DNA from: Entophlyctis helioformis
Lineage: Eukaryota; Chytridiomycota; Chytridiomycetes; Chytridiales; Chytriomycetaceae
DNA: 64,000 bases
Direction: 5' to 3'
NCBI GenBank assembly: GCA_025526915.1
Contig: JAHLKH010000055.1
Span: 1 to 64,000 of the forward strand
In this document: positions 1-64,000 of the stretch, piece by piece
How the letters are laid out: each line of letters opens with the position of its first letter
How positions within the stretch are numbered: the stretch's first letter is position 1
The notes under the pieces: model-generated
Told to the model about the DNA's origin: nothing
The model's input: the letters and a program-made list of their open reading frames with translations, nothing else
Databases searched by the model: none
Translations under genes and position numbers: made by a program

Positions 1-364
1 CAAGGAGCTTGGTTACAGTGGAGTCAGCATCGAGCTACTCCAGCAGTACGACGGATACAGTTGATGATGGGTTGGCTTGGGGAAAGCCCAACGCCACTCG
101 CCCTCTTGCACTGCACTCCTGCTTCCCTGCCCCGCGACCCACGCGGTGACTGCCCCATGCGCACGACCCCCTTCCGCCCCCTTCTCACTCCTGCGTGTCC
201 ACCATGTCATCAGAAACCTCTGACATTCCGTCGTCTGCAGCTGTGCCTTTGTCGTGGTCCACGACACCAGCCATCCACAGCATCGCCAAAGGCACCAACA
301 CCGACCAACACGCTGATCTGGTTGAGATGGCATCATTTCTCGCCATCCGAGTGGTGCACGGCGT

Positions 365-1699
365 TCATTGCGAGCAGCTAGATGACGGATCAACAGACTG
401 AGCAGCAGCAGCAGCCATGGGAAGCACCTGCCGCACATTCACATTCAGCCGCGTGTGTGCCATGAACCGCCCCATACTCGGCCCACCTATCGCCATCTGC
501 TCCTGCGGTCGTCAGCCAGATACGCAGGCGCTGTCCCATCCCACAACAAGCGGCACGCCGTGAAATGCCCGCCGTGCAGGCCCAGCCATCACGAGCACAT
601 CGCCACTCTGCAGCAGCAGTCCCACGGGCATCTCGTCGCGAGTCTCGCGTCCAAACAGCAGCACGCCGTCCAGCCCGACAGAGAAACTGACAAGCGGGCT
701 GTCCATGTCGATCTCGCTGCGGTCCTGGTGCGCCATGAGAGAGGTCGCCGGGATGGTACAGGTTGACGATGCCTGCCTCTGGTCGCCATCGGTTGGCTGC
801 GTATCCGGTGAGCGGTGCGAGAAAGGCCACCACAGCATGGGTCATGGATGCAATGAGGGATGGGAAGGGCGGTCGGCGGTCCAGAAAGTACGACTTGGTC
901 GTCCAGTTGTACTGGTATCCCGAGCGTGATCCATCGCAGACGCATCATGGCAGCTGTTGCCGGCCACTGGCTCGGTCGATCTCATGGCGTCTGTTGGCGG
1001 ATCTATCAGCAGGGCTGTGCTGCTGCTATCGCTCTTGCCGTGGCTTGCCATGTGCGTCGTCGTTGCTGTATGGCTCCGTATCACTGCTGACTGGTGTATT
1101 GCTGCTGTGGATCAGTCTGCGTTGAAGCATGACTGGCTCTTCTGCAGATGCGCCGTCCTGTTTCTGCGACTGCTGCGACTGCTGGTATGCATGCCACAGA
1201 CCCTGTGGAGGCAGATGAAAGTGTGCGTCCAGGTTCGACAGGTTGGGCGGCTTGGCGTACTCGGACAGCGACTCTCGCACCAGCTGCCGTTGTATGGATG
1301 GCGGGATGGCATTCTTGACAATGTACAGGCCAGGGAAGGCCGGCAGTGTGTGCACCGTTGTCGTCGACGCTGCCCCCGCCTGCTGGTGTTGGCATGAATG
1401 CGAGCGGCGGCGACAGGTCCACTGCTGCAATGTCGCTGCGGCCCGCACCAGCACCAGCATCGCCGATGGGCAGTGTGAGGGCAGCCAGGTCAGGCGGCGG
1501 GGTTGCGTCTCTTGAGCGTGCGCTCCAGCACTCTGAACGGCGTGGTGTTGGCGTACAGCGCAGAGTCTGGCCGGCAGCAACCTGTGCAAACGACCTTGGC
1601 GTCTGCCCATTTGGTATCTCGTAGAGTAACACGCCAAGATGGAATTTCGGCACTTTTGGCTGACGAGTCCAGTTTGGCTGTGGCAGAAACTCGCGGCAT
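365..1699 (-). CDS. AlkB-like Fe(II)/2-oxoglutarate dioxygenase (ALKBH1/Abh1 type), frame-broken
   Basis: The conserved parts match the ALKBH1 family, which oxidatively demethylates nucleic acids (DNA or tRNA). The N-terminal part, near 1140-1360, carries FPGLYIVKNAIPPSIQ and PPNLSNLD, which correspond to the ALKBH1 entry region. The core lies near 560-790: an HQD iron-binding pair within LMAHQDRSEIDMDSP, then a strand ending in LQSGDVLVMAGPARRAFHGV that supplies the second iron histidine. The C-terminus near 405-440 has RLNVNVRQVL, the arginine-rich 2-oxoglutarate strand. The frame changes at least three times (near 760, 500 and 1495) with no plausible intron, so the gene is either affected by sequence indels or decaying. 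The ATG at 1699 is the first in-frame candidate upstream, but the N-terminus is uncertain. The gene lies 107 bp downstream of the U2A' stop codon on the same strand. Family assignment is strong; substrate is unknown. Confidence 0.75.
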
Positions 1700-1806
1700 G
1701 CATCGCAGTGGGCGATCCATAAGGCACAAGACACGCTGCCAGACGGAATCCAACGGCCAGCAAGGAGATTCATTGCAACAGACGAGCAACAGACGAGTCG
1801 AGTCTC

Positions 1807-2989
1807 TCATCTGGACGGAACGACGCCGCCCTGCAGGCAGACGTTCCAGCTTTGCGATCTCGTCGAGCGTTGATGCATTGCGGATGGCCACGCGGATGCG
1901 CTCCGCCTCTTTCAGGCGTGGGCCCGGACGTGGCGCGACGGCGCCTTTTTGGGCGGCAGCTTGTCCGTGTCCACGATAATGTCCTGGCCGGGCTCAAAAG
2001 GTCGTGCTCTTTTTTGCGGTGGAAGCAGACGAGAGCGAGTTGACGAGCGCCATGCCTTTCTCGCCCGAGAACAGGGCGGCTGCCTCGAGGCGTTCCTGTC
2101 GGCGTGGCGAAAGCCAGACGGCGAGTCAGTGATCGGCCAGGCCGGTGCACAGACGGGGCGGGTGCATGTAAAAAGGCGAGACGCGAGGGGAACTCCAGCG
2201 AGACAGACCTGCTCGCGCACACGGCGAAAGTCGAGGATGCGCACCGAGGGGCAGCGGTGCAGGACGTATGCGCGGTAGTGCTTCTTGAGGGCGACGGGAT
2301 TGTCGATGAGCGAGAGGGTCTCGAGATGCTCCAGGCCCATGAGCGGGTCGAGGTCTGCCAGATCGGGCCAGCTGGTTGTTGGACAGGATGAGCACGCGCA
2401 GGGGCGGGCGTGTACTTGTGCAGGTCGGGGTCGATGCGGGCGATGCGGTTGTTTGCCAGCAGCAGGGCCTTGAGGCGGCGCATCAGCGGGAAGCTGTCGA
2501 GGCGGCGGATGTCGTTGTCGGTCAGGTCGAGCGTGTCGTTCTGGTCCTGCGTTGCAGGCAGCGCAGCGTGTCAGCAGCGAGTCGGGGCGTGTTGTGCCAG
2601 TCGGGCGTGTTTGTGCCAGTCGGGCGTGGCAGCAGCAGCAGCCAAACCTTTGTGAGGGCGAGATTCTCGATCCGCTGCAGGCGCAGGCCTGGCGGGCAGG
2701 CGGGTCGTTGTGCGGTGGGTCGTGTGTGGTGGTGTTGGACGGGCAGGGCGGGCGGCCGAGGGGCAGGCCGAGGGCAGGCAGTCAGTGCACACACACACAC
2801 CAACACACACACAGACATGGTCAGACACACACGCACACACACACGCACCACACGGCAGCAGCAGCAGCACGCACCACGCAGCAGCAGCTCTCGGTCGCCG
2901 ACGGGATTGAGCCGCGACGGCGCACGCAGCAGCAGGTCGTAGTCGAGGCGCTGTGCGGCCAGGCCGTGCGGGGCGCTCAGCGTCTGCAT
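1807..2989 (-). CDS. U2 snRNP A' protein (SNRPA1/Lea1), leucine-rich repeat splicing factor
   Basis: U2A' pairs with U2B'' on the U2 snRNA stem-loop and supports branch-point recognition in the nucleus. Exon 1 (2875-2989) ends with GDRELLLR, the conserved family start. Exon 2 (2648-2688) encodes GLRLQRIENLALTK. Exon 3 begins at 2546 with DQNDTLDLTDNDIRRLDSFP and continues through leucine-rich repeats (LLLANNRIARID, MLILSNNQLA, LETLSLIDNPVALKKHYRAY, VRILDFRRV). A further intron lies at about 2115-2205, followed by ERLEAAALFSGEKGMAL and a tail with FEPGQDIIVDTDKLPPKK and IRNASTLDEIAKLER, both typical U2A' C-terminal features. There are at least four one-base frame breaks, one in a T4 homopolymer near 2004. 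Intron 1 carries a CA-rich tract (about 2790-2860). The stop at 1807-1809 assumes the last break is an indel. The start codon lies 103 bp from that of divergent WDR48. Confidence 0.85.
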
Positions 2990-3092
2990 CTGGCGGTTGT
3001 TGTGGTTGTGGTTGTGGTTGTTGGTACAAGTGCGCAAGTGCGCGCTTTTGGTTTCCGTAACGCCCGCTCGACCAACGCCAACACTCAGCCGC
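2990..3092. promoter_or_regulatory. Compact divergent promoter between U2A' and WDR48
   Basis: Only 103 bp separate the two start codons, so both transcripts must start within or beyond this stretch. It contains GTTGTGG repeats on the U2A' side and a CG-rich core near 3030-3075. No TATA box is visible. Its role as a shared promoter is inferred from geometry alone. Confidence 0.5.
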
Positions 3093-6000
3093 ATGGGCCG
3101 CAGCAGGTCGCGTGTGTCGTACGTCGTCAGCGGCTCGGCCGGCAGCCCGCTGCACACCGGCGGCATCACCGCGCTGGCCCTGGCGCTCTCGCCTTCGCTC
3201 TCGCCTTCGCTCACCACCACCACCACCACCACCACCACCAACCACAACAACGACCACAACGCCAACAACGTCCTGTACACGGCCGGCCGTGATTGCCGTC
3301 ATCAACGCCTGGGACCTGCTGCTGCTGCCGCCTGCCAACCACCACAACCACAACCACAACCACAACCACAACCACGGCACCACACCCACCACATCCACCA
3401 CGTCCACCACGTCCACCAGCAGCGAGCCCGCCTTTCTGTCCGAGGCTGCTGCTCGCTCCCCGGCGGCCCTTGCCGCCAATCTGCCCGCCGATGCCGCATC
3501 CGACGTGCGCGTCCAACCGCAATCTCCAACTGCAGACACACACAGCGACATGCCGGCTGCATCACCGCGCTCGTCTGCTCGCCCCTCGCTCGCGCACCAA
3601 GACGCCGCGCCGCATCCCCCGCGCCGCATCGTCTCGTTCGCCCCAGACACCCCGCCGATCGGCCGATCGCTCTCGTCGCTGACGCTCGACCGCATCGCCG
3701 CTCACAACGCACGCATCCTGGCGTCCGCCCCGCCCGTCATCACGCCCACCTTCCGCAAGTCGTTTGCGTACCATTCCGACTGGGTCAACGACATCCTGCT
3801 GGTCGCTGACAACACGCGGCTCGTGTCCGCGTCGTCGGACCGGATCCTGTTCTTGTGGGATACCGCAACGCGTGCTGACGGCGGCGACAGTACCGGCAGC
3901 GCTACACCGGTCAAGATCGGCCACCACTCAGACTATGTGAAGCGAGTGACTAGCGTGGGCCGAGACGCTGTCGCATCGGCGGTCTCGATCGCAAGATCCT
4001 GGTGTGGGACATCAACGAGACGCGCGACAAGCCCAAATGTGAGTCGCGAGCACTCTGCCAATATCCTCGCTCTGCGCCGTGCTGCTACTGACGACGCCCT
4101 CCTCTGCAACGACAGCCGTGATTGCGAGCTTGGAGTCGCCAAGCGGCTCCGTCTACTCTCTCGCGTCCAACAAGACGGGCTCGATGCTTGCATCCGGATC
4201 GCCCGAGAAAATCGTGCGCTTGTGGGACCCCCTGTGTCCGCCCAACAGCCCCATCATGCGTCTGCAAGGCCACGCCGACAACATCCGTGACCTGCTCGTG
4301 AGCGACGATGGGCGGTGGGTGCTGTCCGCATCCTCAGACTCGACCGTCAAGCTGTGGTCCGTCGCCATGGCCCGCTGCTGGACGACCTACGCGCATTTCG
4401 AGGCGCCGGTCTGGTGTCTGGCGTCCGGGTGTCCGCGGCTCGAGACGTTCTGGGCAGGCTGCAGGGACGGCCTCGTCACCAAGACATCTCGCGTGCGGCC
4501 GTTTGGCAGTGTCCTGCCCGCGTCTGCATCCGCGGCTGCATCCGAGCCAGTGCCCACCATTCTCGGCGTCGACACGGCCGACGAGATCGCCGAGAGCGTC
4601 GCCGTCTGCCGAGAAAGCGGGCCCGTGTTCCGGATTGCGGGCATCGACGACTTGTACGTGTGGACGGCCACGCCCAGCTCGCACGTCAACCGCTGGCGGG
4701 ACGTGCCCGTCGCGGCGACAACGTCCGTGTCGACTGCAGGTGCTGCCGGCGGCATCATTATCCCCAAATCGTCGCTCACGCGGCAGACGCCAACGTCGCA
4801 GCTGGACGATGCCGCGTCCACGCACTCGCACCTGGCGTCGTCGCTCTCCGTGGACGCGTCGGCACAGTCCATGCAGCCAGCAGCAGGCGACGCAGGACCC
4901 AACGCCATGAGCAGTGGGGTGGCAGCAGTAGCAGCAGCGCGGTGGAGGATGACGAGAGCGGCGAAGGAAACCCGCTCATACCCGTGTGGACGAGTCCCGT
5001 CGACCGCATACCCGGCGCACCCGCCATCATCAAACATACCTTGCTCAACAACCGGCGCCATGTGGTGACGGCTGACACGTCGGGCACCATCACCGTGTGG
5101 GACATTATCCGGTGCATCAAGTTGCGGGAATACGCACCGTCACCCACAACGCAGACGGCGTCGCCTGCTGCTGGACAGAGCGGCCTCGGCGGCTCGTTGT
5201 CGTCCGTGCTCAACACAACGTTCGAAGCAGTCGTCGAAGCAGAGAACACGACAGAATGGGTGTCCAACTGGTGCGCGATTGATACCAAGAGCGGCGTGAT
5301 CACTGTCCATCTTGTCGAGGGCCAGTGCTATGACGGCGAAGTGTACCATGAGGATCTGGGGCTGGACGTTGCCCCCGCGAGCGATGACCAGCGTGTCAAC
5401 CTGGCCAGATGGGTGCTGACGTATCTGCTTGTCGGATACCTGTCTGCCGTGTTTCCCCGCGACGCGAGCATAGCGGATGTAGTGAACGGCGTGGTGCCCG
5501 AGCCGTCGCCCAGCTCAGCAGGTGGTCAGGGCGGTGGCGGTGGTGGGAATGGAGTGCCCGGCGGACGCGGGATCGGCGCGCTGGACCTTGGCGGGAGCAT
5601 GGCTGTCTCTGTGTTCAAGACCTCGCTGGGGTCCTTTACAGCGACGAGCCTGTTTTCGTCTGCCATGTCGCAGTCACAGTTTGCTCCCATCGGCGAGACG
5701 GATGAGACCCAGCCGCCGCCGCCGTCGCTGGCAGCACCGCTCTCGACGCCAGCACCAGACTCGCCGACACGGTCTGGCTCCTCATCCGCCGAGTCGCTGT
5801 CGACCGATGGCGATGTGCTGCCGCCAGCCAGTCCGGCCATCCCCACCTCCACGCTCGGATTCCCAGATATGTCGAGCACACGCGACGCGCAGGGGATGCT
5901 GACTGTGCCGTCGATGCTTGCGCTGACACCGTCGCCGGCCGGATCGCCAAACTCGTCGCCCACATCGTCGCCATTCCGGCCCGTGTCCGTGTCGCCGCCC

Positions 6001-7690
6001 TCTGACTCTTCGACTGGGGCTGTGCCTGCCATGACACAGCCGTCGATCCCACGGCCGCTTTCTGCACATCTCGAGCATGGGGATGTTGGCAGCGCTGGTA
6101 TCGGATCGCCAGTGCTCCCGCCCGTCGTCTCGCCGCCCACGCCGTCAGTGTTGGCTGTGCCATCACCTGCAATCACCACGCCAGTGCCAGTCCGCGTGGC
6201 CACCACTGTCACATCAACATCAACAACAACCACATCAACAACAGCAGCAACAATCGTCGGTGGGCCTGGAGGGGTGCAAACGCTGCGATGGCGGCAATGC
6301 AGGCAGCAGAGCGATCCAACTCGTTTATGGACAGGTTCAAGATGCGCCGGAGGACCATGACAGGCAGCAGTAGCCGCAGCGGGTGGAGCGATGAGAACAA
6401 CGCGGGCAGCAACGACGCTGCTGCTGCCGGTGGCATCAGTGGTGGTGGCGCGCCAGGTGTTGGTGCACAGGACGCTGCAGGCAGCGCGCCGGGAACAGAC
6501 GGCGCCAAACGACGCAAATGGAGTGTGTCGGCAGCCGGGCTGCTGTCTGCGTTAACGGGCAGCAAGGAGGGATCGGCTGTCGCGCCAGCTGCCGGTCCTG
6601 CCCATGCCCCGCCTGCTCTTCCTCCTGTACCATCCAGCACGTCGAATAGTGGTCCCGGCACGGCATTGCCAGCCGCCACCGCCGCCACCACCACCACCGC
6701 CGTCACTGCCACTGCCACTGCCCAGCCGCAGACCACTTCGGTAACTGCCCAAACAGCTCACCAACAACCGGTGCGTGCTGGCGACTCGCGTTTGGCCTGG
6801 CAATGACGCAACCCGCACTCAGCTAACACGTCCACGCTCATGCGCGTGTATGAATGCATGTCTATTTTGATATGTGCAATAGGGCCCGCAACCACAGCAG
6901 GAAGAGGCCCGCAAAATCAACTATGACGAGACGCCGCTGATCCGCCTGCCGCCGACCGTGCCGCTCATCATCTCGTACGAAGAGTCGGCGGAGGCGTCGA
7001 CGTACATGGACGTGTTCCGCAGCACGTCTGGGTCGTTGGGCGTCCCCGCGACCGTGCGCAACCTCGAGGAGATTGTGCCTCCATGGTTGTTTGACTGGAT
7101 TGTACAGGTGAGAGGCTCTCCCGTCTCCTTGCCGTGCTTTTGCTGGAAACGGCTGCGAGCAGCGTTGGGCTGACGCGGCACTCGACAGGGAACACCGCCG
7201 CCCAAGGATCCGGCCAAGCTGGCGTTTGTTGTGCAGCCGCATCCAGACTCGCGGCTGCCGACCATGCCAGCCAACAACGCGCGGCTCAACGCCAACCGCA
7301 TGCTGCGCATCAAGAAAGTCATTGCGTACGTGGGCGACCGGCTGGGGCTGAACGTGGACGCCACGTGTCTGGTTGCGCCATCGCCAGCCTCGTCGCCGAC
7401 TCTGCCTACACCCGTCCCCGCCGTGCCGGGATCGCCGCTGCTTGCGCCATCTTCAGCCGGGCAGCGTATCCGTATCTGGTGCAATGACAAGGTAAGCTGC
7501 CGTCCACTCTCACACACACACACACGCATGCACGCATAGTCACACACTTACACGCATTCGGCGCGACGTACACACTCGACCCGTCCCGCTGACGCCGCAG
7601 GTGCTGTCGCCGCGCACGACACTGGCGACCACCAAACACCACATCTGGAAGTCGGGAGCCGACATCCAGCTCTTTTACCAGGAATACTGA
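3093..7690 (+). CDS. WDR48/UAF1-like WD40 repeat protein (deubiquitinase activator)
   Basis: WDR48 binds and activates USP1/USP12/USP46-type deubiquitinases. Exons by hand: 3093-4036, 4116-6770, 6883-7107, 7189-7491, 7601-7690. The first blade has RVSYVV and LYTAGRD; later blades include FAYHSDWVNDILL, LVSASSDRILFLWD, GHHSDYVKRVTSVGRDAVAS, GSPEKIVRLWDP, LSASSDSTVKLWSV and VVTADTSGTITVWD. After the propeller comes the family-specific region (WVSNWCAIDTKSGVITVHL), then a long Ser/Pro/Thr-rich linker (about 5500-6770), and the SUMO-like C-terminal domain ending HHIWKSGADIQLFYQEY, which matches the WDR48 end closely. One-base frame breaks occur near 3290, 3980, 4915 and 6285, the third in a G4 run. 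The N-terminal half also carries Thr/His/Asn low-complexity stretches (3210-3410), longer than usual in the family. I take it as a functional gene with sequence indels. Confidence 0.88.
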
Positions 7691-7803
7691 TCCCTTTCTC
7701 CCTCCCTCCGTCCCTCCCTCCCTAACGTCTCGGCCAGCCCTCCCCTATCACCGTATCCATGCCCATCCTCCATCTTGCGCCTTGGCTTGAATATATCTAC
7801 AAC

Positions 7804-8466
7804 CTACGCTTGGATCTCTTCAACGTCTTTGGGCGACGCAGGCTCGCACGCGTCGGCCGACACCTGGACCGCAATGTGCGGCAGCTGGGACGTGCCCGGG
7901 ACCGGCTCGCCGGGAGATTCAAATGCATGCACGCGTTCGTATCCCTGACCCTGACCTTGTCCCTGTCCCTGACCCTGTCCATGTCGCACCGACAGGCTCG
8001 TGTCCGAGCGGCGCACCGGATGGCCACCGTGCGAGTGCGAGTGCGAGTGACCATGCGAATGCGAGTGGGTGCGGCCATGGGCATGACGGTGATGCCCGCC
8101 GACATCGCGACTGCTGCCACTGCCGCCACTGCCGCTCATGCTCTCGTTGGAATCGCGGATACGCCCACTGCGATGGCTGCGGCCGGTTGATGCCAGCGGG
8201 GCAGGAGCCGGCCCGCGCGACCGTCGACACCAAGAGCAGAGCGCGCAGCACGGGTCGCGACTGCCGGCGCGACGGCAGTCGAGCGTCGTCACGACGCCCA
8301 TGGCGAACATGGAGAGAATGAGGACGACGGGCACAATGGCGATGAGGAGGAGGACCGTGTAGTTGGACTGTGTCCACGGCGGTGTCGCGGGTGCGGGCGT
8401 CGGGCTGGCCGTCGCCGTCGCCGTCGCCGTGGGCTGTCCTGCCGTGCTCGCACTCGACGCGCTCAT
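7804..8466 (-). CDS. Single-pass membrane protein with His-rich cytosolic or lumenal tail
   Basis: An uninterrupted 220-residue frame from an ATG at 8466. It begins with a Ser/Thr/Ala/Pro-rich segment (about 35 residues), followed by one strong transmembrane helix (YTVLLLIAIVPVVLILSMFA) and a Cys-rich juxtamembrane patch (CCALCSWC). A long tail then contains alternating His-Ser/Gly (GRTHSHSHGHSHSHSHGG) and a run of GQ dipeptides, ending near EEIQA. The His-Ser-Gly tract resembles metal-binding loops of zinc transporters, but no transporter fold is present. No known family is recognised. The arrangement (short Ser/Thr-rich ectodomain, one helix, tail) is that of a small cell-surface or endomembrane sensor. 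It is convergent with WDR48, whose stop is 113 bp away. Function unknown. Confidence 0.55.
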   Translation of the reverse strand: MSASSASTAGQPTATATATASPTPAPATPPWTQSNYTVLLLIAIVPVVLILSMFAMGVVTTLDCRRAGSRDPCCALCSWCRRSRGPAPAPLASTGRSHRSGRIRDSNESMSGSGGSGSSRDVGGHHRHAHGRTHSHSHGHSHSHSHGGHPVRRSDTSLSVRHGQGQGQGQGQGQGYERVHAFESPGEPVPGTSQLPHIAVQVSADACEPASPKDVEEIQA

Positions 8467-8652
8467 GTCTCGTCGGTCGCGATCGCCCAAGCCAGGACGC
8501 AAGAAAACTAGACAACAGGGCAACAAGAAAACACCGCGCCGAGCGTTAAAGTCCCACCGACACGTTTATTGGCCGACGTGCGAACGGACAGACAGGGCCT
8601 ATCCCTTCCGAGTCCAAGCTGGACACGGGAAACGGAGACTGGAAAAGGCGGT

Positions 8653-9879
<1,227 letters not shown>

Positions 9880-10061
9880 TGCGGTCTGGCCGTGGCATGG
9901 CGTGTCAGTTGGTCTTGTTCTTATAGTGCTCCCTATTGTAGAGCCTCGTCTTATAGTGCTCCTTCTTCTGGTGCGTCTCTCGGCATGCGTCTGGCACCCA
10001 CATGTGTTTGTCTGTGCGAGGAACCTTGCCCCACCGCGCCATTATGCACCACGCCTCTCAA

Positions 10062-10071
10062 GTCACGTGAC
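10062..10071. promoter_or_regulatory. Perfect E-box palindrome upstream of adenylate kinase
   Basis: GTCACGTGAC is a 10-bp palindrome containing CACGTG, the core bound by bHLH factors such as Cbf1/USF. It sits between the adenylate kinase start (9879) and the AP-2 mu stop (10169), so it most likely serves adenylate kinase. The same GTCACGTG core occurs twice before the ankyrin gene. Confidence 0.4.
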
Positions 10072-10168
10072 CGTCTTCAATGTGAATGACTTCTCCAACC
10101 CCTTCTCCGCCGCCGCTTCCTCCTTCTGCTTCCTCCCTCTCCACCTTCTCCTCTGCCGCTTCCTCTTT

Positions 10169-12101
10169 TCAGAACTGCAAAGAGCGAGTCAGTCAGTGAG
10201 TCACCAACGCATCCCGTCCATGGGAACCCACCCGGATCTGGTACGACCCCGCCTTGGTCATGTACCGCACCCACTTGACGCTCTGGTAGTTGCTCTTCTC
10301 AAAGATCTTGAGGAACCGCACCATGAGGCCCGACGCCGTGAACATGAGCACCTGGAAGTCGAGCGAGATGGGCGGCCGCGACCACGTCTTCTTGACCGTT
10401 GTTGACGTGAGCTCGGCCTCGGCAGAGATGAGCAGCTCCTCCTGGCCCTGGAACCGTGCGATCCTAGTCGCAGCCCAGCAAGAGTCAGAGTCGCCCATGT
10501 GAGCCCATGTGAGCCCATGTGAGCCCATGTGAGCCCATGTGAGCCCATGTGAGCCCATGTGAGTGGTTGTGCATGCGACAGAGTGGCAGGTCACGGTGGC
10601 TCACTTCCACACGATCGAGTTCTCTGATCCGTTGTACTTGGCGCGGCCCGCAGACACCACAATCTTGGTGGACGCCGTGTTGAGCGGCGTGGGGATCTTG
10701 ACGACAATGTTCTGCGCGTACACACGCGACGAGAACTGCGACCGCACCGCAATGCGGAACTCGACGCGCGTCGCAGAGAGCTCGTTGACCACGGCATGCA
10801 CCTTGAAGGGCAGCGAAATGTTTTCCGTGGTGCGGTATCTGCAGCGGCCAGCCACGGCATTCAGCGCGTGCGAGGCAGACGTTGTCAAACCGACAGACGC
10901 CGCACAAACCTCATGAGCTCAAACTCGCCGTCCGGTGGGATAAAGTTGATGGTGCGGTCAGAGTCAAACCGGCCGAGCTTGACACACTGGTGGAACTGGC
11001 AGTCGTCCAGCTCGACAGCAAGCGCGTTGCGGCCAGACCCTGTGCGCGACGGGCCAGACGTGTTCTTGCCTTCCTTGTCTAGGAGCACCTTGTCATTCAG
11101 ACCAATCTTGCACTCGGGCATGCCCGACAGATACGCGCGCATGACAATCTGCGCCGACACGTCCGACCTGAGCACCGTGCCTGCCACGCAGACGCATGCC
11201 AAGCCGTCAGCGCCGTCCACATGCATGCCCAAAAATGACGACAGAAACCACCGCACCCTTGGCGCTCATGATCAGGTTGATGCTCTCAATGACATCCACA
11301 AACGCCTCGTTCTTGCGGTACTTGATGTCGGGCCGACGCCACGACACGGCACCCGTCGCTTGGATGGCGATACGCGATCCCTCGTCCTTTCCACCACACG
11401 CCAGTCGGACCCATGGGCCTCGTCAGTGCAGACACGGTATGCAAACGGCACGGCACGACTCGGCACTCACAAGCGCACGCTCAGACTCGATGCCCTCGGT
11501 AGTAATGTACTGCTTCAGCGTCTCGGCCTCGGTGTTCTGCGGGAACCCAAAATCGCAGATCTCTGTCGCTTCTTGTCAGCCCCCCTCGTCCGCTTCCCGG
11601 CCACGTTAAACCGCAATCCAGCGGCATCCTCTCTCGCACAGCATACAGACACGCTCTCTCTCACATACCATCAAGCAGCTCGTAAATGAGCGTGAAATTG
11701 CTCTTGACGGCCTCTTCGTTGAGCTTGCCAAAGTACGCCTTGCCCAGACGCACGATCTTGTACAGGAACTCGTACACGGTTGCCGTGTTTGGGTTCGTGC
11801 GCGACACGGCGACGAGGAAGATGTTCTCGTGCTTGACGTGGAAGAAGTCATGTTGGCGAGCGACAGGATGGGCGAGCGCACGTCGGTCGACGAGATGACG
11901 TGGATGCGGAAGAGGTCAGATGCGGAGCGTCTGGATGCAGCGTGCCGTGCAGGTTTAGGTGTGTGCGGTGTGTGTGAGTGTGTGTGGAGTGGGGATGAAA
12001 GGCGAGCGGGCGGGCTGGCGTACTCACTTGACGTCTGTGCGGTACATGCGGGATATGAGAACGTCGCCCTTGGCGTTGAAGACAAAGATGGCGCTGAGCA
12101 T
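10169..12101 (-). CDS. AP-2 complex subunit mu (clathrin adaptor medium chain)
   Basis: The mu subunit of the plasma-membrane AP-2 adaptor binds Tyr-based sorting signals in endocytosis. Eight exons were placed: 12028-12101, 11669-11930, 11471-11562, 11257-11386, 10911-11180, 10605-10838, 10232-10463, 10169-10174. The last encodes only Phe and the stop. The start [18 protein letters not shown] is the longin-like domain; [20 protein letters not shown] precedes the mu homology domain. [32 protein letters not shown] and RIPTPLNT-like [11 protein letters not shown] point to AP-2 rather than AP-1 or AP-3. It ends [17 protein letters not shown]. One one-base frame break occurs in exon 2 near 11848 (before [14 protein letters not shown]). 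Intron 6 holds a decamer minisatellite. Length and domain order are normal. Confidence 0.94.
10491..10562. repeat. Intronic 10-bp minisatellite (unit TGAGCCCATG), about 7 copies
   Basis: Seven nearly perfect tandem copies of a 10-bp unit lie inside intron 6 of AP-2 mu, about 40 bp from the donor and 30 bp from the acceptor. The first copy is degenerate; the others are identical, suggesting recent expansion. The tract makes up half of the intron. Confidence 0.9.
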
Positions 12102-12608
12102 TCTGTGCGGTCTGTACGGGTTGTCTGGCTATGTGTGTGTGCGTGGACTGTGTGGACTGTGTGGGCTATGTGCTGGTGCGGTTGTCTGTGCGTATGTACT
12201 GGGTCTGGCGTCCGTCGTTGGCTGCCTGGCGGTTGGTTTGTTGTGGCTTGTTGGCTGCTCGGGAAAGATCGGTGGCGCGGGCCAGCGCGACAAACAGCGA
12301 CAGGCAGGACAGCGACAGACTGACACGATAAAGCAGCGATGCGAGCGTTGATTCGTCCTGTTGGGGAAAAGAGCCGCATGGTGTTGGTCCAGGCCGCAGC
12401 TGCAAGCTCCGTCTCGCTCATGCCCAAACCAACGATACAACCAAGCGACAGGTACTTGTCATGGCCCTTGACACCATTGGAGCCTGTGATCTCGACACCA
12501 GAGCTTACATCCACAGTCCAAGAGTGGTTCATTCAATCGCGGACACACAATAGACAGATGGCAACTGCGACTCTTCTCACTTGACAGAGACAGCCGCAGC
12601 ACGGAGTC
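12102..12608. other. Intergenic region between AP-2 mu start and the GTPase-like gene end
   Basis: Contains the 5' flank of AP-2 mu, with GT-rich stretches near 12125-12190. A short minus-strand open frame (12339-12532) has no recognisable similarity and was not called. No RNA gene is seen. Confidence 0.4.
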
Positions 12609-14548
12609 TCACAGCCGTGCTGCGCTTGAATCGCGCCGCCGTTGTCGGGAGTTGAGACGCAGGATGGTGCGGCGATCAGTCAGGATCCTGGGGACACGGC
12701 CAGGAAGCTCCTTATAGTACTCCTCGGCCTTGCTCTTGTGGCGGAACGCCGCAACGGACACGCCGTTGTTGTAGTCAAACAAGTTCATGCCATCGTGGTG
12801 GCTTCCGCATGCTTGATCACAAAGAAGCCCTGGTCGCAGGTCAAGTAGATGTCGACGAGATCATCAACGGGCTTCGGCAGGGAAGAGTCCTTGGCAATCT
12901 CCTCGTACTTGTCAATGACGAGCTCGAGGATGTCGAGATGGATTGCCTTGTCGGTGATGAGAGTCTTGGCGTGCAGGATGGCCTCCTTATCCTTTTTGAG
13001 ACGATCAAAGTCCACTCCGCCACTTGGGTCGCCCTTTGTGAGATTGCCCAAGAGCTTGTTGGCAAGCACGAGCTCGCTCTTCCAGCTGTCAATGTCCTTG
13101 CGGATACCCGCGATCTTGTCCTTGTTGACGGTCTTGGCGTACGAGTACGCGTACACGGATGAATGGAAGCCACAGAACTTTTGGGCTCGCAATGTCAAAG
13201 TGTACGAGTACGTTGTGCGGCTTTCGCCATCGACCCAGTTGTGCTCGGAGATGTCCTGCTTGATCTCGTTAATCTGGTGGTCCGAGTGGATGGTCATGGT
13301 GCTGGTGCGGGATCTAGTATGCCAAGCTCATCCCAGGAATCGCGCCAACGGGGATCAGATCGTTCGTGTCAAGTTGAGCAAGCTCGGCTCGCCATCCTTG
13401 ATCTTGCTGTTGAGGGCAGCAATCTGATCGATGGCCTCCTGGACTTGGCGTTGGTTGATGATGAGCTTCGCATTCGCCTGTACAGCCTGAAGATCGAGCG
13501 AGGCGATCTTGGACTCGAGCTTGGACGAAATTGTCGTCCAAATCCGCCACCGCCTTTGGCTTGATGATGGTGATCAGGCTGACAGCCTTGCCGTTGCCAC
13601 CGTGCGCGTGATCTGCTTGAGCAGCGAGTTGATGGCATCAAATGCCACGGCGTGGACCAGAGGGCAGTCGATCTTGGCTGGGATGCGCACCTTGGGACTG
13701 TCGATGCCATATGAGTCGCATGATGTTGCGGTTGCCACGCTGCAGCAGATTGCTGTTGACAGCATCAATGCGACCCGAGTGCTTCGCTGGCCTGAACGAG
13801 ACGGGACGGTCCGCTTTATAGCACGCCTTGATGTGATTGGCAGCGTCAAAGCCGGTGTGCATGACAATGACATTTTCGGTGACGCCAGAAAAGTTGTCGA
13901 GGAAGCCGCCGATCGAAGCCTGCATGCCGCGTTCAGCACGCCTGTCGACCGCATGACAAACACGACCGCGTGGATGGTGACAGCGTTGTTCAGAGCGCGC
14001 GCAATGCCGGCGAGATGCTTGGCGTCCATCATGGGATTGCTCAGTGCCTCGCTGTCATTGCAGCCAGGCGTGTCGATACTGTGCATGGTTGCATGGATGT
14101 GGATGCATGGTTGCAGATGGCGCAAATGTCAGCAAGATGCTCCACAGTGTGCTATCACAGCATGGCAGGATGCCACTTGCATGTTGAGGATGAACGGCTC
14201 CTTGCCATCCGTGCCAACGAGGTTGAAGGGGAGATCTTCGACGCTCATCCTGGCATGCTCGTCAACGTCAGGTTGAAGTCCTCAGTTTTCCCTTGGCGTC
14301 CGTCAGGAGCTGGGCAAGCAGCGAGTCAACGTCCATCCTCTCGTCGTTGTTGCCGAGGAGTGCAGTCTTTGGGTGGATGAGGATCGAGTGCTGGGTGCAC
14401 GTCTGGGTGGTCAATGAGTTGCCATCGCCGATCTTGAGCAAGGTGGCATGATTCTAACGCCGGCATAGTCATGAATTGCTTTGATGAGGGTGGTCTTGCC
14501 AGCACCAGTTTCGCCGACAAGGAGGACGTTGACACTTTGATGGTCATG
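12609..14548 (-). CDS. P-loop GTPase-like protein with C-terminal coiled coil (AIG1/TRAFAC-like), frame-broken
   Basis: Near 14480-14535 the sequence encodes NVLLVGETGAGKTTLIKAI, a Walker A / G1 motif. Further on, DTPGCND (about 14050-14070) fits a G3 switch motif, followed by MMDAKHLAGIARALNNAVTI and IHAVVFVMRSTG, the helix-strand expected after it. VIVMHTGFDAANHIKACY may be the G4 region. The C-terminal half is helical and charged (KLESKIASLDLQAVQANAKL, then KIAGIRKDIDSWKSELVLAN) and ends near RILTDRRTILRLNSRQRRRD with a stop at 12609. This layout is like large AIG1-type or septin-like NTPases of unknown role in early fungi and animals. At least five frame changes occur; two or three look like introns (near 14450, 14150), the rest like indels or decay. 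Start ATG at 14548 gives MTIKV just before the P-loop, with a TATA box 60 bp upstream. Function is not known. Confidence 0.55.
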
Positions 14549-14606
14549 ATTGGGCTGCTGGGATGTGGGCTTGATGTGGAGCTGAAAGACGGGCAGCTAC
14601 GGGGGT

Positions 14607-14613
14607 CTTTATA
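14607..14613 (-). promoter_or_regulatory. TATA box of the GTPase-like gene
   Basis: TATAAAG on the minus strand lies about 60 bp upstream of the proposed ATG at 14548, a sensible distance for a short 5' leader. This supports a transcription start close to 14580 and the choice of that ATG. Confidence 0.5.
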
Positions 14614-14797
14614 CTTGCGGCTGGTCGTATGACGGATTGTCATATCACACTGTTGTGCACGGCATCATGTCATATCACATCCAAGCGGCGCATGGCACTT
14701 TGTGGTATGACACTGATGGACCACCACCAGAGGCAGGACAGGCTCGTGTATAGGCCATATCACACACGGCACACCCATTCGCAGCGACACGCAGCTC

Positions 14798-17314
14798 GTG
14801 CACAATGCGGCGCACCTTGTCCGGAGTTTTGCTGTCAGACTTGCCCACAAACGCCGCTGCCATGTCCGACCGACTGGAAGACCAGCTGGACCAGCCGCAG
14901 GACCAGCCGCAGGACCAGCCGCAGCACGAGACACCCACGAGCACACGCTCCATCGGCCTCAGTCCAGCGCCAGCATCGCCAGCGTCGCCAGCGGCATCAC
15001 GCACCGCAGCCGCTCGTCGAGCGTCGTGAGCACGTCGTCGTCGGCGGCGGCGGCTGGCGCAGGCATCCCGTTCTCTGCCCCGCGCACACGCAGCGGCTGC
15101 GTGGCCTGCAACCGACGCAAAGAGGCCGCTGCCCTTGCGGCGTCTGCGTCTGCGTCTGCGTCTGCGTCGTCCCTCGGCGGTGGCCACGGCCACGGCCACT
15201 CGCACTACGCAAACTACATCTACTCGCACAGGTCGCTCAGCTCGCCTGCCGTGTCGCTGCCGTCTGCTGGCTCGGCGGCCCGCCGTTCAAGCGCTGCGGC
15301 CTCTGCGACGGCCTCTGCCTCTGCGACAGCCTTGGGCGGCCGCTCGCCGTCCACAGCCTCTCTGCTGCGGCCACAGACGGCGTCGTCCGCCACCGGCCGC
15401 CAGCGAGCATCCAGCAGCCCCTCGCTGCCCGACGCCGCCCACATTGTGCGCCGCCGCATTTCGTCTGCTGCGTCGCTGTACGCTTCGGTGCAGGCCAAGA
15501 CAGACAGCCATCGCCGGCCGTTTGTTGGCTACGGTCCCGTCGGCCCTGCCGGCCCTGTCGGAAACAGCAGCAACAGCAGCAGCAGCAGCAACAGCACAGC
15601 ACTGCAGAGCCTGCGGCCCATCCGTCTCGTCTGCCACACGCCTGCCACGGCCGCCGCAAGCATCGGTTTCAAGCCCGCAGCGCAGTCCCACACGAAACAG
15701 CTCGATCCCGCTGTCGCCTGGCATGCGCAAGTCGTCGCTGCTCAGCAGCCCGCCTGTTCTCAGAGGCCTCCAGTCTGCCAGTGTTGACAGTCTGCCCGTT
15801 GCCGTCTCCGATCATGTCAATGTCCAAGAGGACGACGACGACGACGGTGCCGTGACGTCGCCTGAGCTCGCCCAGCTGGCTGCTGATGTGTCGGCCATTC
15901 TTGAACACACCTGCGGTATCGACCACGACCACGACGACCACTTCGATGACGAGCTTGGTGTTGGCGGCGAGCACAGCACGGCCGAGTGGGACAGCAGCAG
16001 CATCAGTCGCCAGCAGTCGTCCGAGACGCTTGTTGACGCATCAGCCGATCTCGACGGCACGGCTCCCATCTCCGTGATGTCGCCTTTCAAGACGATGCTT
16101 TCTGGCGCCAACGGAAGCGGTGCGATCGAGGATAAGGAGACTGCTCGCCAGCTCGAGGAGGCGCTCTGCGATACCGCATCAACGATGCTTGCTGGCGCTG
16201 ACGGCAGCGACGATTCCGTGATTGTGCTCCAGTCGCGCAACGGTTCAGCAGCCTCTCTCGCCAAGCACGCCTCCGAGCCCGTCGAAGCCTCTAGCGCACT
16301 GGCATCTCTTCTCATTTCGCCTGTGGCTGCACAGCAGCCACTGCCCGACGGAACAGACGCCGGGCCGACGATGCCGTCTGTCATGGACTTGACAAGCGCA
16401 TTCGCCATGGCCGACATGATGGGCGACACAAGCGTCATGACGACCATGAGCTCGATCATGATGGACAGTGAGACCAGCACGGACGCGGACGCGTTTGGGG
16501 ACGAGTACAGCGCTCTGGAGAGCCCGCAGCCGTCGCCTGGCCTGAGCGTTGTTCTGCCCATGGACCACAACAACGCGCGTCTGTTCACATCAGCCGCGCC
16601 ATCGAGCAGCGCGCCGCGTTCGGCGCCGCTCCGGTCTGCATCATCCGTCTCGTCGCAGCCGTCCCTGTCGGCAGCCGAAGAGGCCGAGCGTGCCGCATCG
16701 GCTGCTGCCGCTGCACAGCTCGCCGCCAAGCTGGCCGAGCTTGCCGCCCGCAGACGCCGGTACCGCGAGCGCAACTGGGACATGATGCGCGATCTGTCGG
16801 GCCTGACCAATCTCCTCAGCGCCAAGTATGACGAGCTCGTCTCCTTCCATCGTCTGCTCAAATCCGACAGCACGCCCGCCTCGCTCATCCTTGCCGCCGC
16901 AGCACGGTCTCCCGCGGCGCACCTCGACCCGCGGCAGCGGCGGCCGCCACCACGTTTGCTGAGCTCAAATCCGACTATATCCACACCTCCCGCGACATCT
17001 ACGACATCTCGATGAACATCATGCAGTCGTGGTCGCCTGTCGCGCAGACATGCGACGATCGAACGCTGGCGATGCACCTGACGCGCTCGCTCACCAAGGT
17101 CGAGGCGCTTGCGCTGCAGCTGCGCACGGTGACGACGCGCAAGGAGAACGATGCAGGTGATCGGGACAGCGAGGCGCAGGTCATGACGTGCTCCAAGAAC
17201 GTTGTGGATGCGGCGCATGGCGCGCTCAAGGATCTCGAGGCCGCCAAGCTGCGCCTTGTGGATGATGAGGAGCCTGGCGCTGACGGCGATCGGTCGGCTG
17301 TATCTGCTGTGTGA
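14798..17314 (+). CDS. Ser/Ala-rich low-complexity protein with C-terminal helical domain
   Basis: The N-terminal 550 residues are Ser/Ala/Pro-rich with a QP/DQPQ repeat (about 14885-14935), HGHGHSHY and poly-Asn/Ser tracts. An acidic run (EDDDDDGAVTSPELAQLA) starts an ordered region. The C-terminal part has a charged helix (AELAARRRRYRERNWDMMRD) then LSGLTNLLSAKYDELVSFHR and FAELKSDYIHTSRDIYDI, ending near LEAAKLRLVDDEE. This end looks like a helical bundle or coiled coil and is the only conserved-looking part. No family is recognised. Two candidate starts exist: 14798, and 14862 (MSDRLEDQ), which needs a frame change near 15030. Frame breaks are also inferred near 15665 and 16900. A 31-bp GT-AG stretch at the latter gives the wrong phase and is too short to be an intron. 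The style (disordered plus one coiled coil) suggests a scaffold or signalling adaptor. Confidence 0.5.
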
Positions 17315-18120
17315 TGGATCGCCTACCGTGTACTTGAAGAGTACTTTTTGTGTGTCTTTGTTGTCTTTACATCTTGTGTGCCCCCTTTGTTTCGTTGACT
17401 GCTTTTGGAATACATCCCCTATCTATACTAATGGCCATCGCATCGTACTTGCACTTCTTGAGCATCTTTAGTTGGCAATGCTCAGTGGTCGTGGCAGCAG
17501 CAGACACTTGCCACCAACAACACAAAACGGCGACTCAGACGGTGAGTGTCTGGTTGCGGTGGCTGCTTGCATGTGAATGGAGTGCGATTGCCACTGCGAT
17601 TGCCACTGACGATGCAACGTGGCTGCAGGTGGAGGCGACTATGATTAGTAGCACGCCGTGTGCCTGCTCGGTCCAAGCATGCAATCATCGTGACGGCGTG
17701 GAGAATGAATGGTTATGACGCTGCTGTCCTGTGCTGCCTGCCATGTGCTGCCTGCGGCCGGGCGCCATGCCAGCTCCGTGCTGGCCAATGGTATTCGAGG
17801 CACGCTGGCACCTGTGCACCGACAGAGCGACCGCCGGACACGACGCATCAATCTGGTCCGTGTTTCGCCGTCAGCCAGGCGTCAGAGTGAGTCACGCACA
17901 AACCATAGGCGCTGCGCTGTCGGACTATAAAGCGGTGGGCGGCACCCCTGGACGGGCAGGCAGCAGCAGACACAGCACACAGCACACACCAGTCCACAAC
18001 ACAATGACTTTCCAGGAGGTGAGTTGGGCTGTCGCAATGCCGAGAAAGCGGCGATCTCTGACGCATTGTGGCCGCCTCTGCCCAACAACGCACAACGCAC
18101 AACGCGACGCCGCTTGCACC
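17315..18120. other. Intergenic region and 5' leader of the universal stress protein gene
   Basis: No convincing gene. A TATA box lies at 17926-17932. An upstream ATG at 18004 is followed, 15 bp later, by a strong donor (GAG/GTGAGT), so a short first coding exon or a spliced leader is possible. Confidence 0.4.
17926..17932 (+). promoter_or_regulatory. TATA box of the universal stress protein gene
   Basis: TATAAAG occurs 78 bp before the ATG at 18004 and about 190 bp before the ATG at 18121. The spacing favours transcription starting near 17960, upstream of both candidate start codons. Confidence 0.5.
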
Positions 18121-18623
18121 ATGAAGAAGCACGTCCTTGTCGCCATTGACGACTCCAAGACCGGCGAGCAGGTCATGCGCTGGGCATTCGAGAACCTGGT
18201 CAACGACGGCGACTCGGTGACGGCGCTCACGGTCGTCAAGAAGCCCGTCGACAACATCAGCCCGCTCGACGACGGCGACATGGCGCTCACCATGCTGCAG
18301 GGCTTGACGCGCAAGCTGCAGGCGAGCACGGGCATCAACGCACGCATCCACTGCTCCGTGGTCGGTGGCGATGCCCGCGAGGCGATCCTCGAAACGGTGG
18401 GTTGTCTGTAGCCGACGCAGTGCCGTGCAGACGCACGCCAGATCAGTGGGCTGACCCTGTCGATGGCTGCCGCCGCTGTGCCGTCCAGGCCGAAGAGGTC
18501 CAGGCGACCATGATTGCCATGGGGTCTCGCGGCCGCTCGCAGATCGCGGGCATGCTCATGGGCTCCGTGTCCGACTACATCACACACCACAGCGACCTGC
18601 CAGTGACGATCGTCAAGTGCTAG
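18121..18623 (+). CDS. Universal stress protein (UspA-like, HUP fold)
   Basis: A small single-domain protein of 136 residues from two exons (18121-18396 and 18489-18623). It starts KKHVLVAIDDSKTGEQVMRW, the first beta strand and helix of the UspA fold. The second exon carries MIAMGSRGRSQIAGMLMGSV, the ATP-binding G-2x-G-9x-G(S/T) motif, followed by DLPVTIVK, the last strand. These identify an ATP-binding universal stress protein, probably cytosolic and stress-responsive. The start at 18121 has good context (ACCATGA). An alternative model starts at 18004 with MTFQE and splices into the AAG codon of the same exon; it changes only the first few residues. Such proteins are common in plants, bacteria and early-diverging fungi. 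The partner is unknown. Confidence 0.85.
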
Positions 18624-18642
18624 TCCTTGCGAGCCAGCCAGC

Positions 18643-18645
18643 CAG

Positions 18646-18681
<36 letters not shown>
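18643..18681. repeat. CA dinucleotide microsatellite
   Basis: About 16 CA units between the universal stress protein stop and the EBP start codon. It lies in the short spacer (114 bp) that must hold the EBP promoter. Confidence 0.8.
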
Positions 18682-18682
<1 letters not shown>

Positions 18683-18737
18683 TCCCCCCCAATGAACATA
18701 ATCCGATCTTGCCGTTGAACCTTTCATCATCATCACC

Positions 18738-19656
18738 ATGACTGCCAAGCTTGTGCCGCACCCGTTCCACCCACGGACAGCGTCCATCCCCCACTACACC
18801 GAGCGCACCTGGACCGCCGGCGAGATCCTCGGCATCTTCTTTGGCATCATCGCCGTGGTCATGCCGCTTGCCTACGTGGCCATTGCCCGCCGCAACACCC
18901 GAGCGACCGGCAAGCCCGCTCCGTTCGGCACCCGCCTGGTGTTCCTGTGGTTCCTCGCCTGCGGCTGCATCCACCTGTTTGTCGAGGGCTGGTTCGCTGC
19001 AACCAACCGGGCCATTGCCGGCGAGTCTGACTTCCTGTCCGAGCTGTGGAAGGAGTACGCCATGTCCGACTCGAGATACATGACGTCCGACCCCTTTGTC
19101 ACCCTCATGGAGAGCATGACCGCCGTAAGTCTGCCTGCGTTTGTGTTTGGCTGCTGCTCTGCGGCGTCGCTGGACGGATGGACCGATGGATGGACCGATG
19201 GCGCTTGCACAGCAGCTCTCCGAAGGCACACTGGCCGATCTGCTCGGCTGGTTGGCCCACATGCCCGCATGCTGACTTACACACATGCTGGCATTCTGCC
19301 CTTTGCTCCAGTTTGCCGTCGGCCCGCTCAGCTTCATCGCAGCCGCCCTCATCTACGCCAACAACCCCTACCGCCACCTCTTCCAGTTCGCCGTCTCGCT
19401 CTGCCAGCTGTACGGCGACGTGCTCTACTACGGCACCACGCTCATGGAGGGCGCGCCGCACTGCGACCCGCACCCGTACTACTTCTGGTTCTACTTTGTC
19501 TTTATGAACGCCTTCTGGATCGTCATCCCCATCCTGGTCATGATGTCGTCGGGCTCGGCCATCCTGCGCGGCCTGGCTGCTGGTGCACGCGAGGATGCGC
19601 TCAAGCTCAAGGGCAAGAGCGCTGGCAAGAAGCCCCTTCGTGCCAAGGAAGAGTGA
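18738..19656 (+). CDS. EBP-type sterol delta8-delta7 isomerase (EXPERA domain)
   Basis: EBP moves the sterol B-ring double bond from C8 to C7 in the ER membrane. Two exons (18738-19124, 19312-19656) give 243 residues, close to animal and plant EBP. Four transmembrane segments are visible: EILGIFFGIIAVVMPLAYVA, GTRLVFLWFLACGCIHLFVE, VGPLSFIAAALIYA and FYFVFMNAFWIVIPILVM. Catalytic positions are present: CIHLFVEGWF (His and Glu of helix 2), TLMESMTA (matching METITA), CQLYGDVLYYGT, and YFWFYFVFMNAFW with the conserved Asn and Trp. The tail is lysine-rich (KGKSAGKKPLRAKEE), typical of ER retention. Dikarya use the unrelated ERG2 for this step, so the EBP form marks an early-diverging fungus or related lineage. 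No frame breaks. Confidence 0.93.
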
Positions 19657-19984
19657 TCGCTGAATGAACTTGGCCTCGATTGGCGAATGCATCACACGAT
19701 GGAAGCACCGCATGGATGGAGTCTGTCGTGCCATAACTGGTTGAGGGACGGCAACAGAGTGCTGCAACGAGGGGATGAACAGGGTGCAGCCATCTAGTCA
19801 CGTGTCTCGTCACGTGATCCTTCAGACATGCAATGACTTCCAACATCAAAATTTTGACTCGGGGATCCGCTCAGTCAAACTTTCCAGTCACAGACTTGTA
19901 GGCGGCATACTCTCAATGGGTGTCGTCCGCCGGTCGTCCATGCAGACTGCTGACACTTGGGCCATGCCATGCCATGCAGGCCAA
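19657..19984. other. 5' region of the ankyrin gene with paired CACGTG sites
   Basis: No separate gene. It contains two GTCACGTG boxes (see separate entry). Two further in-frame ATGs (19775 and 19916) precede the start I chose, so part of this stretch may be coding. Confidence 0.4.
19797..19816. promoter_or_regulatory. Two GTCACGTG boxes spaced 12 bp apart
   Basis: Identical octamers at 19797-19804 and 19809-19816, with a 4-bp gap, place two CACGTG cores on almost the same face of the helix. Such cores bind bHLH dimers of the Cbf1/USF type. They lie about 170-190 bp upstream of the ankyrin start chosen here. Confidence 0.5.
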
Positions 19985-22017
19985 ATGGTTGATGGACACA
20001 ACAACGACCATGACGACAGCGGCGACAGCGACGAGCTGCAGCACGGACGCAGTTGGTGGGACAAGCTGCCCGCTGAGCTGCACGCCATGATCCTCTTCCG
20101 AGCGAGCGACCTGCACTCGTTCCTCGCACGCCGACCCCGCAACCCGGACGCCGACACCATCCACCGCATATGGGCATACGCCTGCGCATCCAACTGGCCG
20201 GGCGATCTGTTCTTGCTGCCAAACTGGTCGCCCATCTCTGACCGCAACGGCAGCACGAATGCAGAGCCGGATGCGGACATCAACAGAGCGCTTGTGCTGG
20301 TGACGGCGCGGTCGTTCTACGCTCGGCTCTGCGAGCGGTTCCCACAGTGGACAAAGTCTGCGTTTGTGACGAGGCGTGCAGACGGCGCGGATGACGGCAG
20401 GTTCACACGTGCCATCTCGACCATGCCGCGGCTGGTACACATCCCGCTGCGGCAGGCTTGGACGGATCTGCTGGACATGCGAGACCCCGTCGCCCTTGGA
20501 CGGTTGGCGCTTGCGCACGGGCATGGCAAGATGCTGCGGTACTTGGCACTCGAGACGGGCGCGATCGATGTGCGTGGCTATGAGCAGCAGGATGCTGGCG
20601 GCCAGAGTTTGCTGGACGAGGCTCTCGGTCGTGGCTTTGTGGACGTGGCAGACGTGCTCGTTGAGGCGGGGTTGCAGGGTTGGGCCATCTCGCCGACGAA
20701 GCTGGCCGCGGCTGGGCAATTGGCGAGTCTCCAATGGATGCACTCCAAGCGCGGGTTGCAATGCGATCGCTGGCCGACAGACGTTCTGGATACCGCGGCA
20801 CGGTCTGGCCGTTTGGACATGGTCAAGTGGCTGCACAGACACCGGTCTGACGGATGCACAACGGATGCTGTGGACGGTGCGCTGGAGATGCACCACTACC
20901 AAGTCGCCACGTGGTTGCTGGCACATCGGCCGGAAGGGTGTTCGCCTGCGTGGGTATGCAAGATGGCATCGCAAGGACGGCTTGATATCTTGCAAGCGAT
21001 GCACACAAACCCGGGAGTCACATTCACGGTGGGCGTCATGGACGAGGCCATCAGGCGCAATCAGCTGGCAGTTGCAGAGTGGCTGCGCGCCAACAGGTCA
21101 GAGGGCTACTCGGCCAAACCAGTCGAACTGGCATTGTGGCACTCGTCGTTTGATGTGGCGCGATGGCTGCTTTCGACGTGCGGCGAGGGATGCGACGACA
21201 GTGCTGTAAACGGCGTTGCGGCACGTGGCAGGTTGGACGTGATACAGACGATGCACGAAACGGGCCGCGTGCGGTTCACGGCTGCCGTCATGGACACGGC
21301 TGCGCCAATGGACATCTGCCTGTGGTGCAGTGGCTGCACGAGTCGCGCTCGGAAGGTTGCACGGTATCTGCAGTGGACAATGCGCTCAAAGGCCGCCACC
21401 TCGACACGGCCATCTATCTGCTCACGCATCGCACAGAAGGGTGCTCGGACGCCTGGGTCAACAAGACGGCTGGACGCGGCCATCTGTCGGTTATCCAGGC
21501 CATGCAAACCAATCCTGCCGTCACGTTCACAACCAAAGCCATGGACACCGCCGCCTCGCATGGCCACCTCGACATAGTCCAATGGCTGCATACGCATGGC
21601 ACAGCAGGATGCACAATGAGTGCCATCAACAATGCCCTCGCCAACAACCACCGGGAAGTGGTACGGTTCCTACTCGCGTCGCGCACAGAAGGATGCTCGC
21701 CTTGGTGCGTGGCAGACATGGCAACTCGCGGTCGGCTCGACATCCTGCAAGCCATGCACGCCAACCCTGCTGTCCCATTCACGCCTGCGGTCGTTGACGC
21801 TGCCGCAAGCGCTGGCCATGTGCGTGTCGTTGACTGGCTTCTTGCCCACCGCACCGAAATGTTCACGTGGCGTGCTCTGCAGAGCGCGCGCACAGAACAC
21901 ATTGCCAAGATCCTGCTCGAGAGTCTGTCAGATGAGCAGCGTCTTGAAATGCTCTCTGACGCGCAATCATGTGCGCAGAGCGGCCTTGCGATCAAGCGCC
22001 TTACAAAGAAGAAATGA
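19985..22017 (+). CDS. Ankyrin-repeat protein with F-box-like N-terminus
   Basis: After an acidic His/Asp leader, WWDKLPAELHAMILFRASDL resembles an F-box-like entry helix. Then follow about 15 repeats of roughly 30-34 residues, with recurring blocks such as GRLDILQAMHTNPGVTF, VMDEAIRRNQLAVAEWLRAN, EGCSPAWVCKMASQGRLDI and DTAASHGHLDIVQWLHTHG. The alternating EGC and NP signatures are typical of the large ankyrin families of chytrids, oomycetes and amoebae. One frame break occurs near 21310 (after AVMDTA); repeats continue in the next frame to the stop at 22017, so I treat it as one gene of about 675 residues. Start ATG at 19985; 19775 and 19916 are in-frame alternatives. Possible role: substrate adaptor of an SCF ubiquitin ligase, inferred only from architecture. 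Confidence 0.8.
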
Positions 22018-22156
22018 ACTTGCTGTCTATTTGCTGTCGTGAGTCGCTTTCCGCACAGTGTCGGATGGATGGACACTGAACACCATTGGAATGAATCTGC
22101 CAAGCCTATGGAGGACAGTACTTGTTAGAGTGTGCAAATTTCTGCGACAAGAAGAG

Positions 22157-22228
22157 GCTTCCGTGGCGCAATGGCTAGCGCGTAACGCTGTTAACGTTAA
22201 GGTTGGTGGTTCGAGCCCACCCGGGAGC
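22157..22228 (+). tRNA. tRNA-Asn (anticodon GTT)
   Basis: A 72-nt cloverleaf folds well: acceptor stem GCTTCCG/CGGGAGC with one G-U pair, anticodon stem TAACG/CGTTA, loop CTGTTAA giving anticodon GTT, and T arm GGTGG-TTCGAGC-CCACC. No intron. A T-rich tract (CTTCTTTTTTCC) immediately downstream is a Pol III terminator. Confidence 0.95.
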
Positions 22229-22229
22229 G

Positions 22230-22241
22230 CTTCTTTTTTCC
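22230..22241 (+). terminator. Pol III terminator of tRNA-Asn
   Basis: A run of six T residues begins a few bases after the 3' end of the tRNA, as expected for RNA polymerase III termination. Confidence 0.75.
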
Positions 22242-22475
22242 TTTTTGCTACACCGCTGGACCCAAGGCATTGATACAGGGTCTGTTCCAGCAGCATTGCA
22301 TTCTTTTTTTGCCGTGTGGCCGCTCGTGTCATGCAGGCATGCTCCATGACATAACTGAGGGATCTACGCACGGCCTTTAGCTCAAAAGGGTATGGCATCT
22401 AGTGTCTTTGGGAATCTTCTTGGAATGAACAGTGGCTGACGCACATGCTTCACTTGCATGCTGCTACTGGCTGAC

Positions 22476-23663
22476 TCACGGCCGATCTGCGTCCACAGCT
22501 GGGAGTGCACACGCCTTGGTGGCCAGGTCCAGCCACGTCACTCGTTCCACTGCCACTGCTGGCTCGCCACTCTGCGGCGGATTGCATGCAAGCGACAGAA
22601 TGTGAAAGCTGTCGACGGACACCACCTGGAATGACCAGTCCTTGCAGATGGCCCCCTCGACCACAAGCGTCACCGACAGCGGCGTGTCCCAGATCTGACG
22701 TCCGTCCATTGCCAGTCGATCCGTCGGCCAGTCAGTGCATGCCGATCGCCGTGACAGCAAGCCGCCACAGGCACTTGCGAACCTTCCCGCAGCCACTCAC
22801 CCGGATGGCCGACGGGTTGGATGCGTTATACTCTGACACCAAGAAGCAGATCTTGACGAGATCCACAATGATGCCGCAGCCGACGCCCTTGACATAGCTC
22901 TCTTTGAGTGCCCACAGACAGTGGAACCGCTTGACTTTCTCGGCGTCGCTGGCCGCCTTGCGGATCCAGTCCCACTCCAGCCGGCCAAACTGCTCGTCAA
23001 AGTACGACAGAAACTCGTCGGCTGTCTTGGCCGGCGACATGTCCAGCGTCGTCAGATCGATGCCGACTCGGTGCGCTGTGGATGCGGCAATGGCCACGCA
23101 GTTGCCGTGGTGCGTGATGTTGAAGTCGAGAGCGACCGGACTGCCGTTGTGTTTCTGTCCATGGGCGAGGCAGACAGCCAGACTGTCAGCAGTCGCCAGC
23201 CAACAAGCCAGCCAGCCAGCCAGCCATGCGTCTGAGCGGTATGCTTGCCATGAACGGCCGTCCAATGTCGGTGGTGCAGCGCTCAAAGTCTGAGAGAGGC
23301 TGCTCCGGATAGATGTGGCGCACGGCGGCTCGGGTTAGCAGCTGGCCAGCCTGTGATGGTCCACACTGTGAGTGAGTGGCAGGTGGCAGCACACACAGGC
23401 CCACGCATGCATGCACCACCAGGCAGGCAACGGCGTCTTTGCGGAAACGGAACGCCTTGACCTTGGCCTGCAGGTCGCTGGACAGACACTGCAGGCAGTC
23501 GCTGTATGTCTGGCATGTCGCAGGGTTGCTGCAAGCGTCAGCAGGCTGCGTCTGCGCAGTCGCTGCAGGCACTCGGGCCGGCCCCACACACGGCAGGCTC
23601 GCACACACACACCCGATCCACATCGTCGGCGTTCTGCGTGCGGTCAAGCACCCACACAAGCAT
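22476..23663 (-). CDS. 4'-phosphopantetheinyl transferase (AASDHPPT/Lys5-Sfp type)
   Basis: It transfers the phosphopantetheine arm of CoA to acyl or peptidyl carrier proteins (fatty acid synthase, aminoadipate reductase, PKS/NRPS). Five exons: 23613-23663, 23420-23488, 23249-23350, 22801-23154, 22476-22694, giving 264 residues with no frame break. The start is MLVWVLDRTQNADDVDR. The core motifs are all visible: GRPFM before the CoA site, LDFNITHHGN, VGIDLTTLD (Mg-binding Asp) and FHCLWALKESYVKGVGCG (Mg-binding Glu and CoA-binding Lys). The C-terminal strand is KDWSFQVVSVDSFHILSLAC. Intron 3 uses a GC donor (ATG/GCAAGC) with a normal AG acceptor; reading through it would insert a hydrophobic repeat. 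Its start is about 170 bp from the 5'-truncated ABC gene on the other strand. Confidence 0.92.
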
Positions 23664-23829
23664 CGCGCGGCTGCCGAGCGCGATCTACAGGGGTAGTTGA
23701 ACAGCGGGCAAAGTAGCGTGCTGGGCGGACCGTGCTTTGTGACGCGCTCACCGCACCGTCCTTCAAGGCGGATGTCGCTGGTGGCTGGCATGGCGTCTCT
23801 GGATCTGATCGACTGTCGCGCTTGGACTG

Positions 23830-25101
23830 GCAAGAGTAGCGGCCAGCACGCCTTCTCAGAGCGTCGTCAAGCCAGCGGCTGTTGGTCGATGCTCCCGTGT
23901 CGCACCTCTCCGAGACGATCAACGGCATCCCCACGATTGCGGCATTCGGCGCACAGTCCAAGTTCATTGCCACTGAGCACGTCAAGATGGATCTGTCCAA
24001 CAAATCCAATCTCATCCTCGGCAGTGCACAGTCTGGCTCGGCCTGCGTCTTGAACTCCTTGCTGCGTCCGTCACGTTTGTCGTTCTTCTTCTGGCGGCTA
24101 ATGGCTTCATCAAAGGCGGATCGCTCGGTCTGGCACTCAGCGCCATCATGTCGCTCGCTGGAAACTTTAATGCCGTGCTCGAGATCTATGCTTACATTGA
24201 AGGGCAGTTCAACTCGGTCGAGCGTCTCAACTACTACGCGAACGACCTGCCGTCCGAGGCTGCCCGCCTGCTGCCCAACGACCCTGCGACCAAGGACGAG
24301 TGGCCGACTGCCGGTGCACTTGCCATCCGCGACCTGCAGATCTGCTACGACTCGCGTCCCGACCACGCCGTCATCAAGAACCTGTCGCTCTCCATCCGTC
24401 CTGGCGAAAAGGTCGGCATTGTCGGCCGCACCGGCTCGGGCAAGAGCACGCTCATGACGGCCCTGTTCCGTATCATGGAGGCATCCAAGGGATCCATCAC
24501 CATCGACGGCCGCGACATTGCGACGCTCGGTCTCAAGACGCTGCGCTCTCGCCTGCAGATCATCCCGCAGGAGCCCGTGCTGTTCAAGGGAAGTGTGCGG
24601 TCCAACCTCGACATGCTGCAGACGGGATACACCGACGACCAGCTGTGGGAGTCGCTGTCGCTCGTGGGTCTCAAGGACTACGTGGCTGCGCAGACGGACA
24701 AGCTGGATGCGGCGATCGAGGAGAACGGATCCAACCTGTCGATGGGCCAGCGCCAGCTGCTGTGTCTTGCCAAGGCCATTCTCGCGCGGCCCAAGGTGCT
24801 CATCATGGACGAGGCGACGGCGTCGGTGGATGCCGAGGCCGACAAGCGCATCCAAGAGTCGATCCGGTCGCAGTTTGCACACACGACGGTGCTGAGCATT
24901 GCGCACCGTCTCAACACGATCGCGGCGTTTGACCGCGTGCTTGTGCTGGACCAGGGCGAGATTGCCGAGTTTGATGCGCCGCATGTGCTGCTCACGATGC
25001 CCGGCTCTGTGTTTGGCGAGCTTGTGGATGCGACTGGTGCTGCCAACGCTGCCGTCATTCGCGAGATTGCGTCTGGCCACTTCAACGCCTCGCAGGTGTG
25101 A
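23830..25101 (+). CDS. ABCC (MRP-type) transporter, C-terminal half only
   Basis: Only the end of the second membrane domain and NBD2 are present. HLSETINGIPTIAAFGAQSK is the conserved cytosolic loop of ABCC proteins; AANGFIKGGSLGLALSAIMS and IEGQFNSVERLNYYANDLP follow. NBD2 has Walker A VGRTGSGKSTLM, a Q-loop (QIIPQEPVLFKGSVRSNLD), signature SMGQRQLLCLAKAIL instead of the usual LSxGQ, Walker B KVLIMDEATASVD and H-loop VLSIAHRLNTI. The ABCC order and 13-residue spacing are clear. The frame changes once near 24060. The first membrane domain and NBD1 (about 900 residues) should lie upstream, but the PPTase gene begins 170 bp away, so the gene is truncated or rearranged. The stop at 25101 and NBD2 codons look intact. 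I call it a fragment, possibly transcribed. Confidence 0.8.
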
Positions 25102-25211
25102 TCTGCCTGTCTGCCTGTCTGCCTGTCCGTCAATGAATGTGACGGCCATGCATCCATCATTCATTCAGGAATGAGGCTTCTGTTGCGCCTGGGTCTGTTG
25201 CCGCTCGGCCG

Positions 25212-25646
25212 TCAGTCCAGATCCGACAGGTCCAGATCCAACAGGTCCTGCCCCGTGTCCTGGCCCAGCAAGCCGCGTGCCGCGTTGGCGCTCTGTTGCG
25301 TCGTTGCATCCTGCCATGGCTGCGGTTGAGGGTCAGCCACAAGCGCAAAGGACGGCGCTGGCAGAGCATGCCCAAAGAGCGTGTCCAGTGCGGCCGATGC
25401 AGGACTCGCCGCCTGCAGGGCCGCGAGTGCAGCAGCCACCCCCTGGTATGCAGCCCTGGCGGCAGTGACAGCCTCGCGTGCATCTGACACAGCGAGGGCC
25501 GTTGGTGCGTCGGCAGCCGCTTTGATGGCGGCGTCGGCAGCAGCAGCAGCGGCTCTGGCCGTGTGCGACGCTGCACGCACGGCTGCTGACAGAGTGGCGA
25601 CGGCCGCTTCGTCTGGCTCTGGCGTTGGCCGCGTCAAGCAGGGCAT
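25212..25646 (-). CDS. Ala-rich helical small protein with acidic clathrin-box-like tail
   Basis: A 144-residue uninterrupted frame from an ATG at 25646. More than a third of the residues are Ala, in long blocks (SHTARAAAAAADAAIKAAAD) that predict continuous helix. The C-terminus is QDLLDLDLSDLD, an acidic LLDLD motif resembling a clathrin box. No homologous family is recognised. The protein may be the whole product or the last exon of a longer one. It is convergent with the ABC fragment (stop codons 110 bp apart). Low-complexity Ala-rich frames arise easily in GC-rich DNA, so confidence is limited; the tail motif is the main reason to keep it. Confidence 0.35.
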   Translation of the reverse strand: MPCLTRPTPEPDEAAVATLSAAVRAASHTARAAAAAADAAIKAAADAPTALAVSDAREAVTAARAAYQGVAAALAALQAASPASAALDTLFGHALPAPSFALVADPQPQPWQDATTQQSANAARGLLGQDTGQDLLDLDLSDLD

Positions 25647-25729
25647 CGCTTATGGTTGTGGAGTGATGCATATGAATGCCATGAAATGCATTGCGCAGAT
25701 AAAACACTGGCTGTGTTCAGCCGTCGACC

Positions 25730-26332
25730 GCCTCAACAAACGTCGCCAAGATCGACTCGGGAGTCGACGTCGCAGAGAAGAGCGACTCTGCAAAGTCGCG
25801 GACCATTCTCCATGAGGCCATCAAGATCGACATCGCCAATGACGGCTCGATTGTCATCACGATCACCGCCACGGTCGTGGACAAGCTTGACGGCAAGAGC
25901 GTAACCCGTTGCCTCCAGCGCAACATCAATATCAAGTACGTCCAGCTCGAGATCAAGGTCAAGTCGGCCAAGGTCTCGTTTGACAAGGACTACGCCAAGG
26001 AACGCGATGTTGCAAGGGCCGCCGTCGCGTCTGAAATGCTCGCGACCAAAGACGAAGCGAGCAGCTACCAAGGCAGCGCAATCAAGGCCAAGAAGGCCAA
26101 TCACTTTCTACACGACTCGGACATCGACACCGAGGACGACTTGGACGACGACTTGCAGGATGATGACTCTTCGGCCTGCAAAATCGTCTTGAGAGCCTCA
26201 CAAGCTCTCGCGACATACGACGACAGTGGCGTCGAGGCAGTTCTTGCAGTGTACGCGGCCGTCTTCAAGAAGCGAGCGGCGGTCTGTAGTCTTGCATTGA
26301 GCCCAAGTGGGTTGACATGGTTTAATAAGTAG
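25730..26332 (+). CDS. Hypothetical protein fragment next to the retrotransposon
   Basis: An open frame of about 200 residues whose codon use resembles neighbouring genes (TNVAKIDSGVDVAEKSDSAK, then SIVITITATVVDKLDGKSV, ending SLALSPSGLTWFNK). It is mixed beta and helical with a highly acidic linker (DIDTEDDLDDDLQDDDSS). There is no ATG at the expected place; an acceptor-like CAG just before 25730 suggests it is a 3' exon, or that the 5' part was lost. It is followed at once by an LTR. I do not recognise the family. It could be the remains of a gene interrupted by transposon-related rearrangement. Confidence 0.4.
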   Translation, partial: ASTNVAKIDSGVDVAEKSDSAKSRTILHEAIKIDIANDGSIVITITATVVDKLDGKSVTRCLQRNINIKYVQLEIKVKSAKVSFDKDYAKERDVARAAVASEMLATKDEASSYQGSAIKAKKANHFLHDSDIDTEDDLDDDLQDDDSSACKIVLRASQALATYDDSGVEAVLAVYAAVFKKRAAVCSLALSPSGLTWFNK

Positions 26333-26542
26333 TCAGCATATAATGCAATGCATAATGCACTCGATTGAATGATGCATCATCTGCCGCACAACCACCGTCA
26401 CTACCACCACTGCACAGTGGCCCACTCGCCACACGACGCATTCATCGCCAGACGATCCTGCAATGCGCATGTGTGTCGCTTGTGTGTGTGTGTGTGTGTT
26501 TGTCAAGCTACTGTATTTATTGCATTTGCACAACTTTTCGAT

Positions 26543-26835
26543 TGAAACAGGTCGAGCTGCACTACTGGTCAGAGATGCACAAAGGGTTCATTCCAATACA
26601 CGTCAATGTCACGTACCTGCACTACTGGTCAGAGATGCACAAAGGGTTGACCAGAAGTGCAGGGCGGCGGCGCTTGCGTTTTATAGCCCATGTAGAGCCC
26701 CAAACACGCGGTCATCTGTGTTGTGTCGCACCAGTAACTATGCCAAATATGGTAACTGAGACGCGACACTGTGTGACGGTGGCGTTGTCTGAGGTATTGC
26801 GCCACCGCTGTGCTAGTCAGACGAGACGCGCAACA
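26543..26835 (-). repeat. 3' LTR of the Ty3/Gypsy element
   Basis: 293 bp, starting TGAAACAGG and ending GCGCAACA on the plus strand. It differs from the other LTR at only a handful of sites. It holds two copies of a 32-bp direct repeat (26557-26588 and 26617-26648) and, read on the minus strand, a TATAAAA box. Confidence 0.92.
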
Positions 26836-26849
26836 CTCCTCCCTCTCTA

Positions 26850-28250
26850 GAGGACGTCACGTCCACGGACGACAAGGTCGGGCGAGCGCGTTGCACAAGG
26901 GGAACGCCGCGCGTGTCGCGCGGAATGCCAGTGGCGGCAGGTGCTGGAACCGCGATGCGTGGCGGTGCGGCGGCTGCTGCTGGAACCGGCGTGAGCGGCT
27001 GGTAGGACGACCTCCGTAGAACACGTCCGTCTGCGGGCTGTAGTAGGGGCGAGGTGGTCGCCGTTGACGAGATTCTCGAGCATGGATCCGTTGGCGCGCA
27101 TCAAGCGGTACGTGTCGTTGGGGCGACCTCCTGCACGATGTATGGCCCGGTCCACGAGAGCTCGAACTTGGTCTTGTCGTGTGCTTCTGCTTGACGTACT
27201 CGCCCACGACAAACCGATCTGCTTGCACCGTGTGCGTCGTGTTGTAGCGCTCCTCCATGCGTTTGGCCTGAGCCTGCGATCGCACGTACGCGGCCTGGTG
27301 TGCAAGACCGACCTCATCGAGACGCGGGCGGTCCAGGCGGCCATGTCCTGCCAGTCCTTGGGATCGTACTCAGTGCGGCAGGCTGTCATCTCCGAGTAGG
27401 CGCGGCTCGACTCCAAACAGCAGGTTAGAAGGCGAGTAGCCCGTGACCTCGTGGCGCCGCGTGCGCAGCGCGAGCAGAGCCTGTGGCACATACTTGTCCC
27501 AGCGCTCGGGGATCCGGCGCACAGCTTGGTGAGAATGGCGTTCAACGACCGGTGCATGCGCTCGACGGCTCCATTCGTGCGCGGATGGTACGGCGTCGAC
27601 GGCAGGTGGTTGGTCGCTTGCAGCTTGAGATACTCGCGCAGGCCGTCGTTGGTGAACACGTTCGCGCGATCCGTGATAATCTCGCGTGGTGCACCAAACT
27701 GGCACAGGATCTCCTCGTAAATGAACTTGGCGGCGGTCGTGGCGTCGCGGTTGGGATACGCCTTGGCCACCACCCAGCGTGTGGCGTAGTCGATCGCGGT
27801 GAACAGCTGCGTGTTGCCGTCGCCGTCGCAGGCAGATCCTGCACAATATCAACCCCCCACCTCTCGAAGGGCAGCGCGGCGGGCTCGAGCGGATGCAGCG
27901 GGTTGCGAACCGGCGCGACCAGCGTCTCGTGCAGCTGACAAACGGCACAATGACGCACAAACTGTACCAACTCCGTCTCCATGTTGGGCCACCAGTAGCG
28001 CGTCTGCAGCACGCCATACAGCGAGGCGGCTCCCATGTGACCGAGCGTGCGGTGGAACTTGTCCATGATGGTGTCGCGCTCCGTAGACACAATGAATGGC
28101 ACCACAAACTCCTTGCCGTTGACCGTGACTTGTCGCTGCAGAGTGTCGTCGCGCAGCACAAACAGGCGGTTCTGCTGCGAGATCAGAGCAGTGTAGCGCG
28201 GCGACAGACCGGGCGGCACCGTGTTGTTGAGCTTGAACTGGATCGCGTGC
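26850..28250 (-). CDS. Ty3/Gypsy integrase (zinc finger, DDE core, GPY/F region)
   Basis: The HHCC zinc finger is seen in HRTLGHMGAASLYGVL, then RYWWPNMETELVQFVRHCAVC. The catalytic core has ERWGVDIVQDLPA (first Asp), APREIITDRANVFTNDGL (second Asp) and HPRTNGAVERMHRSLNAIL (Glu). The C-terminal part encodes DTYRLMRANGSMLENLVNGD, the GPY/F-like segment, and no chromodomain follows. Frame changes near 27450, 27250 and 27800 split it. Integrase inserts the cDNA into host DNA. This is the 3' end of the pol region. Confidence 0.8.
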
Positions 28251-28259
28251 ATCGGCCAA

Positions 28260-29750
28260 TCACGCTCTGGATCCAGCTGTGGCGGTGGCGGCTTCCAATG
28301 GATGCAGCTGAACAGCGTCTGCGCGAATGCCATACGGATCAGCATCGATGATTGGGACCGCTGGCTCAGGCAGATCGGTGCGGCGGGACGGCGCGTCTGC
28401 AGGCTGCCACTTGCCAGGCGTGTACTCCAGCGACGGCCCGTAGTGCTCAAACTCCAGCTGCCAGCCCCACTGACGCGGCCCAGGTCGATTCAGCCCCTTC
28501 AGCCATGTCAGCGGCTGGTGATCCGTGTGCACAATCGTGCGGACGCCATCCACATAACAGCGCCAAGTGCGCAGCGCATGAATCACAGCCATCGCCTCGC
28601 CGCTCGGTCGCCGAGTAGTTGCGTTCCGCCGGCGACAGCTTGTGCGACAAGAACGCGATCGGCTGGTGGCCCTGCCCATGATCCTGCGAGAGCACGCCGC
28701 CGACGGCGTCCTGGCTGGCGTCCGTCCAAACGTGCATCGGCTTGCTGAAGTCTGGCGCGGCGCAGACGGGCGCCGAGACGAGTGCGTCCTTGAGCGCCTG
28801 GAACGCCGCCATCTCGTCTGGACCCATCGCGAATGGTACGTCCTTGCGCGTAAGGCGGTTGAGCGGGATGGCGATGCGGCCGTAGTTGCGCACAAAGCGG
28901 CGATAGTAGTTGCCAAAGCCCATGAACGACTGCAACTGTACCAACTCCTTAGGCACTGGCCAGCTGGCAATCGCCTCCAGCTTGCGCGGATCCGGCCGAA
29001 TGCCCGCGGCCGAGACCAGGTGGCCGCAGTACTCGACCTCGTCCAGGCCGAACCGGCACTTTTTGGCATTGGCGATCAGCCCGTACTTGGCCAGCCGCTC
29101 AAACACAAGCCGGAACGCGCCGCTGCAGCTCCTCGTCGTCAGGCGCATAGATGAGAATGTCGTCCAGATACACGACGCAAATCTCATCCACGAGACCTAC
29201 CAGCACACGATTCATCATGCGCTGGTAGGTCGCGGGGCGTTGCGCAGCCGAAGGGCTCGCCAGGTACTCGAACTGGCCGTACCGCGTGTTGAACGCCGTG
29301 TACTGCACCGAGTCAGCCGCCATCGGCACCTGCTGGTAGCCAGACTGCATGTCCAGCACGGCGAAACGGCGGCATGCCATGCAGCCGATCCAAGTTATCG
29401 TCGATCCTCGGCAGGCCCGTCGCGTCCGCCTTGGTCTGCTGGTTGAGTGGCGCGATAATCCACACACATCCGCAGCGTGCCGTCCTTCTTCTTGACAAAC
29501 AGGATCGGCAGCGACCACGGGCTGCTGCTGGGGCGGATGACGCCAGCCTCCAGCAGCGCGATCAACTGCTTGCGCACCTCATCCAACTCCCGCGGGCTCA
29601 TCCGGTACGCCTGGCGCTTGACCGGCGTGGCGTCCAACAGCTTGATGCGGTGCACGCCGTGCTCGCCCAGCTGGGCCAGCTCCTTGGAGATCTTGAGCTT
29701 GCTGCCAGCGGGCGGCAGGATGCCGGGAAACTCCGCGCGCAGCGTCTCGA
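28260..29750 (-). CDS. Ty3/Gypsy reverse transcriptase and RNase H
   Basis: Reverse transcriptase blocks appear in order: [56 protein letters not shown] and the catalytic [14 protein letters not shown] near 29160-29190. RNase H follows with [39 protein letters not shown] and [13 protein letters not shown]. These are diagnostic of Ty3/Gypsy. At least three one-base frame changes interrupt the reading frame. Confidence 0.85.
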
Positions 29751-29829
29751 CCCACTCGGGGAACGAGCCGTCCCTCCTCGGGGCGTGGCGGCCAGCTCAA
29801 ACAGGCTGACGCCCACTCAATCTGGCCGC

Positions 29830-30330
29830 GCTTGTTGGCCCACTTGAACTGCTCGTATGACATGAGCTCGACCGAGCTGGTGGCGAGCGACGGACGACGC
29901 GGGGTGGCGGCTTGGCATCGGCCATCACAATGGGGCCGCGGGGGCACGTTTGGCGACGAGCTGCCCGTCCTTGCCAAACGTCCAGTTGGCCTTGACGGCC
30001 TCGAGCCACGGCAGGCCCAGCACCAAGTCGTGGTGCTTGTCAATGGGCGCGACAAAGGCGTCCAAACGTCCGAGCGCCAGGCCGTCAGGCGTGTGCAACT
30101 CGAGAACACAGGCGTCGGACAGCGTGATGCGGTCGGACCATCGCCCAGCCGGAGTGGAACGGGCTGGGGCAGCTTGTACGGCGTGGCGAGTCCCTTGGCC
30201 ACAAGCTGCTGACAGAGGCTGATGCCTACAAAGTTGGCCCCTGCGCCAGAGTCGCCAAGCGCAGTGGCAGGAACAGATCCAATGGCCACCTTGAACCGAC
30301 GAAGGTGGCGCGTTTTTCGGCGAAAAATCG
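29830..30330 (-). CDS. Ty3/Gypsy aspartic protease
   Basis: The active-site motif LGDSGAGANFVGI (DSG) lies near 30215-30260, and the downstream flap and closing strand are represented by HDLVLGLPWLEAVKANW. The region sits between the gag zinc knuckle and reverse transcriptase, as expected. A frame change splits it near 30130. Confidence 0.7.
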
Positions 30331-30599
30331 AGCTTGAACAGATCAGGGGCCAGCTGGCTTGCTGGCTGGCGGCGGCACTGGCGGCGGCGGCCCAGAAGAA
30401 GACGAATGAGGGGATATGGCAACCGGACATGGCAGTGGTTGTGTATGCGTGTCTTCATTCGCACCACAATCACCGGCATTGCCGGCCCCGTCAGTCGTCG
30501 GCGTCGGCATTGGGCCCGAGCTGCTTGGACCAGATGTCGGGACCACGGATGGCGAGGCCGGCGACACTCCAAACCGAGACTGCGCAGGGCGTCAGCGAG

Positions 30600-31491
30600 G
30601 TCAGCAGCCCGAGAACGAGTGCAGCTGCGCAGGTGGATGGTTGTTATGCTGCTTGAAGCGGAACGTTGAGCGACAGCCCTGTCGGTGGCTGCCGACGCCG
30701 CGGCACGTGTAGCACATTCTTGCGGTCATTGGCGCCACTTCTCGCGGCCTGCTGATTGGGGAACGGGTTGGCCGACGATCCTTGAGATGGCACCAGCGCG
30801 GCAGCTGCGGGTGGCTGCAGCTGGTGACAGATCCATGGGCCACGGGCCTGTGTTACTGGCGATGGGCTTGGGCAGCGGGCCGTTGCGCAGGATGTCGTCA
30901 ACAGTGGGGATGAAGTCGCACACTTGGGCATAGTCCATCGCGCGGAATCTCAGCTCGCGGCGCACCTCGGAGGCATACTGCCCATACAAGCCGCGTATGA
31001 TCACCTCGGCCAGCCAGTTGTCGTGCACTTCCGAGTCCAAGCCTGCGGCCATCATCTCAAACCGTGCCACGTACTGAGCGCCAGACTCCTTCTCGCCTTG
31101 CTTTGTGTTAACGAGGGCGTCCTTGACTCGACGGGTCATATCGGGTGGCGTAAACGCGGCATCGAAGGCGGCGAGAAACGTGGCGGGGTGGACGACCTTG
31201 TTGCGGCGCAGGTGGCGAGTCAGCCACTGACCGGCGATCCCGACGAAGGCAGGGTGCAGCAGGGCGGTCAACTCGGCACTCGATGCGGTCTTGTAGAGCC
31301 CGAAGAACTGCTCCAGCAGGCGGCGGAAATCGGTGGCCGCCACAAGCTGCTCCGGCAGACCGGCAAACGTGCCGAGGCTGAACTGGCGCCGCACCTCGCG
31401 ACTTATCGAGCTGTCTGACGGCGCCGCAGCGGTGGGAACGGGTCTGTCTTGCGGGACCGGGGACTCGTGGGCCGTGTGCATTGACGGCGAC
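30600..31491 (-). CDS. Ty3/Gypsy gag, C-terminal part with zinc knuckle
   Basis: Capsid-like helices are evident (VRRQFSLGTFAGLPEQLVAA, LLEQFFGLYKTASSAELTAL, ESGAQYVARFEMMAAGLDSE, DNWLAEVIIRGLYGQYASEV). A zinc-knuckle variant, CYTCRGVGSHRQGC, lies near 30675-30720; its His is one position later than the usual CX2CX4HX4C. The N-terminal part of gag lies beyond the nested element (33827-34240), where the sequence is Pro/Ala-rich and then FDIARVVEDECGNPLATVGS. The nested insertion therefore interrupts gag. Confidence 0.75.
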
Positions 31492-31779
31492 TGTAACGAT
31501 ATCCACGGACGGATCATCCCGTCGTGGTCCCAGGCCCTGACGCCCTGTGTCCCTGTTTCATGGGTCATTGCCTTGCCATATTGCTGTCCAATGGCGCGCC
31601 TCTATTCCATGTGACGCGCCTATATAAGCTGGCACTGGATAGTACTCTGCCAACCCCAGCCGTTGTGCCTCGTACTTCCCAGGTGCCTATCCATCCTTAT
31701 GTCTGCCTATGGCTACTGCTCTTACCAATGAACATGCCTCGTACTTCCCAGACGTATACCGTCCGTACAAGTCCTTATA
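31492..31779 (+). repeat. 5' LTR of the nested element
   Basis: 288 bp. Its TATATAAG box at 31621-31628 could start the element transcript about 180 bp before the internal ATG. It differs from the 3' LTR by a G/A change, a one-base indel near 31525 and a T-run length difference at the end. Confidence 0.88.
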
Positions 31780-31835
31780 CAACGGCTCACCCATCGAACT
31801 CGACGACCGACCGACCGACCGAATTCTGGGCCGCC

Positions 31836-33365
31836 ATGCAAGCCGGCGGCCCAGGCCAGCCGACCCGCACCAGCCCGCAACAGACCGCAACCAACAACCA
31901 TCGCAACCACCTCCAAACGACCACCAGCAGCCTCCAGCACGAGCTACGCACCGCTCGCCTGGAGCTGCACAACATCCAGCTCATTTCCGACGACTGTCTG
32001 CTCGCCATCCAGCTACAGACAGCCTGTGTTGACAAGACTCGTTCCATTGCCGCCAGCATCCTTCGCTCATGCCACAGGCCGCCGACAAAGGAGGAGCACC
32101 ATCGCCTGGCCCCTGCAATGGTTGCTCTGCGAGAGGACCTTGCCAGGCGTGACAGCCTCCAGCTTGAGCAGCAGCAGCTCGAGCAGACGGCAAGCGACCT
32201 GCTTGCATTCATTGACCAGCTCGAAGCCACACTTCGTTGGCGCAAACTCAACCATCGTTTGTGGAACGCCAACGGCAGTAGCAGCAGCAGTAGCAGCCGC
32301 AACACCGACCTCGCCACCAGCTCCATCTGCACCGGCCCCGGCCATGTGCAGCCCCAACCGCTCTGCATGCAGCAGCTGCCCGACCAGCCCGTCCGCAGCC
32401 CCGGCCACTCTGGCCCTGGCAGCACGCCTGTCCTGACGCCGCGGCATCAGCAGCATCGTTCTCCCGTTCCGACCGCCACTGCTCTGGCCTCGCCTCAGCA
32501 GCACCGACCGACCCAGCCGCCTCTGGCACCGGCCAGCCCGGCCAGCAGGGTCGAGCACCCGTCCGTCGCGTACCCGTCCGTCCCGTCCCCGTCTGTCCCG
32601 CTCTGCAGCCCAGTCGCTGTCCCTGCAGGCTCGCCCATCCAGCCGCCTGCAGCGCGCGCCGATTGGCCAACGCGATCTGATTGGCCAACGCGTGCCAATC
32701 GGTCAGCAGCAGCTGATTGGTCGGCACCAACCGATTGGTCAGCCGCATCTGATTGGTCGCCATCAGCCGATCCATCGCCGATGCCAATCGATCTGCCATC
32801 TGCACCAGCAACAACAGCCGTTCTGCCCAGCCTCTCGACTGAGCAGCACTCAGCCGACACCGCTGCACCTGCCCTTGCCAAGCAGTCGCACCGCCTGTCG
32901 ACACACTCGCCTTCGCACCCGTCTCAACTGCCTACAACGCTCCATCTGCCTCATCTGTCTTCTGTACTGTCAACTGAATTGCCGATTGAACCGACTGGAC
33001 TGCGCCAACTGCCGCCAGTACAACCGCCGCCGCTGCCGCCGCCCGTATTGCCTGAACCGACTGAGCTGCATCACCAACAGCCAGAACAACAACCGCTGCC
33101 CGCTTACTTGCCTGATCTGCCCTTGCAGATGCTGCCGACCCAGCCGCATCAGCAATCGCTGCCTGTTCACTGCTCAACTGACATTGGATGCACTCGGCCG
33201 GCTACCGCTGCTCCAACGTCAACGACTGTCACTGCAATTGATCGACTGCCGCCGCCAGATCCAAACATCCTGTCATCGCCTGTCTTGCTACATGGTGCCG
33301 TCACCTGTGCTCAAACTGCGGATCTGCTCTTCATGGACCTGACTTTGTTGGATCGCGTCTTTTGA
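31836..33365 (+). CDS. Single ORF of the nested element: coiled coil plus Pro/Gln-rich region, 509 residues
   Basis: The frame runs uninterrupted from ATG 31836 to 33365. The first 140 residues predict coiled coil (SLQHELRTARLELHNIQLIS, ALREDLARRDSLQLEQQQLE, ASDLLAFIDQLEATLRWRKL). A Ser tract and then a long Pro/Gln/Ser/His-rich region follow. This includes a short imperfect repeat with the core DW(S/P)(A/T) (about 32660-32780). The C-terminus is GAVTCAQTADLLFMDLTLLD. No zinc knuckle, protease or polymerase motif is visible. The role is unknown; position between LTRs suggests a structural (gag-like) or RNA-binding protein, but this is inference. Confidence 0.65.
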   Translation: MQAGGPGQPTRTSPQQTATNNHRNHLQTTTSSLQHELRTARLELHNIQLISDDCLLAIQLQTACVDKTRSIAASILRSCHRPPTKEEHHRLAPAMVALREDLARRDSLQLEQQQLEQTASDLLAFIDQLEATLRWRKLNHRLWNANGSSSSSSSRNTDLATSSICTGPGHVQPQPLCMQQLPDQPVRSPGHSGPGSTPVLTPRHQQHRSPVPTATALASPQQHRPTQPPLAPASPASRVEHPSVAYPSVPSPSVPLCSPVAVPAGSPIQPPAARADWPTRSDWPTRANRSAAADWSAPTDWSAASDWSPSADPSPMPIDLPSAPATTAVLPSLSTEQHSADTAAPALAKQSHRLSTHSPSHPSQLPTTLHLPHLSSVLSTELPIEPTGLRQLPPVQPPPLPPPVLPEPTELHHQQPEQQPLPAYLPDLPLQMLPTQPHQQSLPVHCSTDIGCTRPATAAPTSTTVTAIDRLPPPDPNILSSPVLLHGAVTCAQTADLLFMDLTLLDRVF

Positions 33366-33533
33366 CCTGGTTTACTGGATATGCTCCGTGTCTCTCTATC
33401 ATCGCGAGCAAGTACTACTGCACCACATCGCCGTCACCGTCGCGTATCTGCATCATCTGGATCCGTCTTCCTTGGATCTCTCTCTTGTGCTGATACATTG
33501 CCTTCCGTTCCTTGCAATCTCAGCAAGGGGGGC

Positions 33534-33821
33534 TGTAACGATATCCACGGACAGATCATCCCGTCGGGTCCCAGGCCCTGACGCCCTGTGTCCCTGTTTC
33601 ATGGGTCATTGCCTTGCCATATTGCTGTCCAATGGCGCGCCTCTATTCCATGTGACGCGCCTATATAAGCTGGCACTGGATAGTACTCTGCCAACCCCAG
33701 CCGTTGTGCCTCGTACTTCCCAGGTGCCTATCCATCCTTATGTCTGCCTATGGCTACTGCTCTTACCAATGAACATGCCTCGTACTTCCCAGACGTATAC
33801 CGTCCGTACAAGTCCTTTATA
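33534..33821 (+). repeat. 3' LTR of the nested element
   Basis: 288 bp, with TATATAAG at 33662-33669, directly after the purine tract and directly before the GCGAC duplication. Its last bases are TTTATA, lacking the CA seen after the same point in the 5' copy. Confidence 0.88.
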
Positions 33822-34251
33822 GCGACGGGGACGCATCCAAGAAGCGCCACGGCGACGAGCGACCGCGAGAACCGAGCCGACGGTGGCCAGTGGGTTGCCG
33901 CACTCGTCCTCGACCACGCGCGCGATGTCAAACACGAGCTGGGAGCCGCCCTGAGTGGCAAGCCACCACAGGCGGCCGGAGATGGCGTCGAGCGTGAACC
34001 CCGGCGTGCGGCGACGTCCTCGATGTGCAGGATCGCGGCCGCCAGTTGGTGACCGAGGGGGCTCTCGTCCGTCACCATGGGGATCGCCGCGGCAGGGACA
34101 GGGGCGGCGTTGGAGGCGCTAGCGGCGGCGTTGGACGCGGTGGCGTTGGGATCGGCGCGGCGTCAGCCGCACCATCGGCCGCGTTCGCAGCGGGCGTGTA
34201 GACATGGGGGAACAGCGGAAGGCAGCTGGTAGAGTATACCAGTGCTACCAG

Positions 34252-34544
34252 TGAAACAGGTCGAGCTGCACTACTGGTCAGAGATGCACAAAGGGTTCAT
34301 TCCAATACACGTCAATGTCACGTACCTGCACTACTGGTCAGAGATGCACAAAGGGTTGACCAGAAGTGCAGGGCGGCGGCGCTTGCGTTTTATAGTCCAT
34401 GTAGAGCCCCAAACACGCGGTCGTCTGTGTTGTGTCGCACCAGTAACTATGCCAAATATGGCAACTGAGACGCGACACTGTGTGACGGTGGCGTTGTCTG
34501 AGGTATTGCGCCACCGCTGTGCTAGTCAGACGAGCCGCGCAACA
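34252..34544 (-). repeat. 5' LTR of the Ty3/Gypsy element
   Basis: 293 bp. On the minus strand it contains TATAAAA at 34388-34394, suitably placed to start transcription of gag-pol. It has the same 32-bp internal duplication as the 3' LTR. The primer-binding-like TGGTAGCAC begins at 34250, one base inside. Confidence 0.9.
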
Positions 34545-34770
34545 GTGGCGTCCTGCCTGCATTCAACAAGTACCGTGTCCACACAAACACTGTCGCTGCC
34601 ACCTCACTGATCCACTGGCGATCCAACCGCTGCCTACCGAGCATCTCCATCGAATCCAACCCCAGATGGCCGATGCACTGCCTATCATGCGTTCATTCTT
34701 TCCAGGTTGCACCACCCTGCTGTCACCCTGCTGTCACGCCGGCATCCAAGCGATTCGCCTGGGAGGGCAT

Positions 34771-37700
34771 CTACAGCTCGACTGGCTTGACGGTCGGCCG
34801 TCTGTAGTGCCGCATGTGCGACCCAGTCTCGTGCGGCTTGTACGGCGCATGTGCACCGTATGGTTTGGGAATCGGCAGCTCGCCGTATCCGGTGGCATCT
34901 GGGATGTACGCATTGGGCCGCGGCTCGGCCATGGTCCGCACATTGCCATATGTGAAGAAGTTGTCGTCGCCGCTGCATTGCAGGCAGAGTGTCAGTGGAG
35001 TGGAGTCGAGTGTCAGTAGAGTGTCGTGGAGTGGAGCAGGCACAGGTGGATCGACTGAGCTGCATGCCAACGTGAGCAACGCACATGTCCACAAAGCGGC
35101 CCGTCTCTTCGCGCTGCTTGCGTTCCTTGAGTGCATTCACCTTGGCCTCGCGGCGGATGCGTGCTCGCTCTGACCGCACAAAGTCGCGCTCGATCTGCTC
35201 GGTCGGAATGTCCTCAGTCTCAAGCCGGCGCTTTGCTTCTTCCACAAGTGCCTCCTAATCTCCATGGCTGTCAGTATGGTGCTCGCGTGTAGCATTCCAC
35301 GCAACACGCCTCCACCTTTTCACTCTTCTCTTGATAGAGGCTCATGGCGAGTGCCTGATGCATGGCCAGCTCAGACACCTTGGCCATCATGCACTTTGTG
35401 ACGTGCTTGATGCGCTTTGTCAGATCGTTGAGTCGGCGCGAGACCTGGTACGTCTCGTCTTTACCCTCGAGCGTCTGCGACTTGAGTCTGTCTGTCAGCG
35501 TGCCAATCTCTTCTAGAATGAGATCCTTTTCCAGCAGCTTCTCCTATACTGCACTGTTAGTGACTTTCATCTGTTGCGCAACCATGGAGCCTCGCATACT
35601 GCAGCATGCATACTTCGCGGCCAGCCAGTAGATCCTCGAGACGCTCAATCTTCTTCAGCAGCTCCTTTTGAGATGGATCGACACCGCCAAGGTTGCGGCA
35701 CCGTCTTGGGTCGTCGGGGTTCTCCATCTCTTCTGCAAGGTCGGCAACTTTTTTGCGCAGCTTTTCTCTGCTAGCTTCCAGCTTCTCAATCTCGCCCTCG
35801 TAACCCCACGAGCGGCTCGGTTTGCTTCTGCAGCTCGACTTTGCGCTTGAGCTCGGCAACATAAGCGAGAGCTTGCGGATCTCGTCCTCCTTGTCGACGA
35901 GCGCGGATTCGCCCTTTGCCATGACTTCCTTCTGCACATTGAGACGCTCGTACAGGATGCAGAGCTCGTCGTTGCGGTCAAGAAGATGCACGCCGACCAT
36001 GTTGCGCTCCTTGATACACTGTTCGTATCGGAGTTTGAGCGTCATCATCTCTTCTTCGGCCGAGTTGATGTGCATGTTGAGTGCCTCGATGGCCGCCAGA
36101 TGCTGGTCAATCTGGTCTGTTTACGCGCATTTGTGTTGTTATGCTTCCATGGTTTGGACACCGTACACCGCAATGCCACCTACCTCGCCGGTCTCTGTAC
36201 TGCACCATGAGTTTGTTGGCCTCGTTCTTGAGCGAGTCGCGCAACGCATACGCAGCACTGTTTTCCTGTCGCTTTTTCTGCACTCCGACAAAGGCATCAG
36301 TTGGCCGATGTGCACATCCATGCTTAGAGGAGCCAACATACCGACACTTCACGGTCCTTGTTGTAGATTTCGTGCCGCAGAATTTCAATCTCGTTGGACA
36401 GGATCTTGATCTTCTCCTTCATCTCAGCTGCCCGCTGAGTCGACGATTGGATTTGGTTGAGCTGCAAACAAAACACCAGTCAGCACTGCTGCCATACGAG
36501 CACGCCATCGCAACCAAAACTTGCGTATTTGTTTCGCTCGTTCTTGACCAGCTCGTAGAGAGCACCGAAATCCTTGAGACGGTTGACTGCCTCTGTGCAC
36601 CGCTTGGATGCATCAATGATGCTGATCTCCTTGCCAGCATTGTCGCCCTTGATTGCGCGCACTTTGCTTTGGATGCGAATAACCTCGCGTGCCTATCACG
36701 GGGCAACATTCATCAGCACAAGCACAGACTGCAGTTCGACACTACCACAGCTGCCAAGCAACCGCTCACACGCAAGTCCTTCTCCATCTTTATCTCCTCA
36801 ACCTTGCGAGACAGCTCCTGGCATCGCGAGGCGGCCTCTTCCAGATCGGCTTCCAGCTTCCGATTGGCGCCAATCTGCTCAGTCAGCATCTCGCCTCGGA
36901 CTTTTCCAGCTTCTCTTGCTTGAGAAAGTCGTAGGTCGCAATGTCAATCAGCTTGCGCAGCCGGCCGTTTTCCTTGCGGTAAAACTTCTCGTCGGCCTTG
37001 ATAAACTCGAGTTGGCGACGAAAGTCTCGCTCTGCTTGCGGATGGTGGGTGTCGACATTCTGATATTGTTGACGGTTGTTTCGAGGCGGCGGTGGAGCTT
37101 GAGCTGCGTGTCTTTTTCGCGGATGACGCGAAGGAACAAGTCGTGCTCGCGTTTGATCTGGTGGCGCATGCACAAGCGTGCTGGTCAGTGCGAGTATACT
37201 GCACAGATGCTCCAACACATCAAACTACCTCGAGTATGGTTTTGCGCATCGTGATATCGAGCCGGACACGCTCAGCCTTTTGGAATGCGAGCTGCTCCTT
37301 GGCAAGCTCGTGCTCCTTGAAGATGTCATCCACCTGCCGCTCCATCTCGTGGATGAGACCACGTCGCTGCTCGTAGTCGGCCGCCTGACCCATGCGCAGC
37401 TCCTCCAAGTCGCGCTTCTTCTTGGCAAGGCGGTCCAGCTCTTTGTCGAGCTGCTGCGCCAGGGTCAGCTGCTTGGAGTTTTCAGCGCCGAGCGACGAGA
37501 TGGCGTCACGGAGCACATCGATCTGCTTGAGGATCTTGATGGGGGTCTCGGATGCCTTGGATAGCGAAATGAGATGCTTCTCTTTCTCAGTCTCGAGACG
37601 GTCGCGCTCCTGTGCCACCGACTCGTATGTCGACTGCTTCTCTTCCATGTCCTTTTGGAGATTCTCCACCTGGTGCCGCCGTTGCAAGATGTCCATCTTG

Positions 37701-38509
37701 AGCTCCTTGGTGGCTGCAATCAGCTGCGGCTCGAGCATGTCTGCCTTGTGGCGCCGAATCTCTTCAATGTCATGCACCAGATCCTGCTTCTGCTTTGTGA
37801 ACTCTTCGCTGTCACGCTGCAGCTTGGACTCGCGCTCCAGTGCCAGGTTCACTTCGTTTTGCGCCTGCGTGCATCACATCGTTTGAGCCGACCGCCTAGA
37901 GCCAGTCAATACGCACACTCGGGGAAGCCTTACCCTGAGCAGTTCGCGTTTGAGCTCTCCAATCTCAGCATTGCCAGAGAACTGCTTGGAGATGGCGCGG
38001 TCGCGATCCAACCGCTGCATCGTACATCCTGGATGGCCTGCTTGAGCTTCCGCGCCATGTCTTCATAGTCGTTGAATTGCAACAGGAACTTGTGCAGAGC
38101 CAGAAACCGCATTTTGAACTTGTCGATCCTTTGCATGCAGCAGACTGCTGTGTCAGCGTGCTTCACTGGCCATCAACAGACAAGGCTGAATGCTCACTGC
38201 TGGTCAGACACTTCTTTCCTGCACGCAATCTCGAGAAACTTGAATGCGGGCGATGTCTCGATGTTGAAGAGACCGCTCAGGTAGTACTGGTCTTCCTCCT
38301 GCTCAGCCGCGTTTTCGAGTTTCTGCTGAGCGGACATCTTGGTGATGCTGGCGGCCGCCTGCAGTCTTGCCGCCCTTTAGCGTTGACTGGGACGCCTTGG
38401 CGTCGACGGGATCCTGATCTCCAGCTCCAGCTGCTTTGGATGCCTCTTGGGCAGGATCATCTGCGAGACCAGTGTCAGTATCGGCTGCAAACGACTCATT
38501 CTCGTCCAC
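34771..38509 (-). CDS. CCDC146/MBO2-like flagellar and centriolar coiled-coil protein
   Basis: A long coiled-coil protein in about a dozen exons separated by 50-100 bp introns. Diagnostic segments: [15 protein letters not shown] near the N-terminus (38230-38275), [13 protein letters not shown] (about 36520-36560), [20 protein letters not shown] with [18 protein letters not shown] (35930-36040), [20 protein letters not shown], and the C-terminus [20 protein letters not shown] through [14 protein letters not shown]. The last block matches the CCDC146 C-terminus (proline-rich IPKPYG and a KPVE(I/L) end) almost residue for residue. CCDC146/MBO2 is associated with centrioles and flagellar microtubules and is needed for normal beating. 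The first coding exon with its ATG was not found: the exon ending at 38509 begins right after an acceptor-like CAG. One possible frame break near 35815. Confidence 0.9.
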
Positions 38510-39008
38510 GTCTGCAGATGTTTTGAAACGGAGAGCGCGCTAGCGTTCCGACTTCTACTGTTGCTGCTGATAATGATGATGACGGCCGTCTGGCGCAGGT
38601 GTGGTATCGGGGGGTCTGCATCTGCGGGCGATAAGTGCGCCGGCATCTCTGCATTACGCCAACACCGCCCGGACAGCATGCATCATCGATGGCCGCCCAG
38701 CTGCGGCAAAGGGACGAGATAACAGAGGGAGCATGGCGCCACTCTGTCCACTTGCCATTGTTGAGCAGCTGCTGCGACATGTCGCGAAACAAATCTCAAG
38801 ATGGGTTGCGACGCGTCACGGTAACTCCGACATCCAGATTAATCTGCCATCGGATGTGCACATCACGATTCTTGGCCGCCCTCATTGGCCGTCATCTCGT
38901 CAGACTCCTCATAAAGGGCGGCTCGCTTTGGATCGCTCCCACACTTGCTCGCACGCACCTTATACATACACCTAGACACTCTTCTTGCCCAGCAATACAT
39001 CCCAAGCC
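38510..39008. other. Divergent region between CCDC146 and the Ser-rich gene
   Basis: It should contain the missing first exon of CCDC146 and both promoters. A TATA-like TTATACATA lies near 38959-38967, about 45 bp before the ATG at 39009. I could not place the CCDC146 start. Confidence 0.4.
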
Positions 39009-41037
39009 ATGTCCCTGACACCGACCACCACCTCGCGTCCCGTCAAGCGGATGAGCGCCATCGTTACATCTCCCTCGAGCTCCATTGCAAGCGAGATATC
39101 AGCAGCCATGAGCAACAGCGCTACTGTCGGCACCGGTCTTCGCTCTGGACACTATCGGTCACTCAGCGCCGACGAGTTTACGGGCTATCCCTCACAGCTT
39201 GCCACAACAGCAGCCAAAGCAGTCCATCTCCCAGACGACCACTACACACACTTTCAAGACACCTACGGCCGGTATGCCGATGGCAGCAACGCCGAGAACC
39301 GTGCCAGTGACGACGATGACACAAACGACCGAGGAATGTCTGGGCGAGTTTCGCACGAGCCGTTCATCTCTTCGCACCTTCGTGCCATGCAGCCCATGTC
39401 GCTTCATCAGCACCACCAGATGCATCAGCTGTCGTGGGGCCGACGACTAAAGAACAAGCTTGGCTTTGGCCCGGCAAGGGCGGCAACAGCAAGAGCAAGC
39501 GCCACGGCAAGTTGCCGCACGAGTTGGGTCAGGAACCGTTGCCAACGACACGACACCTACGCGCCACCACCGATGGCATAAGCGATGGCCAGTGGACGAC
39601 CGATCCTGCTCATGATGACAACGATGACGACAGAAGAAGCTCGCCAAAGATCAATGTCATGCTGCCTCCGTCTAGCGCATCTGTCAAGTTCGATTCACAT
39701 AGCAGCAGCAGCAACACCATGCGTCGAGCCACTGTCCACATGTCCACTGCATTAACTGCCGCACCAGCTGCCGATCCACGGTCGTCGCCAACAGACACGG
39801 GTCTCGCTAGCCGCCGCAACACAATCACTGCTATGGCAAGCTCCGACCCCAAGACGAGCCTGCCTGCTGCAAGTGCCAACTCCATCCGCGAAGGCTCAAT
39901 CTCAAGCAGTCGCAAAAAGTCGTTTGAGTGGATGAATCTGTCCAAGTTATTCGCGCTCAAGAAGGGCGGCACTGCAAGCAACTCTTCCATCAGCGTGTCT
40001 GTCACCAACCCACGCCATGAAGCAGCCAAACCGGCTACACCATCCATCATGACGGCATCGCTCATCACGCTTGACACGCCTGCTGACGATATGGCGTCGC
40101 GCAATGGCTCCTCTGACCACGAGCAACGGCGCCAGTCCGTTGACCACCGTCTGTCTGCCAGCCGCCCGTTTCATGTCACAGCCCAGCCGTTGTCAGAGCC
40201 GCACATACCGCCTCGCTCCGACAGCGCCAGACAATCGGTTTCATCTGCACCGTCGCTTCTGGTAGCAGCAACAAGCACGCGCCAAGACACGGGCAACACT
40301 GCATACGCCTTGCCTGCTTCGTTGACTCGTGCAGAGAGTGACCACACTATGTACCAGCGCGACAGTCGCAGCAGCAGTTCCAACCCGTCTTCATCCATCG
40401 CGTCGCCAGTGCCACCGCCGCGTCTCTACACCCATCAACCCACGTTTGCAAGTCGATCGCAGCTAGGCACTCTGCCATCCACCGCGGCAACTGCCATGCA
40501 ACACATGGGCTTTCAGACCGGTCTGCCAAGTTCGCTCGCCTCCATCTCGCCATCAACAACAGCAAGCGACAGATCGCCGCCAGAGACACCAGTGCACGGC
40601 AAACCGCGCCGCAAGATCTCCAACGACTCTCAGGCACTGCAGGCAGTCCGGCGACGACTGCGTGACTTGTACAGCTCCGAAGACGATCTGGCGCGTCTGG
40701 CTGCCCACTCCACCACAAGCGTGTCTCGCAATGTAAGCAAAACATGTACTCGGGCCAACAGACCAGCCTGCAAAGATGGACGCCGCCACTGACATGAATT
40801 GGGCAGACGAGCCATGTGTCGGTATCGATGGACGACCAGTTTGACGCACACCTGGCCATGATTGCGGATGCGCTGTCGTCACTGTCCGTCAGCCGCCAGG
40901 CGTCGTCAACGTCGATTGCGTCTTCAGCGGCTGGCGACACGCCCGCAAGGCGGGCAATGGACAAGCTCGACATGCTCATGGACACGATCCGCAGCGAGAT
41001 GCAGCACCACAATGCGATTGCGGCCGGCTCCTTCTGA
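39009..41037 (+). CDS. Ser/Thr-rich disordered protein, unknown function
   Basis: Two exons: 39009-40732 and 40807-41037, joined in phase 0. The protein is about 650 residues, mostly Ser/Thr/Pro/Ala-rich and disordered. Short ordered-looking blocks are SFEWMNLSKLFALKKGGTAS, KISNDSQALQAVRRRLRDLY with SSEDDLARLAAHS, and a C-terminal helix VSMDDQFDAHLAMIADALSS to MDKLDMLMDTIRSEMQHHN. A single frame change occurs near 39470 (after LKNKLGFGP). Many RxxS and SP sites suggest phosphorylation. No family is recognised. The last helix resembles an oligomerisation or docking segment. Its stop is 77 bp before the MPC2 start. Confidence 0.55.
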
Positions 41038-41114
41038 CTGTCTGTTGCTGTCGTCCTCTCCTGCAGTTGATTAAACGGTTTCCTCCTCCAACACGAGATT
41101 CACTTGCGGCAACA

Positions 41115-41895
41115 ATGGCGTCAGCATCGTCCTCGTGGTTCAGCAAGTTCTTGAACCACCCAGCGGGTGCGTGCGTGCGTGCTTGTGTGCGTGTGTGCTT
41201 GTTGCGCTGTGGAAGGGCAGAGCGACGGTGTGACGGCAGCATGCCTCTGACGACCGACTGGCCGACGCCGACTGACCAACGCTGCGTGGCAACACAGGTC
41301 CCAAGACGATTCACTTCTGGGCACCCACCATGAAATGGGTGTGTAGCCCGTCCTGTCGCCTGCTGCTGCGGGTCCGACGCAGCGTGTGAGCGTTCCATGG
41401 CCGACTGACGCTTGCCGATGGCTGTCTGGGTGTGCAGGGCCTTGTCATTGCTGGTCTCGGTGACCTGCAGCGTCCTGCAGAGAAGCTCAGTCTGATGCAG
41501 ACGAGTGGTGCGTCTGCTTGCTTGTGCCTTGGGCTGCACGCCACTGCATATCTGACAGCCTCAACGGCACACCGATACCCACAGCACTGGCTGCAACGGG
41601 CCTCATCTGGTCCCGCTACTCGCTCGTCATCACCCCCAAGAACTACAACCTGTTCTCAGTCAACATCTTTGTCGGCGCCATCGGCATGTACCAGCTGTTC
41701 AGAATATGGTCGTACGTCTGTGTTGTCATGGCAGCCGATCTCGCCTGATCTCGCCTGATCGCACTGCATCGCACTGGATCGCACTGCATCTCATGCAGAC
41801 TGACACTCTCCGCTGCGTCTGCTGTCGACAGATACAACCAGAGTCTCAAGGCCAGCCCTGTTTCTGCCGCACCGGACACTGTTGCCACAAAGTAA
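41115..41895 (+). CDS. MPC2: Mitochondrial pyruvate carrier 2 (MPC2)
   Basis: MPC2 pairs with MPC1 in the inner mitochondrial membrane to import pyruvate. Five exons fit perfectly: 41115-41166, 41298-41338, 41438-41507, 41585-41711, 41832-41895, giving 117 residues. The hallmarks are all there: FLNHPAGPKTIHFWAPTMKW, GLVIAGLGDLQRPAEKLSLM, ALAATGLIWSRYSLVITPKN and YNLFSVNIFVGAIGMYQLFR. Three membrane helices are predicted. Length is at the short end for fungal MPC2 but complete. Exons are tiny and no exon would be recognised alone by an ORF search, so automated annotation may miss it. Confidence 0.96.
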
Positions 41896-42206
41896 CCTAC
41901 CAGGCATCACACCAATGCTCGCCGAATGAATCTCAATGGCCATGTCCCCATTGTCCTTGTAGCCGAGCAATGCTTGGGATCCGCCACCACCAACAATGTA
42001 CCCAAGGATGTGCATTGTCCTTCTTTCCCGAATCAGTTCTGCCTTCGCATCCGGCGTGGTCCTTATCTCGTTGACTGCTGGCCCGTCCTGCTCCTCATCG
42101 CAGCAACAACGGGCTCTGTAAGACCGTCTTCTCGAGACGCGTTGTGGGTTTCTCTTTGCAACGCATACCTTTCAAGGCCTCGCCTCGCGTGCCAACGTCG
42201 TTTTCC
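41896..42206. other. Intergenic spacer between MPC2 and the GPCR-like gene
   Basis: 311 bp with no gene-like frame, no TATA box and no repeats. It must hold the promoter of the GPCR-like gene. Confidence 0.4.
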
Positions 42207-44657
42207 ATGGCATCACTTCAGCCACGAGTCACCCGCATTGGCCGAATATTAGCTCGAGCAGCAGTGGTCATAATCCCCATTGCGGCTGTCCTGGTATTGT
42301 CATTGGCATCAACACTCGCCGTCACAGCCGTGGCAGCAGGAGCAACCCCGTCAACGCCTGCAACGTCTGCAACGGCAGCAACAACAATAACCCAACACGG
42401 CATGCTGCTGCATCTCCAGGGCCGCTCGCAACAGCCGCAGGAGCTGCGACAGTCGCACCCGAACACGGGCCAGATATACTCTACAGACGAAATGGCATTC
42501 ATCACACAAACGTACACGTCGCCGCCCGTGTCTGTCACCAACACCGTCATGCTCATTAGCGCCTGTGTCAACGGCCTCATCATCATCGCCTATGCGCTCT
42601 CGCGGCGAAGCTATGCGCCCGACTACCTGCTCAACATGAGCGTCATCATCGGCACCTTTCTCATCAGCTTGGGCAAAACCATCTGGGGCTTTGCGCTCTT
42701 TGGCATCTTCCGCAGTCTGTCCGCGTCGCCGTCGTCGGCCTTTCCACAGGCCCTGGTCCATATCGTGTGCCAGCTCGACGGCTTCTTCATCCAGTCGTCG
42801 AGCACGGGCATCCAGGCCGCCATCTGGCTCATGACCCACTACCAGTACCGCGTGCTGATCCTCAAGAGCCATATGGGCCGGTCGGCCATCCTTGCTGCCA
42901 TTGGCGCGTGCTGGGGCTTTGCGATTGCCAATGCGTGTCTCCCGTTTCTCATCAACCTGCTCACGGGCGACCTGTGGCACTCGGGCAACGACGTCATGGA
43001 CATGTACACGTTCCGTCCGTCGGGCCTGTACTGCTTCATCGACTTTTCGTCCGCCAAGCCCGGCACGCGGTGGATGACGGCCGTCAACCTGTTCTTCTAC
43101 ATTGCGATCCCCGCGGGCATGGCGTTTAGCAACTATCTCGTGCTCAAGAAACTGCGCATGATTCGTCGGCGGTTTGATCGGTTCCTGCTGCGCAAGAGCG
43201 GGAGCCGTGTTGCGCCGGGCGGGCGAGGCAGTGCGGCCAGCGCCAGGAACGCCAAGCAGCCAATGGACTTTAACGCGTACGACGCACCGGACGCGGACGA
43301 CGACGGAAACGGGTATGGCGCGGTCGGTGTTGTCAATACAGTGGGCAGCTCGACGATCGGTGGCGGGGCGCCAACGGCGACGGACTTTGCGCCAGAGGAC
43401 GACGACATGGTCATTCGCACCGACATTTCCGAGAGTATCTCGTCCAATACCGACCATGACAGGAGCTTCAACATGGCCCGGTCGGACCGCGATCATGACG
43501 ACAATATCGAAGAGGGATCGATCCGCGACGCTGAACCCATGCCGCCTGGAGGCCCACACTCCTTTGATGGCAACGCTCGGCGCAAGAGTCTGGGTACTGG
43601 CAGCGGGAGTGGAGTTGGCACAAGCAGCACCGGTGCACGATCCGATCGGCCTGCATTGCCCATCATGACGGAGCTTACAGCCATGCAGGACGATGTATCC
43701 TCTTCTGGGTCAGAAAGCGGCAACGTCAGCGGCAATGGCAACAGCAACAACCAGAGCTATCAGGGTCTTGTGACGCTGCCTATGAGACGCATGTCGCTCA
43801 ATGGAGGTCGTGGTAGCCCGTCCAAGCAGATTGTATCAACTGCACTGGTCGCGCCGACTTCGCCGCTGTCGCTTCCCAGCAACTCGAGCACAGCGCCAGA
43901 GCGTGCAGCAGGCGGCCAGACTGCAGATCAGCCGGTCTATTCGTCGACAGCGCGACAGCCTTCAGGCACGCTTCCACAGACACATTCGCGGCGAACGTCC
44001 TTGCTTATCGACTCCAAAGGCATACTTCCATCCGTGCAGCCACAACACGTTGAGGAGTCGCAGTACCGACAGTCACATCAGCCAACACAGGCCAAACCCA
44101 ATCGCATCTCACGAGACCAGCACGCGGTCAAACATACCTCGTCACTCAAGCGCGACATGACCCTCACGCGCATGCATCGCGCGCTCTTCTACCGCATCTT
44201 TGCGCTCTCATCGTTCATGACCGTTGCATGCGGCTTATACAGCACGCAAGTCATTTACGAGATCGCCGCACGCGAGTCGTCGTCGCTCGAGTTTGATGTC
44301 ATTGCAATGATAGTCGTCGTCTTGCAGTACTTTTCCAATCCGTTTATCCTGCTCGCGATCGACCGCCGGTTACGGCAGAGTATCTTTGACCTGTTTTCGA
44401 CCGACGAGGGCCGCGTGATTGAGCGGATCGTATCGATTCACAACGACGTGCGAGCAAGTTTCAGCCGACGGTCGACGATCGCTAGCCATGGTGGCGGCGC
44501 AAGTGCAAGTGCAACTGCAAACGGAGACAGCGGTGCGGAGCCGGTCTCACCATCATCGGGCGATCGGCAGTTGACGCCGAGGACGTATGTGCCACCATCG
44601 CCTACAGTGTCGCACGGCCAGAGCCGTCCCGATTCCATGAAGCCGCGAACACGGTGA
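42207..44657 (+). CDS. GPCR-like seven-transmembrane receptor with long third intracellular loop
   Basis: An uninterrupted frame of 816 residues. A hydrophobic leader (residues about 14-46) may be a signal anchor. Seven helices follow: NTVMLISACVNGLIIIAYAL; MSVIIGTFLISLGKTIWGFA; HIVCQLDGFFIQSSSTGIQA; AILAAIGACWGFAIANACLP; TAVNLFFYIAIPAGMAFSNY; then, after a loop of about 310 low-complexity residues, YRIFALSSFMTVACGLYS and VIAMIVVVLQYFSNPFILLA. Helix 7 ends NPFILLAIDRRLRQSIFDLF, an NPxxY-like end with an amphipathic helix 8, as in rhodopsin-class receptors. A Cys in helix 3 is present. The long third loop and tail (PRTYVPPSPTVS) are rich in Ser/Thr phosphosites. The receptor probably couples to heterotrimeric G proteins; the ligand is unknown. 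Confidence 0.7.
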   Translation: MASLQPRVTRIGRILARAAVVIIPIAAVLVLSLASTLAVTAVAAGATPSTPATSATAATTITQHGMLLHLQGRSQQPQELRQSHPNTGQIYSTDEMAFITQTYTSPPVSVTNTVMLISACVNGLIIIAYALSRRSYAPDYLLNMSVIIGTFLISLGKTIWGFALFGIFRSLSASPSSAFPQALVHIVCQLDGFFIQSSSTGIQAAIWLMTHYQYRVLILKSHMGRSAILAAIGACWGFAIANACLPFLINLLTGDLWHSGNDVMDMYTFRPSGLYCFIDFSSAKPGTRWMTAVNLFFYIAIPAGMAFSNYLVLKKLRMIRRRFDRFLLRKSGSRVAPGGRGSAASARNAKQPMDFNAYDAPDADDDGNGYGAVGVVNTVGSSTIGGGAPTATDFAPEDDDMVIRTDISESISSNTDHDRSFNMARSDRDHDDNIEEGSIRDAEPMPPGGPHSFDGNARRKSLGTGSGSGVGTSSTGARSDRPALPIMTELTAMQDDVSSSGSESGNVSGNGNSNNQSYQGLVTLPMRRMSLNGGRGSPSKQIVSTALVAPTSPLSLPSNSSTAPERAAGGQTADQPVYSSTARQPSGTLPQTHSRRTSLLIDSKGILPSVQPQHVEESQYRQSHQPTQAKPNRISRDQHAVKHTSSLKRDMTLTRMHRALFYRIFALSSFMTVACGLYSTQVIYEIAARESSSLEFDVIAMIVVVLQYFSNPFILLAIDRRLRQSIFDLFSTDEGRVIERIVSIHNDVRASFSRRSTIASHGGGASASATANGDSGAEPVSPSSGDRQLTPRTYVPPSPTVSHGQSRPDSMKPRTR

Positions 44658-44993
44658 CAAGGGGGATGATGACGTGGAAAGCATCTCGGGGGGATCCTCG
44701 CATCCCTAGCGTTGCCGTTCTAATACATCGACGTCATGGTCGAGATGGCACACGCTTGTAGGAGATCGGCTGTGCCGATAAGCGCACACGACGGTGTTGT
44801 GTTGATGATGTGAGTAAAGAAAGCTTGCCAGCGTGTCGTGTCCACCACACAGCCCATCAACCTTTGCAGTCTTCACACGTGCCGACGGAAAGCGTGTTGG
44901 CCGCAACTTGGACTATAAAAGAGATGTGCCTTTGCAAAAGCTGTTGTTGTCATCATCCGCATCGGAAGCATAGCCATTCCAGCCACTCCAGCC
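44658..44993. other. Promoter region of the PT-rich surface protein
   Basis: No gene-like frame. A canonical TATA box lies near its 3' end (separate entry). Confidence 0.4.
44914..44921 (+). promoter_or_regulatory. TATA box of the PT-rich surface protein gene
   Basis: TATAAAAG ends 72 bp before the ATG at 44994, the clearest core promoter in the window for a single-copy gene. Confidence 0.6.
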
Positions 44994-45601
44994 ATGCACA
45001 CACTCGCTTCTACAATAACCTCGATCGCCGCCATCGCCCTTCTTGCTGTGCAGATGGCTGCACCTGGTACGTCGTCAGCAGCTCTGCACACCAAAGGCCG
45101 ATCACCCGCAGCATGGCTGACTGTTCATTCATTGCAGTCTGCGGTCAACGGACGGAACGCCCAGAGACACTGCCAGTACCGACGTTCACGTTCCCGACAG
45201 TTACTCTGCCGCGTCCAACCGTGACGATCCCGCGTCCAACGTTCACTACTCCACCGATCCCAACGACCCTGCCAACCATCAGCTTCCCGACCATGACATT
45301 CCCAACCGTGACGATCCCTCGCCCAACGTTCACTGTGCCAACAATGATGGTGCCAACCACGATCCCGCGTCCGACCATGGCATTCCCAACCATGACGCTT
45401 CCGTTCCCGACGATCACGTTCTCGCCCATCCCTGTGCCAACCATAACCCGCCCGCCGCTTCTAACCATTCCGCCTCGCACTGACGAGACTGTTGTGCGCG
45501 GCGCGAAGCAGATGGCTTCCAACGATGGTGTTGCAGTTGCTCCAGGACACGTTGCTGCCGCCGGTGTCGCTGTTGGGGTCTGGGCCCTCATCATGGCGTG
45601 A
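44994..45601 (+). CDS. Secreted PT-rich repeat protein, likely GPI-anchored
   Basis: Two exons (44994-45066, 45138-45601) encode 178 residues. Exon 1 is a signal peptide (TLASTITSIAAIALLAVQMA). Exon 2 has a short CGQRTERPET head followed by about 17 copies of a degenerate (F/I/L/V)PT motif, for example TFTFPTVTLPRPTVTIPRPT. It ends with a polar stretch (KQMASNDG) and a hydrophobic tail (AAAGVAVGVWALIMA) without basic residues after it, typical of a GPI-attachment signal. The Thr-rich stalk should be O-mannosylated. It resembles fungal cell-wall or adhesion stalk proteins but I find no catalytic or binding domain, so the role is inferred. The frame is clean. Confidence 0.65.
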
Positions 45602-45775
45602 TCTTCAAGCATCCGATTCCAGCCACTCTCATCCATGTCTGATCCGTGCCTTGTTGCCCCCCACACCATCAATGAAGCCCATCCTCGACAGCCAGAAGGA
45701 AGACGCCCATTGAGCTTGCTGAGTGGGGAACACGAGATGGCGCGCGTCCGGATCTCACCGCCAAACTCGGCTTGA

Positions 45776-46552
45776 ATGGCTAGGGGACAGCAACCGTCGA
45801 CGGCAAAGCAGCGCCGTGGGTTCCGTGCAGACACTGACGGCGACGGCGGCAACACGGTGGGCCCGCAGGACATGCTCAGCGAAGAAGAGCAGGAGGCTGT
45901 CATTGACAAGTTCAAGACGGACAACGACCGGAGCAACCTCGTCTTCAAGGTCTGACCAACGTGCCGGTCTTGCGTTCCAGTTGTGCGGAGGATGCCGAGG
46001 CAACTGGCACAGCTGACACACTGACACACACACACTGACACTGGCACGGCTCGACAGGTGCTGTTCATCTTCCTCTCGTGGTCGTTTGCCGCAGTGTACT
46101 GGACGTTCCTGCTGGACCCATCCACGCCGACGGACAGCGAGCAGCCGCTGTTTGTCACCGAGCACACCTCGCCGACGGCGTTTAGCGTCTCGCTGGCGCT
46201 GAGCGCCTTGGTCACAACCACGTCGCCGGCGTTCCTGTTTGTGCCGGGGTTCAACCCGTACTCGCTTCGGATGCCGCCACCGGTGGCGCATGTGGTGTAC
46301 TATGTGTTTGCGGTGCTGTCCGTGATGCCGCTGGTGCTCATGATACCGGCGGATCGGTTGGACGAGAGCGGCGCGGATGATCTGAGCGGGTTCAAGGCGC
46401 TAGTGGGCGGCATGGACAATGCCGAGCTGACGTTGTGGACGCTGCCGGTGCTGAACGCGGGGCTGATGGGGTACGTTGGATGGGAGATGAACCGCGTCGG
46501 GGCACAGATTGGCGCGCTCGAGGGCAGCAAGTACAAGCTCAAAGGGGCGTGA
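45776..46552 (+). CDS. Four-helix membrane protein, unknown family
   Basis: Two exons (45776-45949, 46058-46552) give 222 residues. The cytosolic N-terminus is hydrophilic and acidic (QDMLSEEEQEAVIDKFKTDN). Four hydrophobic segments follow: VLFIFLSWSFAAVYWTFLLD, FSVSLALSALVTTTSPAFLF, HVVYYVFAVLSVMPLVLMIP and LTLWTLPVLNAGLMGYVGWE. The C-terminus (MNRVGAQIGALEGSKYKLKG) is basic and short. It may be an ER or mitochondrial membrane protein; no named family is recognised. The acceptor GACAG/GTG and donor AAG/GTCTGA support the intron. The stop is 345 bp from the convergent PH-domain gene stop. Confidence 0.65.
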
Positions 46553-46897
46553 GCGCGTGGTGGTTGTGGTTGTGCACGATGCGTTGTGATGAGCTGGATT
46601 GTGCAGTCGTGGGATGGAGCACAGCGGCCACACCGTGCAAAGAGATTGCGTTCACAAAAAAGAGTTTATTATGGGCGGCACGGGCAGCACGAGCATCACC
46701 GGCAGACACGGGACGCCACTCAGCCACTCGGCGATCTACACCAGAGAGGAAAGAGGATCCAGCGTCCAGATCCAGAGACGCCGAGCAGCGCCGAGCAGCG
46801 CAGCATAGATTGCAGCAAACTAGAGATGTAGAGGATAAGAAGAAAAAGCGTTGGAAGCGGAAGGCGAATGAGCGGCGAGCGGCGGAGTAGCCGAGGA

Positions 46898-48222
46898 TCA
46901 GTTGCGGGCAGGGCTGATGGCGTCCTCGTCCTCCTCGCTCAGACGCAGCTGGTCGCGGCTGGCCATGGAGACGCGCTTGTTGTCGTGCCACTGCTGGCCG
47001 TGCAGGTTGGGGCTGGAGCCGGCGGCCGAGCCGGCCGAGAACAGCTGCGACATGCTCTCGTGGCGCGCAATCGAGTGCTGCTGGTAGTGCTCGTTGACCA
47101 GCACGTGCGGCTGTGAGGACACCTGGCTCGCCTGCTGGTACGAGATCTGCTGCTGCTGCTGGACGGCGGCGAGCACGGTGGAGCGGCGACGGAGGTCTTC
47201 GGCGTTGGCCTGGAACGAGGAGGCGGCAATCTCAAAGGCCATGGTGAGGCAGCGGATCCAGTCCTGGTAGTCGGTCGACGTGCGGCACACAAACTTGAGG
47301 TCGGTCTTGGCCAGGTGCAGCACGAACGTGCAGGCCGAGCTCACGGCGACCTCGTCCGAGATGGCGCGCACCTCGTCAAAGTGGATGAACGTGGGCGAGT
47401 CTGTGCGGGTCTCGGACGGCAGGATGACCAGCAGCGGCGTGGCTGTTGGCGGCGGGCGTGTGTCAGTGGTGGCATCGATGGATGTGGATCGATGGATTCC
47501 TGAATGCAATCGTGCACAATCACAATGGCAGGGGCAGCAGGAGCAGCAAAGGCGGCGGCCGGAGGCGTTCGAACGGCGGCTGGCAGTGCAAGAGCAACTG
47601 GACGGCCAGTAGACAGCTCATAGACAGCCAATAGACAGCCAGCGCTCACGCCGCTGCTCCTGCTGCAACGCAAGCACGGCAGGCAGACAGGAAGGCAGAC
47701 AGGCAGGAAGGCAGGCAGGCAGACAGGCTCACAGGCTCATGCCATGAATGGCACACAGCCAGGAGCGGCGGAGGTTGGCTGGGCTCATTGGGATGGTGCA
47801 CACACGAAGCAAAAGCAACAGGACAGCGCACCTTTGACGGCCGCAAAGGCAATGTTGCCGAGCCAGGGAACGGAGCGGGCGTCGACGGGGCGGGAGGGAT
47901 CCGACACAAACAGCAGCTCGTAGACGCTCTGGATGTCCTGCACCGAGAGCGGCGCACACAGCACCACGTACTTGTCCGACGACAGCAGGCCCTTCTTGAG
48001 CTGCACCACCGAGCGCTTGACAAGCGACGACGAAGCGGCGGCGGCGGCGGCGGCCGATGCGTTGCCGCTGTTGTTGTTGCTGTTGCTGTTGTGTTGTTGT
48101 TGTTGGTTGCGGTCGTGGCCGTCATGGTGGTGGGCGAAGCGGCTGTCGAGTCTGCACCGAGCATATGTGCTGTTGTTGGCGGGTTGAACCTGGTGCTGTA
48201 AGCGGGACAAAGCTGCAAACAT
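46898..48222 (-). CDS. PH-domain-like protein with Gln-rich tail
   Basis: Two exons (47832-48222, 46898-47442) give 311 residues. The N-terminus is Asn/Gln/Ser/Ala-rich (SNSNNNSGNASAAAAAAASS). The PH-like fold follows: LVKRSVVQLKKGLLSSDKYV, VLCAPLSVQDIQSVYELLFV, LLVILPSETRTDSPTFIHFD, CTFVLHLAKTDLKFVCRTST, then DYQDWIRCLTMAFEIAAS with the invariant Trp of the last helix. The tail is Gln-rich (AAVQQQQQISYQQASQVSSQ) and ends DQLRLSEEDEDAISPARN. It probably binds phosphoinositides or a protein partner at a membrane. The 389-bp intron is long for this genome and holds a GGCA/CAGA repeat. The next gene upstream, LSM8, ends only 68 bp away on the same strand. Confidence 0.7.
47675..47745. repeat. 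GGCA/GACA-rich tetranucleotide tract
   Basis: An imperfect run of AGGCAGGCAGACAGGC-type units within the intron of the PH-domain gene. Similar tetranucleotide tracts occur in introns of the PPTase, LSM8 and kinase genes. Confidence 0.7.
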
Positions 48223-48290
48223 TCGACGTTTCCGCGCAGATTTGACGCCAAATTTTCATTGGTCAATCCTGGTGGAATCGCTGTGATTGG

Positions 48291-49099
48291 TCAGACCAGC
48301 AGAGAGTGGTGGACGGCCGGCAGCGGGTCGGCAGCGATGGACGGCCACTGGATCTCGGCGTCGCGCTCGGCATCGACCTGCCCGACCACGGCACTGTCCA
48401 CGGCAACGGGCGTCAGATGAGCGTGGAGCGGGCAGATGAGCATGGAGTGGGCAGGGAGGGCAGAGCGGGCAGATTGCAGCAGCACAGCACAGCCAGCCAG
48501 CCAGCCACTTGCATGGAGTCGCCGCGCACGACATAGAGACCGAGCGCATTGTCCTCGGAGCCAGCCGCGGAGAAGATGCGCTCGATGGTGCCCGACAGGA
48601 TCAGGTTGGTGGTCTGGTCAAAGCCGCGCAGAGTGCCCTGCTCGTGCACACGGATCCGCGTGAGTGTCTATATGTGTGTGTGTGTCTATGTGTGTGTATA
48701 TGTGTGTGTGTGTCTATGTGTGTGTATATGTGTGTGTGTGTCTATGTGTGTGTATATGTGTGTGTATATGTCTATACAGGTGTTTCTGTACAGGTGTCCA
48801 AGTGTGCTTGTCTATGTGTCCAAGTGTGCCTGTCTGTGTCTGTCTGTCCAAGTGTGCATCCCATCCGTGGCCTCCAACAGCAGGCAGGCCAGCCAGCGAC
48901 GCACCACTATCACTCGCCCGTCATTGAGCACAACCTCGACGACCTCTGTCTCCACGCAGCACCGCACAGGGCAGAGGGCACAGCGCACAGCGCACAGCGC
49001 ACAGCAGCAGTGTCAGCATGCACTCCAGCACTCCAGCCAGCCTGCACTCCAACCACGCTCGCCAAACCCACGATCCACAAAGCCCTTGAGATCTGCCAT
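48291..49099 (-). CDS. LSM8: LSM8, subunit of the nuclear Lsm2-8 ring (U6 snRNA binding)
   Basis: Lsm8 defines the nuclear Lsm2-8 heptamer that binds the 3' end of U6 snRNA. Four exons give 98 residues: 49072-49099, 48905-48945, 48513-48637, 48291-48393. The Sm1 motif spans VVEVVLNDGRVIVGTLRGFD with QTTNLILSGTIERIF; Sm2 is LGLYVVRGDS followed by IAVVGQVDAERD; the tail is IAADPLPAVHH, matching known Lsm8. Exon 1 encodes only MADLKGFVD plus one base. Intron 3 uses a GC donor, AT/GCAAGT, with acceptor GACAG; using it restores the conserved GD(S/N)xAV(V/I)G sequence, whereas any nearby GT donor breaks it. Intron 2 contains a TG/TATG microsatellite. The start lies 42 bp from that of the divergent SLC10A7-like gene. 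Confidence 0.95.
48667..48850. repeat. TG-rich microsatellite in LSM8 intron 2
   Basis: Long interrupted TGTGTG runs with TATATG and TCTATG interruptions and a 20-bp repeat unit (GTGTGTCTATGTGTGTGTAT, three copies), followed by TGTCTGTCC repeats. It occupies most of the 267-bp intron. Confidence 0.85.
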
Positions 49100-49141
49100 C
49101 GCCTTTGCAACCCGTTTGGAAACACCACCCAGCCGCCCCGC
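49100..49141. promoter_or_regulatory. 42-bp gap between divergent LSM8 and SLC10A7-like start codons
   Basis: The gap is too short for two separate promoters plus leaders, so each gene's 5' leader or promoter probably overlaps the other's coding start. No TATA box. Inferred from geometry; an internal start for the transporter would lengthen the gap. Confidence 0.45.
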
Positions 49142-50434
49142 ATGCCGCAACTCCACAGGCCAGCCCAACACCAGCAGCCGCAGACGCCATCGCCGCTGCG
49201 CGCCGTCTGGGCCTCCCACTGGTTCCTCATCTGCATGTTCGCCTCCATCCTGCTCGCCTATCTGCAGCCCGCCATCGGTCGCACTGGCGGCCCGCTCCTC
49301 CCAGAAGTCACCGTGAAGCGCATCGGCATCTCCATCATCTTCTTCACATCTGGCATGGGCATCAAGGTGTCCCAGCTCGTGCGTGCGGCCCGCAACATCC
49401 GTGCACATCTACTCGTCGCCACCATCTCCATGGGCCTCATCCCGTTCTTTGTCTACTGGGCCGTCGTCCCCGCCATGTCGTTCGCCATCACGGCGCTCAC
49501 ATCATCATCATCGGTCGCATCTGCATCTGCATCTGCATCTGCAGCTGCTTCAACGGCTGCGCCATCGGCCAGTCTGTCTGCATGGCTGCCGTCGTTGGCA
49601 AAGGGCATCCTCGTGCTGGCTTGCCTGCCGTCGCCCGTCGGATCGTCGCTCATCCTCACAAAGTCGTGCGGTGGCAACGAAGCAACCGCCATCTTCAACA
49701 GCTCGGTCGGATCCCTCCTCGCCACGTTCACGACTCCGACGCTCGTCTACATCTACCTCGGCACGTCTGGATCCGTGCCGTTCATCAAAACCCTCTCCTC
49801 TCTCGGCTCGTCTGTGTTGCTGCCACTCGTCGCTGGCCAGATTGCCAAGCAGATCCTTGAACGCACCAAGCCGAGCGTGCTGCGATGGCCCTTTGGCACC
49901 GTGTCCCAGTGCGTGCTGCTGTTCACCATCTACTCGACCTTTTGCGACGCGTTCTCGCCAAGCTCGGGCGGCAGCGGCCCCTCCCTCGCGTCCATCCCTC
50001 TGACGGCCCTTGTGCCGCTCGCTTTCACGCTCATCGCTCTCCATCTGAGTGCTTTGTTTGCCGTGCAGATTGCCGGCACGCACGTGTTTGGCGTGTCCCG
50101 CCGCGACGTCATTGCGGCCATGTTCTGCGCCGGCCAAAAGAGTCTGACGCTCGGCATTCCCATGGTCAACGTGCTGTTTGGCGCGCAGCCCGACGTCTCG
50201 CTTATCGTCATGCCACTCCTGGTCTACCACCCAACGCAGATTGTGATTGACAGTCTGCTCGTTGGGCCGCTCCGGGCTTGGGGTCGTGCTGATGCTGGAA
50301 GCCACAAGGATTCCGATCCTGATCGTGCGGCACCTGCCAACGGTCATCAAGCTGCGGCTGCCGTGAGCACGTCTCGGCAGGACGGCAAGGACGCAGACAG
50401 CCTGCGTCGCCGTGTTGCTGCCCAAGCATCATGA
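49142..50434 (+). CDS. SLC10A7-like membrane transporter (SBF-like family)
   Basis: A single exon of 430 residues with about ten hydrophobic helices. The N-terminus WASHWFLICMFASILLAYLQ with PAIGRTGGPL is the SLC10A7 start. IGISIIFFTSGMGIKVSQL, LACLPSPVGSSLILTKSCGG with NEATAIFNSSVGSLLATFTT, and FCAGQKSLTLGIPMVNVLFG then LLVYHPTQIVIDSLLVGPL match the conserved cores around the substrate site. A Ser/Ala insertion (SVASASASASAAASTAAPSA) lies between helices 4 and 5. SLC10A7 proteins are Golgi/ER transporters linked to calcium homeostasis and glycosylation; the substrate is not known. Family is clear, location inferred. Divergent from LSM8 with a 42-bp spacer. Confidence 0.9.
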   Translation: MPQLHRPAQHQQPQTPSPLRAVWASHWFLICMFASILLAYLQPAIGRTGGPLLPEVTVKRIGISIIFFTSGMGIKVSQLVRAARNIRAHLLVATISMGLIPFFVYWAVVPAMSFAITALTSSSSVASASASASAAASTAAPSASLSAWLPSLAKGILVLACLPSPVGSSLILTKSCGGNEATAIFNSSVGSLLATFTTPTLVYIYLGTSGSVPFIKTLSSLGSSVLLPLVAGQIAKQILERTKPSVLRWPFGTVSQCVLLFTIYSTFCDAFSPSSGGSGPSLASIPLTALVPLAFTLIALHLSALFAVQIAGTHVFGVSRRDVIAAMFCAGQKSLTLGIPMVNVLFGAQPDVSLIVMPLLVYHPTQIVIDSLLVGPLRAWGRADAGSHKDSDPDRAAPANGHQAAAAVSTSRQDGKDADSLRRRVAAQAS

Positions 50435-50645
50435 CTGCATCGTGACTCGCTCGACGAATGAAGTCTTGTGGTGCCACCAAGTCCCGCGCAGCCAAACATT
50501 TGCTGGGCCACAAAAAAATTTTCGGTGCACAACGAATTTGCTGTGCTCAGCAAACGCTCTTAAGGCAGACCCCGCCCGCCATGCACCACGCCTTACTGTC
50601 CAGCACACTGCCCAACAGTCGCCACCAACAACCTCGTACAACACC

Positions 50646-51497
50646 ATGCTCACACACAAGACGATCGCTTCAGCACTCGCTGCTTTGAGCCTCATTCACG
50701 GCGCGCAGCCGGTTTCTGCTGCTCCTTCTGATGCCTGGGAGACCGGCCGCTGCACATACCACCCGTACGAAGAAGACAAGGCCCGTCTCGGCGCCTCGTA
50801 CGACAACTCGCCTGCCTGGTGTGGCATCCGCTACTCGGCCCTCAACGCCGCCCGCATCGTCGCTGTCAACGGTCTCGGCACCGGCATGTGCGCTCAATGC
50901 ATCGAGTTCCGTGGCGCCAATGGCGGCCCGTCCATGTTCGTGCTCGCCGTCGACCAAAAGGGCGATCCCGGTCTCGACGTTGCTCGCTCGAGCTTCCAGG
51001 CAGCCTTTCCCGGATCCAACCCGCTCGACCCGCAAGTGTGTGCCTGGCGCATCGTCGCTCCGTCCAACTGCGCCGGTGTGTGCTTTGGATCGGCGAGCGA
51101 GTGCACACCTGGTGTCCGCAACATGCTGCCGGCCAACCTCTTGCCGCCTATCGTGTTTCCATCGCACCAGGAGCAGGCGATTATGTCCGGTAATACCACA
51201 AACCACACGGCCAACGAGGCAGCTGCCTCGCCATCAACAACCAGCATTACTTCTTTGTCGGCTACTCAGACTCATAGCCAGACGGTCACGGCACCTATCA
51301 CCTCATCTGCAACTGCCATGGACGAGCCGGCTGCAACAAGCACGTCGCAGCCTGGCCAAGACGGCTCGGACCGTGTGCCAATGCGTGCTGGCTTGATCTC
51401 AGCCTCGCTGCCGACATCCACTCCGTTCTCTCTCTCATCGATCGCCACTGTTGCGTCCTCGATCATCTTTTCGGCCATCGCCGCCCTTCTCGCGTAA
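50646..51497 (+). CDS. Expansin-like DPBB surface protein, copy 1
   Basis: A single exon of 283 residues. The signal peptide is LTHKTIASALAALSLIHGAQ with PVSA as the cleavage site. The mature domain is a double-psi beta barrel of the expansin/barwin type: GRCTYHPYEED, SYDNSPAWCGIRYSALNAAR, MCAQCIEFRGANGGPSMFVL, AVDQKGDPGLDVARSSFQAA and DPQVCAWRIVAPSNCAGVC. Eight cysteines and the DQKGDPGLD stretch (equivalent to the HFD strand in expansins) suggest a wall-loosening or carbohydrate-binding fold. After it comes a Ser/Thr-rich linker and a hydrophobic tail (TVASSIIFSAIAALLA) typical of GPI anchoring. There is no carbohydrate-binding module. Copy 2 follows 270 bp downstream. Confidence 0.8.
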   Translation: MLTHKTIASALAALSLIHGAQPVSAAPSDAWETGRCTYHPYEEDKARLGASYDNSPAWCGIRYSALNAARIVAVNGLGTGMCAQCIEFRGANGGPSMFVLAVDQKGDPGLDVARSSFQAAFPGSNPLDPQVCAWRIVAPSNCAGVCFGSASECTPGVRNMLPANLLPPIVFPSHQEQAIMSGNTTNHTANEAAASPSTTSITSLSATQTHSQTVTAPITSSATAMDEPAATSTSQPGQDGSDRVPMRAGLISASLPTSTPFSLSSIATVASSIIFSAIAALLA

Positions 51498-51767
51498 CAG
51501 TCCTCCTTAAACCTTCACCGTTCTTGTTAAAACCCTTGAAACAAATACTACCACGGCCACAGCGACTTATGAACCTCATCTGAACCCTGTCCTATCTCAT
51601 ATCGTCAATGAAGAACTTTCTTGTCATCCAGATGCATCCACGATGAGATGAACGCGTCCGACTTGCCATTGTGCACCAGCCTGTGCTTGCCATTGTTGCC
51701 GTTGCCTTGAACCCACAATGCCAGCACACGCATTGTTTACCGACATCCATCACATTGCCATCCGCTT

Positions 51768-52457
51768 ATGTCGGCGCCGTCAGCAGCATGGAGCACAGGC
51801 CGGTGCACATACCATCCATACGAGTCAGACGGCTTGCGTCTTGGACAAGCATACGACAACTCTCCTGGCTGGTGCGGATACCGATACTCGGCACTCAATA
51901 TCGCACGCATCACTGCACTGCACGGCATCACGGCCGCTGAATGCGGCACCTGTCTGCAAATCCAGTCGTCGTCCGGTGTCGGTCCGCTGGCCCATGTTCT
52001 CGTCGTCGACCAAAAGGGCGATCCGGGACTGGACGTGGCCAAGTCGAGTTTCGCTGCCCTGTTCCCTGGCGAGAATCCGCTGGATCCACAAGTCTGCCGA
52101 TGGCGAGTCGTGGGTATCGAGCACTGCCGCGGGGTGTGTGGTGGTCCCGAGTGTGCGGTGCCAGGTGTGCGCAACATGCTGCCTGCGTATCTGATGGCGC
52201 CGTTGGACCGCGCAGTCGAAGCGGCATCCGAACGTGTTGATGTCGGACGCGATGATCTGTCGGTTGGTGCACCGGATGGATCGCTTGGTGCTGCAAGTGC
52301 TTCTCCCGCAAGTGCTTCGACTGCGAGTGCATCGACTGCAAGTGCGACGGTTGTCAAGACGGTTGTTGTAACGAGGTATCAGCAGACACATGCATCAGAG
52401 ACTGTAGCAGCATCAGCAGCAACACCGACGCTGGCCGAGACAGCAACAGAGACTCCT

Positions 52458-52489
<32 letters not shown>

Positions 52490-52607
52490 TCACATGGAGT
52501 ACGACTTTCGTCCGGCAGGCATCGTCTCGCATGGATCGCATTCGTCGCCGTCCTGGATGGCCATCGCAACTTCGTTTGCCATGACGCTGGCGTTCATCGT
52601 CCTCTGA
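51768..52607 (+). CDS. Expansin-like DPBB surface protein, copy 2 (no clear signal peptide)
   Basis: 279 residues on a single frame. The DPBB domain matches copy 1 closely (GRCTYHPYESDGLRLGQAYD, SPGWCGYRYSALNIARITAL, VVDQKGDPGLDVAKSSFAAL, PGENPLDPQVCRWRVVGIEH, VPGVRNMLPAYL). A linker with a TAS(A/T) repeat and an uninterrupted 11-Gln run precedes a GPI-like tail (WMAIATSFAMTLAFIVL). Unlike copy 1, the frame opens at the cleavage-site equivalent (MSAPSAAW), so the signal peptide is either in an upstream exon I could not place or has been lost. If lost, the product would stay cytosolic. It arose by tandem duplication of the copy 1 gene or the reverse. Confidence 0.75.
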
Positions 52608-53994
52608 TGTCTGCAGCCATGCATCGCAGCATGCATCGAATGAATGGCATCATCGTCGTCATGCTTGGTCATGCAGGACCGTTGAGATTGGCTGGCCGAT
52701 GACGGTCCATCACCATCTGGGCATCGGCCAGTGGGTCCCGACCGACCGACCGACCGACCAAGTCCAGTGCATGCGCATTCCCTCAATGCATGCAGGCATG
52801 CGATCGAGAACTGTTGTGCCGATGCAGCTGGACAGCACACCGACAACAGATCGCTGGCATATGGACCCACCTATGTGGAGCAGCCACAGCAAGGCTGCCA
52901 TTCGCCATGAGAGCGACACAATCACGGCCGCAAGCAGGCACCAACAACGCAGCAATCGCTCGACTGGCAGCAGACTGCTGACCGACATGCCGGCACATGC
53001 AGCCGCCGTCTACTGATCATGTCCTGATTCAATCAGCCGTGCCCTGCATCCCAACCACACAGTCACCGATGATGGCTCAAGAGCGAACGTGGGAACGGGA
53101 GTCATCGCCCTGCATGACTCAGTCAACACCTTCCGATAACGGGAGGATCGCGCTCGCTTCCGTCACGCCACAATGCCATTGTTCGCGTTGGGTCTGGCCA
53201 GTCTCGATCCCGGGTCTGCAGAACACAGCGTCTGGACGCGGCGGTCTGGCGATACCTTTGCAAAGGGTCGGATCGCCATGTCCGTCAGTCATGTTGCTGT
53301 TTCCGTGTCGGTGGCGGCGTGCCCGCGCGTCTAGACTGACAGGCCAGACTCGAAGAAGCGAGGCGCACCTCATATCCATCCGCGCCGAACCCACACTCAA
53401 CATCAACGATCAGCCACCTCGCCGGTCCGATCCACTGCGATCCATTTATGCTGCCTGACACTCTCGTTGGCGGCCGGCACACACAACCGAGGACATGCAC
53501 GGGGAAGCAGCACACTGAGTCACAGCCTGTCACTGGTCTTCGTTACTCCACTGCGCCATTCTGTCGAGACTTCCAAGCCTTAAGAACGCAGTGTCGCCCC
53601 CAGAACAGTCTGGCCGACTTGCTCCAATCCACTCGACCATCTCCTCAACGTAAGCATGCCTTGCACACAATCCGCATGTGCACAGTCCCAACACCGCTTA
53701 CTGCCGCGGTGCTGCTACTGATGACTAACGTCTGCCTCGCTCGCCCACAGTCACATCCACGTTCTCAGACCCACTCGGCGCGCCACAACGCCTGCATCCA
53801 TTTCTCCAACAGCCCAACAGCCAGCCCTAAAAGTCGGTGCAATCACGCAGCTTGTGACCCATTCATCCAGCCTTCGACCCAACAGCCTCGACAAGCCATT
53901 TGCATCAACCTTGACTCTTGGCCCAGAACCCCGAACCCATTCATACCGCCCATCAGCACCAGTCTGGTGTTCATCCCGCCCATCACCACCCTTC
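52608..53994. other. Intergenic region before the protein kinase gene
   Basis: 1.4 kb with no coding frame I can support, no TATA and no RNA gene. It includes a short CCGA tetranucleotide run near 52739-52762 and several ATGCATGC-type palindromes (52780-52800). Large for this window, so an overlooked short gene is possible. Confidence 0.4.
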
Positions 53995-56361
53995 ATGACG
54001 TCCGTCACAACCATGTCCTGCAACACACCAGCCGCTGTGCACCACTCGCATCAACGACCACAGCCGCTGTTCCTTGACCGTTACGCTCTCCACAAGACGA
54101 TCGGCGAGGGCACGTACGGCAAGGTCAAGCTCGCCACCAACACGCACACCAGCCAGCAGGTACGCTTGGCGTGTCTGTCGCATTGTGTGCATCCACGCGA
54201 CGGTCTGTCTGCCTCTGTCTGCCTCTCTGTCTGCCTGCCTGCCTGCCTGCCTGCTGTTGGTGGATGTGCAGCAGTCACTGACGCTATCGTCCATCCTCAA
54301 CCGCCATGCGATCACATCCGTCCCCTCGGCCGGCATGCATCGGCGGCGTCGATACAATATCGCGACGGACCAACCTCGCGCGGAACACGGAAATCCAACC
54401 CCATCGACGGTCGCGCCTCATGGCCTTCTCGACTGGCTCTATCGTCGCTCTTGGTCTGGGCCGCTCGGTCTGTTCAAATACCGCAAATCCTCCAATGGTC
54501 TCACCTTGAGTCTGCAGGTCGCTCTGAAGATCATCGAAAAGAAGTCGCTGAGGCGCACGGTCGACGTGCAGCGCCTCAAGAACGAAGTGCGCATCATGCA
54601 CCTGGTCCGCCACCCCAACATCGTGCACCTGTTCGAAGTGCTGGTAAGCTGCTCCCCACCGCAATGGTCGTTGCTCGTATTGACAGCATGGCTGACACTT
54701 GCTGTGTGTGCCTGTTTGTGCCTGTGTGTGCCTGTGCCTGTGATCAGGAGAGCGACACTCAAATCGTGTTCGAGAGCGAGTATGCTGCTGGAGGTAAGAG
54801 AGAGAGACGCAGAGAGACAGAGGGGCGACCACTTGCTTTTTATCGCACTCGCCCATCAACGGCTGCGACTGTGATTGTCCAGTCACACTTGCGTCACCGT
54901 TTCCATCTTCGTGGCGATCTTCGTGCACATCCACGATGCGCCACAGTCTGCGATGTGCACTGAGTGTGATGAATGGCGTGCCTGTGTCTGTCCATCCCTT
55001 AGCGATCCACTCGAGCATGTTGCTGATCAGCCACTGCTGGCTGTCGATGCGATGCGATGTGATGTGCAGGCGAGCTCTACAACCTCATCGTGCAGACCGG
55101 ACCCCTCACGCACGCCTTTGCGCACTCGGTGTTTGTGCAGCTTGTCGCTGCCGTCGAGTACCTCCATGCCCACTTTATCGTCCATCGTGGTGAGTCTGTT
55201 CCCATGCGGCTGGCCCTCGCTCTCATCTGCACTCGGCTGCATAGTGGAGTGTGCCTCGTCTGATGTGCTGACACCTCGCATCGCATCGCATCGCATCGGC
55301 TCGTGCAGACATCAAGCCAGAGAACATCATGGTGTCTCGCCGTGGCGAGGCCAAGATCGTCGACTTTGGATTCGCACGCTTCTACAACCGATCGGCCGAC
55401 TGCTCGACCTCGTGCGGCTCGCTCAAGTACTGTGCACCAGGTCAGCCAGCCTGCTCTCTCGCCACCACTCCCTTTGCCCGCCCGTCTCTGCAGCCATCCA
55501 CCTGCTGACACTCCTCAAATGCACAGAAGTCATCCGCCACGAAAAGTACCAGGGTCCCGAGGTCGATGTGTGGAGCCTTGGCGTGACGCTTTACACCATG
55601 ATCAACGCGTCGCTGCCGTTCATGTCCGAGACCAACAACGAGGCCGAGATTGTGCGCCGCATCTGCAGCAGCCACCCGCGTGCGGGTCTCCACTTTGACA
55701 GAGGTATGCATGCATCGTGGCACTTGCCACTTGTCTGGTGTAGTCGCCAACGTGGTGGTCATGAGCTGACATTGACACACAAACACACACAGATTCGCTC
55801 GACCTTGTGCTGATGATGCTGCGCAAGGACCGCGCCACCCGCGCGACCATCAGCCAAGTGGCATCGCACGTGTGGACCACAGGCACGCCGTCCGTGTCGC
55901 CTGCATCCTCGGCAACACCAGCCACTCCCACGCACACTCGCACACTCACAACCGCTGCAACGAACGCCTGGCAGACACGCCACATCACGACATGTATCAC
56001 ACATCCAGAGACAGCCATCCTCGACCAGTTTGATCTGTTTGGCTTTGACGTCACGGCCGCCACTCTCGCCGATCTCGCATCGTCTGTGCCCACACCGGTG
56101 CATGCAGTGTACACACTGCTGTCACGCCGCCGCGACCATGGCGAAGTCGTGTTTGCAAGCACCGACGCACCAGCTCCTTCCCCTTCACAAGCTCCTTCTC
56201 CTTCTTCTGCCCCTTCTCCCGCGGCATCGCCTGCGCCAGAGACCGACAGCCGCCAGTCGTTGCGGCTGGACACGAACCTGGTCGGCAAGAGCTCGACATC
56301 GGTGCTGGATTCAGGATACGAGAGTGTGCCCATGTCGCCAGCCACAGCCATCCTCTTCTAA
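53995..56361 (+). CDS. Ser/Thr protein kinase (CAMK/SNF1-Kin1-Kin4 related)
   Basis: Seven exons: 53995-54159, 54518-54643, 54748-54793, 55070-55189, 55309-55440, 55527-55703, 55793-56361; 444 residues, no frame break. All kinase landmarks are present: GEGTYGKVKLA (Gly loop), VALKIIEKKSL (Lys), VHRDIKPENIMV (catalytic loop), KIVDFGFARFY (DFG), CGSLKYCAPEVI (activation-loop end) and DVWSLGVTLYTMINASLPFM. The C-lobe ends with ISQVASHVW. The tail is long and Ser/Pro/Ala-rich with TATAILF at the end. The activation loop (NRSADCSTSCGSLKY) has the LKB1-family style Thr/Ser. The closest families are Kin1/Kin4/SNF1-type regulators of polarity, stress or mitosis; the ortholog cannot be fixed here. Intron 1 contains a CTGC repeat. 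Confidence 0.88.
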
Positions 56362-56527
56362 TCGGTCCCAATTATTGTAAATAGATACCCAAACCAGTCC
56401 ATGCTGATGCACACAGCCAGCCAGCCACGGACGACAGCGCACACGGACAGCGCAGGAGAGAGGTGCAAAAGGAGAGCCAGAGCTTCGCAAGGGGCAGCAA
56501 AATGGCAGGAAGGGCAAAAGGAAGTGT

Positions 56528-56599
56528 GCCTCCTAGGTGATTTGAACACCTGACCTCTTGCTTACTAGGCAAGCGCTACTACCACTGAGCTAAGGAGGC
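56528..56599 (-). tRNA. tRNA-Thr (anticodon AGT)
   Basis: A 72-nt cloverleaf on the minus strand: acceptor GCCTCCT/AGGAGGC, anticodon stem CTTGC/GCAAG, loop CTAGTAA giving anticodon AGT, T arm AGGTG-TTCAAAT-CACCT. No intron. A T-run (CCTTTTGCC) follows the 3' end and could be the Pol III terminator. It reads codon ACU and, with inosine, ACC and ACA. Confidence 0.95.
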
Positions 56600-57216
56600 T
56601 CCTCTTGTTCGATTTTGACGCCAGAAACTACAAGTACCATGTCCACACAAACACTGCGAAACAACATTCGCATTGCCACATTGTGCTGGACACGCCAAGG
56701 CACGCCAAGGCACACAAAGAGTCACAAAGACACACAAGGACACTTTCATTCAGCCATCCACATCTGCCGCACTTGCATCTTATGCGCTGCGCTGGACTGT
56801 GTGGAGTGTGGCATGCGATCCAGCAGCATGATGGATTGCGTGGTTGTCTGCCTGGCTGGCACGAGTATTGGTTGGCACGTCAAGGCATTCCATCGACACT
56901 GACGCCACGCCACGTCGCGTCTTGCGTCCGGTCTTGGTGTGCTCGACCGCCGTCTTCTCCATGCATCACTGTCCTGTGCCACGATCCCTGCAAACTCGCG
57001 GGTAGTCTGTGCATCTCCACAGTTGACTGACAGAATGAGCGTCTTGTCTGTGCACACGTCCACAACACAGCCGTCGCTGGCGTCGAGGGTCACGTGCGGG
57101 CCGTTGAGATCGTCGCAAGCAGATACATGCAACTGCCAGGATGCTAACGTATGGATGGCGGCCTTTCAATGCAATAAAAACACAAATGCACAGGCGAGTC
57201 CCGCAGACAGCGCAGA
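56600..57216. other. Intergenic region between tRNA-Thr and the BAG gene end
   Basis: A minus-strand open frame of 128 residues (56746-57132) has uneven codon use and no recognisable motif. Its first third (LDASDGCVVDVCTDKTLILS) looks protein-like, so an exon of an unrecognised gene is possible, but I do not call it. GTCACGTG occurs at 57089-57096. Confidence 0.35.
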
Positions 57217-57735
57217 CTACAAATTACTCTGATAGTCCTTGGCAGCTTGTGTAACGCGCTCTTTGATGCCATCGGCTTCGTCCATGCGGCCCTGCAGGAG
57301 ACGCACCGCCTCCTTCCGCTTGGCACGGGCCTCTGTGAACTCGGATGGGATCTCGACGCCATCCACCTTCATGAGCGACTGCAGGAGCAGCTCTGCGACT
57401 TTGGCGTGCTCGCTATTGAGATGCTTGTGCGTTGCGGCTGGCGTGGGCGATGGCGTGGAAGTAAACGAGGATGCCTGTGCCTTGAACTCTTCGAAAATGG
57501 GCAGGACGGTCGAGCGCGCCTGATCGAGGTGGTCTGTGATGCGGTTGATGAGCATCTGCTCGGCGTTTGTGTTGTTGGACACTGTTGGCCCGTCTGAGTG
57601 TGAATGGCCGTGGCGCGACTGCGATGCAGATGATGGAGTTGATGCCAATGGCCGGCCGTACTGCTGGGGAGCCGGAGCAGATGGGTTGCGCGAGTAGCCC
57701 GACTGCTGCCGTTGCTGTTGCTGCTGCCGTTGCTG

Positions 57736-57772
<37 letters not shown>

Positions 57773-58579
57773 CGTTCGTTTGCCCGTCGCTGCTCTGCTT
57801 GAGTCGGCGGGGCGGGCCTGGCGGACGTGGTGTCGATGAGCATGATGATGCGAGATCCAGTGCGCAGATGGTAAAACGACAGCGGCGCCGTCCTGTCTGT
57901 CATGACGACTGATGGGCGGATCGTTGGCATTCAGCCAGATCTGTCAGTCTTGACCGTCACAACCACAGCAGGCAGCGCGATCAAGGCACAAGGGACGAGA
58001 GCTGCGAGCAAAGGAAGGAGTACCCCACGAGCCATCGACTGGAGGCACACCGCTGCTGTTACTAGGCGAGCTCTCCGGGTCCAGACCGTCAACAAACTTT
58101 GCAATGGAGCTGACGGTCTGGTCCATGAACGACTGGAAGCCAAGCGACACCTTGGCCCACAGCGGGTTCATTTGGCGCGGCTGCTCCTTGTATGCAGCGG
58201 CTGGCCGCCATGCCAAGACCGACAGCGACCGGCATCAACCGACAGCCAGCGGCAGCAACCGACGGCCACCAATAGCCAGCAGCGGCAGCAGCAGCGGCGG
58301 CGGCGACCGGTCATTCCATTCCATGCCAGAGCATCAGGCCCACCACTCTTGCAGAACATGAAACAGCAGGCAGGGACGAGAGGGGCGAGCAAGAAACAGC
58401 GTCTCACCTCCGGCAGCGAGCAGCTTGACCGAGGCGGGAGGCACGCCGGTGAGAGACGACAGCTCGTCCACGAGACGCTGCAGCGACACGGCGTCTGTCC
58501 ACTCGTCGCCGAGCTGGTCGTGCTCAGCCTCGAACCGAACGTCCAGCTTTTTGCCCTGGAAGATCACAAGCAGCGACAT
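57217..58579 (-). CDS. BAG-domain Hsp70 co-chaperone with N-terminal ubiquitin-like domain
   Basis: BAG domains release nucleotide from Hsp70. Three exons (58408-58579, 58063-58200, 57217-57908) give 333 residues. The ubiquitin-like start is MSLLVIFQGKKLDVRFEAEH with LTGVPPASVKLLAAG, and its second half is TAPLSFYHLRTGSRIIMLID. Between them exon 2 adds 46 residues (MNPLWAKVSLGFQSFMDQTV, then VDGLDPES), an insertion unusual for this fold. A Gln tract follows, then NAEQMLINRITDHLDQARST, STVLPIFEEFKAQASSF and VAELLLQSLMKVDGVEIPSE with a charged helix ending near AAKDYQSNL: the three-helix BAG domain. Cytosolic or ER-associated location is not clear, because no membrane anchor is visible. The exon-2 insertion may instead be an intron-retention reading. 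Confidence 0.85.
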
Positions 58580-58720
58580 TCACAATTTGTTGGAAACCCG
58601 GCGCTGAGCGTCGATCCATTCAAACGTGCATCTGCCAACGACCGCTGCCAACAATAACAGGCATGTATTCGAGTCAAGAATGTGCATGCATACCACGCAG
58701 CCACATGCACAGCCGAGGCT

Positions 58721-60202
58721 TCACCGCGGCGACCTACTTCCAGCCGACAGCGACAGCGACCGCGACGAGTGCGACTGTGACTGCGGCGATGCGAGCGACG
58801 ACACCTGCAGCCGCTGCACCGCCGTGCGTTTGGGCCGCGCCGGCTGATCGGGCGACGAGCTTTGACCTGCCATGGACGCTGTTGGTGGCGGCGGCATCAG
58901 TCCGCGCGACGAGTTCTGCAGTCCGGCACTCATCGACGCTCGTGACGAGCTTGATTCACCGCCATGGCTGCCGCTGCTGCCTAGCCCCCGTTGCTGTACT
59001 CTTGATGGCAACACTCCGTCGTCGGACGTCTTTCCAGCCACGATGGCATCGGAGCTGTCGGGCAGGATGTGCACCTCGAAATCGTGGCTCGCGTGCAACA
59101 TTTGCACCTGCTGCCTGGCCTTCTTTGGCGCTTGTGGTGTCTGCGTGGTCTGAGGCGTCTGCGACTGCTGCGGTTGCTGTTGCTGCACCGTTTGCGCAAG
59201 TTGGTTGGTCGAGTCGCGCCTGACAGATGTGTCGGGCCTCATGCTGCCGCGTCTGGTGTTGTGGCCCATACTCACTGCCGCCGATTTCTCGCCGCCCACA
59301 CTTGCCGCCAGCATGGCCACTGCTCCAGCGGATCTAGCTCCAGATCCAGATCCCGGCTTCTCATTTCCGCCGCCGCCCATTGGAGCACTTGCGATAGTGC
59401 GCATACGCGACCCACTCGACGGGCCGCCATGGAACTGCGCAACTCTCTTGGCCTTTCGCTTGATCCGCTCGATGAGCGCCACGCGCAGCGTCTCCATACA
59501 TCCGACCGAGCACTGCCCAAACATGATCACGCCAATGTCCAGCACCGGCCGTCTGATCACGCGTACGGACAACGGTATGTACACAGCAGCCAATGCACCG
59601 ACGGTCCCTGTCAATGCGCTTGCCGCGATCCAAGCCGCATACCGCCGCCGCGACACTCGGGATATCTTCAGCCGCGTCATGACAATGTACAGGAACCCCA
59701 ACCGCTGGCACAGGTTGTACAGGCCGAGCAGAGTCGTGTACGCCACGGCTGCATTCGACATCCTGACTTGCAGTGGGGCCGCAAAGTACGGGCCAAACGC
59801 CGTGCAGATGTACGCTGGCGTCACGAGACACGAGATTCCCAGGAGCACGAGGATGATGCGCGTCACGGTGGTGGGCGAGAGGGATGTCAGATATGGGCCC
59901 ATGGTTTTGAGAAAGAGGAGGTCGGCGACGGTGAAGGCCGACACGCTGACATTGAGAATGAGCGAGGGGAGGACGGACGCCAGACGTAGTGACGAGGCAG
60001 ACGGCGATGGCGAGAGCGAGAGGCCCAGGTAGACAATGTCGGCTGCCAGGCATAGCGGCGACAGGTAGCATGCGATGCGTAGACTGATGGCGTAAGGCGA
60101 TGACGGGATCCTGTTGGCGGATAATGCGAGCGGGATTGTGGTGAGCAGTGCTACGGCGGCTATTGCCATGATCGCAATCACAGTGCCCGTATCAATGCCC
60201 AT
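58721..60202 (-). CDS. Seven-helix membrane protein A with long cytosolic tail
   Basis: 493 residues without frame break, ATG at 60202. Seven hydrophobic helices: VIAIMAIAAVALLTTIPLAL, SLRIACYLSPLCLAADIVYL, LASVLPSLILNVSVSAFTVA, TRIILVLLGISCLVTPAYIC, SNAAVAYTTLLGLYNLCQRL, YAAWIAASALTGTVGALAAV and LDIGVIMFGQCSVGCMETLR. Helix 3 leads into DLLFLKTMGPYL, comparable to the LEFLKVL(A/S)PF block of the two genes that follow. The tail of about 230 residues is Gly/Ser/Gln-rich (QTVQQQQPQQSQTPQTTQTP). The fold is receptor-like but has no known family signature. An upstream ATG at 60841 would add a low-complexity stretch; I prefer 60202. A 42-bp duplicated sequence lies upstream. Confidence 0.6.
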   Translation of the reverse strand: MGIDTGTVIAIMAIAAVALLTTIPLALSANRIPSSPYAISLRIACYLSPLCLAADIVYLGLSLSPSPSASSLRLASVLPSLILNVSVSAFTVADLLFLKTMGPYLTSLSPTTVTRIILVLLGISCLVTPAYICTAFGPYFAAPLQVRMSNAAVAYTTLLGLYNLCQRLGFLYIVMTRLKISRVSRRRYAAWIAASALTGTVGALAAVYIPLSVRVIRRPVLDIGVIMFGQCSVGCMETLRVALIERIKRKAKRVAQFHGGPSSGSRMRTIASAPMGGGGNEKPGSGSGARSAGAVAMLAASVGGEKSAAVSMGHNTRRGSMRPDTSVRRDSTNQLAQTVQQQQPQQSQTPQTTQTPQAPKKARQQVQMLHASHDFEVHILPDSSDAIVAGKTSDDGVLPSRVQQRGLGSSGSHGGESSSSRASMSAGLQNSSRGLMPPPPTASMAGQSSSPDQPARPKRTAVQRLQVSSLASPQSQSHSSRSLSLSAGSRSPR

Positions 60203-60868
60203 GCTTGCTTGCTTGGCGTGTGCGGCTGTAGTGACTGTCGGTTGGTTGATAGTAATGATGGTGTGCGCTGTCGGGCTTGGCGCGCTTGGTGGGTTGCGTG
60301 ACTGGGAAAGCTTGCTCGCGCTCTCTTGGGCACCCAAGATACGCTCCTGGGAAGAGCAGTCTGAATCTTGGGCACCCAAGATACGCTCCTGGGAAGAGCA
60401 GTCTGAATCTTGGGAAGTGCGATGGGCTCGGTGGGTTGCAAGATATTCTCGTGTGGCCAAGAAAGCGGACGTCATTCCATGCCGATTCGTTTGCTCATGA
60501 CTTTGGCCGAGTGTAGCCAAGCCATGCAGTGCTGCCATGCTGAGCGGGGTGGTCGAGGAAGAGAGAGATAAAACATTGTGCTCGCTGGACCACTGTCTCG
60601 TACTTGCAGTACTAGAACGTGGCAGGTAGGTGCTGCGAGCTGTGGCCAAATGCATTTGGCTGGAGATCAAAGGGCTAGCAAGGCTATCCGACCGCCTGGA
60701 GATGCGATGGAGATGGAGAACTGCCAGTTGGGTTTGATGGTTCGACATCTGGGCCGTAACCAGATACCCGTAAAACCAAAGTTGGATTCCCGTGAAACCA
60801 GCAGTTTGAACCTGGAGAGCGGCTGAGAAAGATGCTTTCATTGGTGCTCCACTGCAGGCACGATCAAG
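60203..60868. other. Upstream region of 7TM gene A with tandem duplication
   Basis: Contains two perfect 42-bp repeats (separate entry). An alternative upstream coding frame exists on the minus strand (60203-60841) but it is low-complexity and the ATG at 60202 begins the first helix. Confidence 0.4.
60325..60408. repeat. Tandem 42-bp duplication containing CTTGGGCACCCAAG palindromes
   Basis: Two perfect 42-bp units, 60325-60366 and 60367-60408, plus a partial third. Each holds the inverted repeat CTTGGG-CA-CCCAAG and TCCTGGGAAGAGCAG. They sit about 120-205 bp upstream of the proposed start of 7TM gene A, in a position suitable for an upstream activating or operator site. Confidence 0.85.
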
Positions 60869-61906
60869 TCATATTCTTGTTGTTGTGGGCATGCTGGACT
60901 CACTACCAAACATGGACGTGGCTGTGTCATTGCTGAGGATATGAGATGAGGACGTTGGTGGGATTGGGATCACGCTTGGCGACGGCGTGGTGTATGGTTT
61001 GGCACTCATCAGGGCACTGGCACCTTGAGAGTCTGCTGAGCTTGTTACGATCTTCTTTTTGAAACTACCCTTGCCATTCCCACAGCTACCGCCGCCGCCG
61101 CCTGCAGCAGCTAGAGTCTTGGGTTTGAGGAACGACGGACGCTTGAGGGACAGCGGCTTCTTTGCGGCGATGCCGCGTTTCGACTGGTTGAGCATAAGGC
61201 GCAATAGCTCCATCCCCGCAAACGAAGTCATTGCAAAAATAGGGACCGCGAGCACGAGGGCGAGCCACACCAACGGATCCGTCACTCCAGCGGTCACAGT
61301 CCGCGTGGTGTAGATGCCAGTAAGCATCAGCACGATGAGCGACACGCCGACGATGCACGCATACTGGATCCTGAACATCACCGACGCCGTCTTGAGGCGG
61401 CCGAGCACAAAGTAGAGCAGGAACGCCTGCTGGATAAAGTCGTAGGCACCGACGGCGAATGTCCAGTAGAAGCCAAAGCGGTCAATGACGAACGCTGGCC
61501 GCGCGGGCATGTATTCTCGAAACGCGGCCGAAAGACGAAGCAGGTTTCCGCACAATGCGACGAGCTGCACCCACCCGACGGCGGCAGGCGACAACCATCC
61601 GCCAACAAACGGCGCCAGGACCTTGAGGAACTCGAGCTCTGTCAGCACAAAGACTCCGAGGAACGCAAAGTTTGCGAGATTCATTGGCAGGCGGATGGCC
61701 ATGTGCGTATTGAAGCCAGGACCGAGGTACATGATTGCGGCGGTTGTGACGGCGAGCATGCCAATCGCTGTGGTAGCGCGAAGGCCGTGCGAGTAGCGCG
61801 ACGGCGGGATGGACCAGAAGCGCACCAAGAAAGCAGCCTTTGCCGCAAAGACGGCCGTCGCAGCGAGCAGCATGCCCAGCCACGGGAGCGAGCCGGGTTG
61901 CGACAT
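60869..61906 (-). CDS. Seven-helix membrane protein B
   Basis: 345 residues, one exon, no frame break. Helices: LPWLGMLLAATAVFAAKAAF, ATTAIGMLAVTTAAIMYLGP, ANFAFLGVFVLTELEFLKVL (with the signature block LEFLKVLAPFVGG), WVQLVALCGNLLRLSAAFRE, WTFAVGAYDFIQQAFLLYFV, YACIVGVSLIVLMLTGIYTT and WLALVLAVPIFAMTSFAGME. The tail is Ser/Thr/Lys-rich (KGSFKKKIVTSSADSQGASA). The helix-3 block LTELEFLKVLAPF is shared with gene C (VQLEFLKVLSPF). The 62-bp N-terminal flank has no signal peptide. No known receptor family is recognised; it may be a sensory or membrane-scaffold protein. Confidence 0.7.
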   Translation of the reverse strand: MSQPGSLPWLGMLLAATAVFAAKAAFLVRFWSIPPSRYSHGLRATTAIGMLAVTTAAIMYLGPGFNTHMAIRLPMNLANFAFLGVFVLTELEFLKVLAPFVGGWLSPAAVGWVQLVALCGNLLRLSAAFREYMPARPAFVIDRFGFYWTFAVGAYDFIQQAFLLYFVLGRLKTASVMFRIQYACIVGVSLIVLMLTGIYTTRTVTAGVTDPLVWLALVLAVPIFAMTSFAGMELLRLMLNQSKRGIAAKKPLSLKRPSFLKPKTLAAAGGGGGSCGNGKGSFKKKIVTSSADSQGASALMSAKPYTTPSPSVIPIPPTSSSHILSNDTATSMFGSESSMPTTTRI

Positions 61907-62131
61907 TATTCTTTTGAGTGGCAGCGGTGGGGTTTAGCGATGCCGTGGCGGTGACGGTGTGGGTTGAGATCGTGGCGCAAGGAACAGAGACGCCGCGGAC
62001 ACCACGGGCACGCGCCGGATCGCGTCCGTTTGGACACTTGCTTTTGAGCAGGAGTAACGGCGGCGTGAGTCACGGAGCACGCGTGAAAATTTGCTGTGCA
62101 GTGGCACGCCGGCCATGTGCGTGTCTGTCTG

Positions 62132-62189
<58 letters not shown>

Positions 62190-62740
62190 TGTGTGTGTGT
62201 GTGTGTGTGGTCTGTCCCGCTGTGTGCCCCTCTATTCTCCCTCCATCCGCCCGCTGTCCGTGTGTCTGCGTATGTGCACCGGCAGCGTCCAGCAGCGTCG
62301 CGCGATGGCTCCGCCCGCCTGCGCCAATCGCGGCTGAAACCGTCGGCGTCACGAGAAGGGCCGATGTTGGCTGCCATTGCGACAAACACTCGCTGTCTGC
62401 GTGCGTCTGCGTCTGCGTCTGCGTGTCTGCGTGTGTGAGTGCCCATCTGCGTGTGTGTGAGTGCCCGAGCACCGCTGGCGGTCCGTCTGCGTGCACTGCC
62501 CGCCTGCCCTCGACTCACCCGCCCCTGCAGACAGACCCCACCGCCCCTCCACAGCCGCCTGCACGTTCAACCGCCCGCACGTTTGTCTTGCGCCGCCCGG
62601 CCCTGTGCAACGACCGTCTGAGCCTTTCTGCTGCTGGCCCGTGCTCGCCGCCGAGTCTCTCCTGGGCCGTTAGTCGCTAGTCGCTAGCCGATAGGCACAC
62701 ACACCACACACACATCACACACACCACACACAGCCGCAAC
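61907..62740. promoter_or_regulatory. Divergent region between 7TM genes B and C with GA and GT microsatellites
   Basis: 834 bp separates two related genes facing away from each other. It holds a pure GA run of about 26 units (62135-62187) directly followed by GT repeats (62188-62209), and further GT/CG-rich tracts near 62400-62470 and CA repeats just before the gene C ATG. No gene-like frame is seen. Confidence 0.55.
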
Positions 62741-64000
62741 ATGCCGGTCTTTGAGCTCGAAGACACCGTCGACCTCTCGGTCTCGATGGTGCACATGGTC
62801 GTTGCAACCATCTTCCTGGTGCGCATGGCTCGCCTGCCAACCACCCTGTACTCGCTCGGCCTGCGCACAGTCGCCCTCCTCGTCCTCCCCGTCTGTCTGT
62901 CTGGCTTCGTCAACAACAACCTTGTCGCCCCCCGCGACCGCAAGATCCCCTACACCATCCACCAGGTCCTCATGTACCTAACCATGTGCATCATGGTCTT
63001 CGTGCAGCTCGAGTTCCTCAAGGTGCTCTCGCCCTTCATCCCTGGTATGTCGCGCCGGGTCGTCTCGCTCGTCCAGTACGCACTCGCTCCGCTCATGTCC
63101 GCCGTGTTCCTCGGCTCCGCCTTTATCCTCTACGCCCCGCGGTCTTGGTCACGGTCCATCTCAGACGCCCAGAACTGGTTCATTGTCCTGTGCGCCTCGT
63201 ACCAGTCGGCCCAGGACACCTGCTTATTCGTGTTCCTTGTTTGGCACCTCCGCTCAACGTCAACGCGATTCAAGCTCGCCTACGTCGCTCTCCTTGTACT
63301 GGCATATGGCTGCGTCACCGCGCTCGTCCTCTGGCTCTTCTACCCGCGCCTGTTCCGTGGTATCCGCCGCTGGTGGCCAAGGACTGATGCGTGTGTCTTT
63401 ACGATCGACTTTGCGTCGTTTGCCTGCATGGAGCTCGCCCGCTCGGTGCTGCAGAACCAGCCGCGGCGTGGACTGGGCGATGCGAACAAGCTCCTTGAGA
63501 CAGCCATCGACGGCATGGTTGGCCGTCCGAAACAGCAGTCGATCAAGGAACTGCTGCTGTGCGGGTGGCGTCGCAAAGCCGCCAAACAGCCGTCGTCCGA
63601 CAGCAATGGTGGCGACGCCCGTGACGGCAACGGCAACGGCCGGATCGCCAAAAACAAAAACAACCGCATGGGCGACCTGCATGCAGACACCAAGAGTCTG
63701 GTGCCCATGTCGATTGTCAAGGTCGTCATGATTGGCGATCGCGAGGACGAGTCGTACAGCGATAGCCGGTACTCGACGCATAACGTGCAGCATCAACTTG
63801 ATGGCAGAAACTCGTTTAGCCCGCCGCGCTGCATCCTCGAGTCAACTGGGTCGGCGTACGATGTTGGCGGCGGCGGCGGGGGCATCGGCGTTGGTGCCAG
63901 GTGTCCACCTGGATGGCGCGCTTCGTACTCGTTTGGACGTCCGATGGGCGGTGCAGCTGTTGCTGCCATGCCACCGATTGCGACGCCGAATTCGGCATGC
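62741..64000 (+). CDS. Seven-helix membrane protein C (partial, runs off the window)
   Basis: An open frame of 420 codons with no stop before the window end. Helices include SVSMVHMVVATIFLVRMARL, LRTVALLVLPVCLSGFVNNN, VLMYLTMCIMVFVQLEFLKV (block LEFLKVLSPFIPG as in gene B), LVQYALAPLMSAVFLGSAFI, NWFIVLCASYQSAQDTCLFV, FKLAYVALLVLAYGCVTALV and VFTIDFASFACMELARSVLQ. The tail has a Gly-rich stretch and PPGWRASYSFGRPMGG. The last helix with ACMELAR compares with ARGMELLRL in B and MGCMETLRV-like in A. It is therefore a paralog of B, on the other strand, in divergent orientation. Confidence 0.75.
   Translation, partial: MPVFELEDTVDLSVSMVHMVVATIFLVRMARLPTTLYSLGLRTVALLVLPVCLSGFVNNNLVAPRDRKIPYTIHQVLMYLTMCIMVFVQLEFLKVLSPFIPGMSRRVVSLVQYALAPLMSAVFLGSAFILYAPRSWSRSISDAQNWFIVLCASYQSAQDTCLFVFLVWHLRSTSTRFKLAYVALLVLAYGCVTALVLWLFYPRLFRGIRRWWPRTDACVFTIDFASFACMELARSVLQNQPRRGLGDANKLLETAIDGMVGRPKQQSIKELLLCGWRRKAAKQPSSDSNGGDARDGNGNGRIAKNKNNRMGDLHADTKSLVPMSIVKVVMIGDREDESYSDSRYSTHNVQHQLDGRNSFSPPRCILESTGSAYDVGGGGGGIGVGARCPPGWRASYSFGRPMGGAAVAAMPPIATPNSAC

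Follow-up and report, generated by a model that had tools for sequence, protein, structure and literature searches.

A sequence that passes through RNA and is copied back into DNA normally loses its introns. In foamy viruses and HTLV, a splice donor lies inside R and the acceptor lies outside the LTR; TRIMs are very short elements without an ORF, and the primer of Tf1 is 11 nt long. For Tf1 and Tj1, both from fission yeasts, PMC4600332 describes self-priming, in which the bases after the 5′ LTR complement the start of the RNA that the element itself encodes.

Here, we analyze an element in the window (i.e., the whole 64,000-nucleotide stretch of DNA under study) whose general kind is known and whose ORF is unusual; the surprise is its LTR design, which is common to autonomous relatives and to the Gypsy element that hosts it. 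The best explanation, to which we assign a probability of about 0.7, is that the element descends, as a non-autonomous form, from a self-primed, chromovirus-kind Ty3/gypsy lineage with a spliced-LTR-intron cycle. It appears to have retained the LTRs, the self-priming site, the polypurine tract (PPT), and, in longer copies, the C-terminal tail of pol, with gag, protease, reverse transcriptase (RT), and integrase apparently absent.

Structure, copies, and surroundings of the element

The window segment in question is a real LTR element, with further matches to its interior and its LTR at other places in the genome. Paired LTRs, a 5-bp target-site duplication (TSD), and a PPT were all found (Table 1). 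The preliminary description had reported two near-identical 288-bp LTRs, the duplication GCGAC on both sides, and a PPT, and each of these was recovered at its position; the LTR pair differs by one mismatch and two gap columns in 289 alignment columns, and the LTR terminus is TA rather than CA. The same description called the element recent, non-autonomous, and free of polymerase, protease, or integrase motifs. The analysis supports this, and no Pfam match to gag, RT, protease, or integrase was found in the ORF; because it thus lacks a recognizable RT and integrase of its own, we regard the element as non-autonomous.

Table 1. Positions of features of the element and of the LTRs of its Ty3/gypsy host in the window
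Feature	Position	Strand	Remark
Element	31492–33821 (2330 bp)	+	TGTAACG...TTTATA; both flanks directly GCGAC
TSD GCGAC, left copy	31487–31491		direct flank of element
5′ LTR (TG...TTATA)	31492–31779	+	paired repeat, 288 bp
TATA-box-like TATATAAG	31621–31628	+	37 nt upstream of P; read from sequence, putative promoter role
P = AGCCGTTG, predicted RNA 5′ end and self-primer	31658–31665	+	exact reverse complement of 31780–31787
X = TGCCTCGTACTTCCCAG, predicted remainder of first exon	31666–31682	+	GT comes next
I, unique portion of predicted intron, GTGCCT...AATGAACA	31683–31734	+	AATGAA at 31727–31732
X′, exact copy of X; CAG end = predicted intron 3′ end	31735–31751	+	from repeat scan
U5b, LTR portion downstream of predicted intron	31752–31779	+	from module tabulation
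PBS = CAACGGCT	31780–31787	+	complementary to P
ORF, 509 aa in window copy	31836–33365	+	predicted helical N-terminus, Pro/Gln-rich middle
PPT AAGGGGGGC	33525–33533	+	adjoins 3′ LTR
3′ LTR	33534–33821	+	P 33699–33706, X 33707–33723, I 33724–33775, X′ 33776–33792
TSD GCGAC, right copy	33822–33826		direct flank of element
Host Ty3/gypsy 3′ LTR	26543–26835	-	X 26648–26617, X′ 26588–26557
Host Ty3/gypsy 5′ LTR	34252–34544	-	same kind of module: X 34357–34326, X′ 34297–34266

The preliminary description had also proposed searching the genome for further copies of the LTR and ORF, and this search yielded about 11 insertion loci of the element's own family (family A) and a sister family (family B). 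In the 29.6-Mb genome searched, the A LTR had 21 matches in 11 contigs. Contigs C163 and C142 each carry a copy without a single difference from that of the window over 2330 bp; since they share with it the TSD, the flank, and the difference between 5′ and 3′ LTR, all three are counted as one insertion, and the two copies were dropped as duplicates that would inflate the copy number. The three segments agree base for base from about 31.5 kb to 36 kb, their left flanks differ, and most of the last 500 bp of each of the two contigs maps to window 43.4–43.9 kb. The shared segment is either a segmental duplication or redundant assembly. Window positions 31000–43930 are common to the ends of C163 and C142 base for base (31.5–36 kb tested), and the gypsy pol to the left of the shared segment differs by at most 9% per 500 bp between copies.

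The other A loci comprise C244, C54, C152 and C106 (each with one copy nested in another, the C106 locus being truncated where the contig stops), single LTRs in C30, C111, and C469, and, at the end of its contig, C318. Their TSDs are ACAGC, GGTTG, TCCGT, and GCAAT, with an imperfect one at C469; for the C54 copy, no TSD was found. The LTR pairs are identical in C244, C152 (inner copy), and C54. A elements are nested in older A elements at L012 (C152, 3050–7727) and L013 (C106, 3942–6716). Family B (C1, C4, C25, C63, C109, and C370) has an interior about 80% like that of A and a different LTR; its LTR pairs are identical in C1, C4, and C25 and 97.8% identical in C63, and the four copies with both ends found have the TSDs GAAGG, CGCCC, CTTAC, and TGCTG.

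The window element is nested in a decayed Ty3/gypsy element on the minus strand, which has gag, RNase H, and integrase matches, the last under its cut-off. The LTR of this host starts with TGTTGCG and is followed by no self-complement of at least 6 nt; the sequence after it, CTGGTAGCA, resembles an initiator-tRNA site. Mobilization by the host was rejected on the basis of its differing LTR and PBS, as the preliminary description had held. A fragment of a CFAP58 coiled-coil gene lies at window 35557–36072 (minus strand), which suggests that the organism bears flagella.

Probable self-priming, the LTR repeat module, and a predicted cycle

In seven families, the 8-nt PBS directly after the LTR is the exact reverse complement of P in the same LTR, and the seven P sequences are all different. 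The 8-mers after the 5′ LTR are CAACGGCT (A), CGACAGCT (B), CGACGACT (C109), CAACAGCT (C39), GAGCAGCT (D), GCAAGAAC (E), and ACAACAAC (E″). Shuffled LTRs matched the PBS in 3, 7, 6, 2, and 17 of 400 cases for A, B, C109, C39, and D, respectively, the five families that were shuffled. In the predicted minimum-energy folds, each of the seven leaders forms the P/PBS helix, whether spliced or unspliced, and in the spliced leaders, all eight pairs are folded in six families and six of eight in C39. The position of P also matches in C370, whose 5′ LTR was not found and which hence stands outside the seven verified families. Altogether, priming looks Tf1/sushi-like, with P as the predicted 5′ end of the RNA.

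Directly after P, in all seven verified self-priming families, begins a sequence (X) that recurs within the LTR as X′. A scan for perfect repeats of 14 nt or longer, lying 40–140 nt apart, covered 647,258 bases (counted on both strands, overlapping loci included) and returned 96 distinct pairs; since the scanned DNA was chosen around LTR elements, these numbers give no genome-wide rate. The scan did not require AG/GT, and every pair flagged for an AG/GT right border sits in an LTR (a repeat in C109 was flagged on both strands because the border rule tolerated one or two extra bases). Tabulating the modules, for which GT and AG were required and a small mismatch was allowed, gave 23 different forms, drawn from nine families (A, B, C109, C39, D, E, E″, C370, and host Gypsy), with X and X′ exactly equal in 20 of the 23. 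X ends in AG/GT, X′ ends in AG, and AATGA(A) lies 0–3 nt before X′ or overlaps its first bases. X measures 17–52 nt, I 22–52 nt, and I+X′ 58–81 nt; across the nine families, a longer X goes with a shorter I (r = -0.83, P = 0.006; by rank, -0.69, P = 0.04). In the host Gypsy, X begins about 37 nt downstream of TATAAAA, as read from the sequence. Among three E forms, X and X′ differ by 0–1 within a form, and between forms X differs by 7–10 and X′ by 6–9, so that the two copies change in concert. Decayed LTRs with mismatched X and X′ occur at L009, L017, L055, L061, and the second LTR of L018, and C74 yields no entry in the tabulation because its second repeat has decayed.

We read the stretch from the GT that follows X to the AG of X′ as an LTR intron that would hold the poly(A) signal, so that the LTR has the putative layout U3-P-X-(GT I AATGAA X′ AG)-U5b. 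The predicted intron, GT...AG and 58–81 nt long, is of fungal size (GT and AG were required here, and the borders were first seen without that requirement); its donors vary, being GTRC... but GTCTGT in E and E″. When leaders are spliced in silico, all seven self-priming families have a first ATG that starts a frame no shorter than 230 aa, for an expectation of 0.84–1.60 earlier ATGs per spliced leader; without splicing, each of the seven leaders contains one or more earlier ATGs (in D, an earlier ATG is in frame with the ORF; in A, one in-frame ATG lies within the intron). The host Gypsy copy fails this first-ATG test after in silico splicing, with a frame of 28 aa.

In the cycle that we propose, the RNA would start at P. 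The intron of the 5′ LTR, with its poly(A) signal, would be spliced out, which would join X to U5b and remove the upstream ATGs. The 3′ end would be polyadenylated in or just after X′, ahead of any use of that 3′ splice site, and because polyadenylation near X′ would precede acceptor use, the intron would be kept at this end. P would then fold onto the PBS, be cut off after 8 nt, and prime minus-strand DNA, and the strong-stop DNA, with the complement of X at its end, would jump to X′ at the 3′ end of the RNA. Extension from X′ would copy I, X, P, and U3, rebuilding the intron and giving the new LTR an X′ that matches its X. Such a cycle predicts that X equals X′, that X starts after P, and that AATGAA adjoins X′.

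A competing explanation, which we consider unlikely, is that X and X′ arose merely as a short-range duplication, such as a regulatory site present twice, and stay alike through gene conversion or slippage, with no splicing. Double units bear on both explanations: if run from unspliced RNA, the proposed cycle predicts X-I-X-I-X, which was read in an E-type LTR (L018 3554–3754, C469) and is indicated, from three overlapping matches, at C239:22318–22513, but such units could instead stem from unequal recombination, which is equally expected to give them. A plain duplication does not, however, lead one to expect that families with unrelated X should have in common the AG/GT and AG right borders, the AATGA(A) beside X′, a left border right after P, and a nearly constant length of I+X′. 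In addition, slippage should give intron-less LTRs, and there were none among 21 A matches and 24 B matches (6 partial), nor any X-only LTR among 84 E matches (40 of 136 candidates scored). We hold it to be a somewhat better than even bet that a spliceosomal intron with a poly(A) signal inside and a copy of the first exon at its end is present in the Ty3/gypsy LTRs of this genome, self-primed and apparently tRNA-primed alike.

If the predicted intron is real, it would be kept through the RNA stage, in principle indefinitely, and rebuilt in each cycle by way of the exon copy. This would answer the question of how two identical LTRs behave differently at the two ends of an RNA, as the 5′ poly(A) site would be silenced by splicing. 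The signature P-X-GT...AATGAA-X′-AG-U5b, followed beyond the LTR by P in reverse complement, can be searched for in other genomes and predicts the RNA start, the primer, and the splice sites from DNA alone.

The open reading frame and candidate partners

A single ORF of 509 residues had been described, and this frame is present in the window copy; it is not the full length, since the frame closes early there and runs to 582 aa in the A copies of C244, C54, and C152, where it ends inside the 3′ LTR. In family B, frames of 590 aa (C4) and 603 aa (C63) were found. The frame is broken in C106 (199 aa) and in four of the six B copies (151–224 aa). The coiled coil of the preliminary description is plausible, as residues 1–160 are predicted to form two long helices (14–78 and 85–147; mean pLDDT 75.8 with single-sequence input); beyond residue 160, the ORF is rich in Pro, Gln, and Ser. 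Part of its middle (within alignment columns 200–400) has a dS of 0.04–0.07 vs 0.5–1.5 near the ends, which suggests a mosaic. Window positions of about 32370–32950, in the ORF middle, contain repeated ATTGG motifs and are 92–93% conserved in related copies at C187 and C43, and the N-terminal part of the ORF is about 69% conserved in C43.

It is possible, although we give this less than even weight, that the ORF encodes no functional protein, the interior being a neutral spacer and the frame a relic. The dN/dS values are 0.71 (A vs the C4 copy of B), 0.69 (A vs the C63 copy), and 0.92 (within B), and the A–B differences are spread nearly evenly over the codon positions (115, 104, and 141; P = 0.049), as a relic would have it. 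Strong purifying selection is thus unsupported, and the ORF appears to be under weak constraint. Moreover, the LTR pairs of C1 and C25 are identical despite their broken frames, and the ORF product is therefore not needed in cis. On the other hand, the 582-, 590-, and 603-codon frames each stay open in 0 of 2000 first-order Markov sequences (simulated mean of 8–10 stops), so that openness in the longest-frame copies is above chance, and five copies keep a pol-like tail in frame with the start codon, neither of which is expected of a relic. The preliminary description had drawn a comparison with TR-GAG elements, and a diverged gag, retained as in these, would fit a single ORF after the leader with a predicted helical N-terminus. 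Since the ORF has no Pfam gag domain and its recognizable part is the C-terminal tail of pol, this comparison is unsupported. A tblastn comparison of the A and B ORFs with the autonomous elements examined gave a pol tail (L059, E = 4e-7) and otherwise low-complexity sequence among the matches listed, and the whole-genome search likewise yielded pol tails instead of gags; we regard a TR-GAG-like origin as very improbable.

No relative outside families A and B was found at E = 0.001 with single-sequence and three-sequence alignment queries, for which the roughly 8000 candidates sharing most short words were scored; the C-terminus, however, matches pol tails of autonomous elements. Specifically, residues 526–599 or 537–598 of the B ORF match the pol tails of C107, C6, and C39 (E = 2e-6, 6e-5, and 6e-5), as exemplified by HIASLSCGDQSMKDLSSRGAVT in B vs HIASLFCANRPSPDLLSRGAVT in C39. 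A degraded gag was rejected as the source of the ORF, given the lack of a gag domain and of any relative in this search, and so was capture of a host gene, as all 36 matches of a six-frame genome search were assigned to A, B, their fragments, or pol tails. The ORF thus looks like one joined to a pol tail, not like a gag.

The preliminary description had suggested looking for an autonomous element with matching LTR ends. The PPT–LTR junction of A, AAGGGGGGCTGTAACGA, occurs 49 times in the genome at up to two mismatches, vs 4 times for a reversed control, and 16 of the 49 were assigned to A or B. At least 15 of the other 33 follow a same-strand RT match at a distance of 2.3–2.4 kb (C6, C12, C37, C39, C43, C74 twice, C107, C109, C186, C187, C205, C231, C274, and C370), with 150 of 199 RT candidates scored. 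Autonomous relatives thus share the junction, although none carrying A's own LTR was found. These relatives, like the self-priming site and the LTR repeat module, do not figure in the preliminary description. In C39, an open frame of 1957 aa exceeds the cut-offs for protease, RT, RNase H, and integrase zinc finger, and also has gag, integrase core, Tf2-1-like SH3, and chromo matches that are all under their cut-offs (Chromo, 24.9 bits vs 25.1). Its leader resembles that of B (CAAGTAGCG...GACGCCATGCC). A search of viral contigs for relatives of C39 pol gave no pattern match. The analysis points to a kind of partner: autonomous relatives, the C39 family among them, presumably mobilize the window element in trans.

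At L060 (C101:69250–69850), an exact PPT–LTR junction belongs to neither A nor B, and an upstream frame has a C370-type pol tail. LTR pairs of the E type lie only about 1.64–1.67 kb apart at C430:2856/4530, C356:6429/8070, C100:51035/52674, and C57:57050/58723, which suggests another short non-autonomous set.

Comparison with known systems

What is new here is the X...X′ repeat with AG/GT and AG borders and AATGA(A) beside X′ in nine tabulated families. No description of an LTR intron with a duplicated exon was among the matches listed from openly licensed PMC papers, which is weak evidence of absence.

Compared with the Tf1/sushi group, the primer here is 8 nt, vs 11 nt in Tf1. The likeness to this group lies in the bases after the 5′ LTR, which complement the predicted start of the RNA made from the element, and the X-I-X′ module goes unmentioned in the excerpted text of PMC4600332. 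The autonomous relatives in this genome add Tf2-1-like SH3 and chromo matches, both under cut-off, to the likeness. With TRIM, LARD, and TR-GAG elements, the window element shares LTRs, PBS, PPT, TSD, the lack of a polymerase, and presumed mobilization in trans. It differs from TRIM and LARD in that it combines a length of 2330 bp with a long frame of 509–582 aa, and from TR-GAG in that its ORF has a pol tail and no gag domain. Finally, as in foamy viruses and HTLV, a splice signal in the LTR would bear on the bypassing of the 5′ poly(A) signal; unlike in those viruses, the predicted donor, poly(A)-like signal, and acceptor all lie inside the LTR, and the repeated exon would restore the intron.
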